Source of the DNA: Loktanella sp. PT4BL
GTDB lineage: Bacteria > Pseudomonadota > Alphaproteobacteria > Rhodobacterales > Rhodobacteraceae
Assembly (NCBI RefSeq): GCF_003201935.1
Contig: NZ_QJJL01000001.1
Span: forward strand, 124,001-188,000
DNA: 64,000 nt
Direction: 5' to 3'
The translations under genes were made by a program, and so were the position numbers. The notes under the pieces are model-generated. The model was not told the origin of the DNA, made no database searches, and saw only the letters and a program-made list of their open reading frames with translations. Position 1 is the first letter of the stretch, and each line of letters opens with the position of its first letter. Below are positions 1 to 64,000 of this stretch, in pieces.

Positions 1-1
1 A

Positions 2-533
2 TACGGCGTCGACGCCCTGATCACCGATGATTACCTCGAGGTCGAGGCGGCGATTGAGGCGCTGAGCCCTGAAATGATCCTTGGCACCCAGATGGAGCGC
101 CATATCGGCAAGCGTCTGGGCATTCCCTGTGCCGTCATTTCCGCGCCCGTCCACGTGCAGGATTTTCCCGCCCGCTACTCCCCGCAAGTCGGTTTCGAGG
201 GCGCAAATGTCATCTTTGATACGCTGATCCATCCGCTGGTGATGGGTCTGGAAGAGCATCTCTTGACGATGTTCCGCGACGATTTCGAATTCCACGATGA
301 TGCCGGCGCGAGCCACCACGGCGGCAAGGCGAAAGCCAAGGTCGAAGAAACCGTGGACGTGCCCGCAGAGCCGCAGGGCGACAATGTGATCTGGCTGTCG
401 GATGCGGAACGCGAGTTGAAAAAGATCCCGTTCTTTGTGCGCGGCAAGGCCCGCCGGAACACCGAAACCTTCGCTTTGGAAAAGGGCCTTCACGAAATCA
501 GCCTTGATACGCTCTATGAGGCAAAGGCCCATT

Positions 534-544
<11 letters not shown>
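2..544 (+). CDS. bchB: Light-independent protochlorophyllide reductase subunit B (3' part)
   Basis: This is the C-terminal 180 codons of BchB; the 5' part lies before the window. With BchN, BchB forms the NB component that reduces the D-ring of protochlorophyllide in bacteriochlorophyll synthesis, taking electrons from BchL. The open frame runs from base 2. The conserved catalytic-domain segment [20 protein letters not shown] is near residue 50 of the visible part. The last 50 residues form the small PCP_red-type domain ([20 protein letters not shown]). The stop codon overlaps the start of bchH, so the two are translationally linked. The usual neighbours bchF and bchN are expected just upstream but cannot be seen. 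Confidence 0.95.
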
Positions 545-5012
<4,468 letters not shown>

Positions 5013-5013
<1 letters not shown>

Positions 5014-5705
5014 TGACCAACTACGCCACCACACGTGACAGGGTCGAACACTATTTCGACCGCACGGCCACCAAGGTCTGGGAGCAGCTGACATCAGATG
5101 CGCCCGTTTCCGGTGTGCGTGCGACTGTGCGTGCGGGGCGTGACCAGATGCGTGCCCTGATGCTGGCGCAACTGCCCAACGATCTGCGCGGTGCGCGGGT
5201 ACTGGATGCAGGGTGTGGCACAGGTACGATGGCGGTCGAGCTGGCCCAGCGGGGCGCGGATGTGGTGGCCGTTGATATTTCGCCTGCTTTGGTGGGGATC
5301 GCGGAACAGCGTATGCCGGCCAATCTGGCGGGCAATATCACATGGGTTGCCGGCGATATGCTCGACAGCACGACAGGTGTGTTTGACTACATCCTCGCGA
5401 TGGATTCGATGATCTACTACAGCGCCTTGGACATCGCCGGACTGCTTGCCAAGGCCAGCCCGCGTCTGGAGGGCAAGTTTGTCTTTACCATCGCCCCACG
5501 CACCCCGGCCCTGATGGCCATGTGGCGTGTCGGCAAGATGTTCCCGCGTGCAGACCGCAGCCCTGTGATGGTTCCGCAAACCGTCGTCGGCGTTGCAGAT
5601 GCCTTGCGCACATCAAGCGTAAAGGGGCGCCTGAAGGAGATCGAACGGGTCAAATCAGGCTTTTATATTTCCACAGCATTGTCATTCGAGGGTCCAAAAC
5701 CATGA
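5013..5705 (+). CDS. bchM: Mg-protoporphyrin IX O-methyltransferase
   Basis: BchM uses S-adenosylmethionine to methylate the ring-C propionate of Mg-protoporphyrin IX, giving the monomethyl ester that AcsF then cyclises. The 230-residue protein has a class I methyltransferase fold with motif I (VLDAGCGTGTMAVELAQRGA) starting near residue 60. The N-terminus (RDRVEHYFDRTATKVWEQLT) is typical of BchM/ChlM. The ATG overlaps the TAA of bchL, and the TGA overlaps the ATG of lhaA. It therefore sits in the middle of an uninterrupted bchBHLM-lhaA unit in pathway order. Confidence 0.95.
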
Positions 5706-7132
5706 TCTTCAAGGCATCATCCCTCAAAAAGATTTCGGTTGATCTTTTGCCGTTCAGCGATGCGGTGAGTGATGATCTGCCGCTGGGCCAGTTGCTCCGC
5801 CTGTCGCTGTTTCAGGTGTCGGTCGGCATGGCGGCGGTGATGCTGTTGGGCACGTTGAACCGTGTGATGATTGTCGAATTGGGGATTGGCGCAACGCTGG
5901 TTGCCGCAATGATCGCGATCCCTGTGCTGGTGGCGCCGTTCCGTGCGCTCGTGGGGCATAAATCGGATAACTATAAATCCGCCATCGGGTGGAAGCGTAT
6001 TCCCTATCTTTGGTTCGGCACCATGTGGCAGTTCGGCGGTCTTGCGATCATGCCGATGGCCTTGCTTGTGCTGTCGGGCGACCGCACGCTCGATTTCCCG
6101 ATTGCGGGCTATGTGGGTGCGGGTCTTGCGTTTTTGCTGACCGGGATCGGCATGCATATGACCCAGACGGCGGGTCTGGCGCTGGCCGCTGACCGCGCGA
6201 CGGAAGAAACGCGGCCCAAGGTCGTGGCACTGCTTTATGTGATGAACCTGCTGGGCATGGCATTTTCGGCCATCCTGATTGGTGCGCTCTTGCGCGATTA
6301 CTCTGCGCTGCGTTTGGTGCAGGTGGTCCAGGGCACAGCGGTTCTGACCCTGCTGTTGAACCTGATTGCCCTGTGGAAGCAGGAACGCGTGAGCCCCATG
6401 ACAAAGGCACAGCGTGAAGAGGCGGCACCGACGTTTCGTGATGCGTGGAATGATCTGGCCGCCGGTGGTGATGCGGGGCGTCTGCTTGCCGTTGTCTTTA
6501 TTGGTACGATGGCCTTCAACATGCAGGATGTGCTGCTTGAGCCCTATGGTGGTGAGATCCTCGGGTTGTCAGTGTCCGCAACCACGCTGCTGACAGCGAT
6601 GTGGGCGCTGGGCGCGCTGGTCGGTTTCGGTTTTGCGGCGCGCTGGCTGGCAAAAGGCGTTGACCCTTACCGGATGTGCGCACGCGGTATTCTTGCGGGA
6701 ATTCTGGCGTTTTGCGCTGTCATCTTTTCGGCACCCATCGGGTCGCCATTGCTATTTTATATCGGCGCGGCCCTGATCGGGTTTGGAGGCGGCCTTTTCG
6801 GCGTCTCGACCCTGACCGCTGCCATGACAATGCCCACAATCGGCAAAGCCGGTCGTGGTTTGGCCCTTGGCGCATGGGGGGCTGCACAAGCCACCGGCGC
6901 GGGGCTGTCCATCTTTATCGGGGGCACTGTGCGTGACCTCGTGAACCATGCCGCTGGGAACGGCACCTTGGGAGAGGCGCTCGCCACGCCTGCCACCGGC
7001 TATTCGGTCGTTTATCATACCGAAATTGGCCTCTTATTCCTAACCCTGATTGTGCTGGGGCCGCTTGTGCGGTTGCGGCCCATAACCACCGGGGGGTCTG
7101 CCAAGCTGGGATTGGCAGATTTCCCGACCTAA
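5702..7132 (+). CDS. lhaA: LhaA, light-harvesting complex 1 assembly protein (bacteriochlorophyll carrier family)
   Basis: LhaA belongs to the PucC/LhaA branch of the major facilitator superfamily and is needed to assemble light-harvesting complex 1, probably by handling bacteriochlorophyll at the inner membrane. The 476-residue sequence is mostly hydrophobic, consistent with 12 membrane spans. It carries the family signature [20 protein letters not shown] near residue 80. The ATG at 5702 overlaps the bchM stop (ATGA). The frame is open upstream of 5702 inside bchM, but that stretch is not part of the protein. puhA follows after 19 nt, and in related bacteria puhA transcription partly depends on promoters inside this gene. 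Confidence 0.93.
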
Positions 7133-7151
7133 CCACCGAAAGGAAAAACCA

Positions 7152-7910
7152 ATGGTTGGTGTAGAATTTTTTGGAGACTTCGATCTGGCGAGCGCAGCGA
7201 TATGGCTCTTCTGGATCTTCTTTGCGGGGCTTGTCTATTACCTGCAAACCGAAAACATGCGTGAAGGTTATCCTTTGCGGGACGACGCCGATGGTGTGCC
7301 TGCGAACGAAAGCCTGTTTCCTTTGCCGAAGGAAAAGACCTTCAAACTGCGCGATGGCCGCGGTGAATTGACAGTGCCTTCACGCGCATTCGAAGACAGC
7401 AAAATGCGGACTGATCTTGCCTTGGCGCAGTCCTCTGCCTCGACCGGTTCGCCGTGGATTCCAACTGGTGATCCGATGATTGATGGTGTCGGTCCTGCTG
7501 CCTGGGCACCACGCCGCGATGCACCGGAACTGGACGCGCACGGCCATGTCAAGATCAAGCCGATGTCGATGCTGCCTGACTTCAAGGTGTCTGCCGGTCG
7601 TGATCCGCGCGGCAAGGCCGTTGTCGGTGGTGATGGTGAAGTCGTCGGACGTGTCACCGATATGTGGGTCGACGTGCCCGAGCAGATGGTCCGCTTTCTG
7701 ACGGTTGATCTGAACCCAGAAGGCACAGGCAAAACACGTCTGATCCCGATGAACCTTGCCAAGATCGGAACTGACCGCGTGACGGTCAAATCGCTCTACG
7801 CAAGCAACTGGGACAACGTGCCAACGACCAAAAGCATGGAGCAGGTCACCCTGCTCGAGGAAGACAAGATCATGGCGTACTACGCCGGTGGCACGATGTA
7901 CGCCTCCTGA
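7152..7910 (+). CDS. puhA: Photosynthetic reaction centre H subunit
   Basis: PuhA caps the cytoplasmic face of the type II reaction centre and tunes proton delivery to quinone QB. The 252-residue protein has a short periplasmic N-terminus, one transmembrane helix at about residues 13-34 ([20 protein letters not shown]), then a soluble domain with a PRC-barrel fold. The conserved REGYPLRDD follows the helix. A ribosome site (GAAAGGAAA) precedes the ATG. The partner genes pufL and pufM are not in the window. A small GC hairpin lies between this gene and puhB at about 7938-7954. Confidence 0.96.
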
Positions 7911-7983
7911 TCCGGTCCGATGAAAACACGCTGCGTTCCCGGTTCGCCACCGGGGCCGCCCTGGCTACGAAAGGGAACCTACC

Positions 7984-8622
7984 ATGAGCCACGACGATTT
8001 TAACTTTGAACCCATCAGGGGCCTGCCAGAGCAGCTGCCCGAAGGGGAACATATCTTGTGGCAGGGTGCCCCTGATCCGCGGCTCTTGGCGCGCGAAGCA
8101 CTGGGGGTGCGCTGGGTTGCGGCCTATTTCGCATTGCTCGCCTTCTGGCGGGTGGGTGTTTCGGCCGCGGATGCACCTTTCGGCATCGCATTAATGCATG
8201 GTATCCCGTTCATCGTTTCCGGCCTGATCGCCTGCGGTATCCTTTACGGGATCGCCTATGTGCAGGCACGCTCCAGCGTTTACACGCTGACGAACAAGCG
8301 CGTGGCCATGCGGATTGGCGCGGCGCTGACCATGACGCTGAACCTGCCCTACACATGGATCGGGACCGCCAAGCTGGACCTGAAACCATCGGGTCACGGC
8401 ACATTGGCGTTCGAGTTGATTGGCGAAACCCGCATTTCCTATCTGATGTCATGGCCGCACGTCCGCCCTTGGCGGATGGCGCGCACGCAGCCGGCGCTGC
8501 GCTGCATCCCTGACGCCCAGAATGTCGCCCGGATCTTTGCCGAAGCAGCCGAGACCCGGATTTCCGAGCCACGCATCGCGCGTGTGTCGCAACAAGACGG
8601 CAACGCCGTCGCAGCGGAGTAA
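7984..8622 (+). CDS. puhB: Photosynthetic complex assembly protein PuhB
   Basis: PuhB is a membrane protein required for efficient assembly of the reaction centre and LH1, possibly as a chaperone for the H subunit. The 212-residue product starts with the typical motif GLPEQLPEGEHILWQGAPDP. It has two or three hydrophobic helices (about residues 45-95) and a C-terminal domain resembling bacterial PH domains (VYTLTNKRVAMRIG). A strong AAAGGGAA site precedes the ATG. It lies between puhA and puhC in the conserved order. Confidence 0.93.
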   Translation: MSHDDFNFEPIRGLPEQLPEGEHILWQGAPDPRLLAREALGVRWVAAYFALLAFWRVGVSAADAPFGIALMHGIPFIVSGLIACGILYGIAYVQARSSVYTLTNKRVAMRIGAALTMTLNLPYTWIGTAKLDLKPSGHGTLAFELIGETRISYLMSWPHVRPWRMARTQPALRCIPDAQNVARIFAEAAETRISEPRIARVSQQDGNAVAAE

Positions 8623-8627
8623 AGCTC

Positions 8628-9086
8628 ATGTCACAACTTGAACAACAAATGCGCCACCGCGACCGCGATATGGTCCCGCGTTTTCTGGTGCAGGCCATGT
8701 TTGGCCTGATGGCGGCGGCCCTTGCCCTGGTGGCCTATGCGCAATGGTTTGACGTACCGAACCGGGGTGTGCTGGTCGAAGCGCCCGTCGTCCAATCACT
8801 TGAGATTGTGATGGAGGGCAACCGGAGCGGCATTTACGAAGTCAGAACCCCAGAGGGTGAATTGCTTGCCTCTTCTGCTGATCACAAAGGCGGTTTTCTA
8901 GGTGTGATCGGCCGCGTCGTGGAACGGTCGCGCTTTGTGAATAACGCCTCGCAAACCGCACCGATCACCGTTGTACGCCGTGAAAACGGTAATATCGCCA
9001 TTATCGACGAGACCACGGACCTGCGGGTCGAATTGATTGGTTATGGCAAAGATAACGTAGCAGCCTTCGCAAGACTGCTGGATTGA
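8628..9086 (+). CDS. puhC: Photosynthetic complex assembly protein PuhC
   Basis: PuhC is a small, single-span inner-membrane protein that supports reaction centre and LH1 organisation in Rhodobacter. The 152 residues have a basic N-terminus, one hydrophobic helix near residues 18-38 (LVQAMFGLMAAALALVAYAQ), and a soluble domain ending in DLRVELIGYGKDNVAAFARL. The gene begins 5 nt after puhB and follows an AGCGGAGTAAAG ribosome site. A palindrome at 9092-9114 lies between it and the next gene. Confidence 0.9.
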   Translation: MSQLEQQMRHRDRDMVPRFLVQAMFGLMAAALALVAYAQWFDVPNRGVLVEAPVVQSLEIVMEGNRSGIYEVRTPEGELLASSADHKGGFLGVIGRVVERSRFVNNASQTAPITVVRRENGNIAIIDETTDLRVELIGYGKDNVAAFARLLD

Positions 9087-9091
9087 AACCG

Positions 9092-9114
9092 AACGCAGGT
9101 TAGCCCCCTGCGTT
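9092..9114 (+). other. Inverted repeat between puhC and the orf98 gene
   Basis: AACGCAGG and CCTGCGTT form a perfect 8-bp stem with a 7-nt loop, 5 nt after the puhC stop and 20 nt before the next start codon. There is no T-run, so it is not a typical intrinsic terminator. It could instead be an RNA processing or stability element inside the puh-acsF transcript; that role is inference. Confidence 0.45.
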
Positions 9115-9134
9115 GAATGTGAAAGGGAACTCAC

Positions 9135-9431
9135 ATGGGACTATTTACAAGAGAGAAAGAGACCGCGCCATGTACGGTCACGATCTCGCACCGGTTCGAA
9201 GAGCTGTCGGCGCATGTGCGTCTGGATAATGGCGCAGTCATCTATCCGGGTGACACCGTGCAGGTACAGGGACCAGAGATTATGGCCGCCTTTGGCGAGA
9301 TGATCGAAGAAAAGCGCACTGCGGTCATTACCCGCGCCAGCAAACTGGAACAGCTTTGGACCCGCGCCACCGGCGATTTCGAGTTCATGGAGCTTTGCGA
9401 ATTTTCCTTTAGCGAAGAGGTGATGTCATGA
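9135..9431 (+). CDS. Conserved hypothetical protein of the photosynthesis gene cluster (98 aa)
   Basis: No named function is recognised. The 98-residue product is soluble and acidic, with no signal peptide or membrane segment. It has a short basic start (MGLFTREKETAPC) and a central segment reading HVRLDNGAVIYPGDTVQVQG, suggesting a small beta-rich fold. The C-terminal half looks helical. An AAAGGGAACT ribosome site precedes the ATG, and the stop overlaps acsF by 4 nt (ATGA), so it is co-translated with the cyclase. A small hypothetical gene at this place is a regular part of Rhodobacterales photosynthesis clusters, implying a link to pigment or complex assembly. An accessory role for AcsF is a guess from the overlap. 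Confidence 0.85.
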   Translation: MGLFTREKETAPCTVTISHRFEELSAHVRLDNGAVIYPGDTVQVQGPEIMAAFGEMIEEKRTAVITRASKLEQLWTRATGDFEFMELCEFSFSEEVMS

Positions 9432-10546
9432 ACATGCATTCATCCACTGCCGCCACTGCCGAAGAGGCGATTGCCGCACAAGAAGCGCTGCCGCCGCTCA
9501 CCAATGAAGAAGCGACAAAAGTGGCGATGTCCAACACGCTGCTGACGCCGCGTTTCTACACCACCGATTTCGATGAGATGGATGCGATTGATGTCTCCTC
9601 GGTCCGCGAAGACTGGGACGTGTTGATCGGCCAGATGAAGGCTGACCCCAACAAGGGCCACTTCAAGAAAAACGAAGACTGGGACCATGTGGATTGGGAC
9701 GGGATGGAGCCGAAGCTGAAGGCCGAGTTCATCGACTTTCTGATCTCGTCCTGCACGGCTGAATTCTCGGGCTGTGTGCTTTATAAGGAAATGAAGCGGC
9801 GCGGATCCAACAAGGATATCACCGAGCTGTTTCAGCTGATGGCCCGCGATGAGGCCCGCCATGCCGGTTTCATCAACGACGCGCTGCGCGAAGCAGGCAT
9901 TGCCGTGAACCTTGGCTTTCTGACGCAGGCCAAGAAATACACCTATTTCCGGCCCAAGTTCATCTACTACGCGACTTATCTTTCCGAAAAGATCGGTTAT
10001 GCGCGCTACATCACGATCTTCCGTCACCTTGAAGCCCACCCCGAGCACCGCTTCCACCCCATTTTCAAATGGTTCCGTGAATGGTGCAACGACGAGTTTT
10101 CGCATGGTGAGGCCTTTGCCCTGCTGCTGAAAACCGACCCCAAGCTGACGCAAAGCTGGGCGAACCGCATGTGGATCAAATTCTTCCTGACGGCTGTCTT
10201 CTCGACCATGTGGGTGCGCGACCACCAGCGCCCCGAATTCCACAAGGCGCTGGGCGTTGATCCCAAGTGGTACGGCCAGGAGGTGTTCCGCAAGACCTCG
10301 GAAATCTCGACACAGGTATTCCCGATGACATTGGACATCAACCACCCCCGTTGGGAACCGACCCTGAACCGGATGCAGGATGCGAACGTGCAGATTGCTG
10401 CAGGCCGCAAGCAAGGCGGGATCGGCGGCTGGGTCAAGCGGATGGCCGGATCGGCCAAGGCCGGTTACGCCTTCGTCAGCCTGCTGACAATTCCGGTTCA
10501 CAAGAATGCTGTTCCTGACAGCCCGCGACTGGAGCCTGCATACTGA
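9428..10546 (+). CDS. acsF: Aerobic Mg-protoporphyrin IX monomethyl ester oxidative cyclase
   Basis: AcsF is the diiron oxygenase that forms the isocyclic E ring of bacteriochlorophyll, using O2. The 372-residue product has the two ferritin-like iron-binding motifs, DEARH at residues 141-145 and a second E-x-x-H with E223 and H226 (NDEFSHGEAF). The FRPKFIYYATYLSEKIGY segment is typical of the family. It overlaps orf98 (ATGA) and puhE (TGATG). No anaerobic cyclase bchE is present in the window, which fits an aerobic phototroph, although bchE could lie elsewhere. Confidence 0.96.
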   Translation: MNMHSSTAATAEEAIAAQEALPPLTNEEATKVAMSNTLLTPRFYTTDFDEMDAIDVSSVREDWDVLIGQMKADPNKGHFKKNEDWDHVDWDGMEPKLKAEFIDFLISSCTAEFSGCVLYKEMKRRGSNKDITELFQLMARDEARHAGFINDALREAGIAVNLGFLTQAKKYTYFRPKFIYYATYLSEKIGYARYITIFRHLEAHPEHRFHPIFKWFREWCNDEFSHGEAFALLLKTDPKLTQSWANRMWIKFFLTAVFSTMWVRDHQRPEFHKALGVDPKWYGQEVFRKTSEISTQVFPMTLDINHPRWEPTLNRMQDANVQIAAGRKQGGIGGWVKRMAGSAKAGYAFVSLLTIPVHKNAVPDSPRLEPAY

Positions 10547-11331
10547 TGACATCGCCCTGGATCGCATCGCTGATCGCTATTTTCGCCTGGTGGTTCGCCA
10601 CCGGTGCGATTTTGGTGGCGGTGCGGCGGGCGGACCGTTTGGATCGCCACGGCATAACCACTTTCATGGGCCTGCCATTGCTGGCGGTCGGTATCTGGGC
10701 CGTGGCAGTGTCTTTGCATGATGCCAGCGTCGTTGGCGTCTACATCGGCTTTGCGGGGGCTTTGGCGATTTGGGGTTGGATCGAACTTGCGTTTCTTGCG
10801 GGTGTAATCACTGGTCCCATGCGCGATGATTGCCCCCCCGGTCTTGCCGGGCGGGATCGGTTCTTTCGTGCATTCTCAACTGTGGCCTACCACGAACTGG
10901 CGCTGACCCTTGGCCTTTGGGGTCTGGTGATCGCATCGGAAGGTGCCCCGAACCGGATCGCGCTTGCGATCTACCTCGTGCTGTTCATCGCGCGCATTCT
11001 GGCAAAGCTGAACCTCTATTTTGGCGTGCCGCGGATCAATACGGAATTCGTGCCGCTGAGGCTCAACCATCTGAAAACCTATTTCCGGCGCGGTCCGGTG
11101 ACACTCGCGTTCCCAGCTGCGATCACCATTCTGACCGCGCTGCTCGCCGTCTGCGCCGAGCGGCTCTGGTCCGCCGGATCAGAGGTGACTGTCGCAGGCT
11201 ATGCCCTGCTTACCGCAATGGCAGGGCTTGCCCTGCTTGAACACTGGTTGATGGTGGTTCCGCTGCCTGATGCAAAACTCTGGCGCTGGATGCTTCCGGC
11301 GCAAAAAACGATGTCCAAAGAAGAAAGATAA
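10546..11331 (+). CDS. puhE: Photosynthetic complex assembly protein PuhE (DUF3623)
   Basis: PuhE is an integral membrane protein of phototrophic proteobacteria that influences reaction-centre assembly and pigment production. The 261 residues contain about seven hydrophobic segments. The conserved central segment is [20 protein letters not shown], near residue 155. The ATG overlaps the acsF stop, and hemA follows 5 nt after the stop. The order acsF-puhE-hemA is usual for Roseobacter-group clusters. Confidence 0.92.
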
Positions 11332-11336
11332 GACCG

Positions 11337-12551
11337 ATGGATTTTGACGCACTTTTCAATGCACAGCTGTCCCAACTCAAGCAGGACGGCAACTATCGGT
11401 ACTTTGCCGAACTTGAACGCAAATGCGGGAAATTCCCGCGCGCGGCCAACCACGCCGAAGATGGCGTGCGTGATGTGACAGTCTGGTGTTCGAACGACTA
11501 TCTGGGCATGGGTCAACATCCGACGGTCATCGGCGCGATGTGCGAAGCAGTCGAGCGCACCGGCACCGGCGCAGGCGGCACGCGCAATATCTCGGGCACG
11601 AACCACGACCACCTCTTGCTGGAGCGTGAGCTGGCCGATCTGCACGGCAAAGAGGCGGCACTGCTTTTCACCTCTGGCTATGTGTCAAACTGGGCCGCGC
11701 TAAGCACCTTGGGCAGCCGTTTGAAGGACTGCGTGATCCTGTCGGATGCGGGCAACCATGCCTCCATGATCGAAGGCATCCGCCATTCCCGCGCCAACAA
11801 GGTGATCTGGAAGCACAACGACGTGCATGATCTGGAAATGAAGCTGCGCTGTCTGCCAGCTGATGTGCCCAAGATCGTTGCCTTTGAGAGCGTCTATTCC
11901 ATGGACGGTGATATTGCCCCGATCAAAGAGATCGTCGAAGTGGCCGAAAAATACGGTGCGATGACCTATCTGGATGAGGTCCATGCCGTTGGCATGTATG
12001 GCCCGCGCGGTGGCGGTGTCAGCGAACGTGAGGGGCTAGCAGACCGGATTACCCTGATCGAAGGGACATTGGGCAAGGCATATGGTGTTGTCGGTGGATA
12101 TATCACCGGATCGGCGGCGTTGTGTGACTTTATTCGTAGCTTCGCCTCGGGCTTCATCTTTACCACAGCACTGCCGCCAGCGGTCGCTGCAGCTGCGCGC
12201 ACCTCGATCGCGTATCTCAAGGAATCAGAGATAGAACGCGCCCAACAACGGCGTCAGGTGGCGCGCCTGCGTGCGGCGCTCGATCGTGAGGGGATTCCGC
12301 ATATGGAGAACGACAGCCATATCGTGCCGGTGATGATCGGTGATCCTGTCAAGACGCGCATGTTGGCCGATTACCTGATGCGCGAATGGGATATTTATGT
12401 GCAGCCGATCAACTATCCGACCGTTCCGAAGGGGACCGAGCGGCTTCGGTTTACACCATCACCGCTGCATACAGATGCAGATATCGATCATCTTATCAAT
12501 GCGTTAAAGGTGTTGTGGCGCCAATGTGCGCTCGCGCATGCGGTGGCATAA
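11337..12551 (+). CDS. hemA: 5-aminolevulinate synthase
   Basis: HemA condenses glycine with succinyl-CoA to give 5-aminolevulinate, the first precursor of heme and bacteriochlorophyll in alphaproteobacteria (Shemin route). It is a 404-residue PLP enzyme of the alpha-oxoamine synthase family. The PLP lysine is K247 in [13 protein letters not shown], and [12 protein letters not shown] carries the cofactor aspartate. Placement after puhE ties precursor supply to photosystem expression. Relatives often have a second, housekeeping copy elsewhere, which cannot be judged here. Confidence 0.96.
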
Positions 12552-12663
12552 CGCGTATCACGGATTCTTTTGCATGCGGGGGTGGACCCTTTGGTTTCCC
12601 GCGTTACATTAAGCGCCGACTGGGGCGAACGGTCACAGAACTAGATCGAAGAGGAATACGATC

Positions 12664-13107
12664 ATGAAACGTTTTACTATCGCAGCAGCATTTGCTGTTC
12701 TTTCCGCACCCGCCTTTGCTGACGGCCACGCCGCGACTGTCGGTGACGCCGCAGCTGGCGAAGAGCAATTCAACCGTCAGTGCGTTGCATGCCATGTTGT
12801 CGCAGACGCATCCGGCGAGGTTCTTGCAGGTCGCAATGCACGTACTGGTCCAAACCTTTACGGAATTGCCGGTCGCACGATGGGATCGGTTGAAGATTTC
12901 CGTTACAGTGATGCGCTGATCGAACTGGGCGAAGCTGGTACACCTTGGACTGAGGAAGCCTTTGTCGGTTACGTTCAGGATCCGACAGGCTGGCTGCGCG
13001 AAACGCTCGACAACCGTCGTGCACGCGGCAAGATGGCTTATCAGGTGCGCGAAGAAGGTCAGGCCTACGACCTTTACGCTTACCTCGCGACATTTGCGGC
13101 TGAGTAA
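12664..13107 (+). CDS. cycA: Cytochrome c2, periplasmic
   Basis: This is a soluble class I cytochrome c that carries electrons from the bc1 complex to the photo-oxidised reaction centre and possibly to oxidases. The 147-residue precursor has a clear signal peptide (MKRFTIAAAFAVLSAPAFA) and a heme site CVACH near residues 40-44. Its C-terminal part (RARGKMAYQV) probably supplies the methionine ligand. The length fits the larger c2 subgroup. An AGAGGAA ribosome site precedes the ATG. The 112-nt gap after hemA leaves room for its own promoter. A bidirectional hairpin terminator follows. Confidence 0.93.
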   Translation: MKRFTIAAAFAVLSAPAFADGHAATVGDAAAGEEQFNRQCVACHVVADASGEVLAGRNARTGPNLYGIAGRTMGSVEDFRYSDALIELGEAGTPWTEEAFVGYVQDPTGWLRETLDNRRARGKMAYQVREEGQAYDLYAYLATFAAE

Positions 13108-13140
13108 GAGCCTTCACAGCGGGCAACCGTTGTTCTGAAT

Positions 13141-13174
13141 GAAAAAAGGCCGTCGGGGAAACCCGGCGGCCTTT
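13141..13174. terminator. Bidirectional intrinsic terminator between cycA and bchO
   Basis: A hairpin with arms AAAGGCCG and CGGCCTTT, loop region about 13154-13163, lies between convergent cycA and bchO. It has an A-run on the left and a T-run on the right, so it can stop transcription from both sides. It ends at the bchO stop codon. Confidence 0.85.
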
Positions 13175-14019
13175 TACATGTCGGTGATCAAGTTCGCGAT
13201 CGTTTCGGGATCTTCCTCATGCGCGAGATGCCCTAGTCCGGCAAGTTCCGTCAATCTTGCCTGAGGAAGCTGTCGGACAGCACTGCGGCTGACCTCGGGT
13301 GGTACAGCCTTGTCGCCAAGTGCCGCGATCAGATGGACCGGCACGTCAATCCTGCCAAGCCGTGCCATCAGCCCATCGAGGGACCATTGTGCCATCATCG
13401 AAAGCGTTGCATCGACGTGGCCCTTGTCAGTGGCCAGCCGGTAATAAAGATCAATCCCCCGCTCATCGAGCGTTGAGCCGGTACCTTCGATAAGCTGACG
13501 GACACTGTTTCGCGTTGTTGTTTTGGTAAAGAGACGCGCCGCAAAAGGTGAAACGGCCAAGGCCTTGGCCATTATCGGAAAGAGCCAGCCAGCGACCCCT
13601 TTGAAATTCCCAAGAGCGGCGTTGATCCCCACGATTCCCTTGGCGGGCTGCAGTCCCAGTTCCCACATGCGCAGCGCAATAGCCGCACCTGCGGAGTGAC
13701 CGACAACGATATCAGGCGACCAGCCTTGGTTGCGTGCCAGTGCAAGCAGGTCCGCTGCCACGTGATCCAGCCCGCAGCGTTGTTGCGCTCCCATTTGGGT
13801 AAACCCCTGACCGGGCAAATCAACCGCCACAACATGGTGGGTGCGCGCAAGAATAGGAAACAAGCCACGGAAACTCTGCGTTGCCCCCCCTGCGCCATGG
13901 ATCAGCAGGATTGTGGGTCCGATCCCGTGTTCCTGAATATGCCAACGGTGCGGACGGTGCAGAACCTGCCGCGAATATACCGTCAGAGGCCAGCCTTCGG
14001 CATCCTCGGGCCACCGCAT
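13174..14019 (-). CDS. bchO: BchO, alpha/beta hydrolase associated with Mg-chelatase
   Basis: BchO is an alpha/beta-hydrolase-fold protein encoded next to the Mg-chelatase genes in purple bacteria; its exact reaction is not established. The 281 residues include HGAGGATQSFRGLFPIL, the nucleophile elbow GHSAGAA, a likely acid in ALGDKAVPPE and the histidine in LGHLAHEED. The catalytic triad therefore appears complete. ATG at 14019 overlaps the bchD stop (TGATG). A TTG just before it is in frame but less likely. The order bchI-bchD-bchO follows crtA on the minus strand. Confidence 0.92.
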   Translation of the reverse strand: MRWPEDAEGWPLTVYSRQVLHRPHRWHIQEHGIGPTILLIHGAGGATQSFRGLFPILARTHHVVAVDLPGQGFTQMGAQQRCGLDHVAADLLALARNQGWSPDIVVGHSAGAAIALRMWELGLQPAKGIVGINAALGNFKGVAGWLFPIMAKALAVSPFAARLFTKTTTRNSVRQLIEGTGSTLDERGIDLYYRLATDKGHVDATLSMMAQWSLDGLMARLGRIDVPVHLIAALGDKAVPPEVSRSAVRQLPQARLTELAGLGHLAHEEDPETIANLITDM

Positions 14020-15650
14020 CAATCGCCCAACGCAGTGGCGACGGATTTGGAAAGGCGCTGGGCATCGGCGCGCGGCAAGGGCAGATAGGCCGCATCAAGC
14101 GTCTGCGCAAGGTTGCGCAACGCAGGTTCGGGCCGGTTGCCGGTGTCGATCACAATCGCATCAACGCCATTTGCACGCAGAACGCGGGCGATTTGCTGGG
14201 CATCAGTGGCCGCCTGTTTGCGGTCTGCACGCCCATCCAGCGCGATATTCGCCCGCCCGTCGGTCAGGATTGCAATCGTCGGTGTCATGCCACGGCGGGT
14301 GGCCTGGACAGCTTGTTCAAAAGCGGTGACCATACCAGCGGCCAGCGGTGTGCCGCCGCCGCCGGGCAGGGCCGCCAGGCGCCGTTTGGTTTGCACCAGT
14401 GAACGGGTGGGTGGCAGCAACAGCTCGGCTTCGGTCCCGCGAAAGGCGACAAGTGCCACGTGATCGCGGCGCGCATAGGCTGCGGCCAGCAGCAGTTCCA
14501 CCGCACCCTTTGCCTCGGCCAGACGGGTGAGGGCGGAGGACCCAGAGGCATCAACCGTAAAGATCAACAGGCGGTCGGATTTTTCCTCGAACCGTTTGAT
14601 ACGGATATCTGCGGGGCGGATGTGCAGACCGTCGCGGCCCGTCGCGTTGCGCCGGATCGTTTGCCAAGGGGCCGCGGCGCGCAACGTGCCGATAATATCA
14701 ATCCGTGCACCATCGCTGATATGCCCCGCGCGTGATGGCAAAGGTCGGCCGCGCCGGTTGCCCTTGCGTGCGGCCCCCGTCCCGTTACCACGCCCCGCCC
14801 GCGCCTTTTGCGCGGCCAGTTGCTCAAGCAGGTTATCCGGCAGCATGGCACGGACGGCCTCAAGCAAAAGCTCATCAGGCAGATCAAGGCTGTCTTCGGG
14901 GCCTTGGTTTTCGTTGTTCTGGTCGGGGGGCGGTGCAGGTGGCTCTTCGTCCTGCGATTCAGGCTCCGGCACCCGCGTTGCGCGGTGTGCCAAGGTCAGC
15001 GCGCAAGCAATTTCAACATCCTCGGACGTGATCTGTGTGCGGCCCATCAGAGCGGCATTGGCACGGGTGGCGCGCAGGGCGAATAGTGGCGCACGCATGC
15101 TATCAATCCCGAGGTCGCAGGCGATGCGCGTGACTTGCTCGAGCAGGTCGGTGGGCATTCTGACGTCACGCAATGCGATCGGGGCTGTGGGCGTTGTAGG
15201 AATGATATCTTGCAGGGCGCACTCGGACAGATCGACATGAAAGGCCAGCCGCTCGGCCAGTTTGGGGTTCAGGCATTCGTCGGGCTCTGCGCCTTCATCC
15301 AGTGCAATCAGGTTGTGATTGGTGCTGCGGTCCAGCGCGACCGCGAGCCGCGCCGCCAGCCCTGTTGTGGCGCGTTCAGCCATTGTAAGCACCAAGGTGC
15401 ATGGCGTTTCAAGCAGCCCTTTTTCGCGGATCATCCGGCCACTGGCCAAAGTCGCCGAAAGGTCCAAACCGCCAAAGAGCGCCTCGTCAGATATGGCGGG
15501 GTGCAGGCGGCGGGCGTCAGGTGAAATCATTTCCATCAGGCGCGCACGAACGGGGCCAGAACGCGCACGAATGCAGATCCCGCCAAGACCCGGATCAAGC
15601 GCGAGCAATTGCAACGCGCGCGTTGCGTGATGCCAGCTTTCCCTAGCCAA
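14019..15650 (-). CDS. bchD: Magnesium chelatase subunit D
   Basis: BchD forms the platform of the Mg-chelatase motor with BchI. The 543-residue form has an inactive AAA+ N-terminal half and an acidic, proline-rich linker around residues 240-290 (DEEPPAPPPDQNNENQ). The C-terminal half is an integrin I domain with the MIDAS motif DASGSS. The family N-terminus (ATRALQLLALDPGLGGICIR) begins right after a TTG codon at 15650-15648. That TTG overlaps the end of bchI by 8 nt and follows a GAAGAAG stretch, so it is the preferred start. The frame stays open to 15743, but that extension lies inside bchI and is not conserved. Confidence 0.92.
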   Translation of the reverse strand: MARESWHHATRALQLLALDPGLGGICIRARSGPVRARLMEMISPDARRLHPAISDEALFGGLDLSATLASGRMIREKGLLETPCTLVLTMAERATTGLAARLAVALDRSTNHNLIALDEGAEPDECLNPKLAERLAFHVDLSECALQDIIPTTPTAPIALRDVRMPTDLLEQVTRIACDLGIDSMRAPLFALRATRANAALMGRTQITSEDVEIACALTLAHRATRVPEPESQDEEPPAPPPDQNNENQGPEDSLDLPDELLLEAVRAMLPDNLLEQLAAQKARAGRGNGTGAARKGNRRGRPLPSRAGHISDGARIDIIGTLRAAAPWQTIRRNATGRDGLHIRPADIRIKRFEEKSDRLLIFTVDASGSSALTRLAEAKGAVELLLAAAYARRDHVALVAFRGTEAELLLPPTRSLVQTKRRLAALPGGGGTPLAAGMVTAFEQAVQATRRGMTPTIAILTDGRANIALDGRADRKQAATDAQQIARVLRANGVDAIVIDTGNRPEPALRNLAQTLDAAYLPLPRADAQRLSKSVATALGD

Positions 15651-16644
15651 GGACTTCTTCCACGGTGCGGGCGACGCGTGTGCCACTGCCTGCTTCGTCC
15701 AGTGGATCGCGGCGCAGGCGGTGGCGTAGCGCCATGGGGGCAACGGCCTTTACGTGGGCACGGGTCAATGCGGTATCGTCACGCCACGCGGCATAGGCGC
15801 GGGCGGCTTTGAGCAAGGTCAGTTCACCGCGCAAACCGTCCGAGCCCAGCGCGAGGCAAAGTTCGGCTACGTCGACCAGCGTTTTTTCGGGCGTTTTGAG
15901 CTTCGCCAGCGCTTTGCGCGCGGTCAGGATACGTTCGCGGATCGCTGCGTCTTCCGCCTGCCAGCGCAGCATGAATGCGGCATTGTCGTTCTCGAATGCA
16001 TCGCGTCGCTTGATGACATCGACACGGGTAGCAACATCTTTGGGTGATGCGACCTCAACCGACAAACCGAAACGGTCCAAAAGCTGCGGACGCAATTCGC
16101 CCTCTTCGGGGTTGCCGGACCCGACCAGCACAAAGCGGGCGGGGTGGCGGATTGACAGGCCCTCACGTTCGACAACGTTTTCACCGGATTGGGCGACGTC
16201 GAGCAGAAGATCCACAATGTGATCCTCAAGCAGGTTCACCTCATCAATATAAAGATAGCCACGATTGGCGCGCGCCAGCAGGCCGGGTTGAAACGCTTTC
16301 TCGCCTTTGGTCAGCGCCTTTTCGATATCAAGCGCACCGGTCACGCGGTCTTCGGTCGCGCCAAGCGGCAGGTCAACGACCGGCGTTGGCATCTCATGGG
16401 CGCGTTTTGTTTTCAGGCCTGCCCAGTCGGGCACGTCCTTGGCGGTGGCTGCATTGATCGGGCATCCTTTGATCGCGTTGATCGGCGGCAGCAGGGCGGC
16501 CAGCGCACGCACGGCGGTGGATTTGCCTGTGCCGCGATCACCAAAGACAAGGACCCCGCCGATGCTGGCATCAATCGCAGTGAGGATCATCGCCTGTTTC
16601 ATCTCGTCTTGGCCGACGATGGCGGAAAAGGGGAATGGTTGCAT
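15643..16644 (-). CDS. bchI: Magnesium chelatase subunit I (AAA+ ATPase)
   Basis: BchI is the active ATPase of Mg-chelatase. The 333-residue protein has Walker A GDRGTGKS at residues 35-42, Walker B with LYIDEVNLLEDH, and the AAA+ sensor segment FVLVGSGNPEEGELRPQLLD. The ATG overlaps the last base of the crtA stop (TAATG). The downstream bchD start lies inside its 3' end. Expression as crtA-bchI-bchD-bchO is probably under the PpsR-controlled crtA promoter. Confidence 0.96.
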   Translation of the reverse strand: MQPFPFSAIVGQDEMKQAMILTAIDASIGGVLVFGDRGTGKSTAVRALAALLPPINAIKGCPINAATAKDVPDWAGLKTKRAHEMPTPVVDLPLGATEDRVTGALDIEKALTKGEKAFQPGLLARANRGYLYIDEVNLLEDHIVDLLLDVAQSGENVVEREGLSIRHPARFVLVGSGNPEEGELRPQLLDRFGLSVEVASPKDVATRVDVIKRRDAFENDNAAFMLRWQAEDAAIRERILTARKALAKLKTPEKTLVDVAELCLALGSDGLRGELTLLKAARAYAAWRDDTALTRAHVKAVAPMALRHRLRRDPLDEAGSGTRVARTVEEVLG

Positions 16645-17345
16645 TATGCGGCCTCAAGTTTGGCTAAGGGGGAGGTGCCGTTCCAGGTGCCGCGATCCGA
16701 ATGGACGGCAAAACGGGCGTAGAGTTCTTCGCGAAACCAGCCTTCTTCGCGCACGGCGCGGATTGCTTCGGCGTGCGGGCCGGTACGGGCAAAGCTGGCC
16801 ATCGCTTTTTCGGAAGGCCAGATCGAGAAGGTCACCTGATGTAGCATCGGCACTTCGCCGATGCCGATCTTGAAGGCAACGTTGGGATCTTTGCCGATCA
16901 TTTCCGAAATGTTCGGCACACGGCCCCAAAATCTGGTCAGGATGCTGGGTTTGATGGTTGCGCGCGTGAGTGCAGCAAGCGGGCCGGTGGTTTGTGCCAT
17001 CGTCGGTTCGAAAGGTGATTGGCCCGCCCATGCGCCGCGCGATGTCTGCGTTTGGAGAAAGACGGTCCAATCCTCGGCGGCACGTTTCTGGTAAGTCGCG
17101 AAAATGCCTGATTGTGTGCGTGCTTGGGCCGTTTCCGCATCGGGCCACGTGGCAAGGATCGCGTAAACAGCGGTGTTGGGGACGGGGGTAAAACCTTCGC
17201 CGGTGCCTGATCCGCAGAGCTTCCAGAATCCGATGTCGGGCGTTCGTGCCAGAGGCAGTCTTGCGCCGCCCATCATCGTCAACGCCCAAGCACGGGCAAT
17301 GGGCCCACTGAAGCGGAAGAATGACAGGCTGACGGTTTGAGTCAC
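16644..17345 (-). CDS. crtA: Spheroidene monooxygenase
   Basis: CrtA oxidises spheroidene to spheroidenone, the keto-carotenoid that accumulates under oxygen in Rhodobacterales. The product is about 233 residues of a CrtA-type fold. It starts VTQTVSLSFFRFSGP and contains the heme-protein-like GIGEVPMLHQVTFSIWPSE. The preferred start is GTG at 17345, preceded by AGAGG at suitable spacing. An upstream TTG at 17369 is possible but lies inside a predicted PpsR site. It is first in the minus-strand crtA-bchIDO operon. Confidence 0.92.
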   Translation of the reverse strand: MTQTVSLSFFRFSGPIARAWALTMMGGARLPLARTPDIGFWKLCGSGTGEGFTPVPNTAVYAILATWPDAETAQARTQSGIFATYQKRAAEDWTVFLQTQTSRGAWAGQSPFEPTMAQTTGPLAALTRATIKPSILTRFWGRVPNISEMIGKDPNVAFKIGIGEVPMLHQVTFSIWPSEKAMASFARTGPHAEAIRAVREEGWFREELYARFAVHSDRGTWNGTSPLAKLEAA

Positions 17346-17363
17346 GGTGAAGACCTCTGATCG

Positions 17364-17381
17364 TGTCAACTAATCCTGACA
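17364..17381. promoter_or_regulatory. Predicted PpsR/CrtJ site (TGT-N12-ACA), crtA-proximal
   Basis: TGT at 17364-17366 and ACA at 17379-17381 are separated by 12 bp, matching the consensus of the redox-responsive repressor PpsR/CrtJ. The site lies about 20 bp upstream of the preferred crtA GTG. PpsR sites in the crtA-crtI interval are known in Rhodobacter. Confidence 0.7.
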
Positions 17382-17405
17382 TATGTGGTCCGTTTTGGGA
17401 AGATG

Positions 17406-17424
17406 TTGACATAATAATTGTCAA
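17406..17424. promoter_or_regulatory. Palindromic double -35 element in the crtA/crtI intergenic region
   Basis: TTGACA and TGTCAA form a perfect 6-bp inverted repeat with a 7-bp AT-rich centre. Each arm reads as a consensus sigma-70 -35 hexamer on its own strand. On the plus strand a weak -10 (TGTTTA, 17429-17434) lies 17 bp further on. A symmetric operator is an alternative reading. Confidence 0.5.
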
Positions 17425-17436
17425 CTTGTGTTTACA
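17419..17436. promoter_or_regulatory. Predicted PpsR/CrtJ site (TGT-N12-ACA), crtI-proximal
   Basis: TGT at 17419-17421 and ACA at 17434-17436 have the 12-bp spacing of PpsR targets. The site starts 55 bp after the first one and 34 bp before the crtI ATG, and it covers the predicted -10 of crtI. Paired sites allow cooperative repression of both divergent operons under oxygen. Confidence 0.7.
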
Positions 17437-17452
17437 CTACTAGAGTTGAGCC

Positions 17453-18991
17453 ATGATGATAGACCAACAGAGCGATTCAAACGCAGCAATTGTGATCGGT
17501 GCGGGGCTTGGCGGCCTCGCTGCGGCCATGCGCCTTGGGGCCAAAGGCTATGCCGTTACCGTGCTGGACCGGCTGGATAAGCCCGGCGGGCGGGGGTCCT
17601 CTGTGACACAAGATGGCCACCGATTCGACCTGGGCCCGACGATTATTACTGTGCCGCAAGTCTACGAGGCGCTTTGGACCGCTTGCGGACGTGATTTTCA
17701 CAAAGATATCGACCTGCGCCCGATGGACCCGTTCTACGAGGTGCGCTGGCAGGATGGATCCACCTTTACCGCCCGTCAGGACACCGACGCGATGCTGGCC
17801 GAGGTCGCGCGGCTCAGCCCGCGTGACGTGAAAGGCTACAAGCGGTTTTTGAAGGATAGCGAGGCCTGCTACAAAGTAGGGTTTGAGGGAATGGTCGCCA
17901 AGCCGATGCACAGGCTTTGGGAAACCATCAAGGTGCTGCCGCAATTTGCGGTACTGCGCGCGGACCGGTCCATCCTTGGGCTGGCAAAGGCCCGCGTGAA
18001 AGACCCGCGTTTGCGCATGGCCTTGTCGTTTCACCCGCTGTTTATCGGGGGTGATCCGCGGCATGTGACGTCGATGTATGCGCTGGTGGCGTATCTGGAA
18101 AAGGAATTCGGCGTGCATTACGCCATGGGCGGCGTACAGGCGATTGCGCAGGCGATGGTCGGCGTGATCCGGTCGCAAGGCGGGCAGGTGCGCCAAGGGG
18201 CCGAGGTGGATGAAATCCTGATCAAAGACGGTGCCGCCAAAGGTGTGCGTTTGTCAGACGGTCAGGAAATCGCCGCTGATCTTGTGGTCAGCAACGCCGA
18301 TGCAGGCCACACCTATCAGCGTCTGTTGCGCAATGCGCCGCGCAAACGCTGGACAGACCAAAAACTGAAATCGCGGCGCTGGTCTATGGGGCTTTTCGTT
18401 TGGTATTTCGGCACCAAAGGCACTGCCAAGATGTGGCCCGATGTGGGCCATCACACCATCACCAACGCGCCACGTTATGAGGGGCTGCTGAAGGATATCT
18501 TTATCAAAGGCAAACTCGCCGACGATATGAGCCTTTATATCCACCGTCCCTCCAAGACAGATCCCAGCGTCGCTCCGGTGGGGGATGACACGTTTTATGT
18601 GCTATCGCCTGTCCCGCATCTGGGCTTTGATGACCCTGTTGATTGGGCCAAAGAGGCCGAGAATTACAAAGCCAAGGTCATGGCCGAGGTTGAAAAGACA
18701 ATCCCCAGCTTTGCAGAACATATCACCACCGAAATGGTGCTCACGCCCGAGGATTTCCGCGACCGCTATCTGTCGCCCAACGGGTCCGGCTTTTCGATTG
18801 AGCCGCGCATTCTGCAATCTGCGTGGTTCCGCCCTCATAATATCAGCGAAGAGGCCAAGGGCCTGTTCCTTGTCGGTGCGGGCACCCATCCGGGTGCAGG
18901 TGTGCCGGGCGTGATTTCCAGTGCCGAAGTGCTGGCGAAACTGGTGCCTGATGCGCCGGTTGTGCCTGAACTCAAGGTTGCTGCGGAATGA
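17453..18991 (+). CDS. crtI: Phytoene desaturase
   Basis: CrtI desaturates phytoene, in this lineage mainly to neurosporene, at the cytoplasmic membrane. The 512-residue flavoprotein begins with the dinucleotide fold VIGAGLGGLAAAMRL (residues 14-28). It ends with the CrtI signature LFLVGAGTHPGAGVPGV near residue 480. Two tandem ATGs (17453 and 17456) could both start it. It diverges from crtA across the PpsR-site region, and its last four bases overlap crtB (ATGA). Confidence 0.96.
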   Translation: MMIDQQSDSNAAIVIGAGLGGLAAAMRLGAKGYAVTVLDRLDKPGGRGSSVTQDGHRFDLGPTIITVPQVYEALWTACGRDFHKDIDLRPMDPFYEVRWQDGSTFTARQDTDAMLAEVARLSPRDVKGYKRFLKDSEACYKVGFEGMVAKPMHRLWETIKVLPQFAVLRADRSILGLAKARVKDPRLRMALSFHPLFIGGDPRHVTSMYALVAYLEKEFGVHYAMGGVQAIAQAMVGVIRSQGGQVRQGAEVDEILIKDGAAKGVRLSDGQEIAADLVVSNADAGHTYQRLLRNAPRKRWTDQKLKSRRWSMGLFVWYFGTKGTAKMWPDVGHHTITNAPRYEGLLKDIFIKGKLADDMSLYIHRPSKTDPSVAPVGDDTFYVLSPVPHLGFDDPVDWAKEAENYKAKVMAEVEKTIPSFAEHITTEMVLTPEDFRDRYLSPNGSGFSIEPRILQSAWFRPHNISEEAKGLFLVGAGTHPGAGVPGVISSAEVLAKLVPDAPVVPELKVAAE

Positions 18992-20010
18992 TCCGCGCCG
19001 ATGATCTTGAACATTGCCGCGAGGCGATCCGTCATGGATCATTGTCGTTTCATGCCGCGAGCAAACTTTTACCCGCCAAGGTGCGTGACCCTGCGCTGGC
19101 ACTTTATGCCTTTTGCCGTCTGGCCGATGACGAAGTCGACGAGGGCGAGTATCAGGCAGGTGCCGTGTTCCGCCTGCAAGACCGTCTGGACGCGGCCTTT
19201 GCCGGCAAACCCCACAACGCCCCCGAGGACCGCGCCTTTGCCGCGATTATCGAAGATTTTGAGATGCCCCGCGCCCTGCCCGAGGCCCTTTTGGAGGGGC
19301 TCGCATGGGACGCAGCCGAGCGGCGTTATGACACGCTGAGCGGTGTGCGCGATTATTCCGCCCGCGTGGCCAGTGCCGTGGGCGCGATGATGTGCGTGTT
19401 GATGCGCGTCCGTGATCCCGATGCGTTGGCGCGGGCCTGTGATCTGGGCGTTGCAATGCAGTTGACGAATATCGCGCGCGATGTGGGCGAAGACGCGCGG
19501 ATGGGGCGGATTTATCTGCCGCTGGATTGGCTGGCCGAGGCGGGCATTGATCCCGTGAACTTTACCCGCGAAACCCTGCCAACGAATGACGTGCGGCGTA
19601 TGGTGAAACGTCTTCTGGCCGAGGCGGACAGGCTTTATCTGCGGTCCGAGGCGGGGATTGACGTACTGCCGCTGCAAGCCCGTACAGGTATCTGGGCTGC
19701 GCGCCTGATTTACGCAGGTATCGGCAAACAACTGCGCAGGCAGGGCTTTGACAGTATCTCGATGCGCGCAAGAACCTCGGGCGCGCAAAAGCTGGGCTGG
19801 TTGATGCAAGCCGGAGCGCGGACGGGCATATCACTGATCATGCCGAAATCGGCAGTGATCTATGCGAAACCCCTGCCGGAAGTCGCATTTCTGGTTGATG
19901 CCGCCAGCCGCGCCAAGCCTGACCAAAAGCGGGCATCATCGGTGCTCGATATCTTGGCCGAGTTGAAAGTGCGCGAAGCAGGCATTGGAACTGACCGTCC
20001 GATGGCCTAA
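18988..20010 (+). CDS. crtB: Phytoene synthase
   Basis: CrtB joins two geranylgeranyl diphosphates to make phytoene, the first carotenoid. The 340-residue product has the trans-prenyltransferase motifs ADDEVDEG near residue 45 and NIARDVGEDARMGRIYLP near residue 160. These carry the Mg-diphosphate-binding aspartates. It is translationally coupled to crtI. crtE, which makes its substrate, is not in the window. Confidence 0.95.
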   Translation: MIRADDLEHCREAIRHGSLSFHAASKLLPAKVRDPALALYAFCRLADDEVDEGEYQAGAVFRLQDRLDAAFAGKPHNAPEDRAFAAIIEDFEMPRALPEALLEGLAWDAAERRYDTLSGVRDYSARVASAVGAMMCVLMRVRDPDALARACDLGVAMQLTNIARDVGEDARMGRIYLPLDWLAEAGIDPVNFTRETLPTNDVRRMVKRLLAEADRLYLRSEAGIDVLPLQARTGIWAARLIYAGIGKQLRRQGFDSISMRARTSGAQKLGWLMQAGARTGISLIMPKSAVIYAKPLPEVAFLVDAASRAKPDQKRASSVLDILAELKVREAGIGTDRPMA

Positions 20011-20040
20011 GTGTGTTGGGTACCTTGAAAGGGCCCTGCA

Positions 20041-20520
20041 ATGGATTTTCTGCTTTTTTGCCTCTTTTTGGCGGCGACCTTTGGCGCAGGCGCGACGGGT
20101 GCGCTTTTCCCGACCGGTGAATGGTATAAAAGCCTGAACAAACCGTCGTGGACACCGCCCAACTGGGCCTTTCCGGTTGCCTGGACCTCGATTTATTTGC
20201 TGATCTCTTTCGCGGGCGCCCGCGTTGCCGTGCTGGATGGCAACGCCTATGCGATGGCATTCTGGGCAATACAGATCGCGTTCAACGCGCTTTGGACGCC
20301 GGTGTTCTTCGGGGCGCGCAACCTGAAGGGCTCGATCCCGATCATGGTCTGTCTGTGGATTGCCGTTCTTGGCGCTACGATCACCCATTTCCAGCTGGAT
20401 TTCTGGGCGGGGCTGGCCTTTGTGCCCTATCTCGCGTGGGTCACTGTGGCTGCTGCTCTGAACCTTGCGATGGTGCGTCTGAACCCCGATCAAAAGCCGC
20501 TGCCGCTTCAGAACCTCTGA
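20041..20520 (+). CDS. tspO: Tryptophan-rich sensory protein TspO (CrtK)
   Basis: TspO is a five-helix membrane protein of the translocator-protein family. It binds porphyrins and represses photosynthesis genes under oxygen in Rhodobacter. The 159 residues are hydrophobic and contain the family signature KPSWTPPNWAFPVAWTSIY near residues 35-55. Several further conserved tryptophans and the terminal ALNLAMVRLNP are present. A GAAAGGGCC site precedes the ATG, 30 nt after crtB. It is the last photosynthesis-related gene here. Confidence 0.93.
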   Translation: MDFLLFCLFLAATFGAGATGALFPTGEWYKSLNKPSWTPPNWAFPVAWTSIYLLISFAGARVAVLDGNAYAMAFWAIQIAFNALWTPVFFGARNLKGSIPIMVCLWIAVLGATITHFQLDFWAGLAFVPYLAWVTVAAALNLAMVRLNPDQKPLPLQNL

Positions 20521-20560
20521 TCCCTCTTGAACGTCCCTGAAATCGGTGAAACCATTGGGG

Positions 20561-22360
20561 ATGGAAACGCATTTCAAATCATGGGCCGAGGTTGCCCCCC
20601 GCTTGGTGGCCGTCGCAGCAGGCCGCGATAAGGCCGATCTGGTCATTCGCGGCGGCAGGCTGGTCAACGTACAAACCCGCGAAATTCTTGATGGTTGGCA
20701 GGTTGCTGTGGCCGAGGGACGCTTTGCCTACGTCGGCCCTGACGCGTCGCATTGTATTGGTCCCGACACCCGCGTGATCGAGGCGGAAGGCCGCTATCTG
20801 ATTCCCGGCCTCTGCGACGGACACATGCATATCGAAAGCGGGATGCTGACGCCCGCCGAATTTGCAGCCGCTGTGATCCCCCATGGCACGACCACCATGT
20901 TCACCGATCCGCATGAGATCGCCAATGTGCTGGGGCTGCGCGGTGTCCGCATGATGCATGACGAGGCGCTGATGCAGCCCGTCAACATTTACACACAGAT
21001 GCCATCCTGTGCGCCCTCTGCACCTGGGCTTGAGACCACAGGATTCGAGATTTCCGCAGATGATGTGGCCGAGGCGATGGCGTGGCCCGGCATCATCGGC
21101 TTGGGCGAGATGATGAATTTCCCCGGTGTGATCAACGGCGATCCGCAGATGCTGGCGGAAATGGCCGCGACGATGAATGCGGGCAAGACCGTAGGTGGAC
21201 ACTATGCCAGCCCTGACAAGGGGGTGGCGTTTTCGGCCTATGTCGCGGGCGGTGCCGCCGATGATCACGAAGGCACCGCGGAGGCCGACGCGATTGCCCG
21301 CGCGCGCAACGGGATGCGGTCGATGATGCGGCTGGGGTCGGCGTGGTATGATGTGGAAAGCCAGATTACCGCTGTGACCGAAAAGGGGCTTGATCCGCGC
21401 AATTTCATCCTCTGCACCGATGACTGCCATTCCGGCACGTTGGTGAATGACGGCCATATGAACCGCGTGGTGCGCCATGCCATCGCTTGTGGCTGTGATC
21501 CGGTAATCGCGCTGCAAATGGCCACGATCAACACGGCCACCCATTTCGGGCTGGAGCGCGAGCTTGGCTCGATCGCGCCGGGGCGTCGGGCGGATATGAT
21601 CCTGACCTCTGATCTGGTGACATTGCCGATTGAAGAGGTGATCGCGCGCGGTCAGACCGTCGCGCGTGACGGCAAGATTACCGTGACCTGTCCGCATTAC
21701 GACTGGCCCGATGATGCACGCAAGACAGTGCATATGGGCAAGGTTCTCGGGGATGCAGACTTTGCCATTCATGCGCCTCAGGGCAAGAACAAGGTCAAAG
21801 CCAAGGTCATCGGCGTCGTCGAAAACCAGGCACCGACCGAAGCGCTAACCGCCGAATTGCCTGTCGTTGACGGGTTGGTTGAGGGTGAAGGCGATACCTA
21901 TCAGATCGCCCTTGTCGAACGGCACCAAGGCACCGGAAAGGTCGTAAACGGCTTTGTGTCGGGGTTCGGATACACGGGCAAAATGGCCATGGCCTCGACC
22001 GTGGCACATGACAGTCACCATATGATCGTCGTGGGCACGGACCGTGCAATGATGGCTGCCGCCGCGAACCGACTGGGTGAGGTCGGCGGCGGCGTGACCG
22101 TCTGGAAAGATGGTGAGGAACTGGCGCTGGTGGAACTGCCTATTGCCGGCCTGATGTCCGATTGCCCTGCTGCCGAAGTAGCCGCCAAAGCCGACCAGAT
22201 GGTTGCTGCGATGGCCACTTGCGGGTGCACATTGAATAACGCCTATATGCAGCACTCGCTGCTGGCGCTTGTCGTCATCCCCTCGTTACGGATCTCTGAT
22301 CTGGGGCTGGTGGATGTCGATAAGTTTGAAATTACAGATATATTTGAGGAAAACGCATGA
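20561..22360 (+). CDS. ade: Adenine deaminase
   Basis: Ade converts adenine to hypoxanthine and ammonia in purine salvage. The 599-residue product matches the Ade family of the amidohydrolase superfamily. It has metal-binding GLCDGHMHIESGM near residue 90, a second conserved segment TDPHEIANVLGLRG, and a later DDCHSGTLVNDGHMNRVVR. No strong ribosome site is visible. ATG 20561 is chosen, and GTG 20546 is an alternative. It overlaps amn by 4 nt, forming an AMP-to-hypoxanthine unit. Confidence 0.93.
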   Translation: METHFKSWAEVAPRLVAVAAGRDKADLVIRGGRLVNVQTREILDGWQVAVAEGRFAYVGPDASHCIGPDTRVIEAEGRYLIPGLCDGHMHIESGMLTPAEFAAAVIPHGTTTMFTDPHEIANVLGLRGVRMMHDEALMQPVNIYTQMPSCAPSAPGLETTGFEISADDVAEAMAWPGIIGLGEMMNFPGVINGDPQMLAEMAATMNAGKTVGGHYASPDKGVAFSAYVAGGAADDHEGTAEADAIARARNGMRSMMRLGSAWYDVESQITAVTEKGLDPRNFILCTDDCHSGTLVNDGHMNRVVRHAIACGCDPVIALQMATINTATHFGLERELGSIAPGRRADMILTSDLVTLPIEEVIARGQTVARDGKITVTCPHYDWPDDARKTVHMGKVLGDADFAIHAPQGKNKVKAKVIGVVENQAPTEALTAELPVVDGLVEGEGDTYQIALVERHQGTGKVVNGFVSGFGYTGKMAMASTVAHDSHHMIVVGTDRAMMAAAANRLGEVGGGVTVWKDGEELALVELPIAGLMSDCPAAEVAAKADQMVAAMATCGCTLNNAYMQHSLLALVVIPSLRISDLGLVDVDKFEITDIFEENA

Positions 22361-23838
22361 ATGTTGCACAAGAGGTGTCAATCCGGACACCTGAAGTCCC
22401 CGCGCCAGAGGCATTTACTGACGCGAAACTGGCCGTTGTCAGGCTGCAAGAGCTTTATGACACGGCAGTGAAATTCCTGTCCGAGAATTTCGCCACCGCG
22501 CTGCGGCATGGCCAGCCTGACACACGGGTGCGGGCCTACTACCCTGAAATCCGCCTGACGACGACAACACACGCCAAGATGGATTCGCGGTTGTCTTTCG
22601 GGCATGTGGCCGAACCGGGGGTTTATGCCACAACGGTTACACGCCCCGACCTGTTCGCATCCTATCTTGAACAACAAATCGGGCTTTTGCTGGCCAGTCA
22701 CGGTGTACCTGTGATTATCGGCGCATCCGGCACAGAAATGCCGGTGCATTTTGCCGCGGCAAATGATCCGGGGCTCACGGTGCCCCATGACGGGTCGATG
22801 GAATTCAATCTGCGCGATGCATTTGATGTACCGGACCTGAGCACGACACATGACAGCATCGTGAACGGCTCGGGTTTTCAGTACCCTGACGGGGCGCACC
22901 CTTTGGCGCCTTTCACGGCGCAGCGAGTTGATTACTCACTGGCGCGTCTAGCACATTATACGGCGACTGCGCCCGAGCATTTCCAGAACCACGTGCTCTT
23001 TACCAACTACCAGTTCTACGTTGAGGAGTTTGAATCCTTCGCGCGCCAGATGCTGGCGGACCCCGACAGCGGCTATACCAGCTTTGTCAGTACCGGGAAT
23101 GTCGAGATATTCGATGCCGATGCGCCTGTTCCTATGCCCGCGAAATTGCCGCAAATGCCGACCTATCACCTCAAACGCAAGAACGGTGCGGGGATCACGT
23201 TGGTCAATATCGGTGTGGGGCCTTCGAACGCGAAAACCGCGACCGATCATATCGCCGTGCTGCGGCCCCATGCGTGGTTGATGGTCGGGCACTGCGCCGG
23301 GCTGCGCAATTCGCAACGCTTGGGTGATTTCGTGCTGGCACATGCTTACCTGCGCGAAGACCACGTGCTGGATGATGATCTGCCTGTCTGGGTCCCGATC
23401 CCTGCTTTGGCAGAAATCCAGATTGCGCTGGAAACGGCAGTAGCGGATGTGACCAAGCTTGAAGGTTATGAGTTGAAGCGGATCATGCGCACAGGCACCG
23501 TTGCCACCATCGACAACCGGAACTGGGAATTGCGCGAACAAGCTGGCCCCGTGCAACGGCTTTCCCAATCGCGTGCGATTGCGCTGGATATGGAAAGTGC
23601 CACTATTGCCGCCAACGGGTTCCGGTTTCGCGTCCCCTATGGCACGCTGCTTTGCGTCAGCGACAAGCCGCTGCATGGTGAGTTGAAACTGCCCGGGATG
23701 GCGTCGGAGTTCTATAAAACACAGGTTGCGGCCCATCTGATGATAGGTATTCGTGCGATGGAACGGTTGCGCGAAATGCCGCTGGAGCGCATTCACAGCC
23801 GCAAATTGCGCAGTTTTGAAGAGACAGCTTTCCTCTAA
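22357..23838 (+). CDS. amn: AMP nucleosidase
   Basis: Amn cleaves AMP to adenine and ribose 5-phosphate; the adenine is the substrate of Ade encoded just upstream. The 493 residues have the N-terminal regulatory domain (LSFGHVAEPGVYATTVTRPD near residue 80) and a C-terminal phosphorylase-like domain. The latter carries WLMVGHCAGLRNSQRLGDFV near residue 310 and ALDMESATIAANGFRFRVPY near residue 410. The start overlaps the ade stop (ATGA). Confidence 0.94.
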   Translation: MNVAQEVSIRTPEVPAPEAFTDAKLAVVRLQELYDTAVKFLSENFATALRHGQPDTRVRAYYPEIRLTTTTHAKMDSRLSFGHVAEPGVYATTVTRPDLFASYLEQQIGLLLASHGVPVIIGASGTEMPVHFAAANDPGLTVPHDGSMEFNLRDAFDVPDLSTTHDSIVNGSGFQYPDGAHPLAPFTAQRVDYSLARLAHYTATAPEHFQNHVLFTNYQFYVEEFESFARQMLADPDSGYTSFVSTGNVEIFDADAPVPMPAKLPQMPTYHLKRKNGAGITLVNIGVGPSNAKTATDHIAVLRPHAWLMVGHCAGLRNSQRLGDFVLAHAYLREDHVLDDDLPVWVPIPALAEIQIALETAVADVTKLEGYELKRIMRTGTVATIDNRNWELREQAGPVQRLSQSRAIALDMESATIAANGFRFRVPYGTLLCVSDKPLHGELKLPGMASEFYKTQVAAHLMIGIRAMERLREMPLERIHSRKLRSFEETAFL

Positions 23839-23893
23839 ACAGCCAAAAAGTGCGAAAACCTGCTCTTTTTCACTTGTAATGGTACACTAATCA

Positions 23894-23909
23894 TTGTGGT
23901 GTCCCACAA
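23894..23909. promoter_or_regulatory. Palindrome upstream of the HU gene
   Basis: TTGTGG and CCACAA flank a 4-bp centre, 63 bp before the HU start codon in an AT-richer promoter-like stretch. The symmetry suggests a protein-binding operator; no regulator is identified. Confidence 0.35.
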
Positions 23910-23971
23910 CATACCGTTAAATGTGCGGGTAATAGGCCCTACTGCTGGGGCGAATGAGGGAGACCAGTAAA

Positions 23972-24262
23972 ATGGCGACAAAACCAATGACAAAGGCGCA
24001 GCTGGTTGCTGCACTTGCAGAAGAAACAGGCATGGACAAAAAAGCAGCCGGTGCTGCGCTTGATGCTGTGACAGACATCATCACCAAAGAAGTTTCCGGC
24101 GGCGGTGCTGTGACACTTCCAGGTGTTGGCAAGATCTATTGCCGCGAGCGCCCAGAGCGTATGGTCCGCAACCCTGCCACGGGTGAGCAGATCAAGAAAG
24201 AAGCCGACAAGGTTGTCAAAATGACAATCGCCAAAGCGCTGAAAGACAGCGTCAACGGCTAA
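23972..24262 (+). CDS. HU-family histone-like DNA-binding protein
   Basis: This is a small nucleoid-associated protein that bends and compacts DNA. From ATG 23972 (AGGGAGACC upstream) it is 96 residues, typical of HU/IHF. It has the family pattern MTKAQLVAALAEETGMDKKA at the start. The beta-arm region GVGKIYCRERPERMVRNPAT carries the R-NP-x-T DNA-contact motif. An in-frame ATG at 23954 has no ribosome site. Which HU or IHF paralogue it is cannot be decided from this window. A terminator follows. Confidence 0.93.
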   Translation: MATKPMTKAQLVAALAEETGMDKKAAGAALDAVTDIITKEVSGGGAVTLPGVGKIYCRERPERMVRNPATGEQIKKEADKVVKMTIAKALKDSVNG

Positions 24263-24300
24263 GCCATCGCAGGCCCTCGGGCCGGATGCAGAGTTTGGGA

Positions 24301-24329
24301 AAGGTCGCCGGTGAAGGCGACCTTTTTCG
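24301..24329 (+). terminator. Intrinsic terminator after the HU gene
   Basis: AAGGTCGCC and GGCGACCTT form a 9-bp perfect stem with a 6-nt loop, followed by a T-run, 38 nt after the HU stop codon. Confidence 0.9.
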
Positions 24330-24415
24330 TTTCGGGATACACAGTGCGGCGCGACAACAGTCCAGCCTTGCAATCAGCCGCGCGCTCGGCGTAACTCGGC
24401 ACCAAAGGGGATCAC

Positions 24416-25276
24416 ATGGACATCAAAGCAATCGCGATGGGGCTGGCGTTCGCGCTGATGTGGTCGTCGGCATTCACCTCTGCCCGCGTGATTGTCGAGT
24501 ATGCGCCGCCGCTTAGTGCGCTGGCACTCCGGTTTCTGATTTCAGGTGTGATCGGTGTGGGCATCGCGTTTCTGCTTGGCCAGTCCGCGCGGCTGAGCCG
24601 GCGGCAGTGGACAGGCGTGGTGATCTTTGGTGTCTGTCAGAACGCGTTGTATCTGGGTCTCAATTTTGTTGCCATGCAGACGATTCCTGCGTCTTTGGCG
24701 GCCATCATTGCCTCGACCATGCCGTTGCTGGTGGCTTTGTCGGGATGGCTGGTTTTCGGCAATAAAGTGCGGCCTCTGGGCATCATCGGCCTGATTGCCG
24801 GTGTTGTCGGCGTTGTTCTGATCATGGGAGCGCGGCTGCAAGGTGGCGTCGATCTCTTCGGGGTTGTCCTTTGTGTGATCGGGGTTGTGTCGCTGACTAT
24901 TGCCACTATGGCTGTCTTGGGCGCGTCGTCAGGCGGAAATGTCCTGATGATCGTCGGTCTACAGATGCTGGTGGGGAGTGCGTTTCTGTGGGTTCCAGCC
25001 CTCACAATTGAAACCTGGGATGTCACGTGGAACTGGCAGTTGGGGGTCGCGTTTATCTACACAACAATCGTGCCAGGATTGGGTGCGACGCTGGTTTGGT
25101 TCTTGCTGGTGGGCCGGATTGGCGCGGTCAGGGCCTCGACCTTTCACTTTCTCAACCCGTTTCTGGGGGTTGCGACCGCTGCGATCATTCTGGGCGAAAA
25201 GATCGGCGTGCTGGATGTGCTGGGCGTTGCGATTATCGCAGGTGGTATTTTGGCGGTTCAGCTGTCCAAACAGTAA
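24416..25276 (+). CDS. DMT-superfamily (EamA) transporter
   Basis: This is an inner-membrane drug/metabolite-type transporter; members export or import amino acids and metabolites, and the substrate cannot be read from sequence. The 286 residues contain about ten hydrophobic helices arranged as two EamA repeats. Typical features are MWSSAFTSARVIVEYAPPLS near the start and HFLNPFLGVATAAIILGEKI near the end. The TAA stop lies inside the left arm of a 26-bp palindrome shared with the convergent aroC. Confidence 0.85.
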   Translation: MDIKAIAMGLAFALMWSSAFTSARVIVEYAPPLSALALRFLISGVIGVGIAFLLGQSARLSRRQWTGVVIFGVCQNALYLGLNFVAMQTIPASLAAIIASTMPLLVALSGWLVFGNKVRPLGIIGLIAGVVGVVLIMGARLQGGVDLFGVVLCVIGVVSLTIATMAVLGASSGGNVLMIVGLQMLVGSAFLWVPALTIETWDVTWNWQLGVAFIYTTIVPGLGATLVWFLLVGRIGAVRASTFHFLNPFLGVATAAIILGEKIGVLDVLGVAIIAGGILAVQLSKQ

Positions 25277-25298
25277 GGTGGATCAAGATCCACCTTAC
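25273..25298. repeat. 26-bp palindromic element, copy 1, at convergent stop codons
   Basis: The left arm GTAAGGTGGATC and its exact complement are separated by AA. The TAA in the left arm is the stop of the DMT transporter gene, and the mirrored TAA is the stop of aroC on the other strand. The stem is 12 bp without a T-run. The same element recurs at 29797-29822. It probably serves as a bidirectional 3'-end hairpin. Confidence 0.85.
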
Positions 25299-26398
25299 CC
25301 GATCTGCCCGCGCACGCCGCCGGTTTGACCACGATCCAGCAGCAGATGATCAAGGATCACACAAGCCATCATCGCTTCACCGACAGGGACTGCGCGGATA
25401 CCCACACAAGGATCATGCCGTCCTTTTGTCACGACCTCGGTCGGGGTGCCATCCATGCGGATGGATTTGCGCGGCGACAGGATCGAAGAGGTTGGTTTCA
25501 CGGCAAAGCGCACGACAATGTCCTGCCCTGTGCTGATCCCGCCCAGAATACCGCCTGCGTGGTTCGAGGAATATTCCGGCCCGTTCGGCCCCATGAAAAT
25601 CTCGTCAGCGTTGTCGCGTCCGGTAAGCGCAGCGGCAGCCATCCCTTCACCGATTTCCACGCCTTTCACGGCATTGATCGACATCATCGCAGCGGCCAGA
25701 TCAGTGTCTAACTTGGCGTAAACAGGCGCGCCGATGCCCGCAGGCACGCCACGCGCGACAACCTCGATAATCGCGCCGACCGAGTTGTGATCGTCCTTGC
25801 GCAGCCATGCCAGATAGTCGTTCCACTCGGCGGCTGCTTCGGCGTCGGGACAGAAGAAATCATTCTGGTCGATCTGGTCCCAGTCGACCTTGCTGCGATC
25901 AATCGCTTTGGTGCCCATCTGGGTCATATAGCCCTTGATCTCTACGTTCGGCGCAATCGCCTTGATCGCCTCGCGCGCCACACCGCCCGCAGCCACGCGC
26001 GACGCGGTTTCGCGCGCCGAAGACCGCCCGCCACCGCGTGGATCGCGCAGCCCGTATTTCTGGTGATAGGTGATATCCGCATGACCGGGACGGAACGTGT
26101 TCAGGATATCGCCATAGTCTTTTGACCGCTGGTCGGTGTTTTCGATCATCAACTGGATCGGCGTACCTGTGGTCTTACCCTCATAGACGCCGGACAGGAT
26201 TTTCACCGCATCGGGTTCATTCCGCTGGGTTGTGTTCTTGTTCAGACCGGGGCGGCGTTTATCCATCCACTGCTGGATCATCGGCGCCTCAAGCGGCACG
26301 CCGGGCGGGCAGCCGTCAACCGTGGCACCCAAGGCAGGCCCATGGCTTTCACCCCAAGTAGTGAAACGAAACAAATGTCCGAAGCTGTTAATCGACAT
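25295..26398 (-). CDS. aroC: Chorismate synthase
   Basis: AroC makes chorismate from 5-enolpyruvylshikimate 3-phosphate, the last step of the shikimate pathway, and needs reduced FMN. The 367-residue protein has the signatures [18 protein letters not shown] at the N-terminus, [18 protein letters not shown] near residue 125, and a conserved C-terminal [20 protein letters not shown] 26398 has GGGAG six bases upstream. An ATG six bases earlier sits directly on the ribosome site. The stop is provided by the palindrome. Confidence 0.96.
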
Positions 26399-26492
26399 GG
26401 GCATCTCCCTTTGCACATGGGGTCTAGCTGGGGTGACAATCAGGCTCAAGAGGTTTCCCTTGTCCTTCGGTCTATTCCGCAATACCTAGGGC

Positions 26493-26579
26493 GTACCTCG
26501 GGGGGCCTATCATGGCTGAGATGCGTAGCACGCGGACCCGTTGAACCTGAACCGGTTAAGACCGGCGGAGGGAAGGTAT
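26493..26579 (+). promoter_or_regulatory. TPP riboswitch (THI element)
   Basis: The conserved THI-box parts are present in order: GGGGGGCC with CTGAGA (26506-26521), then ACCCGTTGAACCTGA (26536-26550), then GGCGGAGGGAAGG (26564-26576). A closing P1 helix pairs TACCT (26494-26498) with AGGTA (26574-26578). It lies 48 nt before thiB, so thiamine pyrophosphate should repress the thiamine transporter operon. Confidence 0.95.
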
Positions 26580-26626
26580 GGCAATCCCGCTATCCCCCAA
26601 TCCGCCCGTCGCATTTGGAGGATACG

Positions 26627-27616
26627 ATGAAAAACACCACCTATCTGCCAGTTGTCGCGGGACTTGCTCTTTGTGCTTCGGCCGCACTCGCCGAAACGCC
26701 TGTGCTGCAAGTCATGACTTACGACAGCTTTACCAGCGAATGGGGCCCCGGCCCTGCGGTTGAAGCCGCTTTCGAGGCGCAATGCGCCTGTGATCTGCAG
26801 TTCGTGGGTGCAGGTGACGGGGCTTCACTGCTGGCCCGTCTGCAACTGGAAGGGCCGCGCACAGAGGCCGATATCGTCTTGGGGCTGGATACAAACCTGA
26901 CAGCCGCTGCGCGCGAGACGGGGCTATTTGCGCCGCATGGCGTTGCTGCGGACCTTGATCTGCCTGTTGCATGGAATGATGCGGATTTCCTGCCGTTCGA
27001 CTGGGGCTATTTCGCCTTCGTCGGAAATGCAGGTGCGGATGCGCCGGCATCCCTGCGTGCTTTGGCCGACAGTGACATCCAGATTGTCATTCAGGACCCC
27101 CGCTCATCCACGCCCGGTCTGGGTCTGTTGATGTGGGTGAAGGCCGCTTACGGCGATGGAGCTGCAACGCTCTGGGCCGATCTGGCCGACAACATCATAA
27201 CTGTCACACCGGGTTGGTCCGAAGCTTACGGCATGTTCCTTGACGGTCAGGCTGATGCGGTTTTGTCCTACACGACCTCGCCTGCCTACCACCTGATTGC
27301 CGAGGAAGATGACAGCAAGGTCGCATGGTCCTTTGATGAAGGGCACTACATGCAAGTCGAAGTGGCGGGCAAAGTCGCAGGCACCGATCAGCCGGAACTG
27401 GCGGATCAGTTCCTTGCTTTCATGGTGTCGGATGCGTTTCAAAGCGTGATTCCCACAACGAACTGGATGTATCCGGCGGTCATTCCGGCGGCGGGCCTGC
27501 CTGACGGGTTCGAGACTTTGATGACGCCTGAAACATCACTCTTGTTGTCACCGGAAGATGCAGCCGCCATGCGTGATGCGGCCCTGGACGAATGGCGCAC
27601 AGCCTTGTCCCAGTAA
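26627..27616 (+). CDS. thiB: Thiamine ABC transporter, substrate-binding protein
   Basis: ThiB captures thiamine and its phosphates in the periplasm for the ThiPQ transporter. The 329-residue precursor has a signal peptide (MKNTTYLPVVAGLALCASAALA). The mature protein starts with VLQVMTYDSFTSEWGPGPAV, where TYDSF is typical of ThiB. Later segments such as SYTTSPAYHL and PTTNWMYPA also match the family. GGAGG lies six bases before the ATG. The TPP riboswitch upstream supports the substrate. Confidence 0.95.
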   Translation: MKNTTYLPVVAGLALCASAALAETPVLQVMTYDSFTSEWGPGPAVEAAFEAQCACDLQFVGAGDGASLLARLQLEGPRTEADIVLGLDTNLTAAARETGLFAPHGVAADLDLPVAWNDADFLPFDWGYFAFVGNAGADAPASLRALADSDIQIVIQDPRSSTPGLGLLMWVKAAYGDGAATLWADLADNIITVTPGWSEAYGMFLDGQADAVLSYTTSPAYHLIAEEDDSKVAWSFDEGHYMQVEVAGKVAGTDQPELADQFLAFMVSDAFQSVIPTTNWMYPAVIPAAGLPDGFETLMTPETSLLLSPEDAAAMRDAALDEWRTALSQ

Positions 27617-29121
27617 CACCGCGCTGGCCCGGCGTCGCAGTTGCGGCGCTGGTGCTTGCGCTCACCCTTGGCACGCTGGCGGCTGTTGGCTGGCGTGCCG
27701 AATGGGTGGGTGGCCTCGCCCCTGCGGATTGGGCCGCGGTCAGGTTTACGCTTGTGCAGGCGTTTCTGTCTGCGCTGCTGAGTGTCCTGCTGGCCGTTCC
27801 CGTAGCGCGGGCTTTGGCACGGCGTGGTTTCTACGGGCGGGATTTGCTGATTACCCTGCTCGGGGCACCATTCCTTCTGCCGGTTATTGTCGCGGTGCTT
27901 GGTCTTCTGGCGATTTTTGGCCGTGGCGGTCTTTTGAATGATGGCCTGGTCTGGCTGGGGTTTCAGCCTGTTTCGATTTTCGGTTTACACGGTGTGGTGC
28001 TGGCCCACGTGTTCTTTAACATGCCCTTGGCGGTGCGGTTTATTTTGCAAGGCTGGCTCTCCATCCCCGCCGAGCGGTTTCGCCTTGCGGCATCGCTGAA
28101 TGCACCGGTTGGCCGGTTGCTCGAATGGCCAATGCTTCGTTCAGTGGTGCCAGGTACGTTTCTGGTTATCTTTCTCATTTGTCTGACCAGTTTTGCGGTT
28201 GCCCTGACGATGGGCGGCGGGCCGCGGGCAACGACAGTTGAACTGGCGATCTATCAGGCGGTCCGGTTCGATTTCGATCTGGGACGGGCCGCATTGCTGG
28301 CCTGCATCCAGTTCGGGCTCTGTGTGGTGGCCGCCGCTCTGGCGTGGGGGGTGACAGGGAATGATCCGATGGGTGCCGGCATGGACCGTGTCGTGCAGCG
28401 TTGGGATTTGCCGCGGCCTGTGGTGGACTATGCTGTAATCGCCGTGGCCGCACTTTTTCTGCTGCTGCCCTTGGGGATGATTGTGGTCCGCGGGCTGCCT
28501 GCGTTCCCCGACATGCCTGCAACGGTCTGGGCTGCGGCATTGCGGTCGCTCTGTGTCGCCATCGGCTCGGCGGCGCTTTGTGTCTTGATGGCCCTTGCGC
28601 TGGCTTTGCGTGGCGGCGCCATGGTGTCTGTGGTTGGTGTGATGCCGCTCGCGGCGTCTGGATTGGTCGTCGGGACGGGTGCATTCCTGATCGTGTTTCC
28701 CTTTGTCCGTCCGGCTGATGTTGCGTTGCTGGTGACCATGCTGGTGAACGCGACACTCGCTTTGCCTTTCGCGCTCCGCGCCATTGCCCCGACTGTTGAC
28801 CAGATCAACCAAAGCTATGGCCGTTTAGGGCTCGCGCTGGATATGCGCGGATGGACGTGGCTACGATGGGTTGTTCTGCCCCGTCTGCGGCGTCCGCTGG
28901 GGTTTGCGGCGGGTTTGGCGGCGGCCTTGTCGATGGGTGATCTGGGCGTGATCGCCTTGTTTGCGGGCCAAGAACAAGAGACCTTGCCGCTGGCGATGTA
29001 TCGTTTGATGGGTGCATACCGGATGGAGACAGCGGCAAGTGCGGCGCTGTTGCTGGTGGTGCTGAGTTTTGCGCTGTTCTGGATCTGTGACCGATGGGGG
29101 CGTGGACGTGTTGAGATGTGA
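27592..29121 (+). CDS. thiP: Thiamine ABC transporter, permease
   Basis: ThiP is the fused double permease of the thiamine importer. The 509-residue protein has about 12 hydrophobic segments in two halves. Each half carries a binding-protein-dependent transport loop; the first includes RFRLAASLNAPVGRLLEWPM near residue 160, and the second lies near residue 420 around LGLALDMRGWTWLRWVVLPR. The ATG overlaps the last 25 nt of thiB. Confidence 0.94.
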   Translation: MAHSLVPVTPRWPGVAVAALVLALTLGTLAAVGWRAEWVGGLAPADWAAVRFTLVQAFLSALLSVLLAVPVARALARRGFYGRDLLITLLGAPFLLPVIVAVLGLLAIFGRGGLLNDGLVWLGFQPVSIFGLHGVVLAHVFFNMPLAVRFILQGWLSIPAERFRLAASLNAPVGRLLEWPMLRSVVPGTFLVIFLICLTSFAVALTMGGGPRATTVELAIYQAVRFDFDLGRAALLACIQFGLCVVAAALAWGVTGNDPMGAGMDRVVQRWDLPRPVVDYAVIAVAALFLLLPLGMIVVRGLPAFPDMPATVWAAALRSLCVAIGSAALCVLMALALALRGGAMVSVVGVMPLAASGLVVGTGAFLIVFPFVRPADVALLVTMLVNATLALPFALRAIAPTVDQINQSYGRLGLALDMRGWTWLRWVVLPRLRRPLGFAAGLAAALSMGDLGVIALFAGQEQETLPLAMYRLMGAYRMETAASAALLLVVLSFALFWICDRWGRGRVEM

Positions 29122-29800
29122 AAACCTGGTCCTGCAGCAGGGTGCGTTTTCCTTGTGTGCGGATGTTGTGTTCGCGCGTGGAAAAGTGGTGGCTTTGATC
29201 GGGCCGTCCGGTGCGGGCAAGTCGACGCTCTTGGCGGGGCTGGCGGGGTTTCTTGCGCCTGTGTCAGGTCGCGTGAACCTTGACGGTATCGATGTGACGG
29301 ATGAAGAGCCAGGTAAGCGGCCTGTCAGTATGCTCTTTCAGGACAACAACCTGTTTCCACATTTGACCGTGGCGCAGAATGTCGGTTTGGGGCTGCGGCC
29401 GGACCTGCGGTTGACCGTCGCACAGCAAGAACAGGTTACTGCGGCCCTCGCTGAGGTCGGATTGGCGGGTATGGAAGTACGCAAACCCGCCGCATTATCG
29501 GGCGGGCAGCAAAGCCGCGTGGCGCTGGCGCGCGTGCTTGTGGCGGATCGGCCTGTCGTTCTGCTTGACGAGCCCTTTTCCGCGCTTGGCCCCGCACTCA
29601 AGGATGAAATGCTTGATCTGGTGAAATCCAAACTGGTTGCGGCAGGAAAGACAGTCGTGATGGTCACGCATGATCCGGCTGATGCACGGCGCATCGCGGA
29701 TATGGTTGCTCTGGTGGATGCAGGCAAGGTACATGCGCCCGTTGCGACCGATGCGTTGTTTGATAATCCGCCAGCCGCGCTCAGGGCTTATCTGGGGTAA
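29108..29800 (+). CDS. thiQ: Thiamine ABC transporter, ATP-binding protein
   Basis: ThiQ powers thiamine uptake. The product is about 230 residues with Walker A GPSGAGKST near residue 33, signature LSGGQQSRVALARVL near residue 130, and Walker B VVLLDEPFSAL. GTG 29108 is preferred because GGGGG lies seven bases upstream; GTG 29102 is an alternative. It overlaps thiP by 14 nt. The TAA stop falls inside the second copy of the 26-bp palindrome. Confidence 0.94.
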   Translation: MLRCENLVLQQGAFSLCADVVFARGKVVALIGPSGAGKSTLLAGLAGFLAPVSGRVNLDGIDVTDEEPGKRPVSMLFQDNNLFPHLTVAQNVGLGLRPDLRLTVAQQEQVTAALAEVGLAGMEVRKPAALSGGQQSRVALARVLVADRPVVLLDEPFSALGPALKDEMLDLVKSKLVAAGKTVVMVTHDPADARRIADMVALVDAGKVHAPVATDALFDNPPAALRAYLG

Positions 29801-29822
29801 GGTGGATCAGGATCCACCTTAC
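29797..29822. repeat. 26-bp palindromic element, copy 2, at the thiQ stop codon
   Basis: Both arms are identical to copy 1 at 25273-25298 (GTAAGGTGGATC and complement); the centre is AG instead of AA. The left-arm TAA is the thiQ stop codon. A separate GC hairpin follows within 10 bp. Confidence 0.85.
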
Positions 29823-29830
29823 AAAATGCA

Positions 29831-29860
29831 AAAGGCCCGCCAATTTGGCGGGCCTTTGTG
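29831..29860. terminator. Bidirectional intrinsic terminator between thiQ and petC
   Basis: AAAGGCCCGCC and GGCGGGCCTTT form an 11-bp perfect stem with a 5-nt loop. The A/T tracts on both sides fit termination of thiQ and of the convergent petABC operon. Confidence 0.9.
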
Positions 29861-29878
29861 TTTCTTGTGCCGGTTGAC

Positions 29879-30736
29879 TTAGTCTTTGTGCTTATGCGGT
29901 GCCCAAAGACGCTTGTTTGTCAGGTACAACAACACAGACAGAACCGTCAGGAACAGGACGCCGGTCAGACCAGCCTGCTTGCGCGCAACCAGCTTTGGTT
30001 CGGCTGTCCACATCAGGAATGCTGCAACATCCTGCGCGACCGCTTCAAGTTCGGTGGAAGAACCATCTGCATAGTCAACGTCATCGCCCCAAAGAGGCTG
30101 TGACATTGCAATCCATGACCCGGGCACCTTGTGCTTGCCATGTTCGTCTTTGCAGCTTTCAGGGAAACCGCCAGCTGCGAAGGCGACATTGTAGAAGCCG
30201 TCCATCGGCTCGCCTTCCAGTGCGCACTCAGGCTCTTCGTGGTAGCCGGTCATCAATGACGCGATGTATTCCGCGCCGCCCATGCCGTTTACGAACTGGC
30301 TGATGCCTGTACCGTACGGGCCGCTAAAGCCCGCACGCGCCTTTGCCATCAGGCTGAGGTCAGGTGCGTTGGAAAGGCTCGATTCAGGGAACTTGTCTGC
30401 TGGCGTTGCCGGGCGGAAATCGCCCTCGCCATCAAACAGGGACTGATCGAAAACTTCGTAGAACTCGGCGTAGGCCCGCATCTGGTCTTCAGGAAGCCCG
30501 GGGCCGCCTTCGTCAGACAGGTTGCGGAAAGCGACGAATTCCAGCCCGTGGCAGGCGGCACAGATTTCAGTGTAGACCTGAAGACCACGCTGAAGTTGCA
30601 TCTGGTCATAGCTGCCGAATGGGCCTTCGAACGAGAAATCATAGTCGGTGACTTCAATTTCAAGTTCAGCGGCGGTGGCCTGCCCTGCGGTGAGGGCAAG
30701 CGCCATTGCTGCGGTGAGTGATAGTTTGCGGAACAT
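29879..30736 (-). CDS. petC: Cytochrome c1 of the bc1 complex
   Basis: PetC is the membrane-anchored c-type cytochrome of complex III; it passes electrons from the Rieske centre to cytochrome c2. The 285-residue precursor has a signal peptide ending ATAA, heme motif [17 protein letters not shown] near residue 60, and a C-terminal anchor ([22 protein letters not shown]). The ATG at 30736 has AAAGGACG upstream; open frame beyond it is not part of the protein. It is third in petABC. Confidence 0.96.
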
Positions 30737-30752
30737 GACTATTCGTCCTTTC

Positions 30753-32102
30753 TCACTCGGCCGGGCTGGCAACAGGCTTGGCGCCGTCACCTTTCGGCGC
30801 GTAGTGCGCATTGAAGTCGTCTTCGATGGTTGCTGGTGGTGTGTTCGGCTTTTCGATCACGCCCAAGAGCGGCAGGATCACCAGGAAGTAGGCGAACCAA
30901 TATGTCGAACCGATCAGCGCGATGTAGGGATAGATACCCTCAGCAGGGCGCGCACCGACCCACATCAGCAGGACGAAGTTAACGGCAAAGAGCCAGAACC
31001 ACCACTTGAACATCGGACGGTAGCGACCCGAGCGGACCGACGATGTATCCAGCCACGGGGCCAGCGCCATCACAACGATCGCGCCGAACATCGCGATCAC
31101 ACCAAAGAACTTGGCGTCGATGATGCCGAATGTGATCCAGTTGACCGCAATCACCAGCCACACGTCCTGGTCGAACGCACGCAGTACGGCGTAGAATGGC
31201 AGGAAGTACCATTCAGGCACGATGTGCGATGGTGTCGCCAGCGGGTTTGCCGGGATGTAGTTGTCCGGGTGGCCAAGGTAGTTCGGCATAAAGCCGACGA
31301 CTGCCATGAACACGGCCAAAATAATGGCCAGCGCAAACAGGTCCTTGATCACGAAGTACGGCCAGAATGGCAGCGTATCTTTGGCAGCATCTTCTTTGGA
31401 TGTGCGACGCACCTCGACACCGGTCGGGTTGTTGTTGCCGGTGGTGTGGAACGCCCAGACGTGCACGATTGTCAGACCCAACAGGATGAAGGGCAGCAGA
31501 TAGTGCAGCGAGAAGAAGCGGTTCAGCGCCGGCTGCGCAATCGCACCGTTTGGTGTACCCAAGAGCCAGATCTGAATGCTTTCACCCACAAACGGGATCG
31601 CGCCGAACAGGCCTGTGATAACGGCTGTACCGTGGAACGACATCTGGCCCCATGGCAGCACGTAACCCATAAAGGCCGTGCCCATCATCAGGACATACAT
31701 CAACATGCCCACGATCCATGTCACCTCGCGTGGTGATTTGTATGAACCGTAGTACAGCGAACGGAAGATGTGCGCGTAAACGGCCACAAAGAACAGCGAT
31801 GCGCCGTTCTGGTGGAAATAGCGGATCATATGGCCGCCGTTGACGTCGCGCATGATGTGCTCGACCGACGCAAAGGCCATATCAACGTGCGGCACATAAT
31901 GCATCACTAGCACGATACCGGTGACGATCTGCAGCACGAGAGTGAAAACAAGAACGATACCCCAGATCCACATCCAGTTGAGGTTCTTGGGTGTGGGGAT
32001 CATCAGGGTGTCATACATCAAGCCAACGATCGGCAGGCGCTTGTGAAGCCACTTTTCGCCGCCAGACTTTGGCTCGTAATGGTCGTGGGGAATTCCGCCC
32101 AT
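30753..32102 (-). CDS. petB: Cytochrome b of the bc1 complex
   Basis: PetB is the integral subunit with hemes bL and bH and the quinol oxidation and quinone reduction sites. The 449 residues have the usual eight helices. The Qo-site PEWY motif is in [20 protein letters not shown] near residue 295, and the heme-ligand helices are recognisable around [12 protein letters not shown]. The C-terminal extension beyond the last helix ([17 protein letters not shown]) is normal in this group. It lies between petA and petC. Confidence 0.97.
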
Positions 32103-32114
32103 GGGTTTCTCTCC

Positions 32115-32675
32115 TTAACCGAGTTGAATAGTTGTTTCGTCCACGAAGGACGCGACAGGAACGGGCAGATTGCTTGGCGCTGGGCCACGGCGAATCCGGC
32201 CGGAAGTATCGTAGTGTGATCCGTGGCACGGGCAGAACCAGCCGCCAAAATCACCTGCGTCACCCAAAGGCACACAGCCAAGGTGTGTACAAACACCCAT
32301 CTGGACCAGCCAAACACCATCTTCTGTCAGTGCGCGGTTTTCGTCAGTGGCTGGCGTTCCGTCAGGCAGGTTCGCGTTCTCGGCGCTCTGGTCCGGAAGG
32401 TCCGACAGTTCGACGGCGCGCGCTTCGGCGATTTCTTCTTCGGTACGGGACCGGATAAAGACCGGTTTACCTTGCCAAAGCACTGTGATCTGGGTGCCTG
32501 GGGCGACCGCGCTGACATCAACGCGGATCGAGGCGAGCGCCAAAACATCGGCGGAAGGGTTCATCTGGTTTACCAGTGGCCAAACTGCGGCGCCCGTTAC
32601 CACAACACCCGCACCAGCGGTTGCGTAATAAAGAAAGTCGCGGCGTGTGCCCTGATGATCATCTGCATGTGACAC
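32115..32675 (-). CDS. petA: Rieske iron-sulfur subunit of the bc1 complex
   Basis: PetA carries the [2Fe-2S] cluster that takes the first electron from quinol. Both cluster boxes are intact: [15 protein letters not shown] and CPCHGSHYD. The N-terminus has a twin-arginine signal ([20 protein letters not shown]). The GTG at 32675 is chosen because the product then starts [14 protein letters not shown], matching Rhodobacter PetA, and GGAG lies nine bases upstream. The in-frame ATG at 32684 touches the ribosome site directly. First gene of petABC. Confidence 0.95.
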
Positions 32676-33090
32676 TGGATGCATCTCCGATTCTTTTGAT
32701 GGGCTCTACGCCCGCACGAGAAAATAGACCGACGGGTCGGTCAGTCAATTTGAGCGCTGTTTAACTATCAAACCATTCAAGGTCCAGCGGACAATCGGGC
32801 GCAGGCCCATAAGACAGTCCTGTTATGCGCTAACAGCGAACACTTCGTTAAACAGGCGGAAAGAATCACCTGTGGCCCATTCAGGCAAAACAGCCTAAAC
32901 TTCTGGCGGAAATGATGGAATTCGCCCAACTGTGGCAATAGTGTGGCGGGAATTTCCGATAAAATACGGCTATTTGTGTCAGTGACGCCACATGCGCGCA
33001 GCAACACGCCTCTGGGCGTTAGTGTTTTATTGTCAGCTTTGTGGCAGGTCTCTACCCGAGTTAGGTGCCACTCATTTCGGACAAGCTGCT
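32676..33090. promoter_or_regulatory. Divergent promoter region petA / predicted lipid A oxidase
   Basis: This 415-bp interval has no supported gene. It contains a TetR-type palindrome at 32727-32742 near petA and must hold the petABC promoter and that of the divergent outer-membrane gene. An open frame running into it from the right (from 32992) is an upstream extension of that gene without coding support. Nothing else clear was seen. Confidence 0.6.
32727..32742. promoter_or_regulatory. TetR-type palindrome upstream of petABC
   Basis: GACCGAC and GTCGGTC form a perfect 7-bp inverted repeat with a GG centre, 52 bp from the petA GTG. The size and sequence resemble operators of TetR-family regulators. 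No regulator gene is adjacent. Confidence 0.5.
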
Positions 33091-33735
33091 ATGCGCCGTG
33101 CCCTGTCATATTGCCTTTGTGCTGTCATTGCACCTGCCCTCGCGATAGCGGATGTGCAGTTGAGCTTTTATGGAGGCGCGCAGACCGCGCCAGCGTCTGA
33201 TATTTCGATTCGTGATCCATTGATTGGGGCGGATGACTTTTCCCAGGATTGGGAAGGGCGGTCGTCCGAGGCGCCGATTTACTACGGGGTGCGTGCAACA
33301 CGCTGGCAGTCGCCGACATTCGGGTACGGACTGGATTTCGCACACAACAAGGTCTACCCCGCCAACGGTATCGCAGCACCCGGTTACGAGGTGCTGGAAT
33401 TTACTGACGGTCTGAATACTCTGACGCTCAATGCGTATCGGCGTTGGAATGACGTACTTGGCGATGTGACGCCCTATGTTGGCGGTGGGATCGGTTTGGC
33501 CGTGCCGCATGTCGAGGTCGTCAACGGCAGTTCCGAGACAAACGGCTACCAACTGACGGGTCCCGCCGCGACGCTGGTAGCCGGTGCCGCCATGCCCATC
33601 AACGACCAATGGTCCGTATTCGGCGAATACAAAGGCACATTCTCATCCAACCGTGCTGATCTTGATAGTGGCGGCACGCTTGAAACCGACATTTTCACAA
33701 ATGCCGTCAATTTTGGCGTCAGCTTCGATTTCTAG
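33091..33735 (+). CDS. Outer-membrane beta-barrel protein, predicted lipid A oxidase (LpxQ-like)
   Basis: The 214-residue precursor has a signal peptide (MRRALSYCLCAVIAPALAIA) and a small beta-barrel ending in aromatic-terminated FGVSFDF, which is typical of outer-membrane sorting. Segments such as DVQLSFYGGAQTAP, YYGVRATRW and GVRAT...FGYGLDFAHNKVY resemble rhizobial-type LpxQ, which oxidises the proximal glucosamine of lipid A to 2-aminogluconate in the outer membrane. This assignment is from recalled family features and is moderate. ATG 33091 is chosen for the signal peptide; the frame is open to 32992. A generic OmpA-like porin is the alternative. Confidence 0.65.
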   Translation: MRRALSYCLCAVIAPALAIADVQLSFYGGAQTAPASDISIRDPLIGADDFSQDWEGRSSEAPIYYGVRATRWQSPTFGYGLDFAHNKVYPANGIAAPGYEVLEFTDGLNTLTLNAYRRWNDVLGDVTPYVGGGIGLAVPHVEVVNGSSETNGYQLTGPAATLVAGAAMPINDQWSVFGEYKGTFSSNRADLDSGGTLETDIFTNAVNFGVSFDF

Positions 33736-33740
33736 CGCTG

Positions 33741-34343
33741 TTACTCAGCCTTTGTCGCAACCATGCTGTCGCGTTTACTGAATTCTGCATGCCAGCTTGC
33801 CAGCGCTTCGTTTCCGTTGCGCCAGCCACGCGCATCATGTCGCAGATCAATATAGGATAGCGCACAGGCAACCGCGATCTGCCCGATATTGAGCGGGCCG
33901 GTCAGGTGACTCATCCAGCGGCTATTGATTGCGGCGATGCCACGGGCGGCTTTGGCCCATTGAGCTTCAACCCAGTCAGGCGATTGTTGGTCCGCAGGGC
34001 GTAGCCGTGTTTCATAAGCCATCGACACAGTTGCATCCATGATCGCGTCGGCTGTGGCCTCGAGCGTGAGAATTTCCCAGATGCTGCTTTGCGGATAAAG
34101 GTTTGCACCAGCCAGATCATTCAGAAAGCGTGTGATGACACGGCTGTCATAGATCGCCGGACCATCGGCGCGGATCAGTGCGGGTATTTTGCCCATCGGA
34201 TTAGCAGCAATCACCTCGGGCGCCGAGTTAAAAGCAGAGGTCGAAACGACCACCTCTTCGACTGTATCCACCAGCCCTGTTTCGCGGATCAGCACGCGCG
34301 CTTTGCGCACAAAAGGAGAAGCGGGAGAGATCAGCAACTGCAT
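33741..34343 (-). CDS. Glutathione S-transferase family protein
   Basis: This is a 200-residue, two-domain GST. The thioredoxin-like N-terminal domain starts MQLLISPASPFVRKARVLI, with SPFVRK at the usual catalytic position, and has the glutathione-contact NPMGKIPALI with the cis-proline near residue 52. A helical C-terminal domain follows. The substrate is unknown. ATG 34343 is preferred over upstream open frame because the domain starts there. It is 20 nt downstream of another GST-like gene on the same strand. Confidence 0.88.
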   Translation of the reverse strand: MQLLISPASPFVRKARVLIRETGLVDTVEEVVVSTSAFNSAPEVIAANPMGKIPALIRADGPAIYDSRVITRFLNDLAGANLYPQSSIWEILTLEATADAIMDATVSMAYETRLRPADQQSPDWVEAQWAKAARGIAAINSRWMSHLTGPLNIGQIAVACALSYIDLRHDARGWRNGNEALASWHAEFSKRDSMVATKAE

Positions 34344-34363
34344 GGGAGTCGTCCTTATCTGGG

Positions 34364-34996
34364 TCAGGGAAACAAGACCTGATCCTGCCCCTCTTGCCAA
34401 GGCGGATATTTCGTCATGACGGCGCGGAACCGTTCGGAGTCCAGAAAATCATCAAGCCAGGTGGTCAAAGGCCCCAAGCCTTGCGCATCAAACCATGCGC
34501 GGTCTGTGTTCGCGAACTGGCGCACAAAGGGCAGAATTGCCATATCAGCCAAAGTACGCCTGTCGCCCATTAGGAACGGAGACTGTGCAAGGCGGTCGTT
34601 CAATTCCGTAAGAAATGCCATCGCCTTGGCGCGCTCTTCCTCTTCACTGCGGTCGGGAAAGCGGACGGCGTATTTTGTATGATCCAGGGCGCTTTTGAAC
34701 GGACCGTCATTTTGGTCAATCAGGGCGTGGCCCTCGCGCGGCATATCAAGCCAGCCCTCGGGGTCATTGCGGCCCAATGCCCAGAGCATGACATCGCGGC
34801 TTTCCTCGATCACTTGGTCCCCGTCCTGCACCACAGGCACCGTGCCTTTGGGTGAGGCAGCCAGAAAAGGCGCGGGCTTCTCTCGTAGCAGGATTTCCTG
34901 CAATGCAACCTGCACACCGCTTGACTGGATCGCGAGGCGGGCGCGCATCGCGTAGGGGCAGCGCCGAAAGCTCCAAAGGATCGGCAGCGTTGTCAT
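34364..34996 (-). CDS. Glutathione S-transferase-like protein
   Basis: The 210-residue product has a GST N-terminal domain with the redox-like site SFRRCPYAMRARLAI and the GTVPVVQDGDQVIEES segment containing the cis-proline. The C-terminal helical domain includes LMGDRRTLADMAILPFVRQF. The CPYA motif suggests a cysteine-type (omega/beta) GST rather than a tyrosine or serine type. Its start overlaps the stop of mtaB, so it sits in the dapF-mtaB-GST-GST run on the minus strand. Confidence 0.87.
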   Translation of the reverse strand: MTTLPILWSFRRCPYAMRARLAIQSSGVQVALQEILLREKPAPFLAASPKGTVPVVQDGDQVIEESRDVMLWALGRNDPEGWLDMPREGHALIDQNDGPFKSALDHTKYAVRFPDRSEEEERAKAMAFLTELNDRLAQSPFLMGDRRTLADMAILPFVRQFANTDRAWFDAQGLGPLTTWLDDFLDSERFRAVMTKYPPWQEGQDQVLFP

Positions 34997-36252
34997 GCGG
35001 TCAGCTGCGTGCCTGCAAATCCGGTGATCTGCGCCTGCACGATCTGGCTTTCGGGCTGGTCAGTGTCGAACACCACTTCAGTGAACTGCGCGGTGCGACC
35101 CATCCGCGCATTCTCCATCAGCACCTGATGGGTCTTGCCCTGTTGGGCGGCCAAATGCCGCGCGACTTGCGCTTCACCTGCCGCGCGCAAGGCGGCAGCG
35201 CGGGTTTTGATCAGCTTGCCATTCACCTGCGGCATCCTCGCAGCAGGCGTGCCGGGGCGCGGGGAGTAGGGAAAGACATGCAGCCATGTCAGATCGCATT
35301 CTGCGACAAGCGCCAGAGAATTGGCAAACATCGCGTCCGTCTCGGTCGGGAAGCCTGCGATGATGTCGGCGCCATAGGTCATGTCGGGGCGCAGTTTCCG
35401 CGCCTCCTGGCAAAAAGCGATGGCATCGTCGCGCAAGTGGCGGCGTTTCATCCGTTTCAGGATCATATCGTCGCCATGCTGCAAGGACAGGTGCAAATGC
35501 GGCATCAGGCGCGGTTCGGTGGCGATGGCCTGCATGAGGTTCTCATCCACTTCGATACTGTCGATCGAGCTGATCCGCAGTCGCGGCAGGTCCGGCACCA
35601 GTTTGAGGATGCGCATCACCAGATCGCCCAGTTTCGGCGTGGCAGGAAGATCGGCGCCCCAACTGGTCAGATCGACGCCTGTCAGCACGACTTCATTGTA
35701 TCCCGTATCCACCAGCCGCTTGATCTGATCCACCACAACGCCAGCGGGGACCGAGCGGGAATTGCCGCGGCCATAAGGAATGATGCAGAACGTGCAGCGG
35801 TGGTCACACCCGTTCTGGACCTGCACATAGGCACGGCTGCGGGTGCCGAAGCCGTCAATCAGGTGGCCTGCGGTTTCCGTGACCGACATGATGTCGTCAA
35901 CCTGCACAGGTTCGGTCTGCCCGATCAGATCGGGGGCCATGCCTGCCCATGTGGCGGGGTCCATCTTTTCGGTATTGCCGATGACGACATCGACCTCGGC
36001 CATTCTGGCGAAAGTGTCGGGTTCTGTCTGCGCGGCACATCCTGTGACGATCAGCTTGGCATCAGGGTGATCGCGGCGCAGCTTGCGGATGTCCTGACGC
36101 GCTTTGCGCACGGCCTCTGCTGTCACGGCGCAGGTGTTCACCACGATGGCGTTATCCACGCCTGCCGCTGTCGCCAGTTGCTTCATCGCCTCGGTCTCAT
36201 AGGCGTTCAGGCGGCAACCATGGTTGGAAAATATCGGTGCTGTTTTCACCAT
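34993..36252 (-). CDS. mtaB: tRNA t6A37 methylthiotransferase MtaB
   Basis: MtaB is a radical-SAM enzyme that converts t6A to ms2t6A at position 37 of ANN-decoding tRNAs. The 419 residues have an N-terminal UPF0004 domain with cysteines in FSNHGCRLNAYE, VVNTCAVT and VTGCAAQ. The radical-SAM CxxxCxxC motif is in QNGCDHRCTFCIIPYGRG. A C-terminal TRAM-like region follows. It overlaps both dapF (ATGA) and the downstream GST gene. tRNA-Lys(TTT), a likely substrate, lies about 0.9 kb away. Confidence 0.95.
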   Translation of the reverse strand: MVKTAPIFSNHGCRLNAYETEAMKQLATAAGVDNAIVVNTCAVTAEAVRKARQDIRKLRRDHPDAKLIVTGCAAQTEPDTFARMAEVDVVIGNTEKMDPATWAGMAPDLIGQTEPVQVDDIMSVTETAGHLIDGFGTRSRAYVQVQNGCDHRCTFCIIPYGRGNSRSVPAGVVVDQIKRLVDTGYNEVVLTGVDLTSWGADLPATPKLGDLVMRILKLVPDLPRLRISSIDSIEVDENLMQAIATEPRLMPHLHLSLQHGDDMILKRMKRRHLRDDAIAFCQEARKLRPDMTYGADIIAGFPTETDAMFANSLALVAECDLTWLHVFPYSPRPGTPAARMPQVNGKLIKTRAAALRAAGEAQVARHLAAQQGKTHQVLMENARMGRTAQFTEVVFDTDQPESQIVQAQITGFAGTQLTA

Positions 36253-37067
36253 CAGAGCCGCCAGACGCCGTCAAAGACATGTGCAGTCGGACCCGTCATC
36301 CACACGCCATCATCACGCCAGTCGACATGCAGGCTGCCGCCATCCAGGTCGATTCTGACAGACCGCCCTGTCAGCCCGCGCCGCGCGGCAGCGACAGCTG
36401 TGGCACAAGAGGAAGAGCCAGAGGCCAGCGTCACACCGACGCCGCGTTCCCAAACGCGCATCCGCAGGTGATCGGGGCCGATCACGCTGGCGAATTGTAC
36501 GTTGGTACGTTGAGGATACAGCGGGTGATGTTCGATTGCGGCCCCTCGGGTGGCCAGATCAACGGCCTCGGCATCCGCTACAAAGAATGTGCAATGCGGG
36601 TTCCCCATGCCGGTTGCTGTGGGTGCACCATCGATGGGCAGTTCAAGCGTGTCCATTGCGCGCGCCAGCGGCACATCCTGCCAGTCAAGCTGGGGGTGCC
36701 CCATGTTTACCGACGTCAGGCCATTGCCTGCATCCAGTGCCTGCAAGATACCGCGCTCTGTTTGCAGGGTCAGCGCGTCTGTGCCGCTCTGATCCATCAG
36801 ATACCGTGCTATACAGCGCGTGGCGTTGCCGCAGGCCCCTGCCAGTGATCCGTCGCTGTTCCAGAATGTCAGCCGCACATCGGCTTCGGTCGTGTCGGAC
36901 AGCACGGCAAGCTGGTCAAACCCCACGCCGCGATGGCGGTCTGCGATTGCCACAGCGATAGCCCCATCCACGCGCGGGGTGATTCCCCGTTCGTCCACGA
37001 CAACAAAGTCGTTTCCCAGCCCGTGCATCTTCATAAAGGGCAAATATGATGAGTCGTTTGCGGTCAT
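36252..37067 (-). CDS. dapF: Diaminopimelate epimerase with a substituted catalytic cysteine
   Basis: DapF interconverts LL- and meso-diaminopimelate in lysine and peptidoglycan synthesis. The 271-residue protein has the DapF N-terminus [18 protein letters not shown] and the first active-site cysteine in GACGNATRC. The second site, normally ACG in other DapF proteins, reads [13 protein letters not shown]: serine stands where the second catalytic cysteine belongs, confirmed at codon level (TCT). A nearby cysteine four residues later may compensate, or this may be a lineage variant. ATG 37067 is chosen over an upstream TTG. Confidence 0.93.
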
Positions 37068-37163
37068 GGCGGCGATATATGCCAAGGCAGACAAGTTATC
37101 CAGCAGTCAGGGGAATTTGGGGGTTGACCGCACCCCCGTGGCTTTCTAGATACCGCCCTCAGT

Positions 37164-37239
37164 GGGCCGTTAGCTCAGTTGGTAGAGCAACTGACTTTTA
37201 ATCAGTAGGTCGATGGTTCGAACCCATCACGGCTCACCA
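37164..37239 (+). tRNA. tRNA-Lys (anticodon TTT)
   Basis: A 76-nt cloverleaf is complete including the encoded CCA. The acceptor stem is GGGCCGT with ACGGCTC, the D arm is GCTCAGTTGGTAGAGC, the anticodon stem ACTGA/TCAGT carries loop CTTTTAA, and the T arm contains GGTTCGAACC. The TTT anticodon decodes lysine. Confidence 0.98.
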
Positions 37240-37306
37240 CTTTATCCCTGATATTTGCGGATTTATGCAAACTCGCCGCCTGGGTCTTTCCGCGTGTACG
37301 TCGTAG

Positions 37307-38506
37307 CTATTGCACAAGAAAACGGTGGCTAAGTGGCAGGCTTGCCGCGCCAAGAACGCGGGCATCAGGGCCGCGCGTGCCTGTTGCGATATCGGGTCTG
37401 TCCATACCGGTCATATCCAACGTCGCGAGATGCGCTCTGGTTTGTGCGGTTACCTCGGCGCAGAGCGCACGCGGCATCCATCCATCAATCATAACCAGTT
37501 CAAGATCAACGATCGCCTGCGTCGACTGGATCGCATGCGCGATGGCGTGCGCGCATTGCGCGGTCCATTCGGCGACGATGTCTTCGGGGAAGTCCCAGTT
37601 TTCCGGATCAACCCACATTTGTTGCGCATCAACGCCGTTCTGGACAAGCGCCTCTTCCAGCTTTGCCAAAGAGGCAAGCTCGATCATCGGGCGTGAAACA
37701 CCATTGCGGTCAGGGATGTTCAGGGGCCCGAAACTGGCGGCATTGCCGGTTGACCCTGTGTAAAGCGTGTTGCGCAGCACCAGACCACCGCCAATGAAGA
37801 AGGCGATGAAGAAGCAGAGCGTATTTGCAGGCAGCGGATTTTCACCGAACACCATCTCGGCGCTACAGGCCGCGGTTCCGTCGTTCTGCAAGAAGACAGG
37901 CATCCCGAGCGCTTCGGCGATCTCTGTCTCCAAATCGCGGTATTCCCAATTGGCCATGCGTTCTGCTTCTACCCCGATATGCTCAGGCCAGCTCCAGAGA
38001 AAAAAGGGCATTGCAATGCCTAGGCCTGCGATCCGTGGTTTCAGGCGTGCAGGAAGCCGGGCGCGTAGTGATTTTGAAGACGTTTTGGCAAATTGCAGAA
38101 CCTTATCGAAATCAGGGTAGTCATAGATCTGTTTTTCGCGATCGATGATTTGCCCGAGAAAATCGATTACAACCATCTCGACCGAGCGACGGCCCACCTT
38201 CATGCCTAGAAAGACAACACCTGAAGGGTTGAGCGAGAGAGGCACAGACGGTTGCCCGATTCGGCCACGTGAAGGCGTGCCGCGCAGAATAAGGCCATCG
38301 GCCTCAAGTGATCCGATCAGGCGGGCAACGGTTTGGGCTGACAAACCAGTGCGGCGCGCAATGTCGGCTTTCGCCATGTCGGAATTTCGGCGCAAGAGGC
38401 TGAGGACAACGCGCTCGTTTCGTTCGCGCATGCCGCCTTGATTGGTGCCGCGCTCAAATGTCGCGTCGTCCGATTCGTCCCTGTCCGGTTCCTGAATTCT
38501 GTCCAT
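37307..38506 (-). CDS. frcR: ROK-family transcriptional regulator, probable fructose operon repressor
   Basis: The 399-residue protein has an N-terminal winged helix (RRNSDMAKADIARRTGLSAQ near residue 45) followed by a ROK sugar-kinase-like domain with FLQNDGTAACSAEMVFGEN and a glycine-rich phosphate-binding loop (FFIGGGLVL). Divergent placement next to frcBCAK matches the frcR-frcBCAK layout known in rhizobia, so it most likely represses that operon and responds to sugar. Which sugar is an inference. ATG 38506 is preferred over an upstream TTG. Confidence 0.85.
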   Translation of the reverse strand: MDRIQEPDRDESDDATFERGTNQGGMRERNERVVLSLLRRNSDMAKADIARRTGLSAQTVARLIGSLEADGLILRGTPSRGRIGQPSVPLSLNPSGVVFLGMKVGRRSVEMVVIDFLGQIIDREKQIYDYPDFDKVLQFAKTSSKSLRARLPARLKPRIAGLGIAMPFFLWSWPEHIGVEAERMANWEYRDLETEIAEALGMPVFLQNDGTAACSAEMVFGENPLPANTLCFFIAFFIGGGLVLRNTLYTGSTGNAASFGPLNIPDRNGVSRPMIELASLAKLEEALVQNGVDAQQMWVDPENWDFPEDIVAEWTAQCAHAIAHAIQSTQAIVDLELVMIDGWMPRALCAEVTAQTRAHLATLDMTGMDRPDIATGTRGPDARVLGAASLPLSHRFLVQ

Positions 38507-38549
38507 CGCACCCAACTATTCTTTGGTTTCGCCAAGCAATAGCATATTA

Positions 38550-38574
38550 AATAACTCTCTGGAAGTTAGTTATT
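38550..38574. promoter_or_regulatory. Candidate ROK-repressor operator between frcR and frcB
   Basis: AATAACT and AGTTATT form a perfect 7-bp inverted repeat with an 11-bp spacer. It overlaps a TTGACA hexamer at 38573-38578 that could be the frcB -35. Position and symmetry suit binding by the divergent ROK protein. Confidence 0.5.
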
Positions 38575-38644
38575 GACAGTCCGTCGGAAAAGCTTCAGTT
38601 TCCGGTCTCACGGGAACGACTACAAAGGTCATGGGAGGACCATT

Positions 38645-39673
38645 ATGTTTAAATCCACAAAGACAGCCCTTTTGGGCGGTGCAATTGCTATTGCCAGCAG
38701 CGGCGCAGCTTTTGCCGACGCACACGGACCATCCGCGTGCCTGATTACAAAGACAGACACCAACCCTTTCTTTGTTAAGATGCGCGAAGGTGCCGAGGCT
38801 GCTGCCGAAGCTGCGGGCATGACGCTGAGCTCTTTTGCAGGGCGTGTTGACGGTGACCACGAAACACAGGTTGCTGCGATCGAGACCTGCATCGCAAACG
38901 GCGCATCCGGTATTTTGCTGACAGCGTCCGACACATCATCCATCGTTGGTGCTGTGACCCAGGCACGTGAAGCAGGCCTGTTGGTTATCGCGCTCGATAC
39001 ACCGCTTGATCCGATTGATGCCGCTGACGCGACATTCGCGACCGACAACTTCCTTGCCGGTGAACTGATCGGCCAGTGGGCTGCAGCGACACTTGGTGAT
39101 GAAGCCGCAAACGCGAAAATCGCCATGCTTGACCTTGCTGTCAGCCAGCCAACTGTTGGTGTGCTGCGCGACCAAGGCTTCTTGCAGGGCTTTGGTATCG
39201 ATCTGGGCGACCCGAACAGATGGGGCGACGAAACCGATCCGCGCATCGTTGGCAACGACGTCACCGCAGGTAACGAAGAAGGCGGCCGTCGTGCGATGGA
39301 AAACCTTCTCGCTGTCGATCCGATGATCAACGTCGTCTACACAATCAACGAACCAGCCGCCGCTGGTGCCTATGAAGCGCTGCGTTCTATCGGTCGTGAA
39401 AATGACGTGCTGATCGTGTCTGTCGACGGTGGCTGCCCTGGTGTGCAGAACGTCGCTGACGGTGTGATCGGTGCGACATCGCAGCAGTATCCACTGTTGA
39501 TGGCGTCCAAAGGGATCGAAGCGATTGCGGCATATGCAGCCGATGGCACATTGCCTGAAAACACACCAGGCAAGAACTTCTTTGACACCGGCGTTGCTCT
39601 GGTCACCGACCAGCCAGCGGAAGGCGTTGACAGCATCTCGGTTGCCGAAGGCATGGAGCTTTGCTGGGGTTAA
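38645..39673 (+). CDS. frcB: Sugar ABC transporter substrate-binding protein (fructose type)
   Basis: This is a periplasmic binding protein of the ribose/fructose class. The 342-residue precursor has a signal peptide ([20 protein letters not shown]). Its mature N-terminus contains [20 protein letters not shown]. The second lobe has [20 protein letters not shown] near residue 265, typical of FrcB-like proteins. GGGAGG at 38632-38637 precedes the ATG. The 104-nt gap to frcC is consistent with higher expression of the binding protein. Confidence 0.9.
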
Positions 39674-39777
39674 ATCCCTGACACATCTTTGTTAAACTTT
39701 GAAGAGGGCAACGTGTTTGCCCTTTTCTCTAAGAAGCTGAATTTGCCGTTCACGCCGTTGCCACGTTGGGGAGCATA

Positions 39778-40866
39778 ATGCCAAACGATTCCGATAACTA
39801 TGAATCTGTTGTCAAAACGGAGCGCACTGAAACAGTTGCCGCGTTCGTAGATAACCGCAAAGGGTTCATGCACAGTTTACAGCACTTGCTGCACGTCAAT
39901 CCCGCGCTTGTGCCGTTGTTTGTGCTTGTCGCTTCAATTGCGGTGTTCGGGTTGCTTTTGGGTTCAACCTTCTTTTCACCCTTCGCGTTGACGCTGATTT
40001 TGCAACAGGTGCAGATCGTGGGCATCGTCGCGGCGGCGCAATCTCTGATCATCCTCACGGCAGGTATCGACCTGAGCGTCGGCGCAATCGCTGTTCTGTC
40101 GAGCGTGATCATGGGGCAGTTCACCTTTCGATACGGTGTTCCGGTCGAGGCTGCGATTGTCATCGGCCTTGCCTTCGGCACATTGATCGGCACGATCAAC
40201 GGATGGCTTGTTGCGGTGATGAAATTACCGCCCTTTATTGTAACCTTGGGGATGTGGCAGATCGTTCTGGCAGCCAACTTCCTTTATTCCGCGAACGAGA
40301 CAATCCGTAGTCAGGATATCGAGGCTGAAGCGCCCTTGCTCCAGTTCCTTGGTACAACCTTTAAGGTCGGCGCGGATGCGAATGGCAGCGGCGGCGCCAC
40401 CTTTACCTATGGTGTGATCGCCATGATCCTTATTTTTGCCGTGCTGACATATGTGCTTAGCCAAACGGCTTGGGGCCGCCACGTCTATGCCGTGGGCGAT
40501 GACCCCGAAGCAGCGCAGCTTTCCGGTGTGAATGTCCGCTATACGCTTATTTCGGTCTATGCCGTCACCGGTTTTATCTGTGCGATTGCAGGCTGGGCCT
40601 TGATTGGCCGGATCGGGTCTGTCAGCCCGACATCGGGTCAGCTTCTGAATATTGAGAGCATCACGGCCGTTGTGATCGGTGGCATCTCGCTCTTCGGGGG
40701 GCGCGGGTCGATCCTTGGGCCGCTCTTTGGTGCGCTGATTGTGGGTGTCTTTACGCTTGGCCTGCGCCTTGCGGGGGCAGACGCGCAGTGGACTTATCTT
40801 CTTATCGGCGTGCTGATCATCGGCGCTGTCACCGTGGACCAATGGATCAGAAGGGTATCGGCATAA
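39778..40866 (+). CDS. frcC: Sugar ABC transporter permease
   Basis: This is the membrane subunit of the importer, 362 residues, of the RbsC/FrcC family. About ten hydrophobic helices follow a 40-residue cytoplasmic start. The family signature LIILTAGIDLSVGAIAVLSS lies near residue 100, and the cytoplasmic loop contains WGRHVYAVGDDPEAAQLSGV. ATG 39778 has GGGGAG upstream, and a TTG before it is not needed. The stop overlaps frcA (TAATG). Confidence 0.91.
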   Translation: MPNDSDNYESVVKTERTETVAAFVDNRKGFMHSLQHLLHVNPALVPLFVLVASIAVFGLLLGSTFFSPFALTLILQQVQIVGIVAAAQSLIILTAGIDLSVGAIAVLSSVIMGQFTFRYGVPVEAAIVIGLAFGTLIGTINGWLVAVMKLPPFIVTLGMWQIVLAANFLYSANETIRSQDIEAEAPLLQFLGTTFKVGADANGSGGATFTYGVIAMILIFAVLTYVLSQTAWGRHVYAVGDDPEAAQLSGVNVRYTLISVYAVTGFICAIAGWALIGRIGSVSPTSGQLLNIESITAVVIGGISLFGGRGSILGPLFGALIVGVFTLGLRLAGADAQWTYLLIGVLIIGAVTVDQWIRRVSA

Positions 40867-41636
40867 TGGAACCGGTTTTAAAAGGACGCGGGCTCGTCAA
40901 ACGCTATGGCAAGGTCACGGCATTGGATTATTGCGATTTCGATCTCTACCCTGGTGAAATCCTTGCAGTGATTGGCGATAACGGTGCGGGGAAATCATCA
41001 CTGATCAAATCCGTGTCGGGCGCTGTTGTTCCCGATGAGGGCGAGATATTTTTGGATGGCCGCAAGGTGCAGTTCAATTCACCTACCGAAGCGCGCGAAG
41101 AAGGTGTTGAGACCGTCTATCAGACGCTTGCGATGTCACCTGCCCTTTCCATTGCGGACAATATGTTCATGGGGCGCGAACTGCGCAAACCGGGGTTCAT
41201 GGGCAAATGGCTGCGCCAGCTTGACCGCCCCCGTATGGAGAAAATCGCCCGTGAAAAGCTTTCGGAACTGGGCTTGATGACGATCCAGAACATCAATCAG
41301 GCGGTTGAAACACTGTCTGGTGGCCAGCGCCAAGGTGTCGCCGTGGCGCGTGCCGCCGCGTTTGGATCAAAGGTGATCATTCTGGATGAACCAACGGCTG
41401 CGTTGGGCGTAAAGGAAAGCCGCAAGGTGCTTGAGCTGATCAAGGACGTGAAAGCGCGTGGCATTCCGATCATCCTGATCAGCCATAACATGCCGCATGT
41501 GTTCGAGGTCGCGGACCGCATCCATATTCATCGTCTTGGCAAACGCCTGTGTGTGGTCAAGCCGTCCGAGGTTTCAATGTCCGATGCTGTCGCGCTGATG
41601 ACCGGAGCGATGACACCTGATGAAATTGCCGCCTGA
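40866..41636 (+). CDS. frcA: Sugar ABC transporter ATP-binding protein
   Basis: The 256-residue ATPase has one nucleotide-binding domain, as in FrcA, not the fused double domain of RbsA. It shows Walker A GDNGAGKSS near residue 37, signature LSGGQRQGVAVARAAAFG near residue 145, and Walker B KVIILDEPTAALG. It is translationally coupled to frcC and overlaps frcK by 17 nt. Confidence 0.92.
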   Translation: MEPVLKGRGLVKRYGKVTALDYCDFDLYPGEILAVIGDNGAGKSSLIKSVSGAVVPDEGEIFLDGRKVQFNSPTEAREEGVETVYQTLAMSPALSIADNMFMGRELRKPGFMGKWLRQLDRPRMEKIAREKLSELGLMTIQNINQAVETLSGGQRQGVAVARAAAFGSKVIILDEPTAALGVKESRKVLELIKDVKARGIPIILISHNMPHVFEVADRIHIHRLGKRLCVVKPSEVSMSDAVALMTGAMTPDEIAA

Positions 41637-42243
41637 GACACTTGCCAAGCAGGCGCTCGAGCATGTTTTGCACCTGCCTGACGGGCGCAAACTGATTGCG
41701 ATCGCAGGGCCGCCCGGTTCTGGGAAATCTACCGTGGCCGAGGCTCTGCACCGGTTGTTGACCGCTGCGGACAGGACGTCTGCGGTGGTGCCGATGGACG
41801 GGTTTCATCTAGATAACGCTATCCTGGATGCGCGCGGTTTGCGGGCGAGGAAAGGTGCGCCAGAAACCTTTGATGGCGCGGGTTTCTGCAATCTGGTGCA
41901 GCGAATTGCGCATGACGGTACGGACGTTGTGTACCCTGTCTTTGACCGGTCGCGGGATATTGCGATTGCCGGTGCGGCAGTCCTGTCAAATGATGTGGAA
42001 TACGTGCTCTTTGAGGGCAATTATCTGATGCTTGAGGGTGATCCCTGGGGTCAATTGGCACAATTCTGGACCAGCTCTATCTGGATCGACGCACCGATTG
42101 AGGAACTCGAACGGCGTTTGATGCAACGCTGGCTCGACGAAGGATTCTCTGAGGCGCAGGCGCGTTTCAAGGTCGGTGAGAACGATCTGCTCAATGCGAA
42201 ACACGTGCAATCCAACAGCCGCACCTGCGATTTGGCGCTCTAG
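41620..42243 (+). CDS. frcK: Sugar kinase of the P-loop uridine-kinase family (FrcK-like)
   Basis: The 207-residue protein has a P-loop (GPPGSGKST near residue 31), the MDGFHLDNAILDARG substrate region and a lid with RRLMQRWLDEGFS. It resembles uridine and pantothenate kinase-like proteins. FrcK of the rhizobial frcBCAK operon belongs to this fold and is thought to phosphorylate the imported sugar. The overlap with frcA and the fixed operon position support that role. Ribose or another sugar is possible. Confidence 0.85.
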   Translation: MKLPPETLAKQALEHVLHLPDGRKLIAIAGPPGSGKSTVAEALHRLLTAADRTSAVVPMDGFHLDNAILDARGLRARKGAPETFDGAGFCNLVQRIAHDGTDVVYPVFDRSRDIAIAGAAVLSNDVEYVLFEGNYLMLEGDPWGQLAQFWTSSIWIDAPIEELERRLMQRWLDEGFSEAQARFKVGENDLLNAKHVQSNSRTCDLAL

Positions 42244-42353
42244 TGTAGGCCGAGCGTTTTAGACGCAGGGTCACATACCACCGAACCGCTGCTTTTGCTT
42301 CACAAAATCACAGGACCGGATAATCTCTCCCGAACGCTTTTCGGAGGAAGCCA

Positions 42354-44075
42354 GTGACAGACCCGACACGCCCTTGGACGGCCTTTTACGGCCCGTCCGT
42401 ACGCAAGACGATCGACGCGCCCGAGTTCAGGACAATCGGTGAGTTCATCAGCGCGACTGCCGCTCTTTACGGCGACCGCCCCGCCTTCACCACCTGCCTG
42501 CCCAACGGTATGAACGGGACGTTAAGCTACCGCCAAGCGGATGAGATGTCTGACGCGCTGGCGGTTTACTTGCGCGAAATTGCGGGTCTGGACACCGGAG
42601 ACCGTGTTGCCATCCAGGTGCCGAACTGCCTCGCCTATCCGATTGCGGCCATGGCGGTGTTCAAGGCCGGGTGTGTTCTGGTCAACGTGAACCCCCTCTA
42701 TACGCCCGAGGAAATGGCGAAACAGTTCGCCGATGCCGAACCCTCCGCCATCATCGTGGTCGATATGTTCGCCGAAAAGCTGGTCGAAGCGATGCAAGGG
42801 CATCCGATTCCGAATGTCATCGTGACCCGCGTTGCCGAATACTTTCCGGCAATGCCCCGTGGTATCGTGGGTCTGGTCCAGAAATACTGGGACAAGACAA
42901 TCACCCCGATCACAATCCCCCACATCCGGCTGCCAGAGGCCGTTAAGGCGGGCCGCGCAAAACATGCGCAGACGCACAATGCGCTGGAAAGCTATCGCCA
43001 GACAATCGACCCCGACGACGTCGCCTGCCTGCAGTACACCGGCGGCACCACCGGTGTGTCCAAGGGTGCGATGCTGACGCACAGTAATATTCTGATGAAT
43101 ATGGAACAGACGATGGAGCTGATTGAGCAGTTCGAAAAGGGTAAGGAAGTCGCCCTGACTGCACTCCCGCTCTATCATGTCTTTGCCTTTACCGTGAATT
43201 TTCTGGGCATGTTTTCGCAGGGCGCGCACAATATTCTGATCCCGAACCCCCGCCCGCTCAGCAACCTCAAGCGCGCGTTCGAGAACTACAAGATCACATG
43301 GCTGAGTGGCGTGAATACGTTGTTTAACGGTCTGACTGGGGAAATCTGGTTTCTTGATACACCACCAAAGCACCTGAAATTTGCATCCGCTGGCGGTATG
43401 GCAACGCAGGGGGTTGTGGCTGAACGATGGGAAAAGCTGACCGGCAAGCCGCTGCTGGAAGGATATGGGCTGACTGAATCCTCGCCGATCCTGACGTTTA
43501 ACCCTTTTGGCAAAAGCCGCGTCAACTCGATCGGTGTGCCTTTGCCATCGACCGAATTGAAATGCGTGGATGAGGACGGTGTTGATGTGCCGCAAGGCGC
43601 GCCGGGTGAATTGATTGCCCGCGGCCCACAGATCATGAAGGGCTATTGGAAAAAGCCCGAAGAGACCGCCAAGACCATTCAGAACGGCTGGCTGCTGACC
43701 GGCGATATCGGCGTGATGGACGAAGACGGTTATTTCCGCATTGTCGACCGCAAGAAGGATATGATCCTTGTCTCGGGCTTCAATGTTTATCCGAACGAGA
43801 TCGAGGACACGCTGGCGGCCCATCCGGGCATCGAAGAAGTCGCGGTGATCGGCGTGCCTGATGGTGCCTCGGGTGAAGCTGTGAAGGCATTTATCGTCAA
43901 GCGTGACGATACACTGACCAAAGATGCCGTGCGTGCCTACTGCAAGGAACATCTGACCGGGTACAAAGTGCCCAAGGCGGTCGAATTCCGGGACGAGCTG
44001 CCAAAATCGAACGTCGGAAAGATCCTGCGCAAGGACCTGCGCGCCGAAGAGCATGCCAAAGTGGAGAACGCATAA
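42354..44075 (+). CDS. fadD: Long-chain fatty-acid-CoA ligase
   Basis: This acyl-CoA synthetase activates fatty acids with ATP for beta-oxidation or lipid synthesis. It has 573 residues. The AMP-binding motif is YTGGTTGVSKGAMLTHSNI near residue 230, followed by YGLTESSPILTFNPFG, the TGDIG hinge region and the C-terminal catalytic lysine segment LPKSNVGKILRKDLR. It starts at GTG 42354 with GGAGG seven bases upstream. The last base overlaps the next gene's start (TAATG). Confidence 0.92.
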   Translation: MTDPTRPWTAFYGPSVRKTIDAPEFRTIGEFISATAALYGDRPAFTTCLPNGMNGTLSYRQADEMSDALAVYLREIAGLDTGDRVAIQVPNCLAYPIAAMAVFKAGCVLVNVNPLYTPEEMAKQFADAEPSAIIVVDMFAEKLVEAMQGHPIPNVIVTRVAEYFPAMPRGIVGLVQKYWDKTITPITIPHIRLPEAVKAGRAKHAQTHNALESYRQTIDPDDVACLQYTGGTTGVSKGAMLTHSNILMNMEQTMELIEQFEKGKEVALTALPLYHVFAFTVNFLGMFSQGAHNILIPNPRPLSNLKRAFENYKITWLSGVNTLFNGLTGEIWFLDTPPKHLKFASAGGMATQGVVAERWEKLTGKPLLEGYGLTESSPILTFNPFGKSRVNSIGVPLPSTELKCVDEDGVDVPQGAPGELIARGPQIMKGYWKKPEETAKTIQNGWLLTGDIGVMDEDGYFRIVDRKKDMILVSGFNVYPNEIEDTLAAHPGIEEVAVIGVPDGASGEAVKAFIVKRDDTLTKDAVRAYCKEHLTGYKVPKAVEFRDELPKSNVGKILRKDLRAEEHAKVENA

Positions 44076-44956
44076 TGGTTGGACCACTTGAACAAGCCAT
44101 TCTGGCGTTGATGATTTTCGTGATCATGCTGGGCATGGGTGCATCCCTGACCCCGCGTGACTTTACGCTGGCGTTGAAGCGGCCATACGGCTTGATGATC
44201 GGCGTTGTGTCCCAATACGGGTTCATGCCGCTGATCGGCTTTATCCTGGCGACAACCTTGCCTGTGTCGGACACGATCAAGATTGGTATCCTGATCATGG
44301 CCTGTATGCCGGGCGGGACGACCTCGAACATCTTTACCTACTTCTCGAAAGGTAATCTGGCGCTTTCCGTACTCATGACCGTCACGTCCACTGTTTTCGG
44401 GGTGATCCTGATCCCACTGGTGCTGGTGCTTTATGCGGGTGCGCTTGATCTGGATATTCCGCGCGAAAACATCATTGCGACACTGGTCCTTCTTCTGGTG
44501 CCGGTCGCCATCGGGATGGTGCTGCGCAAACTGAACGCCAACGTGGGTGCGGTGACCGAATTTATGGGCTCGATGCTGGCGATCTTCTTCATTCTTTTCC
44601 TGATCGTATCGTGGATTCCCCGCAACTGGGAATTCCTGCTGACAACGACATGGGCCACCTATTTCGGGTCCATCGTGCTGGGCCTCTTTGGTTTTGCGCT
44701 GGGCTACGGATTCTCGATCCTGTTGCGGTTGCATCCGCGGAATGCGCGCACGGTGGCGCTTGAGACAGGTATCCAGAACGGTCCGCTTGCGATTGCGATC
44801 ATCGCCTTCACTTTTCCTGCTACAGAGCAGCAAGCGATCATGGCCGTGCCGGTGCTCTATTCACTGTTCATCGTGATCACCTCGACGATGGTGACGCTGT
44901 GGTTCCGCCGCGTGAACACAGCGAATGAGCAACCTTTGCCCAACGGTTTGCTCTAG
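44075..44956 (+). CDS. Bile-acid:sodium symporter-family (BASS) transporter
   Basis: The 293-residue membrane protein has eight to nine hydrophobic helices. It carries MGMGASLTPRDFTLALKRP near the start and ACMPGGTTSNIFTYFSKGN near residue 75, typical of SBF/BASS sodium-coupled carriers. ALETGIQNGPLAIAIIAF is the second conserved helix. Bacterial members transport organic acids; the real substrate is unknown. Coupling to fadD suggests a carboxylate, such as a fatty or sterol acid. Confidence 0.85.
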   Translation: MVGPLEQAILALMIFVIMLGMGASLTPRDFTLALKRPYGLMIGVVSQYGFMPLIGFILATTLPVSDTIKIGILIMACMPGGTTSNIFTYFSKGNLALSVLMTVTSTVFGVILIPLVLVLYAGALDLDIPRENIIATLVLLLVPVAIGMVLRKLNANVGAVTEFMGSMLAIFFILFLIVSWIPRNWEFLLTTTWATYFGSIVLGLFGFALGYGFSILLRLHPRNARTVALETGIQNGPLAIAIIAFTFPATEQQAIMAVPVLYSLFIVITSTMVTLWFRRVNTANEQPLPNGLL

Positions 44957-44981
44957 CTGGATTGACCTGAACCGTACATTC

Positions 44982-45013
44982 GATGAAAACGGCGCAACAC
45001 TGCCGTTTTCATC
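44982..45013 (+). repeat. Perfect 12-bp inverted repeat before the epimerase gene
   Basis: GATGAAAACGGC and GCCGTTTTCATC are separated by GCAACACT, 12 bp before the epimerase ATG. The AAAA/TTTT ends make it terminator-like for the upstream operon. Its closeness to the next ribosome site could also expose it to translational control. Confidence 0.7.
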
Positions 45014-45025
45014 AAGGTTCATACT

Positions 45026-46039
45026 ATGCGCACTGTCTTTATTACGGGAACGGCCGGATTTATCGGGTTTCACCTTGCGCAACTTTTGCTGGACGAAGGG
45101 TTTCGCGTGGTCGGCTATGACGGCATGACCGATTACTACGATGTGCAGCTCAAACGCCGCCGTCATCAGATATTGCTGCAAAACCCGCATTTCTCATGTG
45201 TTGAGGGGCTGCTGGAAGACTATGATCTTCTGGCGAAAACCTGTGATGAGGCCAGGCCGGATATTATCGTCCACCTCGCAGGACAGGCCGGCGTGCGCTA
45301 TTCGCTCGCAAACCCGCGGTCCTATATGGAAACGAACGTCATGGGCACGTTCAACGTGACTGAATGTGCGCGCATCCATCAGGTTGAGCACTTGCTGATG
45401 GCCTCGACCTCATCGGTTTACGGGGCCAACACAGACATGCCGTTCAATGAATCGCAGCGCGCCGATACGCCGCTGACGATCTACGCTGCCAGCAAGCGCG
45501 CAAATGAGCATATGGGACACGCCTATGCGCATTTGTGGAAGATCCCGACCACGATGTTTAGGTTTTTCACCGTTTATGGTCCTTGGGGGCGGCCCGATCT
45601 GGCACTCTTCAAATTCGTCAAAGCCGGATTAGATGGAGAGGCCATCGACGTCTACAATAACGGCGAAATGGCGCGTGATTTCACCTATGTGACTGATCTT
45701 GTGCGCGGTATCCGGCTCTTGATTGATACGCCGCCTGTCGAACCTGCCACGCCCGATGACATTGCCGAGGGCGATAGCCTCAGCCCCGCCGCCCCGTTCC
45801 GTGTGGTCAATATCGGCAACGGGACGAAGGTGCCTTTGATGGAATTCATTGCCGCGATCGAGGATGCGCTGGGGATGCCGCTGGAAAAGAATTTCATGGA
45901 TATGCAAAAGGGTGACGTGCACGAAACCTTTGCTGACAATGCCTTGCTGCAACACCTGACCGGATATGCGCCGCAAACCGATGTTGCAGAGGGTGTCAGC
46001 GCGTTCGTTGCATGGTATCGCGACTATTACGGTAAGTGA
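45026..46039 (+). CDS. NAD-dependent UDP-sugar epimerase, probable UDP-glucuronate 4-epimerase
   Basis: This is an extended short-chain dehydrogenase with 337 residues. The NAD-binding TGTAGFIGFHLAQLLLDEGF is at residues 7-26. The catalytic serine-tyrosine-lysine lie in STSSVYGAN and YAASKRANE. Segments such as TDYYDVQLKRRR, AGQAGVRYSLANPRSY and FFTVYGPWGRPDLALFKF match UDP-glucuronate 4-epimerases. The next gene, ugd, supplies UDP-glucuronate, so together they would make UDP-galacturonate for surface polysaccharide. Confidence 0.88.
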   Translation: MRTVFITGTAGFIGFHLAQLLLDEGFRVVGYDGMTDYYDVQLKRRRHQILLQNPHFSCVEGLLEDYDLLAKTCDEARPDIIVHLAGQAGVRYSLANPRSYMETNVMGTFNVTECARIHQVEHLLMASTSSVYGANTDMPFNESQRADTPLTIYAASKRANEHMGHAYAHLWKIPTTMFRFFTVYGPWGRPDLALFKFVKAGLDGEAIDVYNNGEMARDFTYVTDLVRGIRLLIDTPPVEPATPDDIAEGDSLSPAAPFRVVNIGNGTKVPLMEFIAAIEDALGMPLEKNFMDMQKGDVHETFADNALLQHLTGYAPQTDVAEGVSAFVAWYRDYYGK

Positions 46040-46090
46040 ATTTGGCGTTTCATGAGAGACATGCGCCACTGCTAAAGAAGAGAGAAGACG

Positions 46091-47419
46091 ATGAAAATTG
46101 CAATGATTGGCACCGGTTATGTTGGTCTGGTGTCTGGCGTCTGTTTCTCGGACTTTGGGCATGAGGTGGTCTGCGTCGACAAAAATCAGGATAAGCTCGC
46201 ACTTTTGCGCGCAGGCAAAACCCCGATATTCGAGCCGGGTCTCGATCGTTTGATGGCCCGCAACATGGCGGCAAACCGGCTGTCATTCACAGATGACCTT
46301 CGGGACGCGACGCAAGACGCCGACACGGTTTTCATCGCCGTCGGCACCCCCAGCAGACGCGGTGATGGCCATGCGGACCTGAGTTTCGTGTTCGGTGCTG
46401 TCAAAGAAGTGGCCGAGGTTTTGACCAAACCTGCGGTCATCGTGATAAAATCAACCGTGCCTGTCGGGACGAACCGCAAGGTGGCGGAACTCTTGAAGGA
46501 GGTCCGGCCCGATCTGGCGTGCGACGTTGTCTCGAACCCTGAATTCTTGCGCGAAGGGGCTGCGATTGATGACTTCATGCACCCTGACCGCGTGGTGGTC
46601 GGTGTTGAATCAGAACGCGCGAGTGAGGTGATGAAAGAGGTCTACCGCCCGCTTGCGCTGCGAGATTACCCGTTGCTGACCACAGATCTTGAAACAGCAG
46701 AGATGATCAAATACGCCGCCAACGCATTCTTGGCGACAAAAGTGACCTTCATCAACGAAATCGCGATGCTCTGCGAAAGAACCGGCGCTGATGTAAAGGA
46801 CGTAGCCAACGGCATGGGCTTTGACAGCCGCATTGGTCCCAAGTTCCTGCAAGCGGGGCCGGGCTATGGCGGGTCCTGTTTCCCAAAGGATACGATGGCG
46901 CTGGCGCGGATCGGGCAGGACAATTCCTCGCCTCTGCAGATCGTGGAAACGGTCATCAAAGTGAACGAAGAGGTCAAACGCCTGATGATCGAAAAGATCA
47001 TCGACCTGTGTGATGGCAAGCTTCAGAACAAGACGATTGCCGTGCTGGGCCTGACGTTCAAACCCGACACGGATGATATGCGCGATGCGCCCGCGCTGAC
47101 GATTGTGCCTGTGCTTGTCGGGCGTGGTGCGAATGTGCGTGTCGTTGATCCTCAGGCTTTCCGTGAGGCTGAATCGCTGTTGCCGAACGTGGCATGGTTT
47201 GACGATCCTTATGCGGCCACAGATGGCGCGGATGCCGTGGTCATGCTAACCGAGTGGAACGAATTCCGCGCCCTTGATCTGCGCGATATGGCTGGTCGGA
47301 TGGCGCAGCCCCGCATGGCGGACCTGCGCAATATCTATTCTTGCGACCTCGCGCTTGATGCAGGCTTTGAGGCCTACACCGGCATGGGACGCAAGTCCAA
47401 GCTACCCTTCGACGACTAG
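46091..47419 (+). CDS. ugd: UDP-glucose 6-dehydrogenase
   Basis: Ugd oxidises UDP-glucose twice to UDP-glucuronate with NAD. The 442 residues include the N-terminal fold GTGYVGLVSGVCFSDFGHEV and the catalytic cysteine in GPGYGGSCFPKDT near residue 258. The C-terminal domain has GLTFKPDTDDMRDAPAL. A GAGAAGA site precedes the ATG. galU, making the UDP-glucose, lies at the end of the window. Its TAG stop shares CTAG with the convergent creatinase stop. Confidence 0.96.
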   Translation: MKIAMIGTGYVGLVSGVCFSDFGHEVVCVDKNQDKLALLRAGKTPIFEPGLDRLMARNMAANRLSFTDDLRDATQDADTVFIAVGTPSRRGDGHADLSFVFGAVKEVAEVLTKPAVIVIKSTVPVGTNRKVAELLKEVRPDLACDVVSNPEFLREGAAIDDFMHPDRVVVGVESERASEVMKEVYRPLALRDYPLLTTDLETAEMIKYAANAFLATKVTFINEIAMLCERTGADVKDVANGMGFDSRIGPKFLQAGPGYGGSCFPKDTMALARIGQDNSSPLQIVETVIKVNEEVKRLMIEKIIDLCDGKLQNKTIAVLGLTFKPDTDDMRDAPALTIVPVLVGRGANVRVVDPQAFREAESLLPNVAWFDDPYAATDGADAVVMLTEWNEFRALDLRDMAGRMAQPRMADLRNIYSCDLALDAGFEAYTGMGRKSKLPFDD

Positions 47420-48618
47420 GCCACCACGTTGAAGTCGGGGCCGTAGGGATATCCTGTGATATCCTCGTTGCCGTCTTCGGTGATTACCAGAATATCGTGC
47501 TCACGGTACCCGCCTGCACCTGGTGTGCCTTCAGGGATTGTCAGCATCGGTTCCATCGAGATCACCATGCCGGGTTCCAGCACCGTGTCGATATCTTCGC
47601 GCAGTTCAAGTCCGGCTTCACGGCCGTAGTAATGCGACAATATACCGAATGAGTGACCGTAGCCAAAGGTCCGGTATTGCAGGAGGTCACGTTCGGCGAA
47701 GAAGATGTTAATCTTTTCAGTGACTTCCGCGCAGCTGGCGCCCGGTTTCAGCAGGCTCATCCCGTATTCATGTGCCGCGACATTGGCTTCCCAGATTCTC
47801 AGGCTGGCAGGATCGACCGTTTCCACGAACATCGTGCGTTCAAGCGCTGTGTAATAACCGCTGACCATCGGGAAGGTGTTCAGGCTAAGGATATCGCCAG
47901 TCTCAAGCTTGCGTGATGTGACAGGGTTATGCGCGCCGTCGGTGTTGATGCCGGACTGGAACCAGACCCAAGTGTCGCGGTATTCCGCATCGGGAAAGAC
48001 CTTGGCAATCTCGCGCTCCATCGCGTCGCGCCCTGCCATGGCGACATCAATCTCGCGCGTACCTGCCTTGACCGCGTCCTTGATCGCATAGCCGCCCACA
48101 TCGGCGATCTGTGCACATTGCCGGATCAGGGCGATTTCGGCGGCGGATTTATGCATGCGCTGGCGCATCGTCATCGGGGCGATATCCACCGTCTCTGAAG
48201 GCGACAGGAAGGATTTCAGCAGATCAAACTGCGCGAGCGACATGTGATCGCCTTCATAGCCGATCGCCTTGCCGCTGCCGGTCACGGACAGTACCGCGCG
48301 CCAGTAGTTGTTCCGTTGCCAATCGGTATAGGTGATGTTGTCACCATGGCTGCGCCGCCAGGGCTGGGCGGCGTCAATGCCTGCGCTGATGGTGACGGAT
48401 TCCGTGGGTGTGACGACAAGCGCATAGGGGCGCCCGAAGGAGCAATAGAGAAAGCCCGAGTAGTAGGCGATGTTGTGCATCGAGCTAAAAACGCAGGCCT
48501 CGACACCGGTCCTGGCCATATCGGCGCGCAGCAGCGCAAGGCGGGCGTCATATTCGGAAGGGGCGAAGGGAAGGGTCTTTTCCCCCTGATGGAAACGGTA
48601 GAATTCTGGGCGATCCAT
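47416..48618 (-). CDS. Creatinase (creatine amidinohydrolase)
   Basis: This 400-residue protein closely resembles Pseudomonas creatinase, which splits creatine into sarcosine and urea. Shared segments include YSGFLYCSFGRPYALVVT, QPWRRSHGDNITYTDWQRNN, QSGINTDGAHNPVTSRK with the catalytic histidine, and QYRTFGYGHSFGILSHYYGR. It has the metal-free creatinase branch of the M24 pita-bread fold. Downstream enzymes such as sarcosine oxidase are not here. It lies past a terminator from the ABC operon, so it may have its own promoter in 48619-48710. Confidence 0.9.
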   Translation of the reverse strand: MDRPEFYRFHQGEKTLPFAPSEYDARLALLRADMARTGVEACVFSSMHNIAYYSGFLYCSFGRPYALVVTPTESVTISAGIDAAQPWRRSHGDNITYTDWQRNNYWRAVLSVTGSGKAIGYEGDHMSLAQFDLLKSFLSPSETVDIAPMTMRQRMHKSAAEIALIRQCAQIADVGGYAIKDAVKAGTREIDVAMAGRDAMEREIAKVFPDAEYRDTWVWFQSGINTDGAHNPVTSRKLETGDILSLNTFPMVSGYYTALERTMFVETVDPASLRIWEANVAAHEYGMSLLKPGASCAEVTEKINIFFAERDLLQYRTFGYGHSFGILSHYYGREAGLELREDIDTVLEPGMVISMEPMLTIPEGTPGAGGYREHDILVITEDGNEDITGYPYGPDFNVVA

Positions 48619-48717
48619 AGCATGGCTCCGTGATCAGCGGCCCATGCGTGAAGAGTGAACTCATCTGACGCAAAGGCGGCAAAGTGAAGTCCCGGCGTTC
48701 AGGATGAAACGTGTCAA

Positions 48718-48750
48718 ATAAAAAGGGGTCGGCGACGCCATCGCCGACCC
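48718..48750 (-). terminator. Intrinsic terminator at the end of the polyamine-type ABC operon
   Basis: GGGTCGGCGA and TCGCCGACCC form a perfect 10-bp stem with a 5-nt loop at 48726-48750. On the minus strand the stem is followed by CTTTTTATT, a proper T-run. It separates the ABC operon from creatinase. Confidence 0.9.
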
Positions 48751-48793
48751 TCAAGGTCATTTGCCCGCAAAATACGGGCTGTGGCAAGCCCCC

Positions 48794-50014
48794 TTATGCG
48801 GGGGACAGACCGCGCAACCGCTCGGACCGGCGGCGCAAGAGTTCGACCGTCGTCAGAAGCATGATGGACACGATGACCAGGATTGTCGCTGCGGCAAGGA
48901 TTGTTGGCGAAATCTGCTCGCGCAGGCCGGTGAACATCTGCCATGGCAGTGTCTGCTGCTGGGCAGAACCCACGAAGAGCACGACAACCACTTCGTCAAA
49001 CGACGTAATGAAGGCGAACAGACCACCGGAGATCACACCGGGCAGAATAAGCGGCATTTGCACCTGAAAGAAGGTGGTCACAGGGTTGGCCCCCATAGAT
49101 GCCGCAGCCCGCGTCAGCGAACGGTCAAAGCCAACCAAGGTTGCAGTCACCGTAATGATCACGAAAGGAATACCGAGCACGGCATGTGCGAGGATCACTT
49201 TGACAAAGCCCACGAATGATTGCGACAGGCCAAGTGTTGCTTCCAGCCAGTTGCCCAAAGGCGCGTAGAAGAAGAACATACCCGTTGCCGAAATGATCAG
49301 CGGGACAATCATCGGCGAAATCAGGATTGCCATGATCGCCTGGCGACCGGGAACGTGGCTTTGCGACAGGCCAATCGCGGCCAGCGTTCCCAATGTCACC
49401 GAAATGATCGTCGCAATCGGCGCAATGATCAAAGAGTTCTTCAGCGGCACCATCCACTCATCCGTGCCAAGGAAATCACGGTAGTGCTTGAGGCTATAGC
49501 CCTCGGCCTGGAAGTTCAGCATCTCCGGTGTGAAGGTGAAGAAATCCTCTGCGTTGAAGCTGAGCCACATCACAGGGATCAGTGGTGCCACCAGGAAGAA
49601 GAAGATCAGGCCGCAGATGAATTTGAACGTATTATGCCACAGCGTCTGTGCAGGGGTGTAGTAGATTGGTACAGTCATGCCGTAAGCGCCCGTCGCCAGC
49701 CAATAAGCTGTCCAGCTCAGAACGGCCCCGATGATCGCACCAGAAACAGCTGTGCCGACGTTGCCAAAGACAAGACCGGCAATTGCGAGCACCGCGATGA
49801 CACCCCAGCGCACCTGTGTTCGCCGCATGAGGTTCGTTTCTGCCACAAATGCAATCGCACAACCGACCAGCGCACCAATCAGCGCACCCAGCATCGGCTG
49901 TGCTGCCATATTGCCGCCGACGAAGCCGAACATGGCGGCCAGGAGTGCCGTCAGGGGCATGGTGAACCGGAGCAGGTCCGGACGCTTTTCTGCTATAAGC
50001 ATCTTCTTTGCCAT
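48794..50014 (-). CDS. ABC transporter permease, PotC-type, with an N-terminal membrane extension
   Basis: The C-terminal 280 residues are a PotC-like permease of polyamine/opine importers, with the EAA loop in TRAAASMGANPVTTFFQVQMP near residue 310. Ahead of it lies an unusual extension of about 125 residues with several glycine-rich hydrophobic helices (LGALIGALVGCAIAF, AVSGAIIGAVLSWTAYW). The total of 406 residues is far above the usual 260-290. The start lies 5 nt downstream of the partner permease stop. The substrate is unknown. Confidence 0.9.
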   Translation of the reverse strand: MAKKMLIAEKRPDLLRFTMPLTALLAAMFGFVGGNMAAQPMLGALIGALVGCAIAFVAETNLMRRTQVRWGVIAVLAIAGLVFGNVGTAVSGAIIGAVLSWTAYWLATGAYGMTVPIYYTPAQTLWHNTFKFICGLIFFFLVAPLIPVMWLSFNAEDFFTFTPEMLNFQAEGYSLKHYRDFLGTDEWMVPLKNSLIIAPIATIISVTLGTLAAIGLSQSHVPGRQAIMAILISPMIVPLIISATGMFFFYAPLGNWLEATLGLSQSFVGFVKVILAHAVLGIPFVIITVTATLVGFDRSLTRAAASMGANPVTTFFQVQMPLILPGVISGGLFAFITSFDEVVVVLFVGSAQQQTLPWQMFTGLREQISPTILAAATILVIVSIMLLTTVELLRRRSERLRGLSPA

Positions 50015-50018
50015 AGTT

Positions 50019-51680
50019 TTAGCCCCCCAGCTTTACGTTATCGATGCCGACGATGCGGTCGTAGCACCAGTAGAGCGCCATAACGAGCACAAGAAGGATT
50101 GTACCCAATGCGGCTGCAAGGCCCCAGTTCAACGAGCTTGAAATGTGATAGGCGATCCGGTTGGAGATAAAGACACCATCGGTACCCCCCACGATCTCGG
50201 GCGTGATGTAGTAGCCAATCGCCAGAATGAACACGAGGATCGACCCCGCGCCAATACCCGGAACAGACTGCGGGAAGTATACCCGCCAGAAGGCTGTCCA
50301 ATTGGTGGCGCCCAGTGATTTCGCAGCCCGCAGATAGGATGGCGGGATCGTTTTCATCACCGAGTAGAGTGGCAAGATCATGAACGGCAGCAAAATATGC
50401 GTCATCGCAATGATGGTACCGGTCGAGTTGTTCATCAGGATCAGACGGTTTGCGTCATCCACAAAGCCGAGCCATACAAGGATTTCGTTGATCACACCTT
50501 GTTGTTGCAACAGAACCTTCCACGCGGACGTCCGCACCAGAAGCGAGGTCCAGAAAGGCAGCAGCACAAGGATCATCAGCACGTTGGCGGTCCGCACCGG
50601 CAGGTTGGCCAGCAGCCACGCAATCGGATAGCCCAGCAGGATACAGCTGCCTGTGATGATCAGCGACATTTGCAATGTGCGGATGAAAAGCTGGATGTAA
50701 AGCTGCTGATTGTCAGGGCGCATGGACACGCCTTCGGGTGTCAGCTGCGCGTCAACGGCGTTGAGAAAGTAACCGGCGGTGTAGTTCGGGCTATAAACAA
50801 CAATTGTCTCCCAGACCTCTTTGTCGGCCCAGTCTTCATCAAGATCAAGGAATGCCTGTGCAAAGGTCAGATCCGGCAGGTCAGCGGCAGCAAGTGTTTG
50901 CAGCGCCTCGGCGCCCGGCCCTTTATATGCTGCCAGTGCCGGCCCTGTCGCAGGGTTACGCAGATCAATGGCAAGTGCGGCATAAACGGCCTCCCACGGG
51001 TCTTCCTCGGACACGACTTCTTCTTCGTCGATCACAGTCCAGATCGCCCAATCGGTATAGGCGGCTGCGGTTGTTGGCAGTATCTCGATGATGGCCTGCG
51101 ATGGCATAAAGCCGATGTCGGCGGACATGTCTTGCTCGGTCAGGTTTTCCCAACGTGCGCGCCGCATTTCAAGCATAGCATCACCGCCAGCACCGTTCAT
51201 CATTTCGAACCAGAAGGCGCCTTCCTCAAAGCGCGGATCCACATCTTCGATCGCGTCCTGAAAGACTTCGCCGATGGAATCCATGTTCCGCCCGGATGTG
51301 CGGAACAGCGAGGCAAGGCCGGTGGTTTCATAGTTCAGGCGGCTGCCCAGGCGGGTGTGCCTGCGGGCCTCAGAGGCGTTGAAGAGGTCGAAGAACATGT
51401 TCTGATAGACGTCTTCGGACGGCAAATCCTGCGTCGTGCTATCCCATGCAGCAAGTGCAGGCACCGTGCCGGGCAGCGTGTTCTCGACGATCTTGTTATC
51501 GACCGACCGGATCAGCATGGAAACGATCGGGATCACAAAGGTCAGAAGAACAAAAAATAGAAGCGGGGCGATCAGTGCCAGCGCCCGAAGTTTTTGGCGG
51601 CGAAGTGCGCGTCCCAGGCTTTCTTTGAGAGGCCTGCCGTCAGCAGCAAGCATTGGTCCCGAGCCGGTTGTATCACTCAT
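50019..51680 (-). CDS. ABC transporter permease, PotB-type, with a large periplasmic insertion
   Basis: This is a 553-residue permease. Helix 1 is near residues 34-57 (LIAPLLFFVLLTFVIPIVSM), and the remaining helices begin near residue 327. The EAA loop is in YLRAAKSLGATNWTAFWRVY. Between helices 1 and 2 is a hydrophilic, acidic insertion of about 265 residues that ordinary PotB proteins (about 280-300 residues) lack. It should face the periplasm, perhaps docking the binding protein. It follows a hairpin after the binding-protein gene. Confidence 0.9.
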   Translation of the reverse strand: MSDTTGSGPMLAADGRPLKESLGRALRRQKLRALALIAPLLFFVLLTFVIPIVSMLIRSVDNKIVENTLPGTVPALAAWDSTTQDLPSEDVYQNMFFDLFNASEARRHTRLGSRLNYETTGLASLFRTSGRNMDSIGEVFQDAIEDVDPRFEEGAFWFEMMNGAGGDAMLEMRRARWENLTEQDMSADIGFMPSQAIIEILPTTAAAYTDWAIWTVIDEEEVVSEEDPWEAVYAALAIDLRNPATGPALAAYKGPGAEALQTLAAADLPDLTFAQAFLDLDEDWADKEVWETIVVYSPNYTAGYFLNAVDAQLTPEGVSMRPDNQQLYIQLFIRTLQMSLIITGSCILLGYPIAWLLANLPVRTANVLMILVLLPFWTSLLVRTSAWKVLLQQQGVINEILVWLGFVDDANRLILMNNSTGTIIAMTHILLPFMILPLYSVMKTIPPSYLRAAKSLGATNWTAFWRVYFPQSVPGIGAGSILVFILAIGYYITPEIVGGTDGVFISNRIAYHISSSLNWGLAAALGTILLVLVMALYWCYDRIVGIDNVKLGG

Positions 51681-51724
51681 GTCGTCCCCAATCGTTTAAC
51701 GCAATTTTCAGTATTCATAGAAAT

Positions 51725-51750
51725 GGAAAGGGGCGAAACCGCCCCTTTCC
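51725..51750 (-). terminator. Intercistronic hairpin between binding protein and permease genes
   Basis: GGAAAGGGGC and GCCCCTTTCC make a perfect 10-bp stem with a 6-nt loop, 9 bp after the binding-protein stop. It probably attenuates transcription or protects the upstream mRNA, giving excess binding protein over permease. Confidence 0.75.
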
Positions 51751-51758
51751 GAAAGTGC

Positions 51759-52874
51759 TTACTGTGCAAGCCAGGCTTGGAACTTCGCGTCGATATCGTC
51801 GCGGTAGTCAGCCCAGAACTCATAGTTGTACAGGAAGGTGTTAGCAGCGTTCGCCGGGTCTGTTGGCATGTGCTGCGCCATCTCGATACCCAGTGTTGCG
51901 TGCTGGCCAACCAGTGGCGCAGAAGACAAACGTGCAGGACCGTAAGAGATGTACTTGGCCTGATCAGCAAGGCGCTGTGTGTCAGTCGCAAAGTAGATGA
52001 AGTCCAAAGCGCGCGCGAGACGCTCGTCGGACAGACCCTCTGGGATGATCCAGCCGTCAAGGTCGAACACTTGCGCGTCCCACATCATGCCGATTGGCTG
52101 GCCCTGCTCTTCGATCGCAGCAAACAGACGGCCGTTGTATGTGGAGCCCATGAAGACTTCGCCATCAGCCAGAAGCTGTGGTGTGTCTGCACCGGCGGAC
52201 CACCAGATCACGCTGTCACGGATCGTGTCGAGCTTGGCAAGCGCCTGCTCCTGGCCTTCTTCGGTTGCCAGAACGTCATAGACGTCTTCTTTTGCAACAC
52301 CGTCACACAGCAGAGCCCACTCAACGTTGTTGATGGGGCGCTGTTCCAGCGCGCGCATACCAGGATATGTTTCCAGGTCGAACACGTCGCAGATGTCGTT
52401 TGGCGCTTCTACACCGGCTGGCACCATGTCTGTGCGGTAGCCGAATGTTGTGGAATAGACGATCTGCGGGATAAAGCAGTCGCCAACCAGCAGGTCACCG
52501 AAGTCGTCAGAAGCAGATGTCCCGTCCGGCGCTGGCGCAAGGATCTCGTCAGGGTCGATTTCCATCGCAAGACCTTCGTCGCACAGACGCAGCGCGTCAG
52601 CGGCAACAACATCAACCACATCCCATGTGATCGAACCGGCTTCGTTCATGGCACGCAGCTTGGCCACAGCTTCGGCAGAGCTTTCGTCCCATGTGATGGT
52701 AACACCTGGGTTCATCGCGACATATGGGTCAGCATATGCGTTGATCTGCGACGACTGGTATGCACCACCCCAGCTGACCAGTGTCATGTCCGAAGCCATA
52801 TGACCGTCAGCAAGTGATGTCGTGGCGGACAGGCCCAGGGCCATTGTCGTCAGAATTGGTTTCGTAAACTTCAT
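51759..52874 (-). CDS. ABC transporter substrate-binding protein, PotD/spermidine-putrescine type
   Basis: The 371-residue periplasmic protein has a signal peptide (MKFTKPILTTMALGLSATTSLA). Its mature N-terminus, MTLVSWGGAYQSSQINAYAD, is typical of the PotD/opine-binding group. The body contains WDVVDVVAADALRLCDEGL and SADGEVF-like ligand-lobe segments such as LLADGEVFMGSTYNGR. The ligand is probably a cationic or amidino compound, by family and neighbours, but it is not proven. It is transcribed with the ATPase upstream and the permeases downstream. Confidence 0.9.
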   Translation of the reverse strand: MKFTKPILTTMALGLSATTSLADGHMASDMTLVSWGGAYQSSQINAYADPYVAMNPGVTITWDESSAEAVAKLRAMNEAGSITWDVVDVVAADALRLCDEGLAMEIDPDEILAPAPDGTSASDDFGDLLVGDCFIPQIVYSTTFGYRTDMVPAGVEAPNDICDVFDLETYPGMRALEQRPINNVEWALLCDGVAKEDVYDVLATEEGQEQALAKLDTIRDSVIWWSAGADTPQLLADGEVFMGSTYNGRLFAAIEEQGQPIGMMWDAQVFDLDGWIIPEGLSDERLARALDFIYFATDTQRLADQAKYISYGPARLSSAPLVGQHATLGIEMAQHMPTDPANAANTFLYNYEFWADYRDDIDAKFQAWLAQ

Positions 52875-52960
52875 TCTATTCTCCCGTTAAACCTGGTTTT
52901 TCGATGATGACCGCGCATACCAGGGCTAGCGCGGCCAATCTGATTGTGCTTAAGGCCGCT

Positions 52961-54067
52961 CTACGCGTCCAAAGCACGGCAATCTTCTGGCAACCAACCA
53001 ATTTCGATCTGCTCGCCGGGGCGAAGACGTGGTTGGTCGGGGGCGTTCCGTGTCTTCATGACAAATTCGGTCGACCCTGCAACACGCAGGCGCGTGCGGA
53101 AGATGTCACCCATATAGATGAACTCAAGCACTTCGGCCTTCAGCGTATGCGCGTCCGGAGACAAGCGTTCTTTGTTGGTTTCAACGCGTTCGGGGCGGAT
53201 CGACACTGTTGTGCGTTCACCCACCGCATTGACGTTCACAGGTACCGCGTCGATTTCCTCGCCGCTATCAAGCTGGACAACGCAGGTATTTTTTGCGTTG
53301 TCGATCTTGGTCACCTTGCCGCTGAGCGTATTATTCTCACCGATAAACTGCGCCACAAAGCTGTTTTGAGGTTGCTCGTAAAGCTCGTCGGGTGGGGCAA
53401 GCTGCTGGATACGGCCATCATCGAACACGGCAACGCGGTCTGACATGGTCAGCGCCTCTGTCTGGTCGTGGGTTACATAAACCGTGGTGATCCCAAGGTT
53501 ATGGGCCAGATCGGTAATCTCGAACTGCATCTTTTCACGCAGCTGTTTGTCCAGCGCGCCAAGCGGTTCGTCCATCAGCACCAGTTCAGGTTCGAAAACC
53601 AGCGCTCGGGCCAAGGCGACGCGCTGTTGCTGGCCACCCGAAAGCTGGGCCGGACGGCGGTTGCCGAATGCACCCATTTCAACCATGTCCAATGCGCGTT
53701 TGACCTTCTGTTCCCGCTCGGACTTGCCCATTTTGCGGACTTCCAGCGGAAAGGCGAGGTTCTCGGCGATGGTCATATGCGGGAACAGCGCATAGTTCTG
53801 GAACACCATGCCGATGCCGCGTTTGTGCGGGGGGATATCGTTGATGGATTTACCATCAAGCCGGATATCCCCGTGCGTCGCCGTCTCAAAACCGGCCAGC
53901 ATCATCAGACAAGTCGTCTTGCCCGAACCCGAAGGCCCGAGCATTGTCAGGAACTCGCCTTTTGGCATTTGAAGGTTGAGGTCTTTCACGACGAGCGTTT
54001 CGCCGTCATAACTCTTCTGCACTCTTTCGAATTCGACGAAAGAGTCGTTTTGTTTTGTATCGGCCAA
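52961..54067 (-). CDS. ABC transporter ATP-binding protein, PotA type
   Basis: This is a 368-residue ATPase with a C-terminal TOBE regulatory domain, as in PotA. It has Walker A GPSGSGKTT, signature LSGGQQQRVALARAL, Walker B LVLMDEPLGALD and the H-loop in YVTHDQTEAL. The preferred start is TTG 54067, which has AAGGGGAG at good spacing; the frame is open to a GTG at 54115 that lacks a ribosome site. It is the first gene of the ATPase-binding protein-permease-permease operon. Confidence 0.9.
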   Translation of the reverse strand: MADTKQNDSFVEFERVQKSYDGETLVVKDLNLQMPKGEFLTMLGPSGSGKTTCLMMLAGFETATHGDIRLDGKSINDIPPHKRGIGMVFQNYALFPHMTIAENLAFPLEVRKMGKSEREQKVKRALDMVEMGAFGNRRPAQLSGGQQQRVALARALVFEPELVLMDEPLGALDKQLREKMQFEITDLAHNLGITTVYVTHDQTEALTMSDRVAVFDDGRIQQLAPPDELYEQPQNSFVAQFIGENNTLSGKVTKIDNAKNTCVVQLDSGEEIDAVPVNVNAVGERTTVSIRPERVETNKERLSPDAHTLKAEVLEFIYMGDIFRTRLRVAGSTEFVMKTRNAPDQPRLRPGEQIEIGWLPEDCRALDA

Positions 54068-54406
54068 ATTTGGCTCCCCTTGTGTCGCAACATTTTTTAT
54101 CTCTGCGTTGGGCACATACTAACGTAAAAGCGTTGGTGGTTTGCAAGCAGATTTCCTGAGCGGTCTCTTTTTGGACAAAAAACTCCTTTTTTATATAGCG
54201 TTCAGCGCTGTAAATGAGGCAATCTGCCCCACGCGATGCCAAGAATCATGGCGTTTTATGAATCCGGTTTTGGAGGGATAGCAGTTTACCTGTAACCCGA
54301 TGACGCTCTTGTCACATGCGATGTCGCGAAACGCGAGGCGGGGCGCAGACGTCGCTGTAGCCTCTTGTGCAGTTGCACCGCGCATATGGCGAGAGGAACA
54401 CCGCAA
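54068..54406. promoter_or_regulatory. Divergent promoter region, ABC operon / DoeA-like gene
   Basis: This 339-bp interval is richer in A/T runs than its surroundings (about 54160-54200) and separates the ABC operon from the divergent hydrolase gene. It presumably holds both promoters. No strong palindrome or known box was found. If the GTG start of the ATPase is real, the interval is 48 bp shorter. Confidence 0.5.
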
Positions 54407-55591
54407 ATGACACACCCAGACCCCGCGTTCAGCGCCAAGGAATACGCCCGCCGCCTGAACAAGACACGCGCAGCGATGGCCGCTGCCGGACTGGATGTCC
54501 TGTTCGTCGAGGATCCTTCGAACATGGCGTGGATCACCGGCTATGACGGCTGGTCGTTCTATGTCCATCAGGGTGTCGTGGTCTTTCATGACGCTGATCC
54601 AATCTGGTGGGGGCGCAGGCAGGACGCCAATGGTGCGCTCCGCACGGTCTGGATGCAGGACGACCGGATCTTTGGTTATGCCGACCATTTTGTGCAATCC
54701 ACGGTCCGCCATCCCATGCAGGACCTTGCGCGCCTGCTGACCGAGATGGGCCATGCGAAGGCGCGTATCGGTGTCGAGATGGACAATTACTATTTCTCGG
54801 CCAAAGCCTACACCACGCTTTGCGCAGAACTGCCCAATGCGCAAATTCTGGATGCGACAGCACTTGTGAACTGGCAGCGTGCGGTGAAATCCGACGAAGA
54901 GATCGCCTTTATGCAAAAAGCGGCGCGCATTGCCGAAAACGTCATGGACGGGGTGATCGAGCGGATCGAACCCGGGATGCGCAAGAATGATCTGGTGGCG
55001 GAAATCTATGGCGATGTGATCCGTGGCGTTGGTGACGATTGGGGCGACTACCCTGCGATTGTGCCGCTTTTGCCCTCAGGCACAAATGCCGCCGCCCCGC
55101 ATCTGACGTGGGACAGCCAGCCTTTCAAACGTGGTGAGGGCACCTTTTTTGAACTGGCGGGATGTTATCGCCGCTATCACATCCCGTTTTGCCGCTCTGT
55201 TTTTCTTGGGACACCGCCTGATTTTCTCAAGCGCGCCGAAGCCGCTCTTGTAGAAGGGCTAGAGGCCGGCCTTGATGCCGCCCGTGCAGGCAATCGCGCA
55301 CAGGATATCGCGATAGCCCTCGCCGCCCCGCTGGAACGCGCCGGTATCGAACGCGGCGCGCGCTGCGGCTATCCCATCGGGCTGAGCTATCCCCCGGATT
55401 GGGGCGAACGGACGATTTCATTGCGCGAAGAAGACGAAACGATCCTTGAGCCGGGCATGACATTTCACTTTATGCCCGGTCTGTGGATGGATGATTGGGG
55501 TCTGGAGATCACGGAATCCATTCTTATTACAGAGGACGGACCGGCGGCCTGTTTCTGTGACCGGCCACGCAAGATGTACCTCAAGGACTAG
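54407..55591 (+). CDS. M24-family hydrolase, DoeA/EutD-like (ectoine hydrolase family)
   Basis: The 394-residue protein has the creatinase/aminopeptidase-P fold. It matches the DoeA/EutD branch, whose known members open the cyclic amidine of ectoine, by ITGYDGWSFYVHQGVVVF, WWGRRQDANGA, FGYADHFVQSTVRHPMQDL, VNWQRAVKSDEEIAFM and the C-terminal PHLTWDSQPFKRGEGTFFELA. The usual ectoine partners doeB/eutE, eutC, uehABC and enuR are missing, so the true substrate may differ. ATG 54407 has GAGAGGA upstream. The next gene, argE-like, is 6 nt away. Confidence 0.82.
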   Translation: MTHPDPAFSAKEYARRLNKTRAAMAAAGLDVLFVEDPSNMAWITGYDGWSFYVHQGVVVFHDADPIWWGRRQDANGALRTVWMQDDRIFGYADHFVQSTVRHPMQDLARLLTEMGHAKARIGVEMDNYYFSAKAYTTLCAELPNAQILDATALVNWQRAVKSDEEIAFMQKAARIAENVMDGVIERIEPGMRKNDLVAEIYGDVIRGVGDDWGDYPAIVPLLPSGTNAAAPHLTWDSQPFKRGEGTFFELAGCYRRYHIPFCRSVFLGTPPDFLKRAEAALVEGLEAGLDAARAGNRAQDIAIALAAPLERAGIERGARCGYPIGLSYPPDWGERTISLREEDETILEPGMTFHFMPGLWMDDWGLEITESILITEDGPAACFCDRPRKMYLKD

Positions 55592-55597
55592 GCGCGC

Positions 55598-56785
55598 GTG
55601 GTTGTCCCTCTTTCTTCGCCACGCGTGACGGACATCACGCAGCGTGCCCAGAGCATCCTGCAGCACCTTATCGGCTTTCCCACGATCTCGGCCGACAGCA
55701 ATCTGGCGATGATTTCGTGGATGGCGGAGCATATGGAACGTCAGGGCGCGCGCGTTTTTCTGGATCATGATGATACCGGCAGCAAAGCGAACCTCTTTGC
55801 GACGCTTGGGCCGGACGCGCGTGGCGGTATCCTGTTATCTGGTCATACCGATGTGGTCCCTGTCGCAGATCAGGACTGGGCCACGGACCCGTTCGCCTTG
55901 CACGAAGGTGACGGCCGCCTTTACGGGCGCGGTACCTGCGACATGAAGGGGTTTATCGCGGCCACGCTGGCCATTGCGGAAACTGTTGATGCAGACAAGC
56001 TGACGCGTCCGCTCCACTTCGCCTTTACCTATGACGAGGAAACCGGTTGTCTGGGCGCGCAATCGCTTGTCGGTGTCATGCGCGATCTTGGTTTGGTGCC
56101 TGACATTACGATCATCGGCGAACCCACAGAAATGCGGGTGATCGAGGGGCATAAAGGCTGCTGCGAATACACGGCGCATTTCACAGGGCTTGAGGGCCAC
56201 GGTTCCGCCCCTGATCTGGGTGTAAATGCGGCCGAATATGCTGTGCGCTATGTCACGCGGCTGATGGAGTTGCGCGAGGACCTGATTGCGCGCGCACCAG
56301 CGGACAGCAAGTTCGAGCCGCCTTGGACAACGATCAATGTTGGCCGTATTTCGGGCGGCGTGGCCCATAACGTGATCGCCGGCAAAGCCGAGGTTGAATG
56401 GGAAATGCGGCCCGTGCAGAACAGCGACGCCGATTTCGTCAAATCCAGCATGGCCCGCTATTGCGCGGATACCTTACTGCCCGCCATGCAGGCTGTCAGC
56501 CCTGACGCCAGCATCACCCTGACCACTGTGGGCGAAATCGCGGGACTTGAGCCGATGGCCGTGAACGCCGCGCGCGAATTGGTCGCCGAACTGACAGGCG
56601 CGAACGGCGCCGATCTGGTGGCTTTTGGCACCGAGGCAGGGCTTTTTCAGGCGCTGGGCAGCCATGTGGTGGTCTGCGGTCCCGGTTCAATCCAGCAGGC
56701 CCATAAGCCTGATGAATACCTTGAGATTGACCAGTTGGACGCCTGTATGAGCATGCTCTCGCGACTGGTGCGTTATATATCTTAG
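55598..56785 (+). CDS. ArgE-type N-acyl amino acid deacetylase (M20 family)
   Basis: This is a 395-residue zinc amidohydrolase of the ArgE/DapE family. Its metal-binding motif GHTDVVPVADQDW and the YGRGTCDMKGFIA segment lie near residues 88-130, with the catalytic glutamate in DEETGCLGAQ. GHGSAPDLGVNAAE is the dimerisation region. Acetylornithine is the classical substrate. Its place after a DoeA-like gene suggests instead deacylation of an N-acyl diamino acid released by that hydrolase. The start is GTG 55598. The stop overlaps that of the convergent DUF1989 gene. Confidence 0.87.
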   Translation: MVVPLSSPRVTDITQRAQSILQHLIGFPTISADSNLAMISWMAEHMERQGARVFLDHDDTGSKANLFATLGPDARGGILLSGHTDVVPVADQDWATDPFALHEGDGRLYGRGTCDMKGFIAATLAIAETVDADKLTRPLHFAFTYDEETGCLGAQSLVGVMRDLGLVPDITIIGEPTEMRVIEGHKGCCEYTAHFTGLEGHGSAPDLGVNAAEYAVRYVTRLMELREDLIARAPADSKFEPPWTTINVGRISGGVAHNVIAGKAEVEWEMRPVQNSDADFVKSSMARYCADTLLPAMQAVSPDASITLTTVGEIAGLEPMAVNAARELVAELTGANGADLVAFGTEAGLFQALGSHVVVCGPGSIQQAHKPDEYLEIDQLDACMSMLSRLVRYIS

Positions 56786-57633
56786 CGCCCGTGACTGCGG
56801 TCGTAGGCGTTAGGCGCCGGTGATGTGAAGGGGTCTGCACTTTCAAAGACATCAATCACCAGCGGATAGCACGCGGCCTTGTCCGAGGTATGCTCGTCCC
56901 CGCAATCACCGCCCGGGCAGGCAGAGAGGCCGACGATCAGGTCAATCTCTGCAAAGAATTCCAGATAGTCGCCCTTCCGCACAGGACTGGCCTTCATAAA
57001 GTACTGATGCGTGTCGTTGGTGAAACCGGTGCACATAAAGACGTTCAGGACGTCGTGCACATAGGGCTCTGCCTCGGCCAGTGACATGCCTGTGTGGTCT
57101 GCCAGTGCGCGGGTCAGGTTGGAATGGCAACAGTAGTGATAGTCGGACCCCGACAACAACCGTCCGGTGTAGGGATCGCAGCGTGTGCCGATCACGTCAT
57201 GTACAGATCCGCCGTCGGCATCCCAACCGTACCAATCCAGCGTGTCCTCTGTGATGGTCGCCATCGGGCGCATGTTCGGAAAGCGCGACCAAAGCCTGTC
57301 GCCGGTGGACAGATGTGTGCCATGCAAGGCGCGCGTTTTGCCGGAATAGAAATGTTCGGTCAGGTCAGTGGCGGACCATAGGTTCAGATCGCCGACCTGC
57401 GCGCCGTCCGGGCATGTAATCCGAAAGAATCCGCCCGCAGGGACGGTCGTGCAGCGCGCGTCGCGGGGCGGGATCACGCAGGTGTCGCGATGGGTGGCGC
57501 TGGCACGGCGGGTCTGCATCGCCGCATGGTCCGGCGGTGCAAGCGCATCAGTCGGATAGCAGATCACCGCAGGCTTGGTGCGGCGGGCGTCGGCATCGCT
57601 TGGGCGCGTAAAGGCGGGCTGATCAGGTTTCAT
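56782..57633 (-). CDS. DUF1989 (urea carboxylase-associated family) protein
   Basis: This 283-residue protein belongs to DUF1989, known mainly from urea carboxylase/allophanate hydrolase neighbourhoods; no enzyme activity is established. It has IPPRDARCTTVPAGGFFRIT, GDLNLWSATDLTEHFYSGKT, DYHYCCHSNLTRAL and the C-terminal GDCGDEHTSDKAACYPLVID with several conserved cysteines and histidines. These could bind a metal. It is convergent with the argE-like gene and divergent from the PLP-enzyme gene. Urea released by creatinase could explain its presence. Confidence 0.85.
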   Translation of the reverse strand: MKPDQPAFTRPSDADARRTKPAVICYPTDALAPPDHAAMQTRRASATHRDTCVIPPRDARCTTVPAGGFFRITCPDGAQVGDLNLWSATDLTEHFYSGKTRALHGTHLSTGDRLWSRFPNMRPMATITEDTLDWYGWDADGGSVHDVIGTRCDPYTGRLLSGSDYHYCCHSNLTRALADHTGMSLAEAEPYVHDVLNVFMCTGFTNDTHQYFMKASPVRKGDYLEFFAEIDLIVGLSACPGGDCGDEHTSDKAACYPLVIDVFESADPFTSPAPNAYDRSHGR

Positions 57634-57784
57634 GGGTGCATACTCGTCTCAGGGGATGTCGGGCGGAACCGTAGCTTTGAATGGCGGTCAAAGACCAGAC
57701 CTCGGATTCTTGGTTCAGATTTGCTAAAAGCACCTGTGGCGGTCAGAGTAACCGTGACGCGGAATTCTGAGCAAAAGGTGTCCC

Positions 57785-58840
57785 ATGGCTGAAATCTACA
57801 AAAATACGGTGCGTGGACATGGTTTGGCCGATCCGGCACCAGGTGATGCTTTTGACACCGAGGCCGTCACCCGCTTGCTTGATCAATGCCCCGCCCATCA
57901 TGCGACACCTCTGTTGGATTGTGAGGGCCTTGCCCGCATCACTGGTGCTGCCCGCGTTGTTTTGAAGGACGAGCGCACGCGGATGGGGCTGGGTAGCTTC
58001 AAGGCGCTGGGCGCGGCCCATGTTATTGCCCGTGATGCGGCCGATGTGGTGCGCGATACGGGTGTTGATTGGTGCAACGCACTGAACGGGCGCAGCTATG
58101 TTGCTGCCAGCGCAGGCAATCACGGGCTTTCGCTTGCTGCAGGCGCGGCCGTTTTTGGTGCGCGTGCGGTGATTTACCTGGCCGATACCGTCCCCGAAGG
58201 TTTTGCCGCACGTTTGCGCGCGAAAGGCGCAGAGGTCGTGCGCGCCGGTGCCAACTACGAGGAAAGCATGGCGGCCGCGTCTGTTGCAGCCGAGGAAGGC
58301 GACTTGCAACTTCTTTCAGACGGGTCGTGGCCGGGTTACACCAGATTGCCGTTTCACGTGATGGAAGGTTACACCCAAATGGGCCTTGAAATAGCACAGG
58401 CCTATGAGGGCACGCCGACCCATGTATTCTTGCAGGCGGGTGTTGGCGGGTTGGCAGCAGCGCTGGCTGAGAGTCTGCGTGCATACTGGGGCGACGGGCC
58501 ACGCATGATTGTGGTTGAGCCCGAGGCAGCGCCTGCGCTGATCGCAAGCATGAAGGCGGAGGCCTTGGTCACCACCCAGGGCCCTGTCTCCAACATGGGG
58601 CGTTTGGACTGCAAGACGCCCTCAATGTTGGCGCTGGGCATTCTGGCACGTGATGCGGATGATTTTACGACCATCACGGAAGGTGAAGCAGAGGCAGCTG
58701 TGGCGGCTTTGGCGGAACAGGGCATTAGGACCACACCGTCGGGCGCTGCGGGCGTTGCGGCGGCTTTGGCTGGCGTGGGGGACATTGATAGCAGATCAAA
58801 CGTGCTCTGCATTATCAGCGAAGGCCCGGAGGACGGGTGA
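57785..58840 (+). CDS. PLP-dependent enzyme, diaminopropionate ammonia-lyase-like
   Basis: This is a 351-residue fold-type II PLP enzyme. The PLP lysine lies in RMGLGSFKALGAAHVIAR near residue 70. The ASAGNHGLSLAAGAAVFGAR segment and GVGGLAAALA glycine loop are typical of the family. It resembles DpaL/YgeX, which degrades 2,3-diaminopropionate to pyruvate and ammonia, though it is shorter than E. coli YgeX. The neighbouring ArgE-like gene recalls the ygeX-ygeY pairing in E. coli. An alternative is a related threonine-dehydratase-like (EutB) enzyme. Confidence 0.78.
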   Translation: MAEIYKNTVRGHGLADPAPGDAFDTEAVTRLLDQCPAHHATPLLDCEGLARITGAARVVLKDERTRMGLGSFKALGAAHVIARDAADVVRDTGVDWCNALNGRSYVAASAGNHGLSLAAGAAVFGARAVIYLADTVPEGFAARLRAKGAEVVRAGANYEESMAAASVAAEEGDLQLLSDGSWPGYTRLPFHVMEGYTQMGLEIAQAYEGTPTHVFLQAGVGGLAAALAESLRAYWGDGPRMIVVEPEAAPALIASMKAEALVTTQGPVSNMGRLDCKTPSMLALGILARDADDFTTITEGEAEAAVAALAEQGIRTTPSGAAGVAAALAGVGDIDSRSNVLCIISEGPEDG

Positions 58841-58862
58841 TCAACCGCGCGTGCGCGCTCTG

Positions 58863-59738
58863 TCAGTCACACTTGCCGCAAAGACACTTGTTCGGTGAGG
58901 GAAATATATCCTTCACCCAGCATTTCGCGGCTTTGATCGCCGGATCATTCTTGCGGGTTTCATAGAAGAGGAACCACATTTCACGGTCCACAAAGGTTTG
59001 CGCTTCATCTGAATGAACCTGACGTAGTTCCGGGAACGCGCGGGCCATACAGGTGGGCAGAACACAAGAAAGGCCGGTTGCTTGGGCGGTATTTGCAATC
59101 GCACGGTAGGAATCCATCCGTATGATCGGGCAGGTCCCGAAATATTGCCGCGCGAGTTGCATCTCTGGCAAGCCTTCAAGGCTTAGAGGCAGCCCAACCC
59201 ATCCGTTCTGATCACCGTCTTCGGACGCAAAAATCCCAACCCTGCAATTGGCCACCTTGAACCGCGCGACGCCCGGTGTGTCGGGACGCGAGAGCCGAAG
59301 TGCGACATCGGCCTCGCCGCGTTCGATTGCGGTTGTTTCGTCATTTGCCTCAATCATGATCTTGGCCTGCGGGAATTTTTCGCGCCAGAGGTTCATTGCG
59401 GGGGCAAGAAAATCGCTGTTGATAAAAGAGAGTGTGTTGATCTGCAGCGCGCCAAAGAAATTGTCGCTATTCTCGATATCCTTGAGCATGAAACCCAGAC
59501 TGGATTGCGTGGCTTCGGCGATCGCAACAAGCTCTTCGCCGATCTCGGTGAGTTCCCAACGATTGCCTGCAGGCAAAAAGATCGGATGACCGAGCTCTTC
59601 CGAGATCGTATCGACATGGCGTGCCACTGTACTGCTGGTCACGCCGAGAGATTGCGCAGCGGCACGATAAGAGCCAACCTCGGCGACCGTCAGTACGGTC
59701 TGCAATTGGCCCCAGGACTTGAACTTCCTTATATTCAT
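58863..59738 (-). CDS. LysR-family transcriptional regulator
   Basis: The 291-residue protein has an N-terminal winged helix-turn-helix (FKSWGQLQTVLTVAEVGSYR followed by AAAQSLGVTSSTVARHVDTI) and a C-terminal substrate-binding domain. ATG 59738 has GGAGTGAG upstream, and the open frame before it is not used. It converges with the DpaL-like gene and may regulate the nitrogen-catabolic genes. An unusual C-terminus ends CLCGKCD with three cysteines in seven residues, which might bind metal or sense redox. Confidence 0.88.
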   Translation of the reverse strand: MNIRKFKSWGQLQTVLTVAEVGSYRAAAQSLGVTSSTVARHVDTISEELGHPIFLPAGNRWELTEIGEELVAIAEATQSSLGFMLKDIENSDNFFGALQINTLSFINSDFLAPAMNLWREKFPQAKIMIEANDETTAIERGEADVALRLSRPDTPGVARFKVANCRVGIFASEDGDQNGWVGLPLSLEGLPEMQLARQYFGTCPIIRMDSYRAIANTAQATGLSCVLPTCMARAFPELRQVHSDEAQTFVDREMWFLFYETRKNDPAIKAAKCWVKDIFPSPNKCLCGKCD

Positions 59739-60080
59739 TATCTCACTCCGATCTGGTTCGGAACGAAACATTTTGCACCGTTCGGGAGATGGGTCGCTTG
59801 CAAACGGGCAAACTGCAAACGCTATGGGCCTATCCTTTGCGTCAAAAAGCGCGCTGTCAATCTGGCCTTTAGGGTGGAAACGCGCATTCAAAATGGCGGG
59901 GTGTCACTATTTTTGAGAGGGGGGCACGGATATTTCGCTATATTCGTGTTCGTTGCATTCGGTGTACCCGTCGTGCTGCCGCTCACGGCAGTTTGTCGGC
60001 AAAGTATCGACCGCTGGGCACTTATAAGCGCCCAATCGCCGGAGATCCTTTGCCGACAAAGCAATTTCTCTTCTCAAAAA
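59739..60080. other. Intergenic region between LysR gene and ggpS with a large inverted repeat
   Basis: This 342-bp interval has no convincing gene; open frames crossing it are not protein-like. It holds the LysR gene promoter on the right and, at 59992-60060, a large stem-loop listed separately, in the 3' region of ggpS. Confidence 0.5.
59992..60060. repeat. Perfect 13-bp inverted repeat with nested hairpin downstream of ggpS
   Basis: TTTGTCGGCAAAG (59992-60004) and CTTTGCCGACAAA (60048-60060) are exact complements, separated by 43 bp. The spacer can itself fold through TGGGC and GCCCA. It starts 20 bp beyond the ggpS stop codon. No T-run follows on either strand, so it looks more like an RNA stability structure or a protein site than a simple terminator. 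Confidence 0.7.
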
Positions 60081-61571
60081 CTAGGCTGCCGAAACGATCG
60101 CCGGCTTTGATTTCAGTTCAAGCGTGCCGGGGGTCCATTTGCGCACGTCTGTTTTCAGGACGGCGGCGCGCAGGTTCTCCATACGCATGCGGCGCTCTTG
60201 TTCCGGCATTTTCAGGGCGCTGACGATTGTCAGGTCCATCGCGCGGTTCGAGAACGGGTTTGTGATCACCGCATCGGCCAGTTCCACAGCGGCCCCTGCG
60301 AATTCGGACAGCACCAGCACACCGCTGTTGTCGATCCGAGATGCGATAAATTCCTTCGCCACCAGATTCATGCCGTCCGCCAGTGGCGTGATCCATGCGA
60401 CATCGGCGGCCTGATAGTATGAAATCAGCTGCGTGAACGGTACGGCGCGTGAAATCAGTGTGACAGGCTGCCATTCCAGTGTCCCGAAGCGGCCATTGAC
60501 CCGGCCTGCGATCTGCTCGATCTCGCTCTGAATTTCCTCATAAGCCTGCATATTGCGGTTGGCCGCGACCGATACATGCATCAGCCGGATTTTGCCCCGC
60601 AGGTCAGGGTTATATTCCAAAACACGCTCAAAGCTGGCCAGTTGCTCGATCCCGCCTTTGGTGTAGTCGGTGCGCCCGACCGAGAGGATCAGTTTCTCGT
60701 CACCGATTTCCTTTTTGATCTTCGCGGTTTGGGACACCGTTTCAGGGGCATGAGCAATCTCGTCGATATAGCCGATATCCACGCCCACAGGTGTCACGCT
60801 GACTGCCACCTCATGGCCATCAAGGTTCAGCTTGCTTGCCCATGCGCGTTCGGCCAGCGCAGTGCCCTCGAATATCCATTTGTCGGGGACTTGCGTCCGC
60901 GTTGTCACATCCACGTCGAACAGACTGGTGGCAACCGAGACAAAGTTGCTGGCGTAGCGCGGGATGTGAAAACCGATGTCATCACAGGCCAGCAGGCTGT
61001 TCACGATCTCCTTGCGCCAAGGCAGCATGTTAAAGATATCCGCCGATGGAAACGGCGTGTGGTGGAAGAACGCGATCCGCACGTCGGGGCGCATGGTGCG
61101 CAGATAGCCGGGCACAAGCCACAGGTTATAGTCATGCACCCAGACTAAAGCGCCTTCTGCTGCTTCTTCGGCGGCCGCTTCGGCGAAACGGCGGTTCACA
61201 TCCTGGAAATTCGCCCAATCGACAGGGTCGTAATTGTAGCGTTCCTTGAAACCGTGGAGGATCGGCCAGAACGCCTCTTTCGAGGTGACGTGATAGAATT
61301 CGCGCACCTGCTCTTCAGACAAAGCCAGTCGTGAGACAGCATAGCGGCCATAGTCGTCATCAATCTCGATCCGCTGCTCGAAATCGGGGTTGGCAGGGTC
61401 TTCGGCCAGTTTCCAAGCGATCCATGCACCGTGATCGACCTCACCAAAAAAGCTCTTCAGCGTGGGGACGATCCCGTTGGGGCTCTTGTTTTCGCGCAGC
61501 ACGATCTGCCCGTTTTCCTCGACCTCTTCATAGGGCTGGCGATGGTAGACGATAACCATTTCGGAAGACAT
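60081..61571 (-). CDS. ggpS: Glucosylglycerol-phosphate synthase
   Basis: GgpS joins ADP-glucose and sn-glycerol 3-phosphate to make glucosylglycerol phosphate, precursor of a salt-stress solute. This GT20-family protein is 496 residues. It matches cyanobacterial GgpS at VIVYHRQPYEEVEENGQIVL, ENKSPNGIVPTLKSFFG, FYHVTSKEAFWPILHGF, ALVWVHDYNLWLVPGYLR and FHHTPFPSADIFNMLPWRKE more closely than OtsA (trehalose-6-phosphate synthase). The operon partner gpsA, making its acceptor, and the HAD phosphatase support this reading. OtsA-type activity cannot be fully excluded. It lies 15 nt downstream of the phosphatase gene. Confidence 0.87.
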   Translation of the reverse strand: MSSEMVIVYHRQPYEEVEENGQIVLRENKSPNGIVPTLKSFFGEVDHGAWIAWKLAEDPANPDFEQRIEIDDDYGRYAVSRLALSEEQVREFYHVTSKEAFWPILHGFKERYNYDPVDWANFQDVNRRFAEAAAEEAAEGALVWVHDYNLWLVPGYLRTMRPDVRIAFFHHTPFPSADIFNMLPWRKEIVNSLLACDDIGFHIPRYASNFVSVATSLFDVDVTTRTQVPDKWIFEGTALAERAWASKLNLDGHEVAVSVTPVGVDIGYIDEIAHAPETVSQTAKIKKEIGDEKLILSVGRTDYTKGGIEQLASFERVLEYNPDLRGKIRLMHVSVAANRNMQAYEEIQSEIEQIAGRVNGRFGTLEWQPVTLISRAVPFTQLISYYQAADVAWITPLADGMNLVAKEFIASRIDNSGVLVLSEFAGAAVELADAVITNPFSNRAMDLTIVSALKMPEQERRMRMENLRAAVLKTDVRKWTPGTLELKSKPAIVSAA

Positions 61572-61586
61572 GTGATGCTCCTTTCT

Positions 61587-62360
61587 CTACGCGGCAAACA
61601 GGTTGTGGTGCAAAATCGCTTCGGCGATGCCTGCGGCACCCTCCGCTTCTGCGGCGTAGCAATGCGCAAGGTCCTTAATCTCGTCAATCAGGGACGGCTC
61701 CGATCCCCCAACCGCGACGGCAGGCAGGCCCATTTTCAGCATGGACAGATCATTCATCGTATCGCCTGCCACCAGAACGCGCCGGTTGTCGATGTTCAGG
61801 TGCGTCAACAGGCGCAAAAGCGATGGCCCTTTGCTGACGCCCTTAGGCAGCACGTCAAAGAAGCGGTTATCCGACACGATGGTATCAAGACCAAGTTCGG
61901 CAATTGCATCAATCGCAGCTTCATCGAATTTGGCAGGGTCCATGTCATAGCTGAGCCGGTAGCGGAACAGCGTTGACTGGAGCCTCAGACCGCGTGTGCC
62001 ATTCAGGGTAAACCGCGCTTTGGTGCCCGCGTCGCCCCATGCGGCGGCGATCTCGGCTTCCAGTTCGGCAATCGGGGACACCAGATTGTTGTGATCCATC
62101 GTTGCAATCGTGGTGCCGACATCGGCGATCACATAATCTGGGCGCGGCACGTCCCCTTTGCGGGTGATGTCATGGATGAACCCCGGATCGCGCCCTGTCA
62201 CAAAGATCAATCCGACATGCGCGCGATTGGCCGCAATCCAGTTATAGAGGCCCGCGCGCTGGTCGTCAGACCCGCCGAGGAATGTTCCATCAAGATCGGT
62301 GGCGAGGACAAATTTCTTGTCTGCGATGTCGGTTGTGTGGAATTTCTCGTGACGGGTCAT
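61587..62360 (-). CDS. HAD-superfamily phosphatase, probable glucosylglycerol-3-phosphatase
   Basis: The 257-residue protein is a HAD subfamily IIB (sucrose-phosphatase-like) enzyme. It has motif I DLDGTFLGGSDD with the nucleophile aspartate near residue 22, motif II FVTGRDPGF, and motif IV VAGDTMNDLSML. Between gpsA and ggpS it most likely dephosphorylates glucosylglycerol phosphate. Cyanobacteria use an unrelated-looking GgpP/StpA, and some gammaproteobacteria fuse a HAD domain to GgpS, so a separate HAD gene fits as an unfused version. It overlaps gpsA by 4 nt. Confidence 0.85.
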   Translation of the reverse strand: MTRHEKFHTTDIADKKFVLATDLDGTFLGGSDDQRAGLYNWIAANRAHVGLIFVTGRDPGFIHDITRKGDVPRPDYVIADVGTTIATMDHNNLVSPIAELEAEIAAAWGDAGTKARFTLNGTRGLRLQSTLFRYRLSYDMDPAKFDEAAIDAIAELGLDTIVSDNRFFDVLPKGVSKGPSLLRLLTHLNIDNRRVLVAGDTMNDLSMLKMGLPAVAVGGSEPSLIDEIKDLAHCYAAEAEGAAGIAEAILHHNLFAA

Positions 62361-63499
62361 GAGATCCTTTCTGCAAGCGTTGCAATATCTTTGTCAGTTG
62401 CGGGGTGGTTGAATGAGAGGTCCATCGTGCGCGGCTCTGCCTCGATCGGGCGGGCCCACAGGTTTGCGAAGGCGGTGCCAAGGTCTGCGCCGTCGTGCAG
62501 GATAGACCGCACGGTTTCGCAGATTGGCATGGCCACGTTCACGCTGCGCGCAAGGTCGGTGACCGATTTCGCGTTGATCTCGCCTTCGACAACGACAGGG
62601 CGGCCCTCAAAGCAGTCGCCGCGCGGGATGCCCTGCCCCAGTTGCAGGCCAAGTGCCATGTTGCGCGAAGTGGGGCTGGAACATGTCAGCGACAAATCCC
62701 CGATCCCCGATAATCCGGTCACGGTTTCACGTCGTCCGCCCAGGGCTTCGGCCAGCGCCTTCATTTCATCGAGTCCGCGGGTAATCAGTGCCGCACGGGT
62801 GTTTTCGGCAAAGCCTGCGCCGGTCATCAGCCCGCAGGCGATGGCAATAATATTTTTCACCGCACCGCCGATTTCCACGCCGACCAGATCGTCCGAGACA
62901 TAGGACCGGAAGCTTTCGGTCGAAAGTGACAGGGCAAGGCGAACCGCGGGGCTTTCATGCGGGCGCAACCTGTCACCATAAGTAAACGGAAAGGCGACGG
63001 TGGCGGCTGTGGGGTGCCCGAGGGCTGTTTCCAGCGCAAAGGTCGGACCAGAGACGCAACCGACGCAGCGCCCGCCCAGTTCCTCTTCGGCGACCTGTGT
63101 CATCAACAGGCCAGTTTCGGCTTCGATCCCTTTGGCGCAAACGGCGACAGGCGTATCTTTCGGCGCGTGCTCGGCCACTTGGCGGGCCACGCTGCGCACA
63201 CTGCGCGACGGGACAACCACAAGCACAGCTTCCGCCTGTTCCAAGGCTTTGGGCATATCCGTTGTGCCGCGCAAACCTTCGGGTAGCGCTACACCCGGCA
63301 AAAAGCGTTCGGTCGTGCCCTTTGTGTTGATTTCATCAATGATGGCGGGGTCACGGCCACAGATCGTCGTGGCGCATCCGGCGCGCGCCAGAACCACCGC
63401 AAGGGCTGTGCCCCAAGACCCTGCCCCAACAACGGCGACCTTTTTATAGGGTAGCGCAACCGGTTGAAATGGTTGTCCCGTCGTAGCGTGATCTTTCAT
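62357..63499 (-). CDS. gpsA: Glycerol-3-phosphate dehydrogenase [NAD(P)+]
   Basis: GpsA reduces dihydroxyacetone phosphate to sn-glycerol 3-phosphate. The 380-residue product is slightly long for the family because of a tail at both ends. It has the NAD fold VVGAGSWGTALAVVLARAG near residue 25, the conserved GGAVKNIIAIACGL with the catalytic lysine, and NTRAALITRGLDEM. ATG 63499 has AGAGGT upstream. In this operon it would supply the glycerol 3-phosphate acceptor for GgpS; whether it is also the cell's only GpsA for lipid synthesis cannot be told. Confidence 0.92.
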   Translation of the reverse strand: MKDHATTGQPFQPVALPYKKVAVVGAGSWGTALAVVLARAGCATTICGRDPAIIDEINTKGTTERFLPGVALPEGLRGTTDMPKALEQAEAVLVVVPSRSVRSVARQVAEHAPKDTPVAVCAKGIEAETGLLMTQVAEEELGGRCVGCVSGPTFALETALGHPTAATVAFPFTYGDRLRPHESPAVRLALSLSTESFRSYVSDDLVGVEIGGAVKNIIAIACGLMTGAGFAENTRAALITRGLDEMKALAEALGGRRETVTGLSGIGDLSLTCSSPTSRNMALGLQLGQGIPRGDCFEGRPVVVEGEINAKSVTDLARSVNVAMPICETVRSILHDGADLGTAFANLWARPIEAEPRTMDLSFNHPATDKDIATLAERIS

Positions 63500-63845
63500 T
63501 GGTGACCTCTGAAGTTGAAAGCGAATTGCGGACGCAGCCATATCTGGCCGCGTGCATCGAAGACCGGATGAACCGGCATTTATGTCGCTTACGTTACAGT
63601 CATGTCGTTTATGGTGGCTTTTGAGGGCCAAAAGTCAATGCTGCGGGTGCAAAATAGCCAAAACCTTTGGAATTCCTCAAAGAAATGCGTGTCTCTTGCC
63701 TAGTAAACACCCGCCAAACCGACAAACGCATTAAAGTTTAGGCAGAGAATGATTTAATAACGACATATCATTGTCGTTTTTTGACATTTTCTGCAGTTGC
63801 AGCATTTATGTAGGGCACCCGTATTTGTGAAAGGATACCTACATC
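63500..63845. promoter_or_regulatory. Divergent control region gpsA-operon / galU
   Basis: This 346-bp interval has no supported gene. It contains a TTGACA -35 hexamer at 63781-63786 with an ATTTAT -10 at 63804-63809 (17-bp spacing) for galU, an inverted repeat at 63759-63778, and two direct TGTCGYTTA repeats at 63583 and 63603 nearer gpsA. The region is AT-rich compared with the flanking genes. Confidence 0.6.
63759..63778. promoter_or_regulatory. Inverted repeat at the galU promoter
   Basis: AACGACA and TGTCGTT flank a 6-bp centre and end two bases before the predicted -35 of galU. The arm sequence TGTCGTT also occurs, as TGTCG(C/T)TTA, at 63583 and 63603. A regulator shared by galU and the gpsA-ggpS operon is a plausible reading. 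Confidence 0.5.
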
Positions 63846-64000
63846 ATGACCAAGTCACCTGTTCGTACTGCCATCTTTCCCGTTGCCGGATTGGGGACAC
63901 GGTTCTTGCCTGCCACCAAGGCGACACCCAAGGAACTGCTGCCGGTGCTGGACACGCCATTGATCCAATATGCGATTGACGAGGCACGTGATGCGGGTAT
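63846..64000 (+). CDS. galU: UTP-glucose-1-phosphate uridylyltransferase (5' part)
   Basis: GalU makes UDP-glucose from UTP and glucose 1-phosphate. Only the first 51 codons are in the window. The nucleotidyltransferase signature [18 protein letters not shown] is followed by [25 protein letters not shown] precedes the ATG, and a good promoter lies about 40 bp upstream. Its product feeds Ugd, encoded 16 kb away. Confidence 0.95.

Follow-up and report, generated by a model that had tools for sequence, protein, structure and literature searches.

A three-gene set in Loktanella sp. PT4BL, encoding a glycerol-3-phosphate dehydrogenase (gpsA, here gpsA2), a HAD-IIB phosphatase, and a GT20 synthase (ggpS), is best explained as a whole as an osmolyte operon for alpha-glucosylglycerol, a reading to which we assign a probability of about 0.87. 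Glucosylglycerol is a salt-protective sugar-glycerol compound that is usually described as a solute of cyanobacteria and of a small number of heterotrophs in which the enzyme is fused. Judged by gene content, the operon shows a third arrangement, which is spread through Rhodobacterales and other alphaproteobacteria.

Gene layout and proposed pathway

The analysis was carried out on a 64-kb window, that is, the whole stretch of DNA at positions 124,001-188,000 of contig NZ_QJJL01000001.1 (GCF_003201935.1). The gpsA-HAD-ggpS set proposed in an earlier note on this DNA was confirmed at 60081-63499 on the minus strand, and the following features were located in and around it:

60081-61571, minus strand: ggpS, GT20 glucosylglycerol-phosphate synthase, 496 aa
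61587-62360, minus strand: HAD-IIB phosphatase of the S6PP type, 257 aa, presumed glucosylglycerol-phosphate phosphatase
62357-63499, minus strand: gpsA (gpsA2), 380 aa from ATG, NAD(P)H-dependent glycerol-3-phosphate dehydrogenase, operon-type paralogue
63582-63607, minus strand: CGACAT-N14-CGACAT operator-like element, conserved, 82 bp ahead of the gpsA ATG
63633-63638, minus strand: TTGACT, candidate -35 hexamer, 31 bp ahead of the element and conserved in position
63846-64000, plus strand, reaching to about 64739 past the window end: start of galU2, 297 aa, divergent from gpsA (L002:8846-9739)

The gpsA and HAD genes overlap by 4 bp (ATGA), and the HAD gene is separated from ggpS by its stop codon and a 15-bp gap, so only the gpsA/HAD junction overlaps. 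The description of the set as one overlapping operon therefore holds for the first junction but not for the second, and the HAD and GT20 proteins are encoded by two genes, unfused as had been claimed. Two Photo_RC genes are present elsewhere in the host genome (C6:73218-74882), by which gene content the host is an anoxygenic phototroph. Both galU2 at the window edge and the element upstream of gpsA were absent from the earlier note. A search of the surrounding region (L002:3000-12000) against Rfam returned no match.

In the proposed pathway, GpsA2 would reduce dihydroxyacetone phosphate to glycerol 3-phosphate, GgpS would transfer glucose from a nucleotide-glucose onto this acceptor, and the HAD phosphatase would remove the phosphate to give free glucosylglycerol, which would build up under salt stress. 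A promoter ahead of gpsA2, equipped with a conserved two-site element of its own, may drive all three genes as one transcript. UDP-glucose would come from the product of the divergent galU2, in which case the region would provide both precursors.

Identification of the synthase and the presumed phosphatase

The GT20 protein was compared with curated models. It scored 666.8 bits against TIGR02398 (glucosylglycerol-phosphate synthase), passing the curated equivalog cut-off of 569, and 412.5 bits against the OtsA model TIGR02400, failing the cut-off of 564.85. In a GT20 tree, which was built by a quick method without cyanobacterial rows, had long branches flagged, and lost 12 of 31 OtsA-like candidates to a length filter, the GgpS rows (38) split from the OtsA-like rows (19) with a support of 100, and the window protein fell on the GgpS side. 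The earlier identification of this protein as GgpS rather than OtsA is thus upheld by the cut-offs and by the tree, and the phylogeny against GgpS and OtsA sets that had been suggested as a check gave no clustering with OtsA. The gene is the sole GT20 gene of the host genome, and its product is predicted to make glucosylglycerol 3-phosphate from an NDP-glucose and glycerol 3-phosphate.

The HAD protein scored 139.5 bits against the S6PP model PF05116 (cut-off 20.3). With the HAD portion of five HAD-GgpS proteins from outside the class, each encoded in a single frame, it shares 34-40% identity. Across 18 chosen HAD sequences D22, D24, G56-R57, K177, D200, N203, and D204 are invariant, and we take D22, D24, K177, D200, N203, and D204 to be the HAD motif residues. 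The protein thus combines homology to the GgpS-fused HAD with the motifs expected of a GgpPS-type phosphatase domain, in line with its earlier placement beside the phosphatase part of the fusions, and is likely a glucosylglycerol-phosphate phosphatase. It gave no match at E 1e-5 to TIGR02399, the model of the cyanobacterial glucosylglycerol 3-phosphatase, which agrees with the suggestion that the phosphatase differs from the cyanobacterial type. The same model matched in 0 of the 52 ggpS genomes, but the control genomes gave no match either, so its absence from these 52 genomes is only weakly shown.

A second gpsA and conservation of gene order

GpsA2 scored above the cut-offs of PF01210 (154.5 bits) and PF07479 (152.4 bits). 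The host genome carries another gpsA, 36% identical to the operon copy, and the operon-type and housekeeping copies form separate clades in a GpsA tree with a support of 100. By its sequence, the operon GpsA is a paralogue distinct from the housekeeping GpsA, a distinction that is new here, as are the galU2 linkage, the carriers lacking glgC and glgA, and the upstream element described below. Two gpsA copies were found in 34 of the 52 ggpS genomes, and among 28 selected genomes lacking an intact ggpS, none had a second intact gpsA. This second, operon-type copy with a clade of its own supports the earlier proposal that gpsA would make the acceptor glycerol 3-phosphate. In 11 of the 52 ggpS genomes no gpsA besides the operon copy was found, so that copy is probably able to do the housekeeping job. 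Acceptor supply could be probed through the naturally occurring states of the gpsA pair: both copies kept, the housekeeping copy lost, or the operon copy lost.

Matches to TIGR02398 over the cut-off were obtained in 52 of 295 family genomes. In all 80 named loci the HAD gene is the immediate upstream neighbour of ggpS, and gpsA lies upstream of HAD in 72 of 80, with two of the eight misses (L091 and L124) falling at a contig end. This gene order is far beyond chance and is kept across several alphaproteobacterial families. What had been called a distinct arrangement in an anoxygenic phototroph is indeed unfused and in a phototrophic host, but it is a common alphaproteobacterial arrangement rather than a feature of one phototroph. 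Neighbouring frames of 110 aa or more in the 80 loci were also clustered, and the 45 largest clusters were considered. Apart from HAD, ggpS, gpsA, and GalU and from antisense or shadow frames, ABC-transporter ATPases made up the largest one (29 loci, either strand), which we read as a large superfamily; behind ggpS, none of these clusters recurred at a fixed place.

Several other readings of the operon were weighed against a glucosylglycerol pathway. A trehalose pathway, with the GT20 protein as an OtsA-type trehalose-6-phosphate synthase and an OtsB-like phosphatase in the HAD protein, would fit the GT20 family membership. It would also fit the 23 matches at 1e-10 among sequences of solved structure, whose labels are those of trehalose-phosphate synthases or phosphatase and of VldE-type relatives; GgpS is not among these labels. 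We rejected this extremely improbable reading on the failed OtsA cut-off and the well-supported tree position on the GgpS side; the GgpS cut-off is passed, the HAD protein is of the S6PP type, and trehalose synthesis has no place for gpsA. Use of another three-carbon acceptor, such as 3-phosphoglycerate to give glucosylglycerate, is very unlikely, since the operon gpsA points to glycerol 3-phosphate, the protein belongs to the GgpS equivalog, and known glucosylglycerate synthases fall in other families. In favor of that acceptor, PMC9062515 reports that Dinoroseobacter shibae uses glucosylglycerate besides glucosylglycerol. It is also unlikely, though less so, that the operon gpsA is simply the phospholipid gpsA of the cell and stands in front of ggpS by coincidence: the 11 genomes in which it is the sole gpsA found are consistent with such a role, but the other gpsA of the host, 36% identical, the separate clade of the operon copies, and the position kept in 72 of 80 loci speak against it.

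The glucose donor

The product of galU2 appears to be a second-type relative of UTP-glucose-1-phosphate uridylyltransferase, with UDP-glucose formation as its putative activity. It scored 266.8 bits against TIGR01099 (GalU), below the cut-off of 326.8, with an alignment over 1-261 of 261, and the canonical-type galU of the host lies at C1:28330. The two types split with a support of 82-85 in a GalU tree built by a quick method, in which L149 is an odd long branch. Linkage of galU2 to ggpS was found in 36 of 80 loci, a count that excludes L104 (30% identical, very long branch), and in the other 44 loci, some of them cut short, galU2 was not seen nearby. Among the 52 ggpS genomes, glgC was over the cut-off in 38 and glgA in 39. 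Neither was over the cut-off in 13, a quarter of the carriers, including D. shibae (G035), which argues for UDP-glucose as the donor. Carriers of this kind occupy scattered positions in the GgpS tree, and their donor-site loop resembles that of the others; the loop and the base-contact residues, mapped onto E. coli OtsA, do not discriminate between the two donors. The host genome has both glgC and glgA, so ADP-glucose should be available there.

On this gene content we somewhat favor UDP-glucose over ADP-glucose, the cyanobacterial donor that the earlier note had taken as given. The same pathway could be fed with ADP-glucose via GlgC as in cyanobacteria, with galU2 serving another purpose such as exopolysaccharide synthesis; we consider this possible but doubtful. 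It is consistent with the need of the Synechocystis GgpS for ADP-glucose (PMC6004087) and with glgC being over the cut-off in the host and in 38 of the 52 ggpS genomes overall, and three observations count against a role of galU2 in supplying UDP-glucose: canonical GalU is present anyway, 44 of 80 loci showed no galU2 close to ggpS, and two genomes that lack ggpS (G188 and G006) carry GalU2-like genes as well. Opposed to ADP-glucose are the galU2 linkage in 36 loci and the 13 genomes with neither glgC nor glgA over the cut-off, in a search that covered these two genes, sucrose synthase being another possible source of ADP-glucose. D. shibae has neither gene over the cut-off, yet its use of glucosylglycerol is reported in PMC9062515.

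Extending UDP-glucose supply to the class as a whole, alphaproteobacterial glucosylglycerol synthesis may be a self-contained module, a proposal for which we see the odds as even. The operon GpsA and, in many of these bacteria, a divergent second GalU would act as feeders, a dedicated regulator would read CGACAT-N14-CGACAT in the lineage of the window, and the module would be uncoupled from glycogen and persist after loss of glgC and glgA. If the donor is indeed UDP-glucose, the pathway would be independent of glycogen metabolism, models of how carbon flows into osmolytes in this group would have to be revised, and the synthase would be usable in hosts without ADP-glucose.

Comparison with known systems

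Cyanobacterial ggpS and ggpP (Synechocystis sll1566 and slr0746) share the two-step chemistry, and their GT20 synthase falls under the same equivalog model. The two cyanobacterial genes stand apart from each other, and their phosphatase is covered by a different model, TIGR02399, which the window HAD protein does not match. According to PMC6004087, the synthase of Synechocystis works with ADP-glucose but not with UDP-glucose, whereas UDP-glucose is the donor suggested for the window operon. A figure legend on cyanobacterial ggpS/gghA neighbourhoods in PMC6753628 names gpsA. Fused GgpPS proteins are described for Stenotrophomonas, Pseudomonas, Azotobacter, and Marinobacter in PMC10873239. The five single-frame proteins from outside the class, homologous to the window HAD (34-40%) and GT20 (45-48%) proteins, are each one polypeptide, in contrast to the two genes of the window, and fall in separate clades. 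In Marinobacter, a glucosylglycerol phosphorylase gene follows ggpPS (PMC10873239), whereas no family recurs at that place here.

The D. shibae operon (DSHI_RS19325-19335) has the same three-gene order, a GgpS that is 72% identical, and a shared upstream element. It lies on an annotated plasmid, pDSHI02, and is already annotated as ggpS; it differs in its plasmid location, in that none of its annotated neighbours is a GalU gene, and in a genome without glgC or glgA over the cut-off. Use of alpha-glucosylglycerol by D. shibae is reported in PMC9062515, citing Kleist 2017. No description of the alphaproteobacterial operon appeared among the top-ranked literature matches, and an earlier description is possible.

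Upstream element and candidate promoter

At a limit of 7 mismatches in 23, the CGACAT-N14-CGACAT element was matched in 20 of 73 upstream regions, compared with 3 of 1460 mononucleotide shuffles. The window and D. shibae, which both carry the element, were the source of the pattern. Its matrix has one match within the 64-kb window, and the element is missing from most loci outside the lineage of the window. Of the 23 rows listed, 14 have TTGAC at position -31 or -30. A generic sigma-70 promoter scan found 0 promoters (shuffled mean 2.0) and did not pick up TTGACT, so the promoter is one that we infer, and a terminator scan found 3 candidates, below the shuffled mean of 4.6. An EcfG general-stress promoter was considered because sigma-factor and NepR genes lie 3-4 kb from the D. 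shibae operon. The strict EcfG-like consensus pattern occurs in neither the window nor D. shibae, and such a promoter was not adopted for the window operon. This pattern was found in 7 of 73 upstream regions (shuffled mean 0.66) and a looser version in 13 (shuffled mean 1.85), and an EcfG-like promoter may be relevant in other lineages.

Identity of the three-gene cluster

The host genome assembly (36 contigs, 99.98% complete) contains a single GT20 gene, two copies of gpsA, two photosynthetic reaction-centre genes, and both glgC and glgA. The GT20 gene belongs to the following cluster:

63499-62357, minus strand, gpsA (glycerol-3-phosphate dehydrogenase), first gene of the cluster with which the window closes
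62360-61587, minus strand, HAD phosphatase, between gpsA and the GT20 gene
61571-60081, minus strand, GT20 gene (ggpS), last of the three-gene cluster

The earlier note had described one overlapping operon, which holds for gpsA and the HAD gene (a 4-bp ATGA overlap) but not for the HAD and GT20 genes, which are 15 bp apart. Beside the operon, window 55598-59891 encodes an ArgE-like deacetylase (plus), a DUF1989 protein (minus), a diaminopropionate-ammonia-lyase-like PLP enzyme (plus), and a LysR regulator (minus), and looks like an amino-acid catabolic cluster.

The GT20 protein had been proposed to be a glucosylglycerol-phosphate synthase (GgpS) rather than OtsA, and it scored 666.8 bits against the GgpS model TIGR02398 (cut-off 569) versus 412.5 bits against the OtsA model TIGR02400, under that model's cut-off of 564.85. 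In a phylogenetic tree of 57 rows, GgpS (38) and OtsA-like (19) proteins were separated with a support of 100; this tree was made by a quick method without cyanobacterial rows, long branches were flagged, and a length filter removed 12 of 31 OtsA-like candidates. The GgpS side in turn divides into two groups. One holds five fusions, none of them from the class (support 98); the other holds 33 rows (support 99), 32 of them alphaproteobacterial and the last an unfused protein of a genome not belonging to the class (locus L158), for which the HAD match is spread over two frames. By this membership test, the synthase is GgpS, as proposed.

The HAD protein is of the S6PP type (139.5 bits, cut-off 20.3) and gave no match to the cyanobacterial phosphatase model TIGR02399 at E 1e-5, which bears out the suggestion of a non-cyanobacterial phosphatase. 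At five loci (L152-L156), homologous HAD (34-40%) and GgpS (45-48%) sequences share one open frame, with one stop inside the L156 GgpS match, in agreement with the HAD-GgpS fusions (GgpPS) described in the literature (PMC10873239). Residues D22, D24, K177, D200, N203, and D204 are kept in all 18 chosen HADs, fused and unfused. By sequence membership, the phosphatase is related to the phosphatase domain of GgpPS.

Distribution of the arrangement

In samples drawn from the family, the class, and the phylum, the TIGR02398 cut-off was passed by 52 of 295, 14 of 385, and 12 of 398 genomes, respectively; these samples overlap, and the host genome is counted in each. The closest named relative among the matches listed is Loktanella sp. 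5RATIMAR09 (GgpS 97% identical), and one genome from the same genus (G294) gave no TIGR02398 match. At the 29 other family loci fetched, one of which (L019) stops at a contig edge, the HAD gene adjoins ggpS in 28 and gpsA adjoins the HAD gene in 27. Thirteen loci came from other alphaproteobacterial families, 12 of which were scored as L052 is without flank (HAD 12/12, gpsA 11/12). A scan of named genome contigs yielded 477 stretches encoding relatives, and the best 80, kept as loci, contained HAD in 80, gpsA in 72, and GalU in 36 (37 before L104 was dropped), these counts being lower bounds because some loci end early. None of the 45 largest clusters from these 80 loci was a further gene family at a fixed place near ggpS. 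Besides Rhodobacterales, Hoeflea and Cohaesibacter carry the arrangement, and both Dinoroseobacter shibae and Falsirhodobacter algicola have plasmids on which ggpS is annotated. On D. shibae pDSHI02 (L174:13709-15400), a sigma factor, a NepR anti-sigma factor, and a response regulator are encoded 3-4 kb from the ggpS operon.

Given this conservation across families and named loci, this way of organising the genes is common among Alphaproteobacteria. The earlier note's "distinct unfused arrangement in an anoxygenic phototroph" is therefore unfused but not peculiar to this organism. It differs from both the cyanobacterial and the fused GgpPS arrangements. A figure legend (PMC6753628) provides a cyanobacterial precedent for gpsA near ggpS. 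PMC7824335, which surveys the genomes of phototrophic bacteria for solutes, mentions glucosylglycerol, in the portion consulted, only in general terms and for cyanobacteria. The finding is real, the pathway already known, and the arrangement a variant.

Acceptor supply

Copies of gpsA were counted in 80 genomes, namely the 52 ggpS carriers and 28 genomes without intact ggpS chosen by hand, mainly on completeness. Two copies were found in 34 carriers and one in 18; comparison of places put this single copy in the operon in 11 and elsewhere in six, with contig ends leaving the placement in G233 unsettled. Among the 28 other genomes, 26 have one gpsA, G020 has none, and G047 has one intact gpsA plus gpsA fragments beside a disrupted ggpS and a single HAD match that is continuous. 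This last locus (L212, G047:C16:157700-162000), where gpsA and ggpS pieces flank the HAD match (60% over 250 aa), is a decaying copy. Operon (30) and housekeeping (20) GpsA proteins split with a support of 100 in a tree of chosen proteins. Together with the copy counts, this split argues that the operon GpsA is an old, separate paralogue that can probably fill the housekeeping role too.

Glucosyl donor

The start of galU2, which encodes a second-type GalU relative, lies on the opposite strand at a distance of 346 bp from gpsA. Its product scores 267 bits, below the curated cut-off, and a canonical-type GalU gene is located at C1:28330. In the best 80 loci, galU2 is upstream and divergent in 34 of the 36 linked cases and comes after ggpS in L094 and L097; comparison of places showed it adjoining the operon in at least 15 of the 52 family carriers. 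GalU2-like genes were also among the matches listed for G188 and G006, both without ggpS. In G006, which has no ggpS over the cut-off, such a gene lies ~1 kb from an OtsA-type gene (C54:79408-82324). A third GalU-like gene of the host (L197, G000:C4:164013-164807) is placed close to the galU2 group in a tree, on a long branch.

Matches over the cut-off were found for glgC in 38 and for glgA in 39 of the 52 carriers, and both were under it in 13, each at least 98% complete; in G150, which has glgA, the glgC-like match is only partial (262 bits). Of the 30 GgpS in a tree, 10 come from genomes lacking both genes; their placement required seven changes, at least four of them via branches with good support. 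The donor-site loop is similar in these 10 and in the remaining GgpS of the 30. It is like the loop of the UDP-forming TPS 5huv, a yeast enzyme, and also like that of OtsA 5jij, a mycobacterial one. The base contacts described in E. coli OtsA (PMC5247666) are apparently not conserved in GgpS by alignment. These residues do not discriminate between the two donors. The same source states that mycobacterial OtsA prefers ADP-glucose and argues the Streptomyces OtsA donor likewise from absent glgC. Synechocystis GgpS requires ADP-glucose and does not use UDP-glucose, according to PMC6004087. D. shibae, one of the 13 carriers without glgC and glgA over the cut-off, is reported in PMC9062515, with reference to Kleist 2017, to use alpha-glucosylglycerate and alpha-glucosylglycerol. 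We infer a single donor across the group, most likely UDP-glucose (probability roughly 0.6).

A candidate regulatory element

Upstream of gpsA, window 63607-63582 reads CGACATGACTGT-N3-GTAAGCGACAT. A pattern derived from the window and D. shibae, which Loktanella locus L069 fits completely, was found with at most 7/23 mismatches in 20 of 73 upstream regions (obtained from 83 loci considered) versus 3 of 1460 mononucleotide-shuffled regions. A weight matrix derived from the matching sites gave one site over threshold 8 in the 64-kb window (43.2 bits), versus 1, 1, and 0 in shuffled windows. Across 82 loci, all 21 sites of at least 24.5 are in front of gpsA, the sites used to build the matrix scoring high by construction, and nine weaker ones (10.6-17.0) are in front of gpsA or elsewhere. 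TTGAC lies 30-31 bp upstream of the element in 14 of 23 rows, with TTGA-type letters in most others, a spacing that probably puts the element close to where transcription begins, the expected binding place of a repressor. On the galU2 side, TGTC-N6-CGACA sites occur in nine of 73 upstream regions, and TGTC/CGACA sites with any spacing tried in 10 (shuffled mean 1.3, highest 4).

The element is missing from most loci outside the lineage of the window, and the operon may be under general-stress control in other lineages. A scan for an EcfG-like pattern found it upstream of gpsA in seven of 73 regions (shuffled mean 0.66), at loci L102, L109, L110, L115, L129, L139, and L147, each without the CGACAT element.
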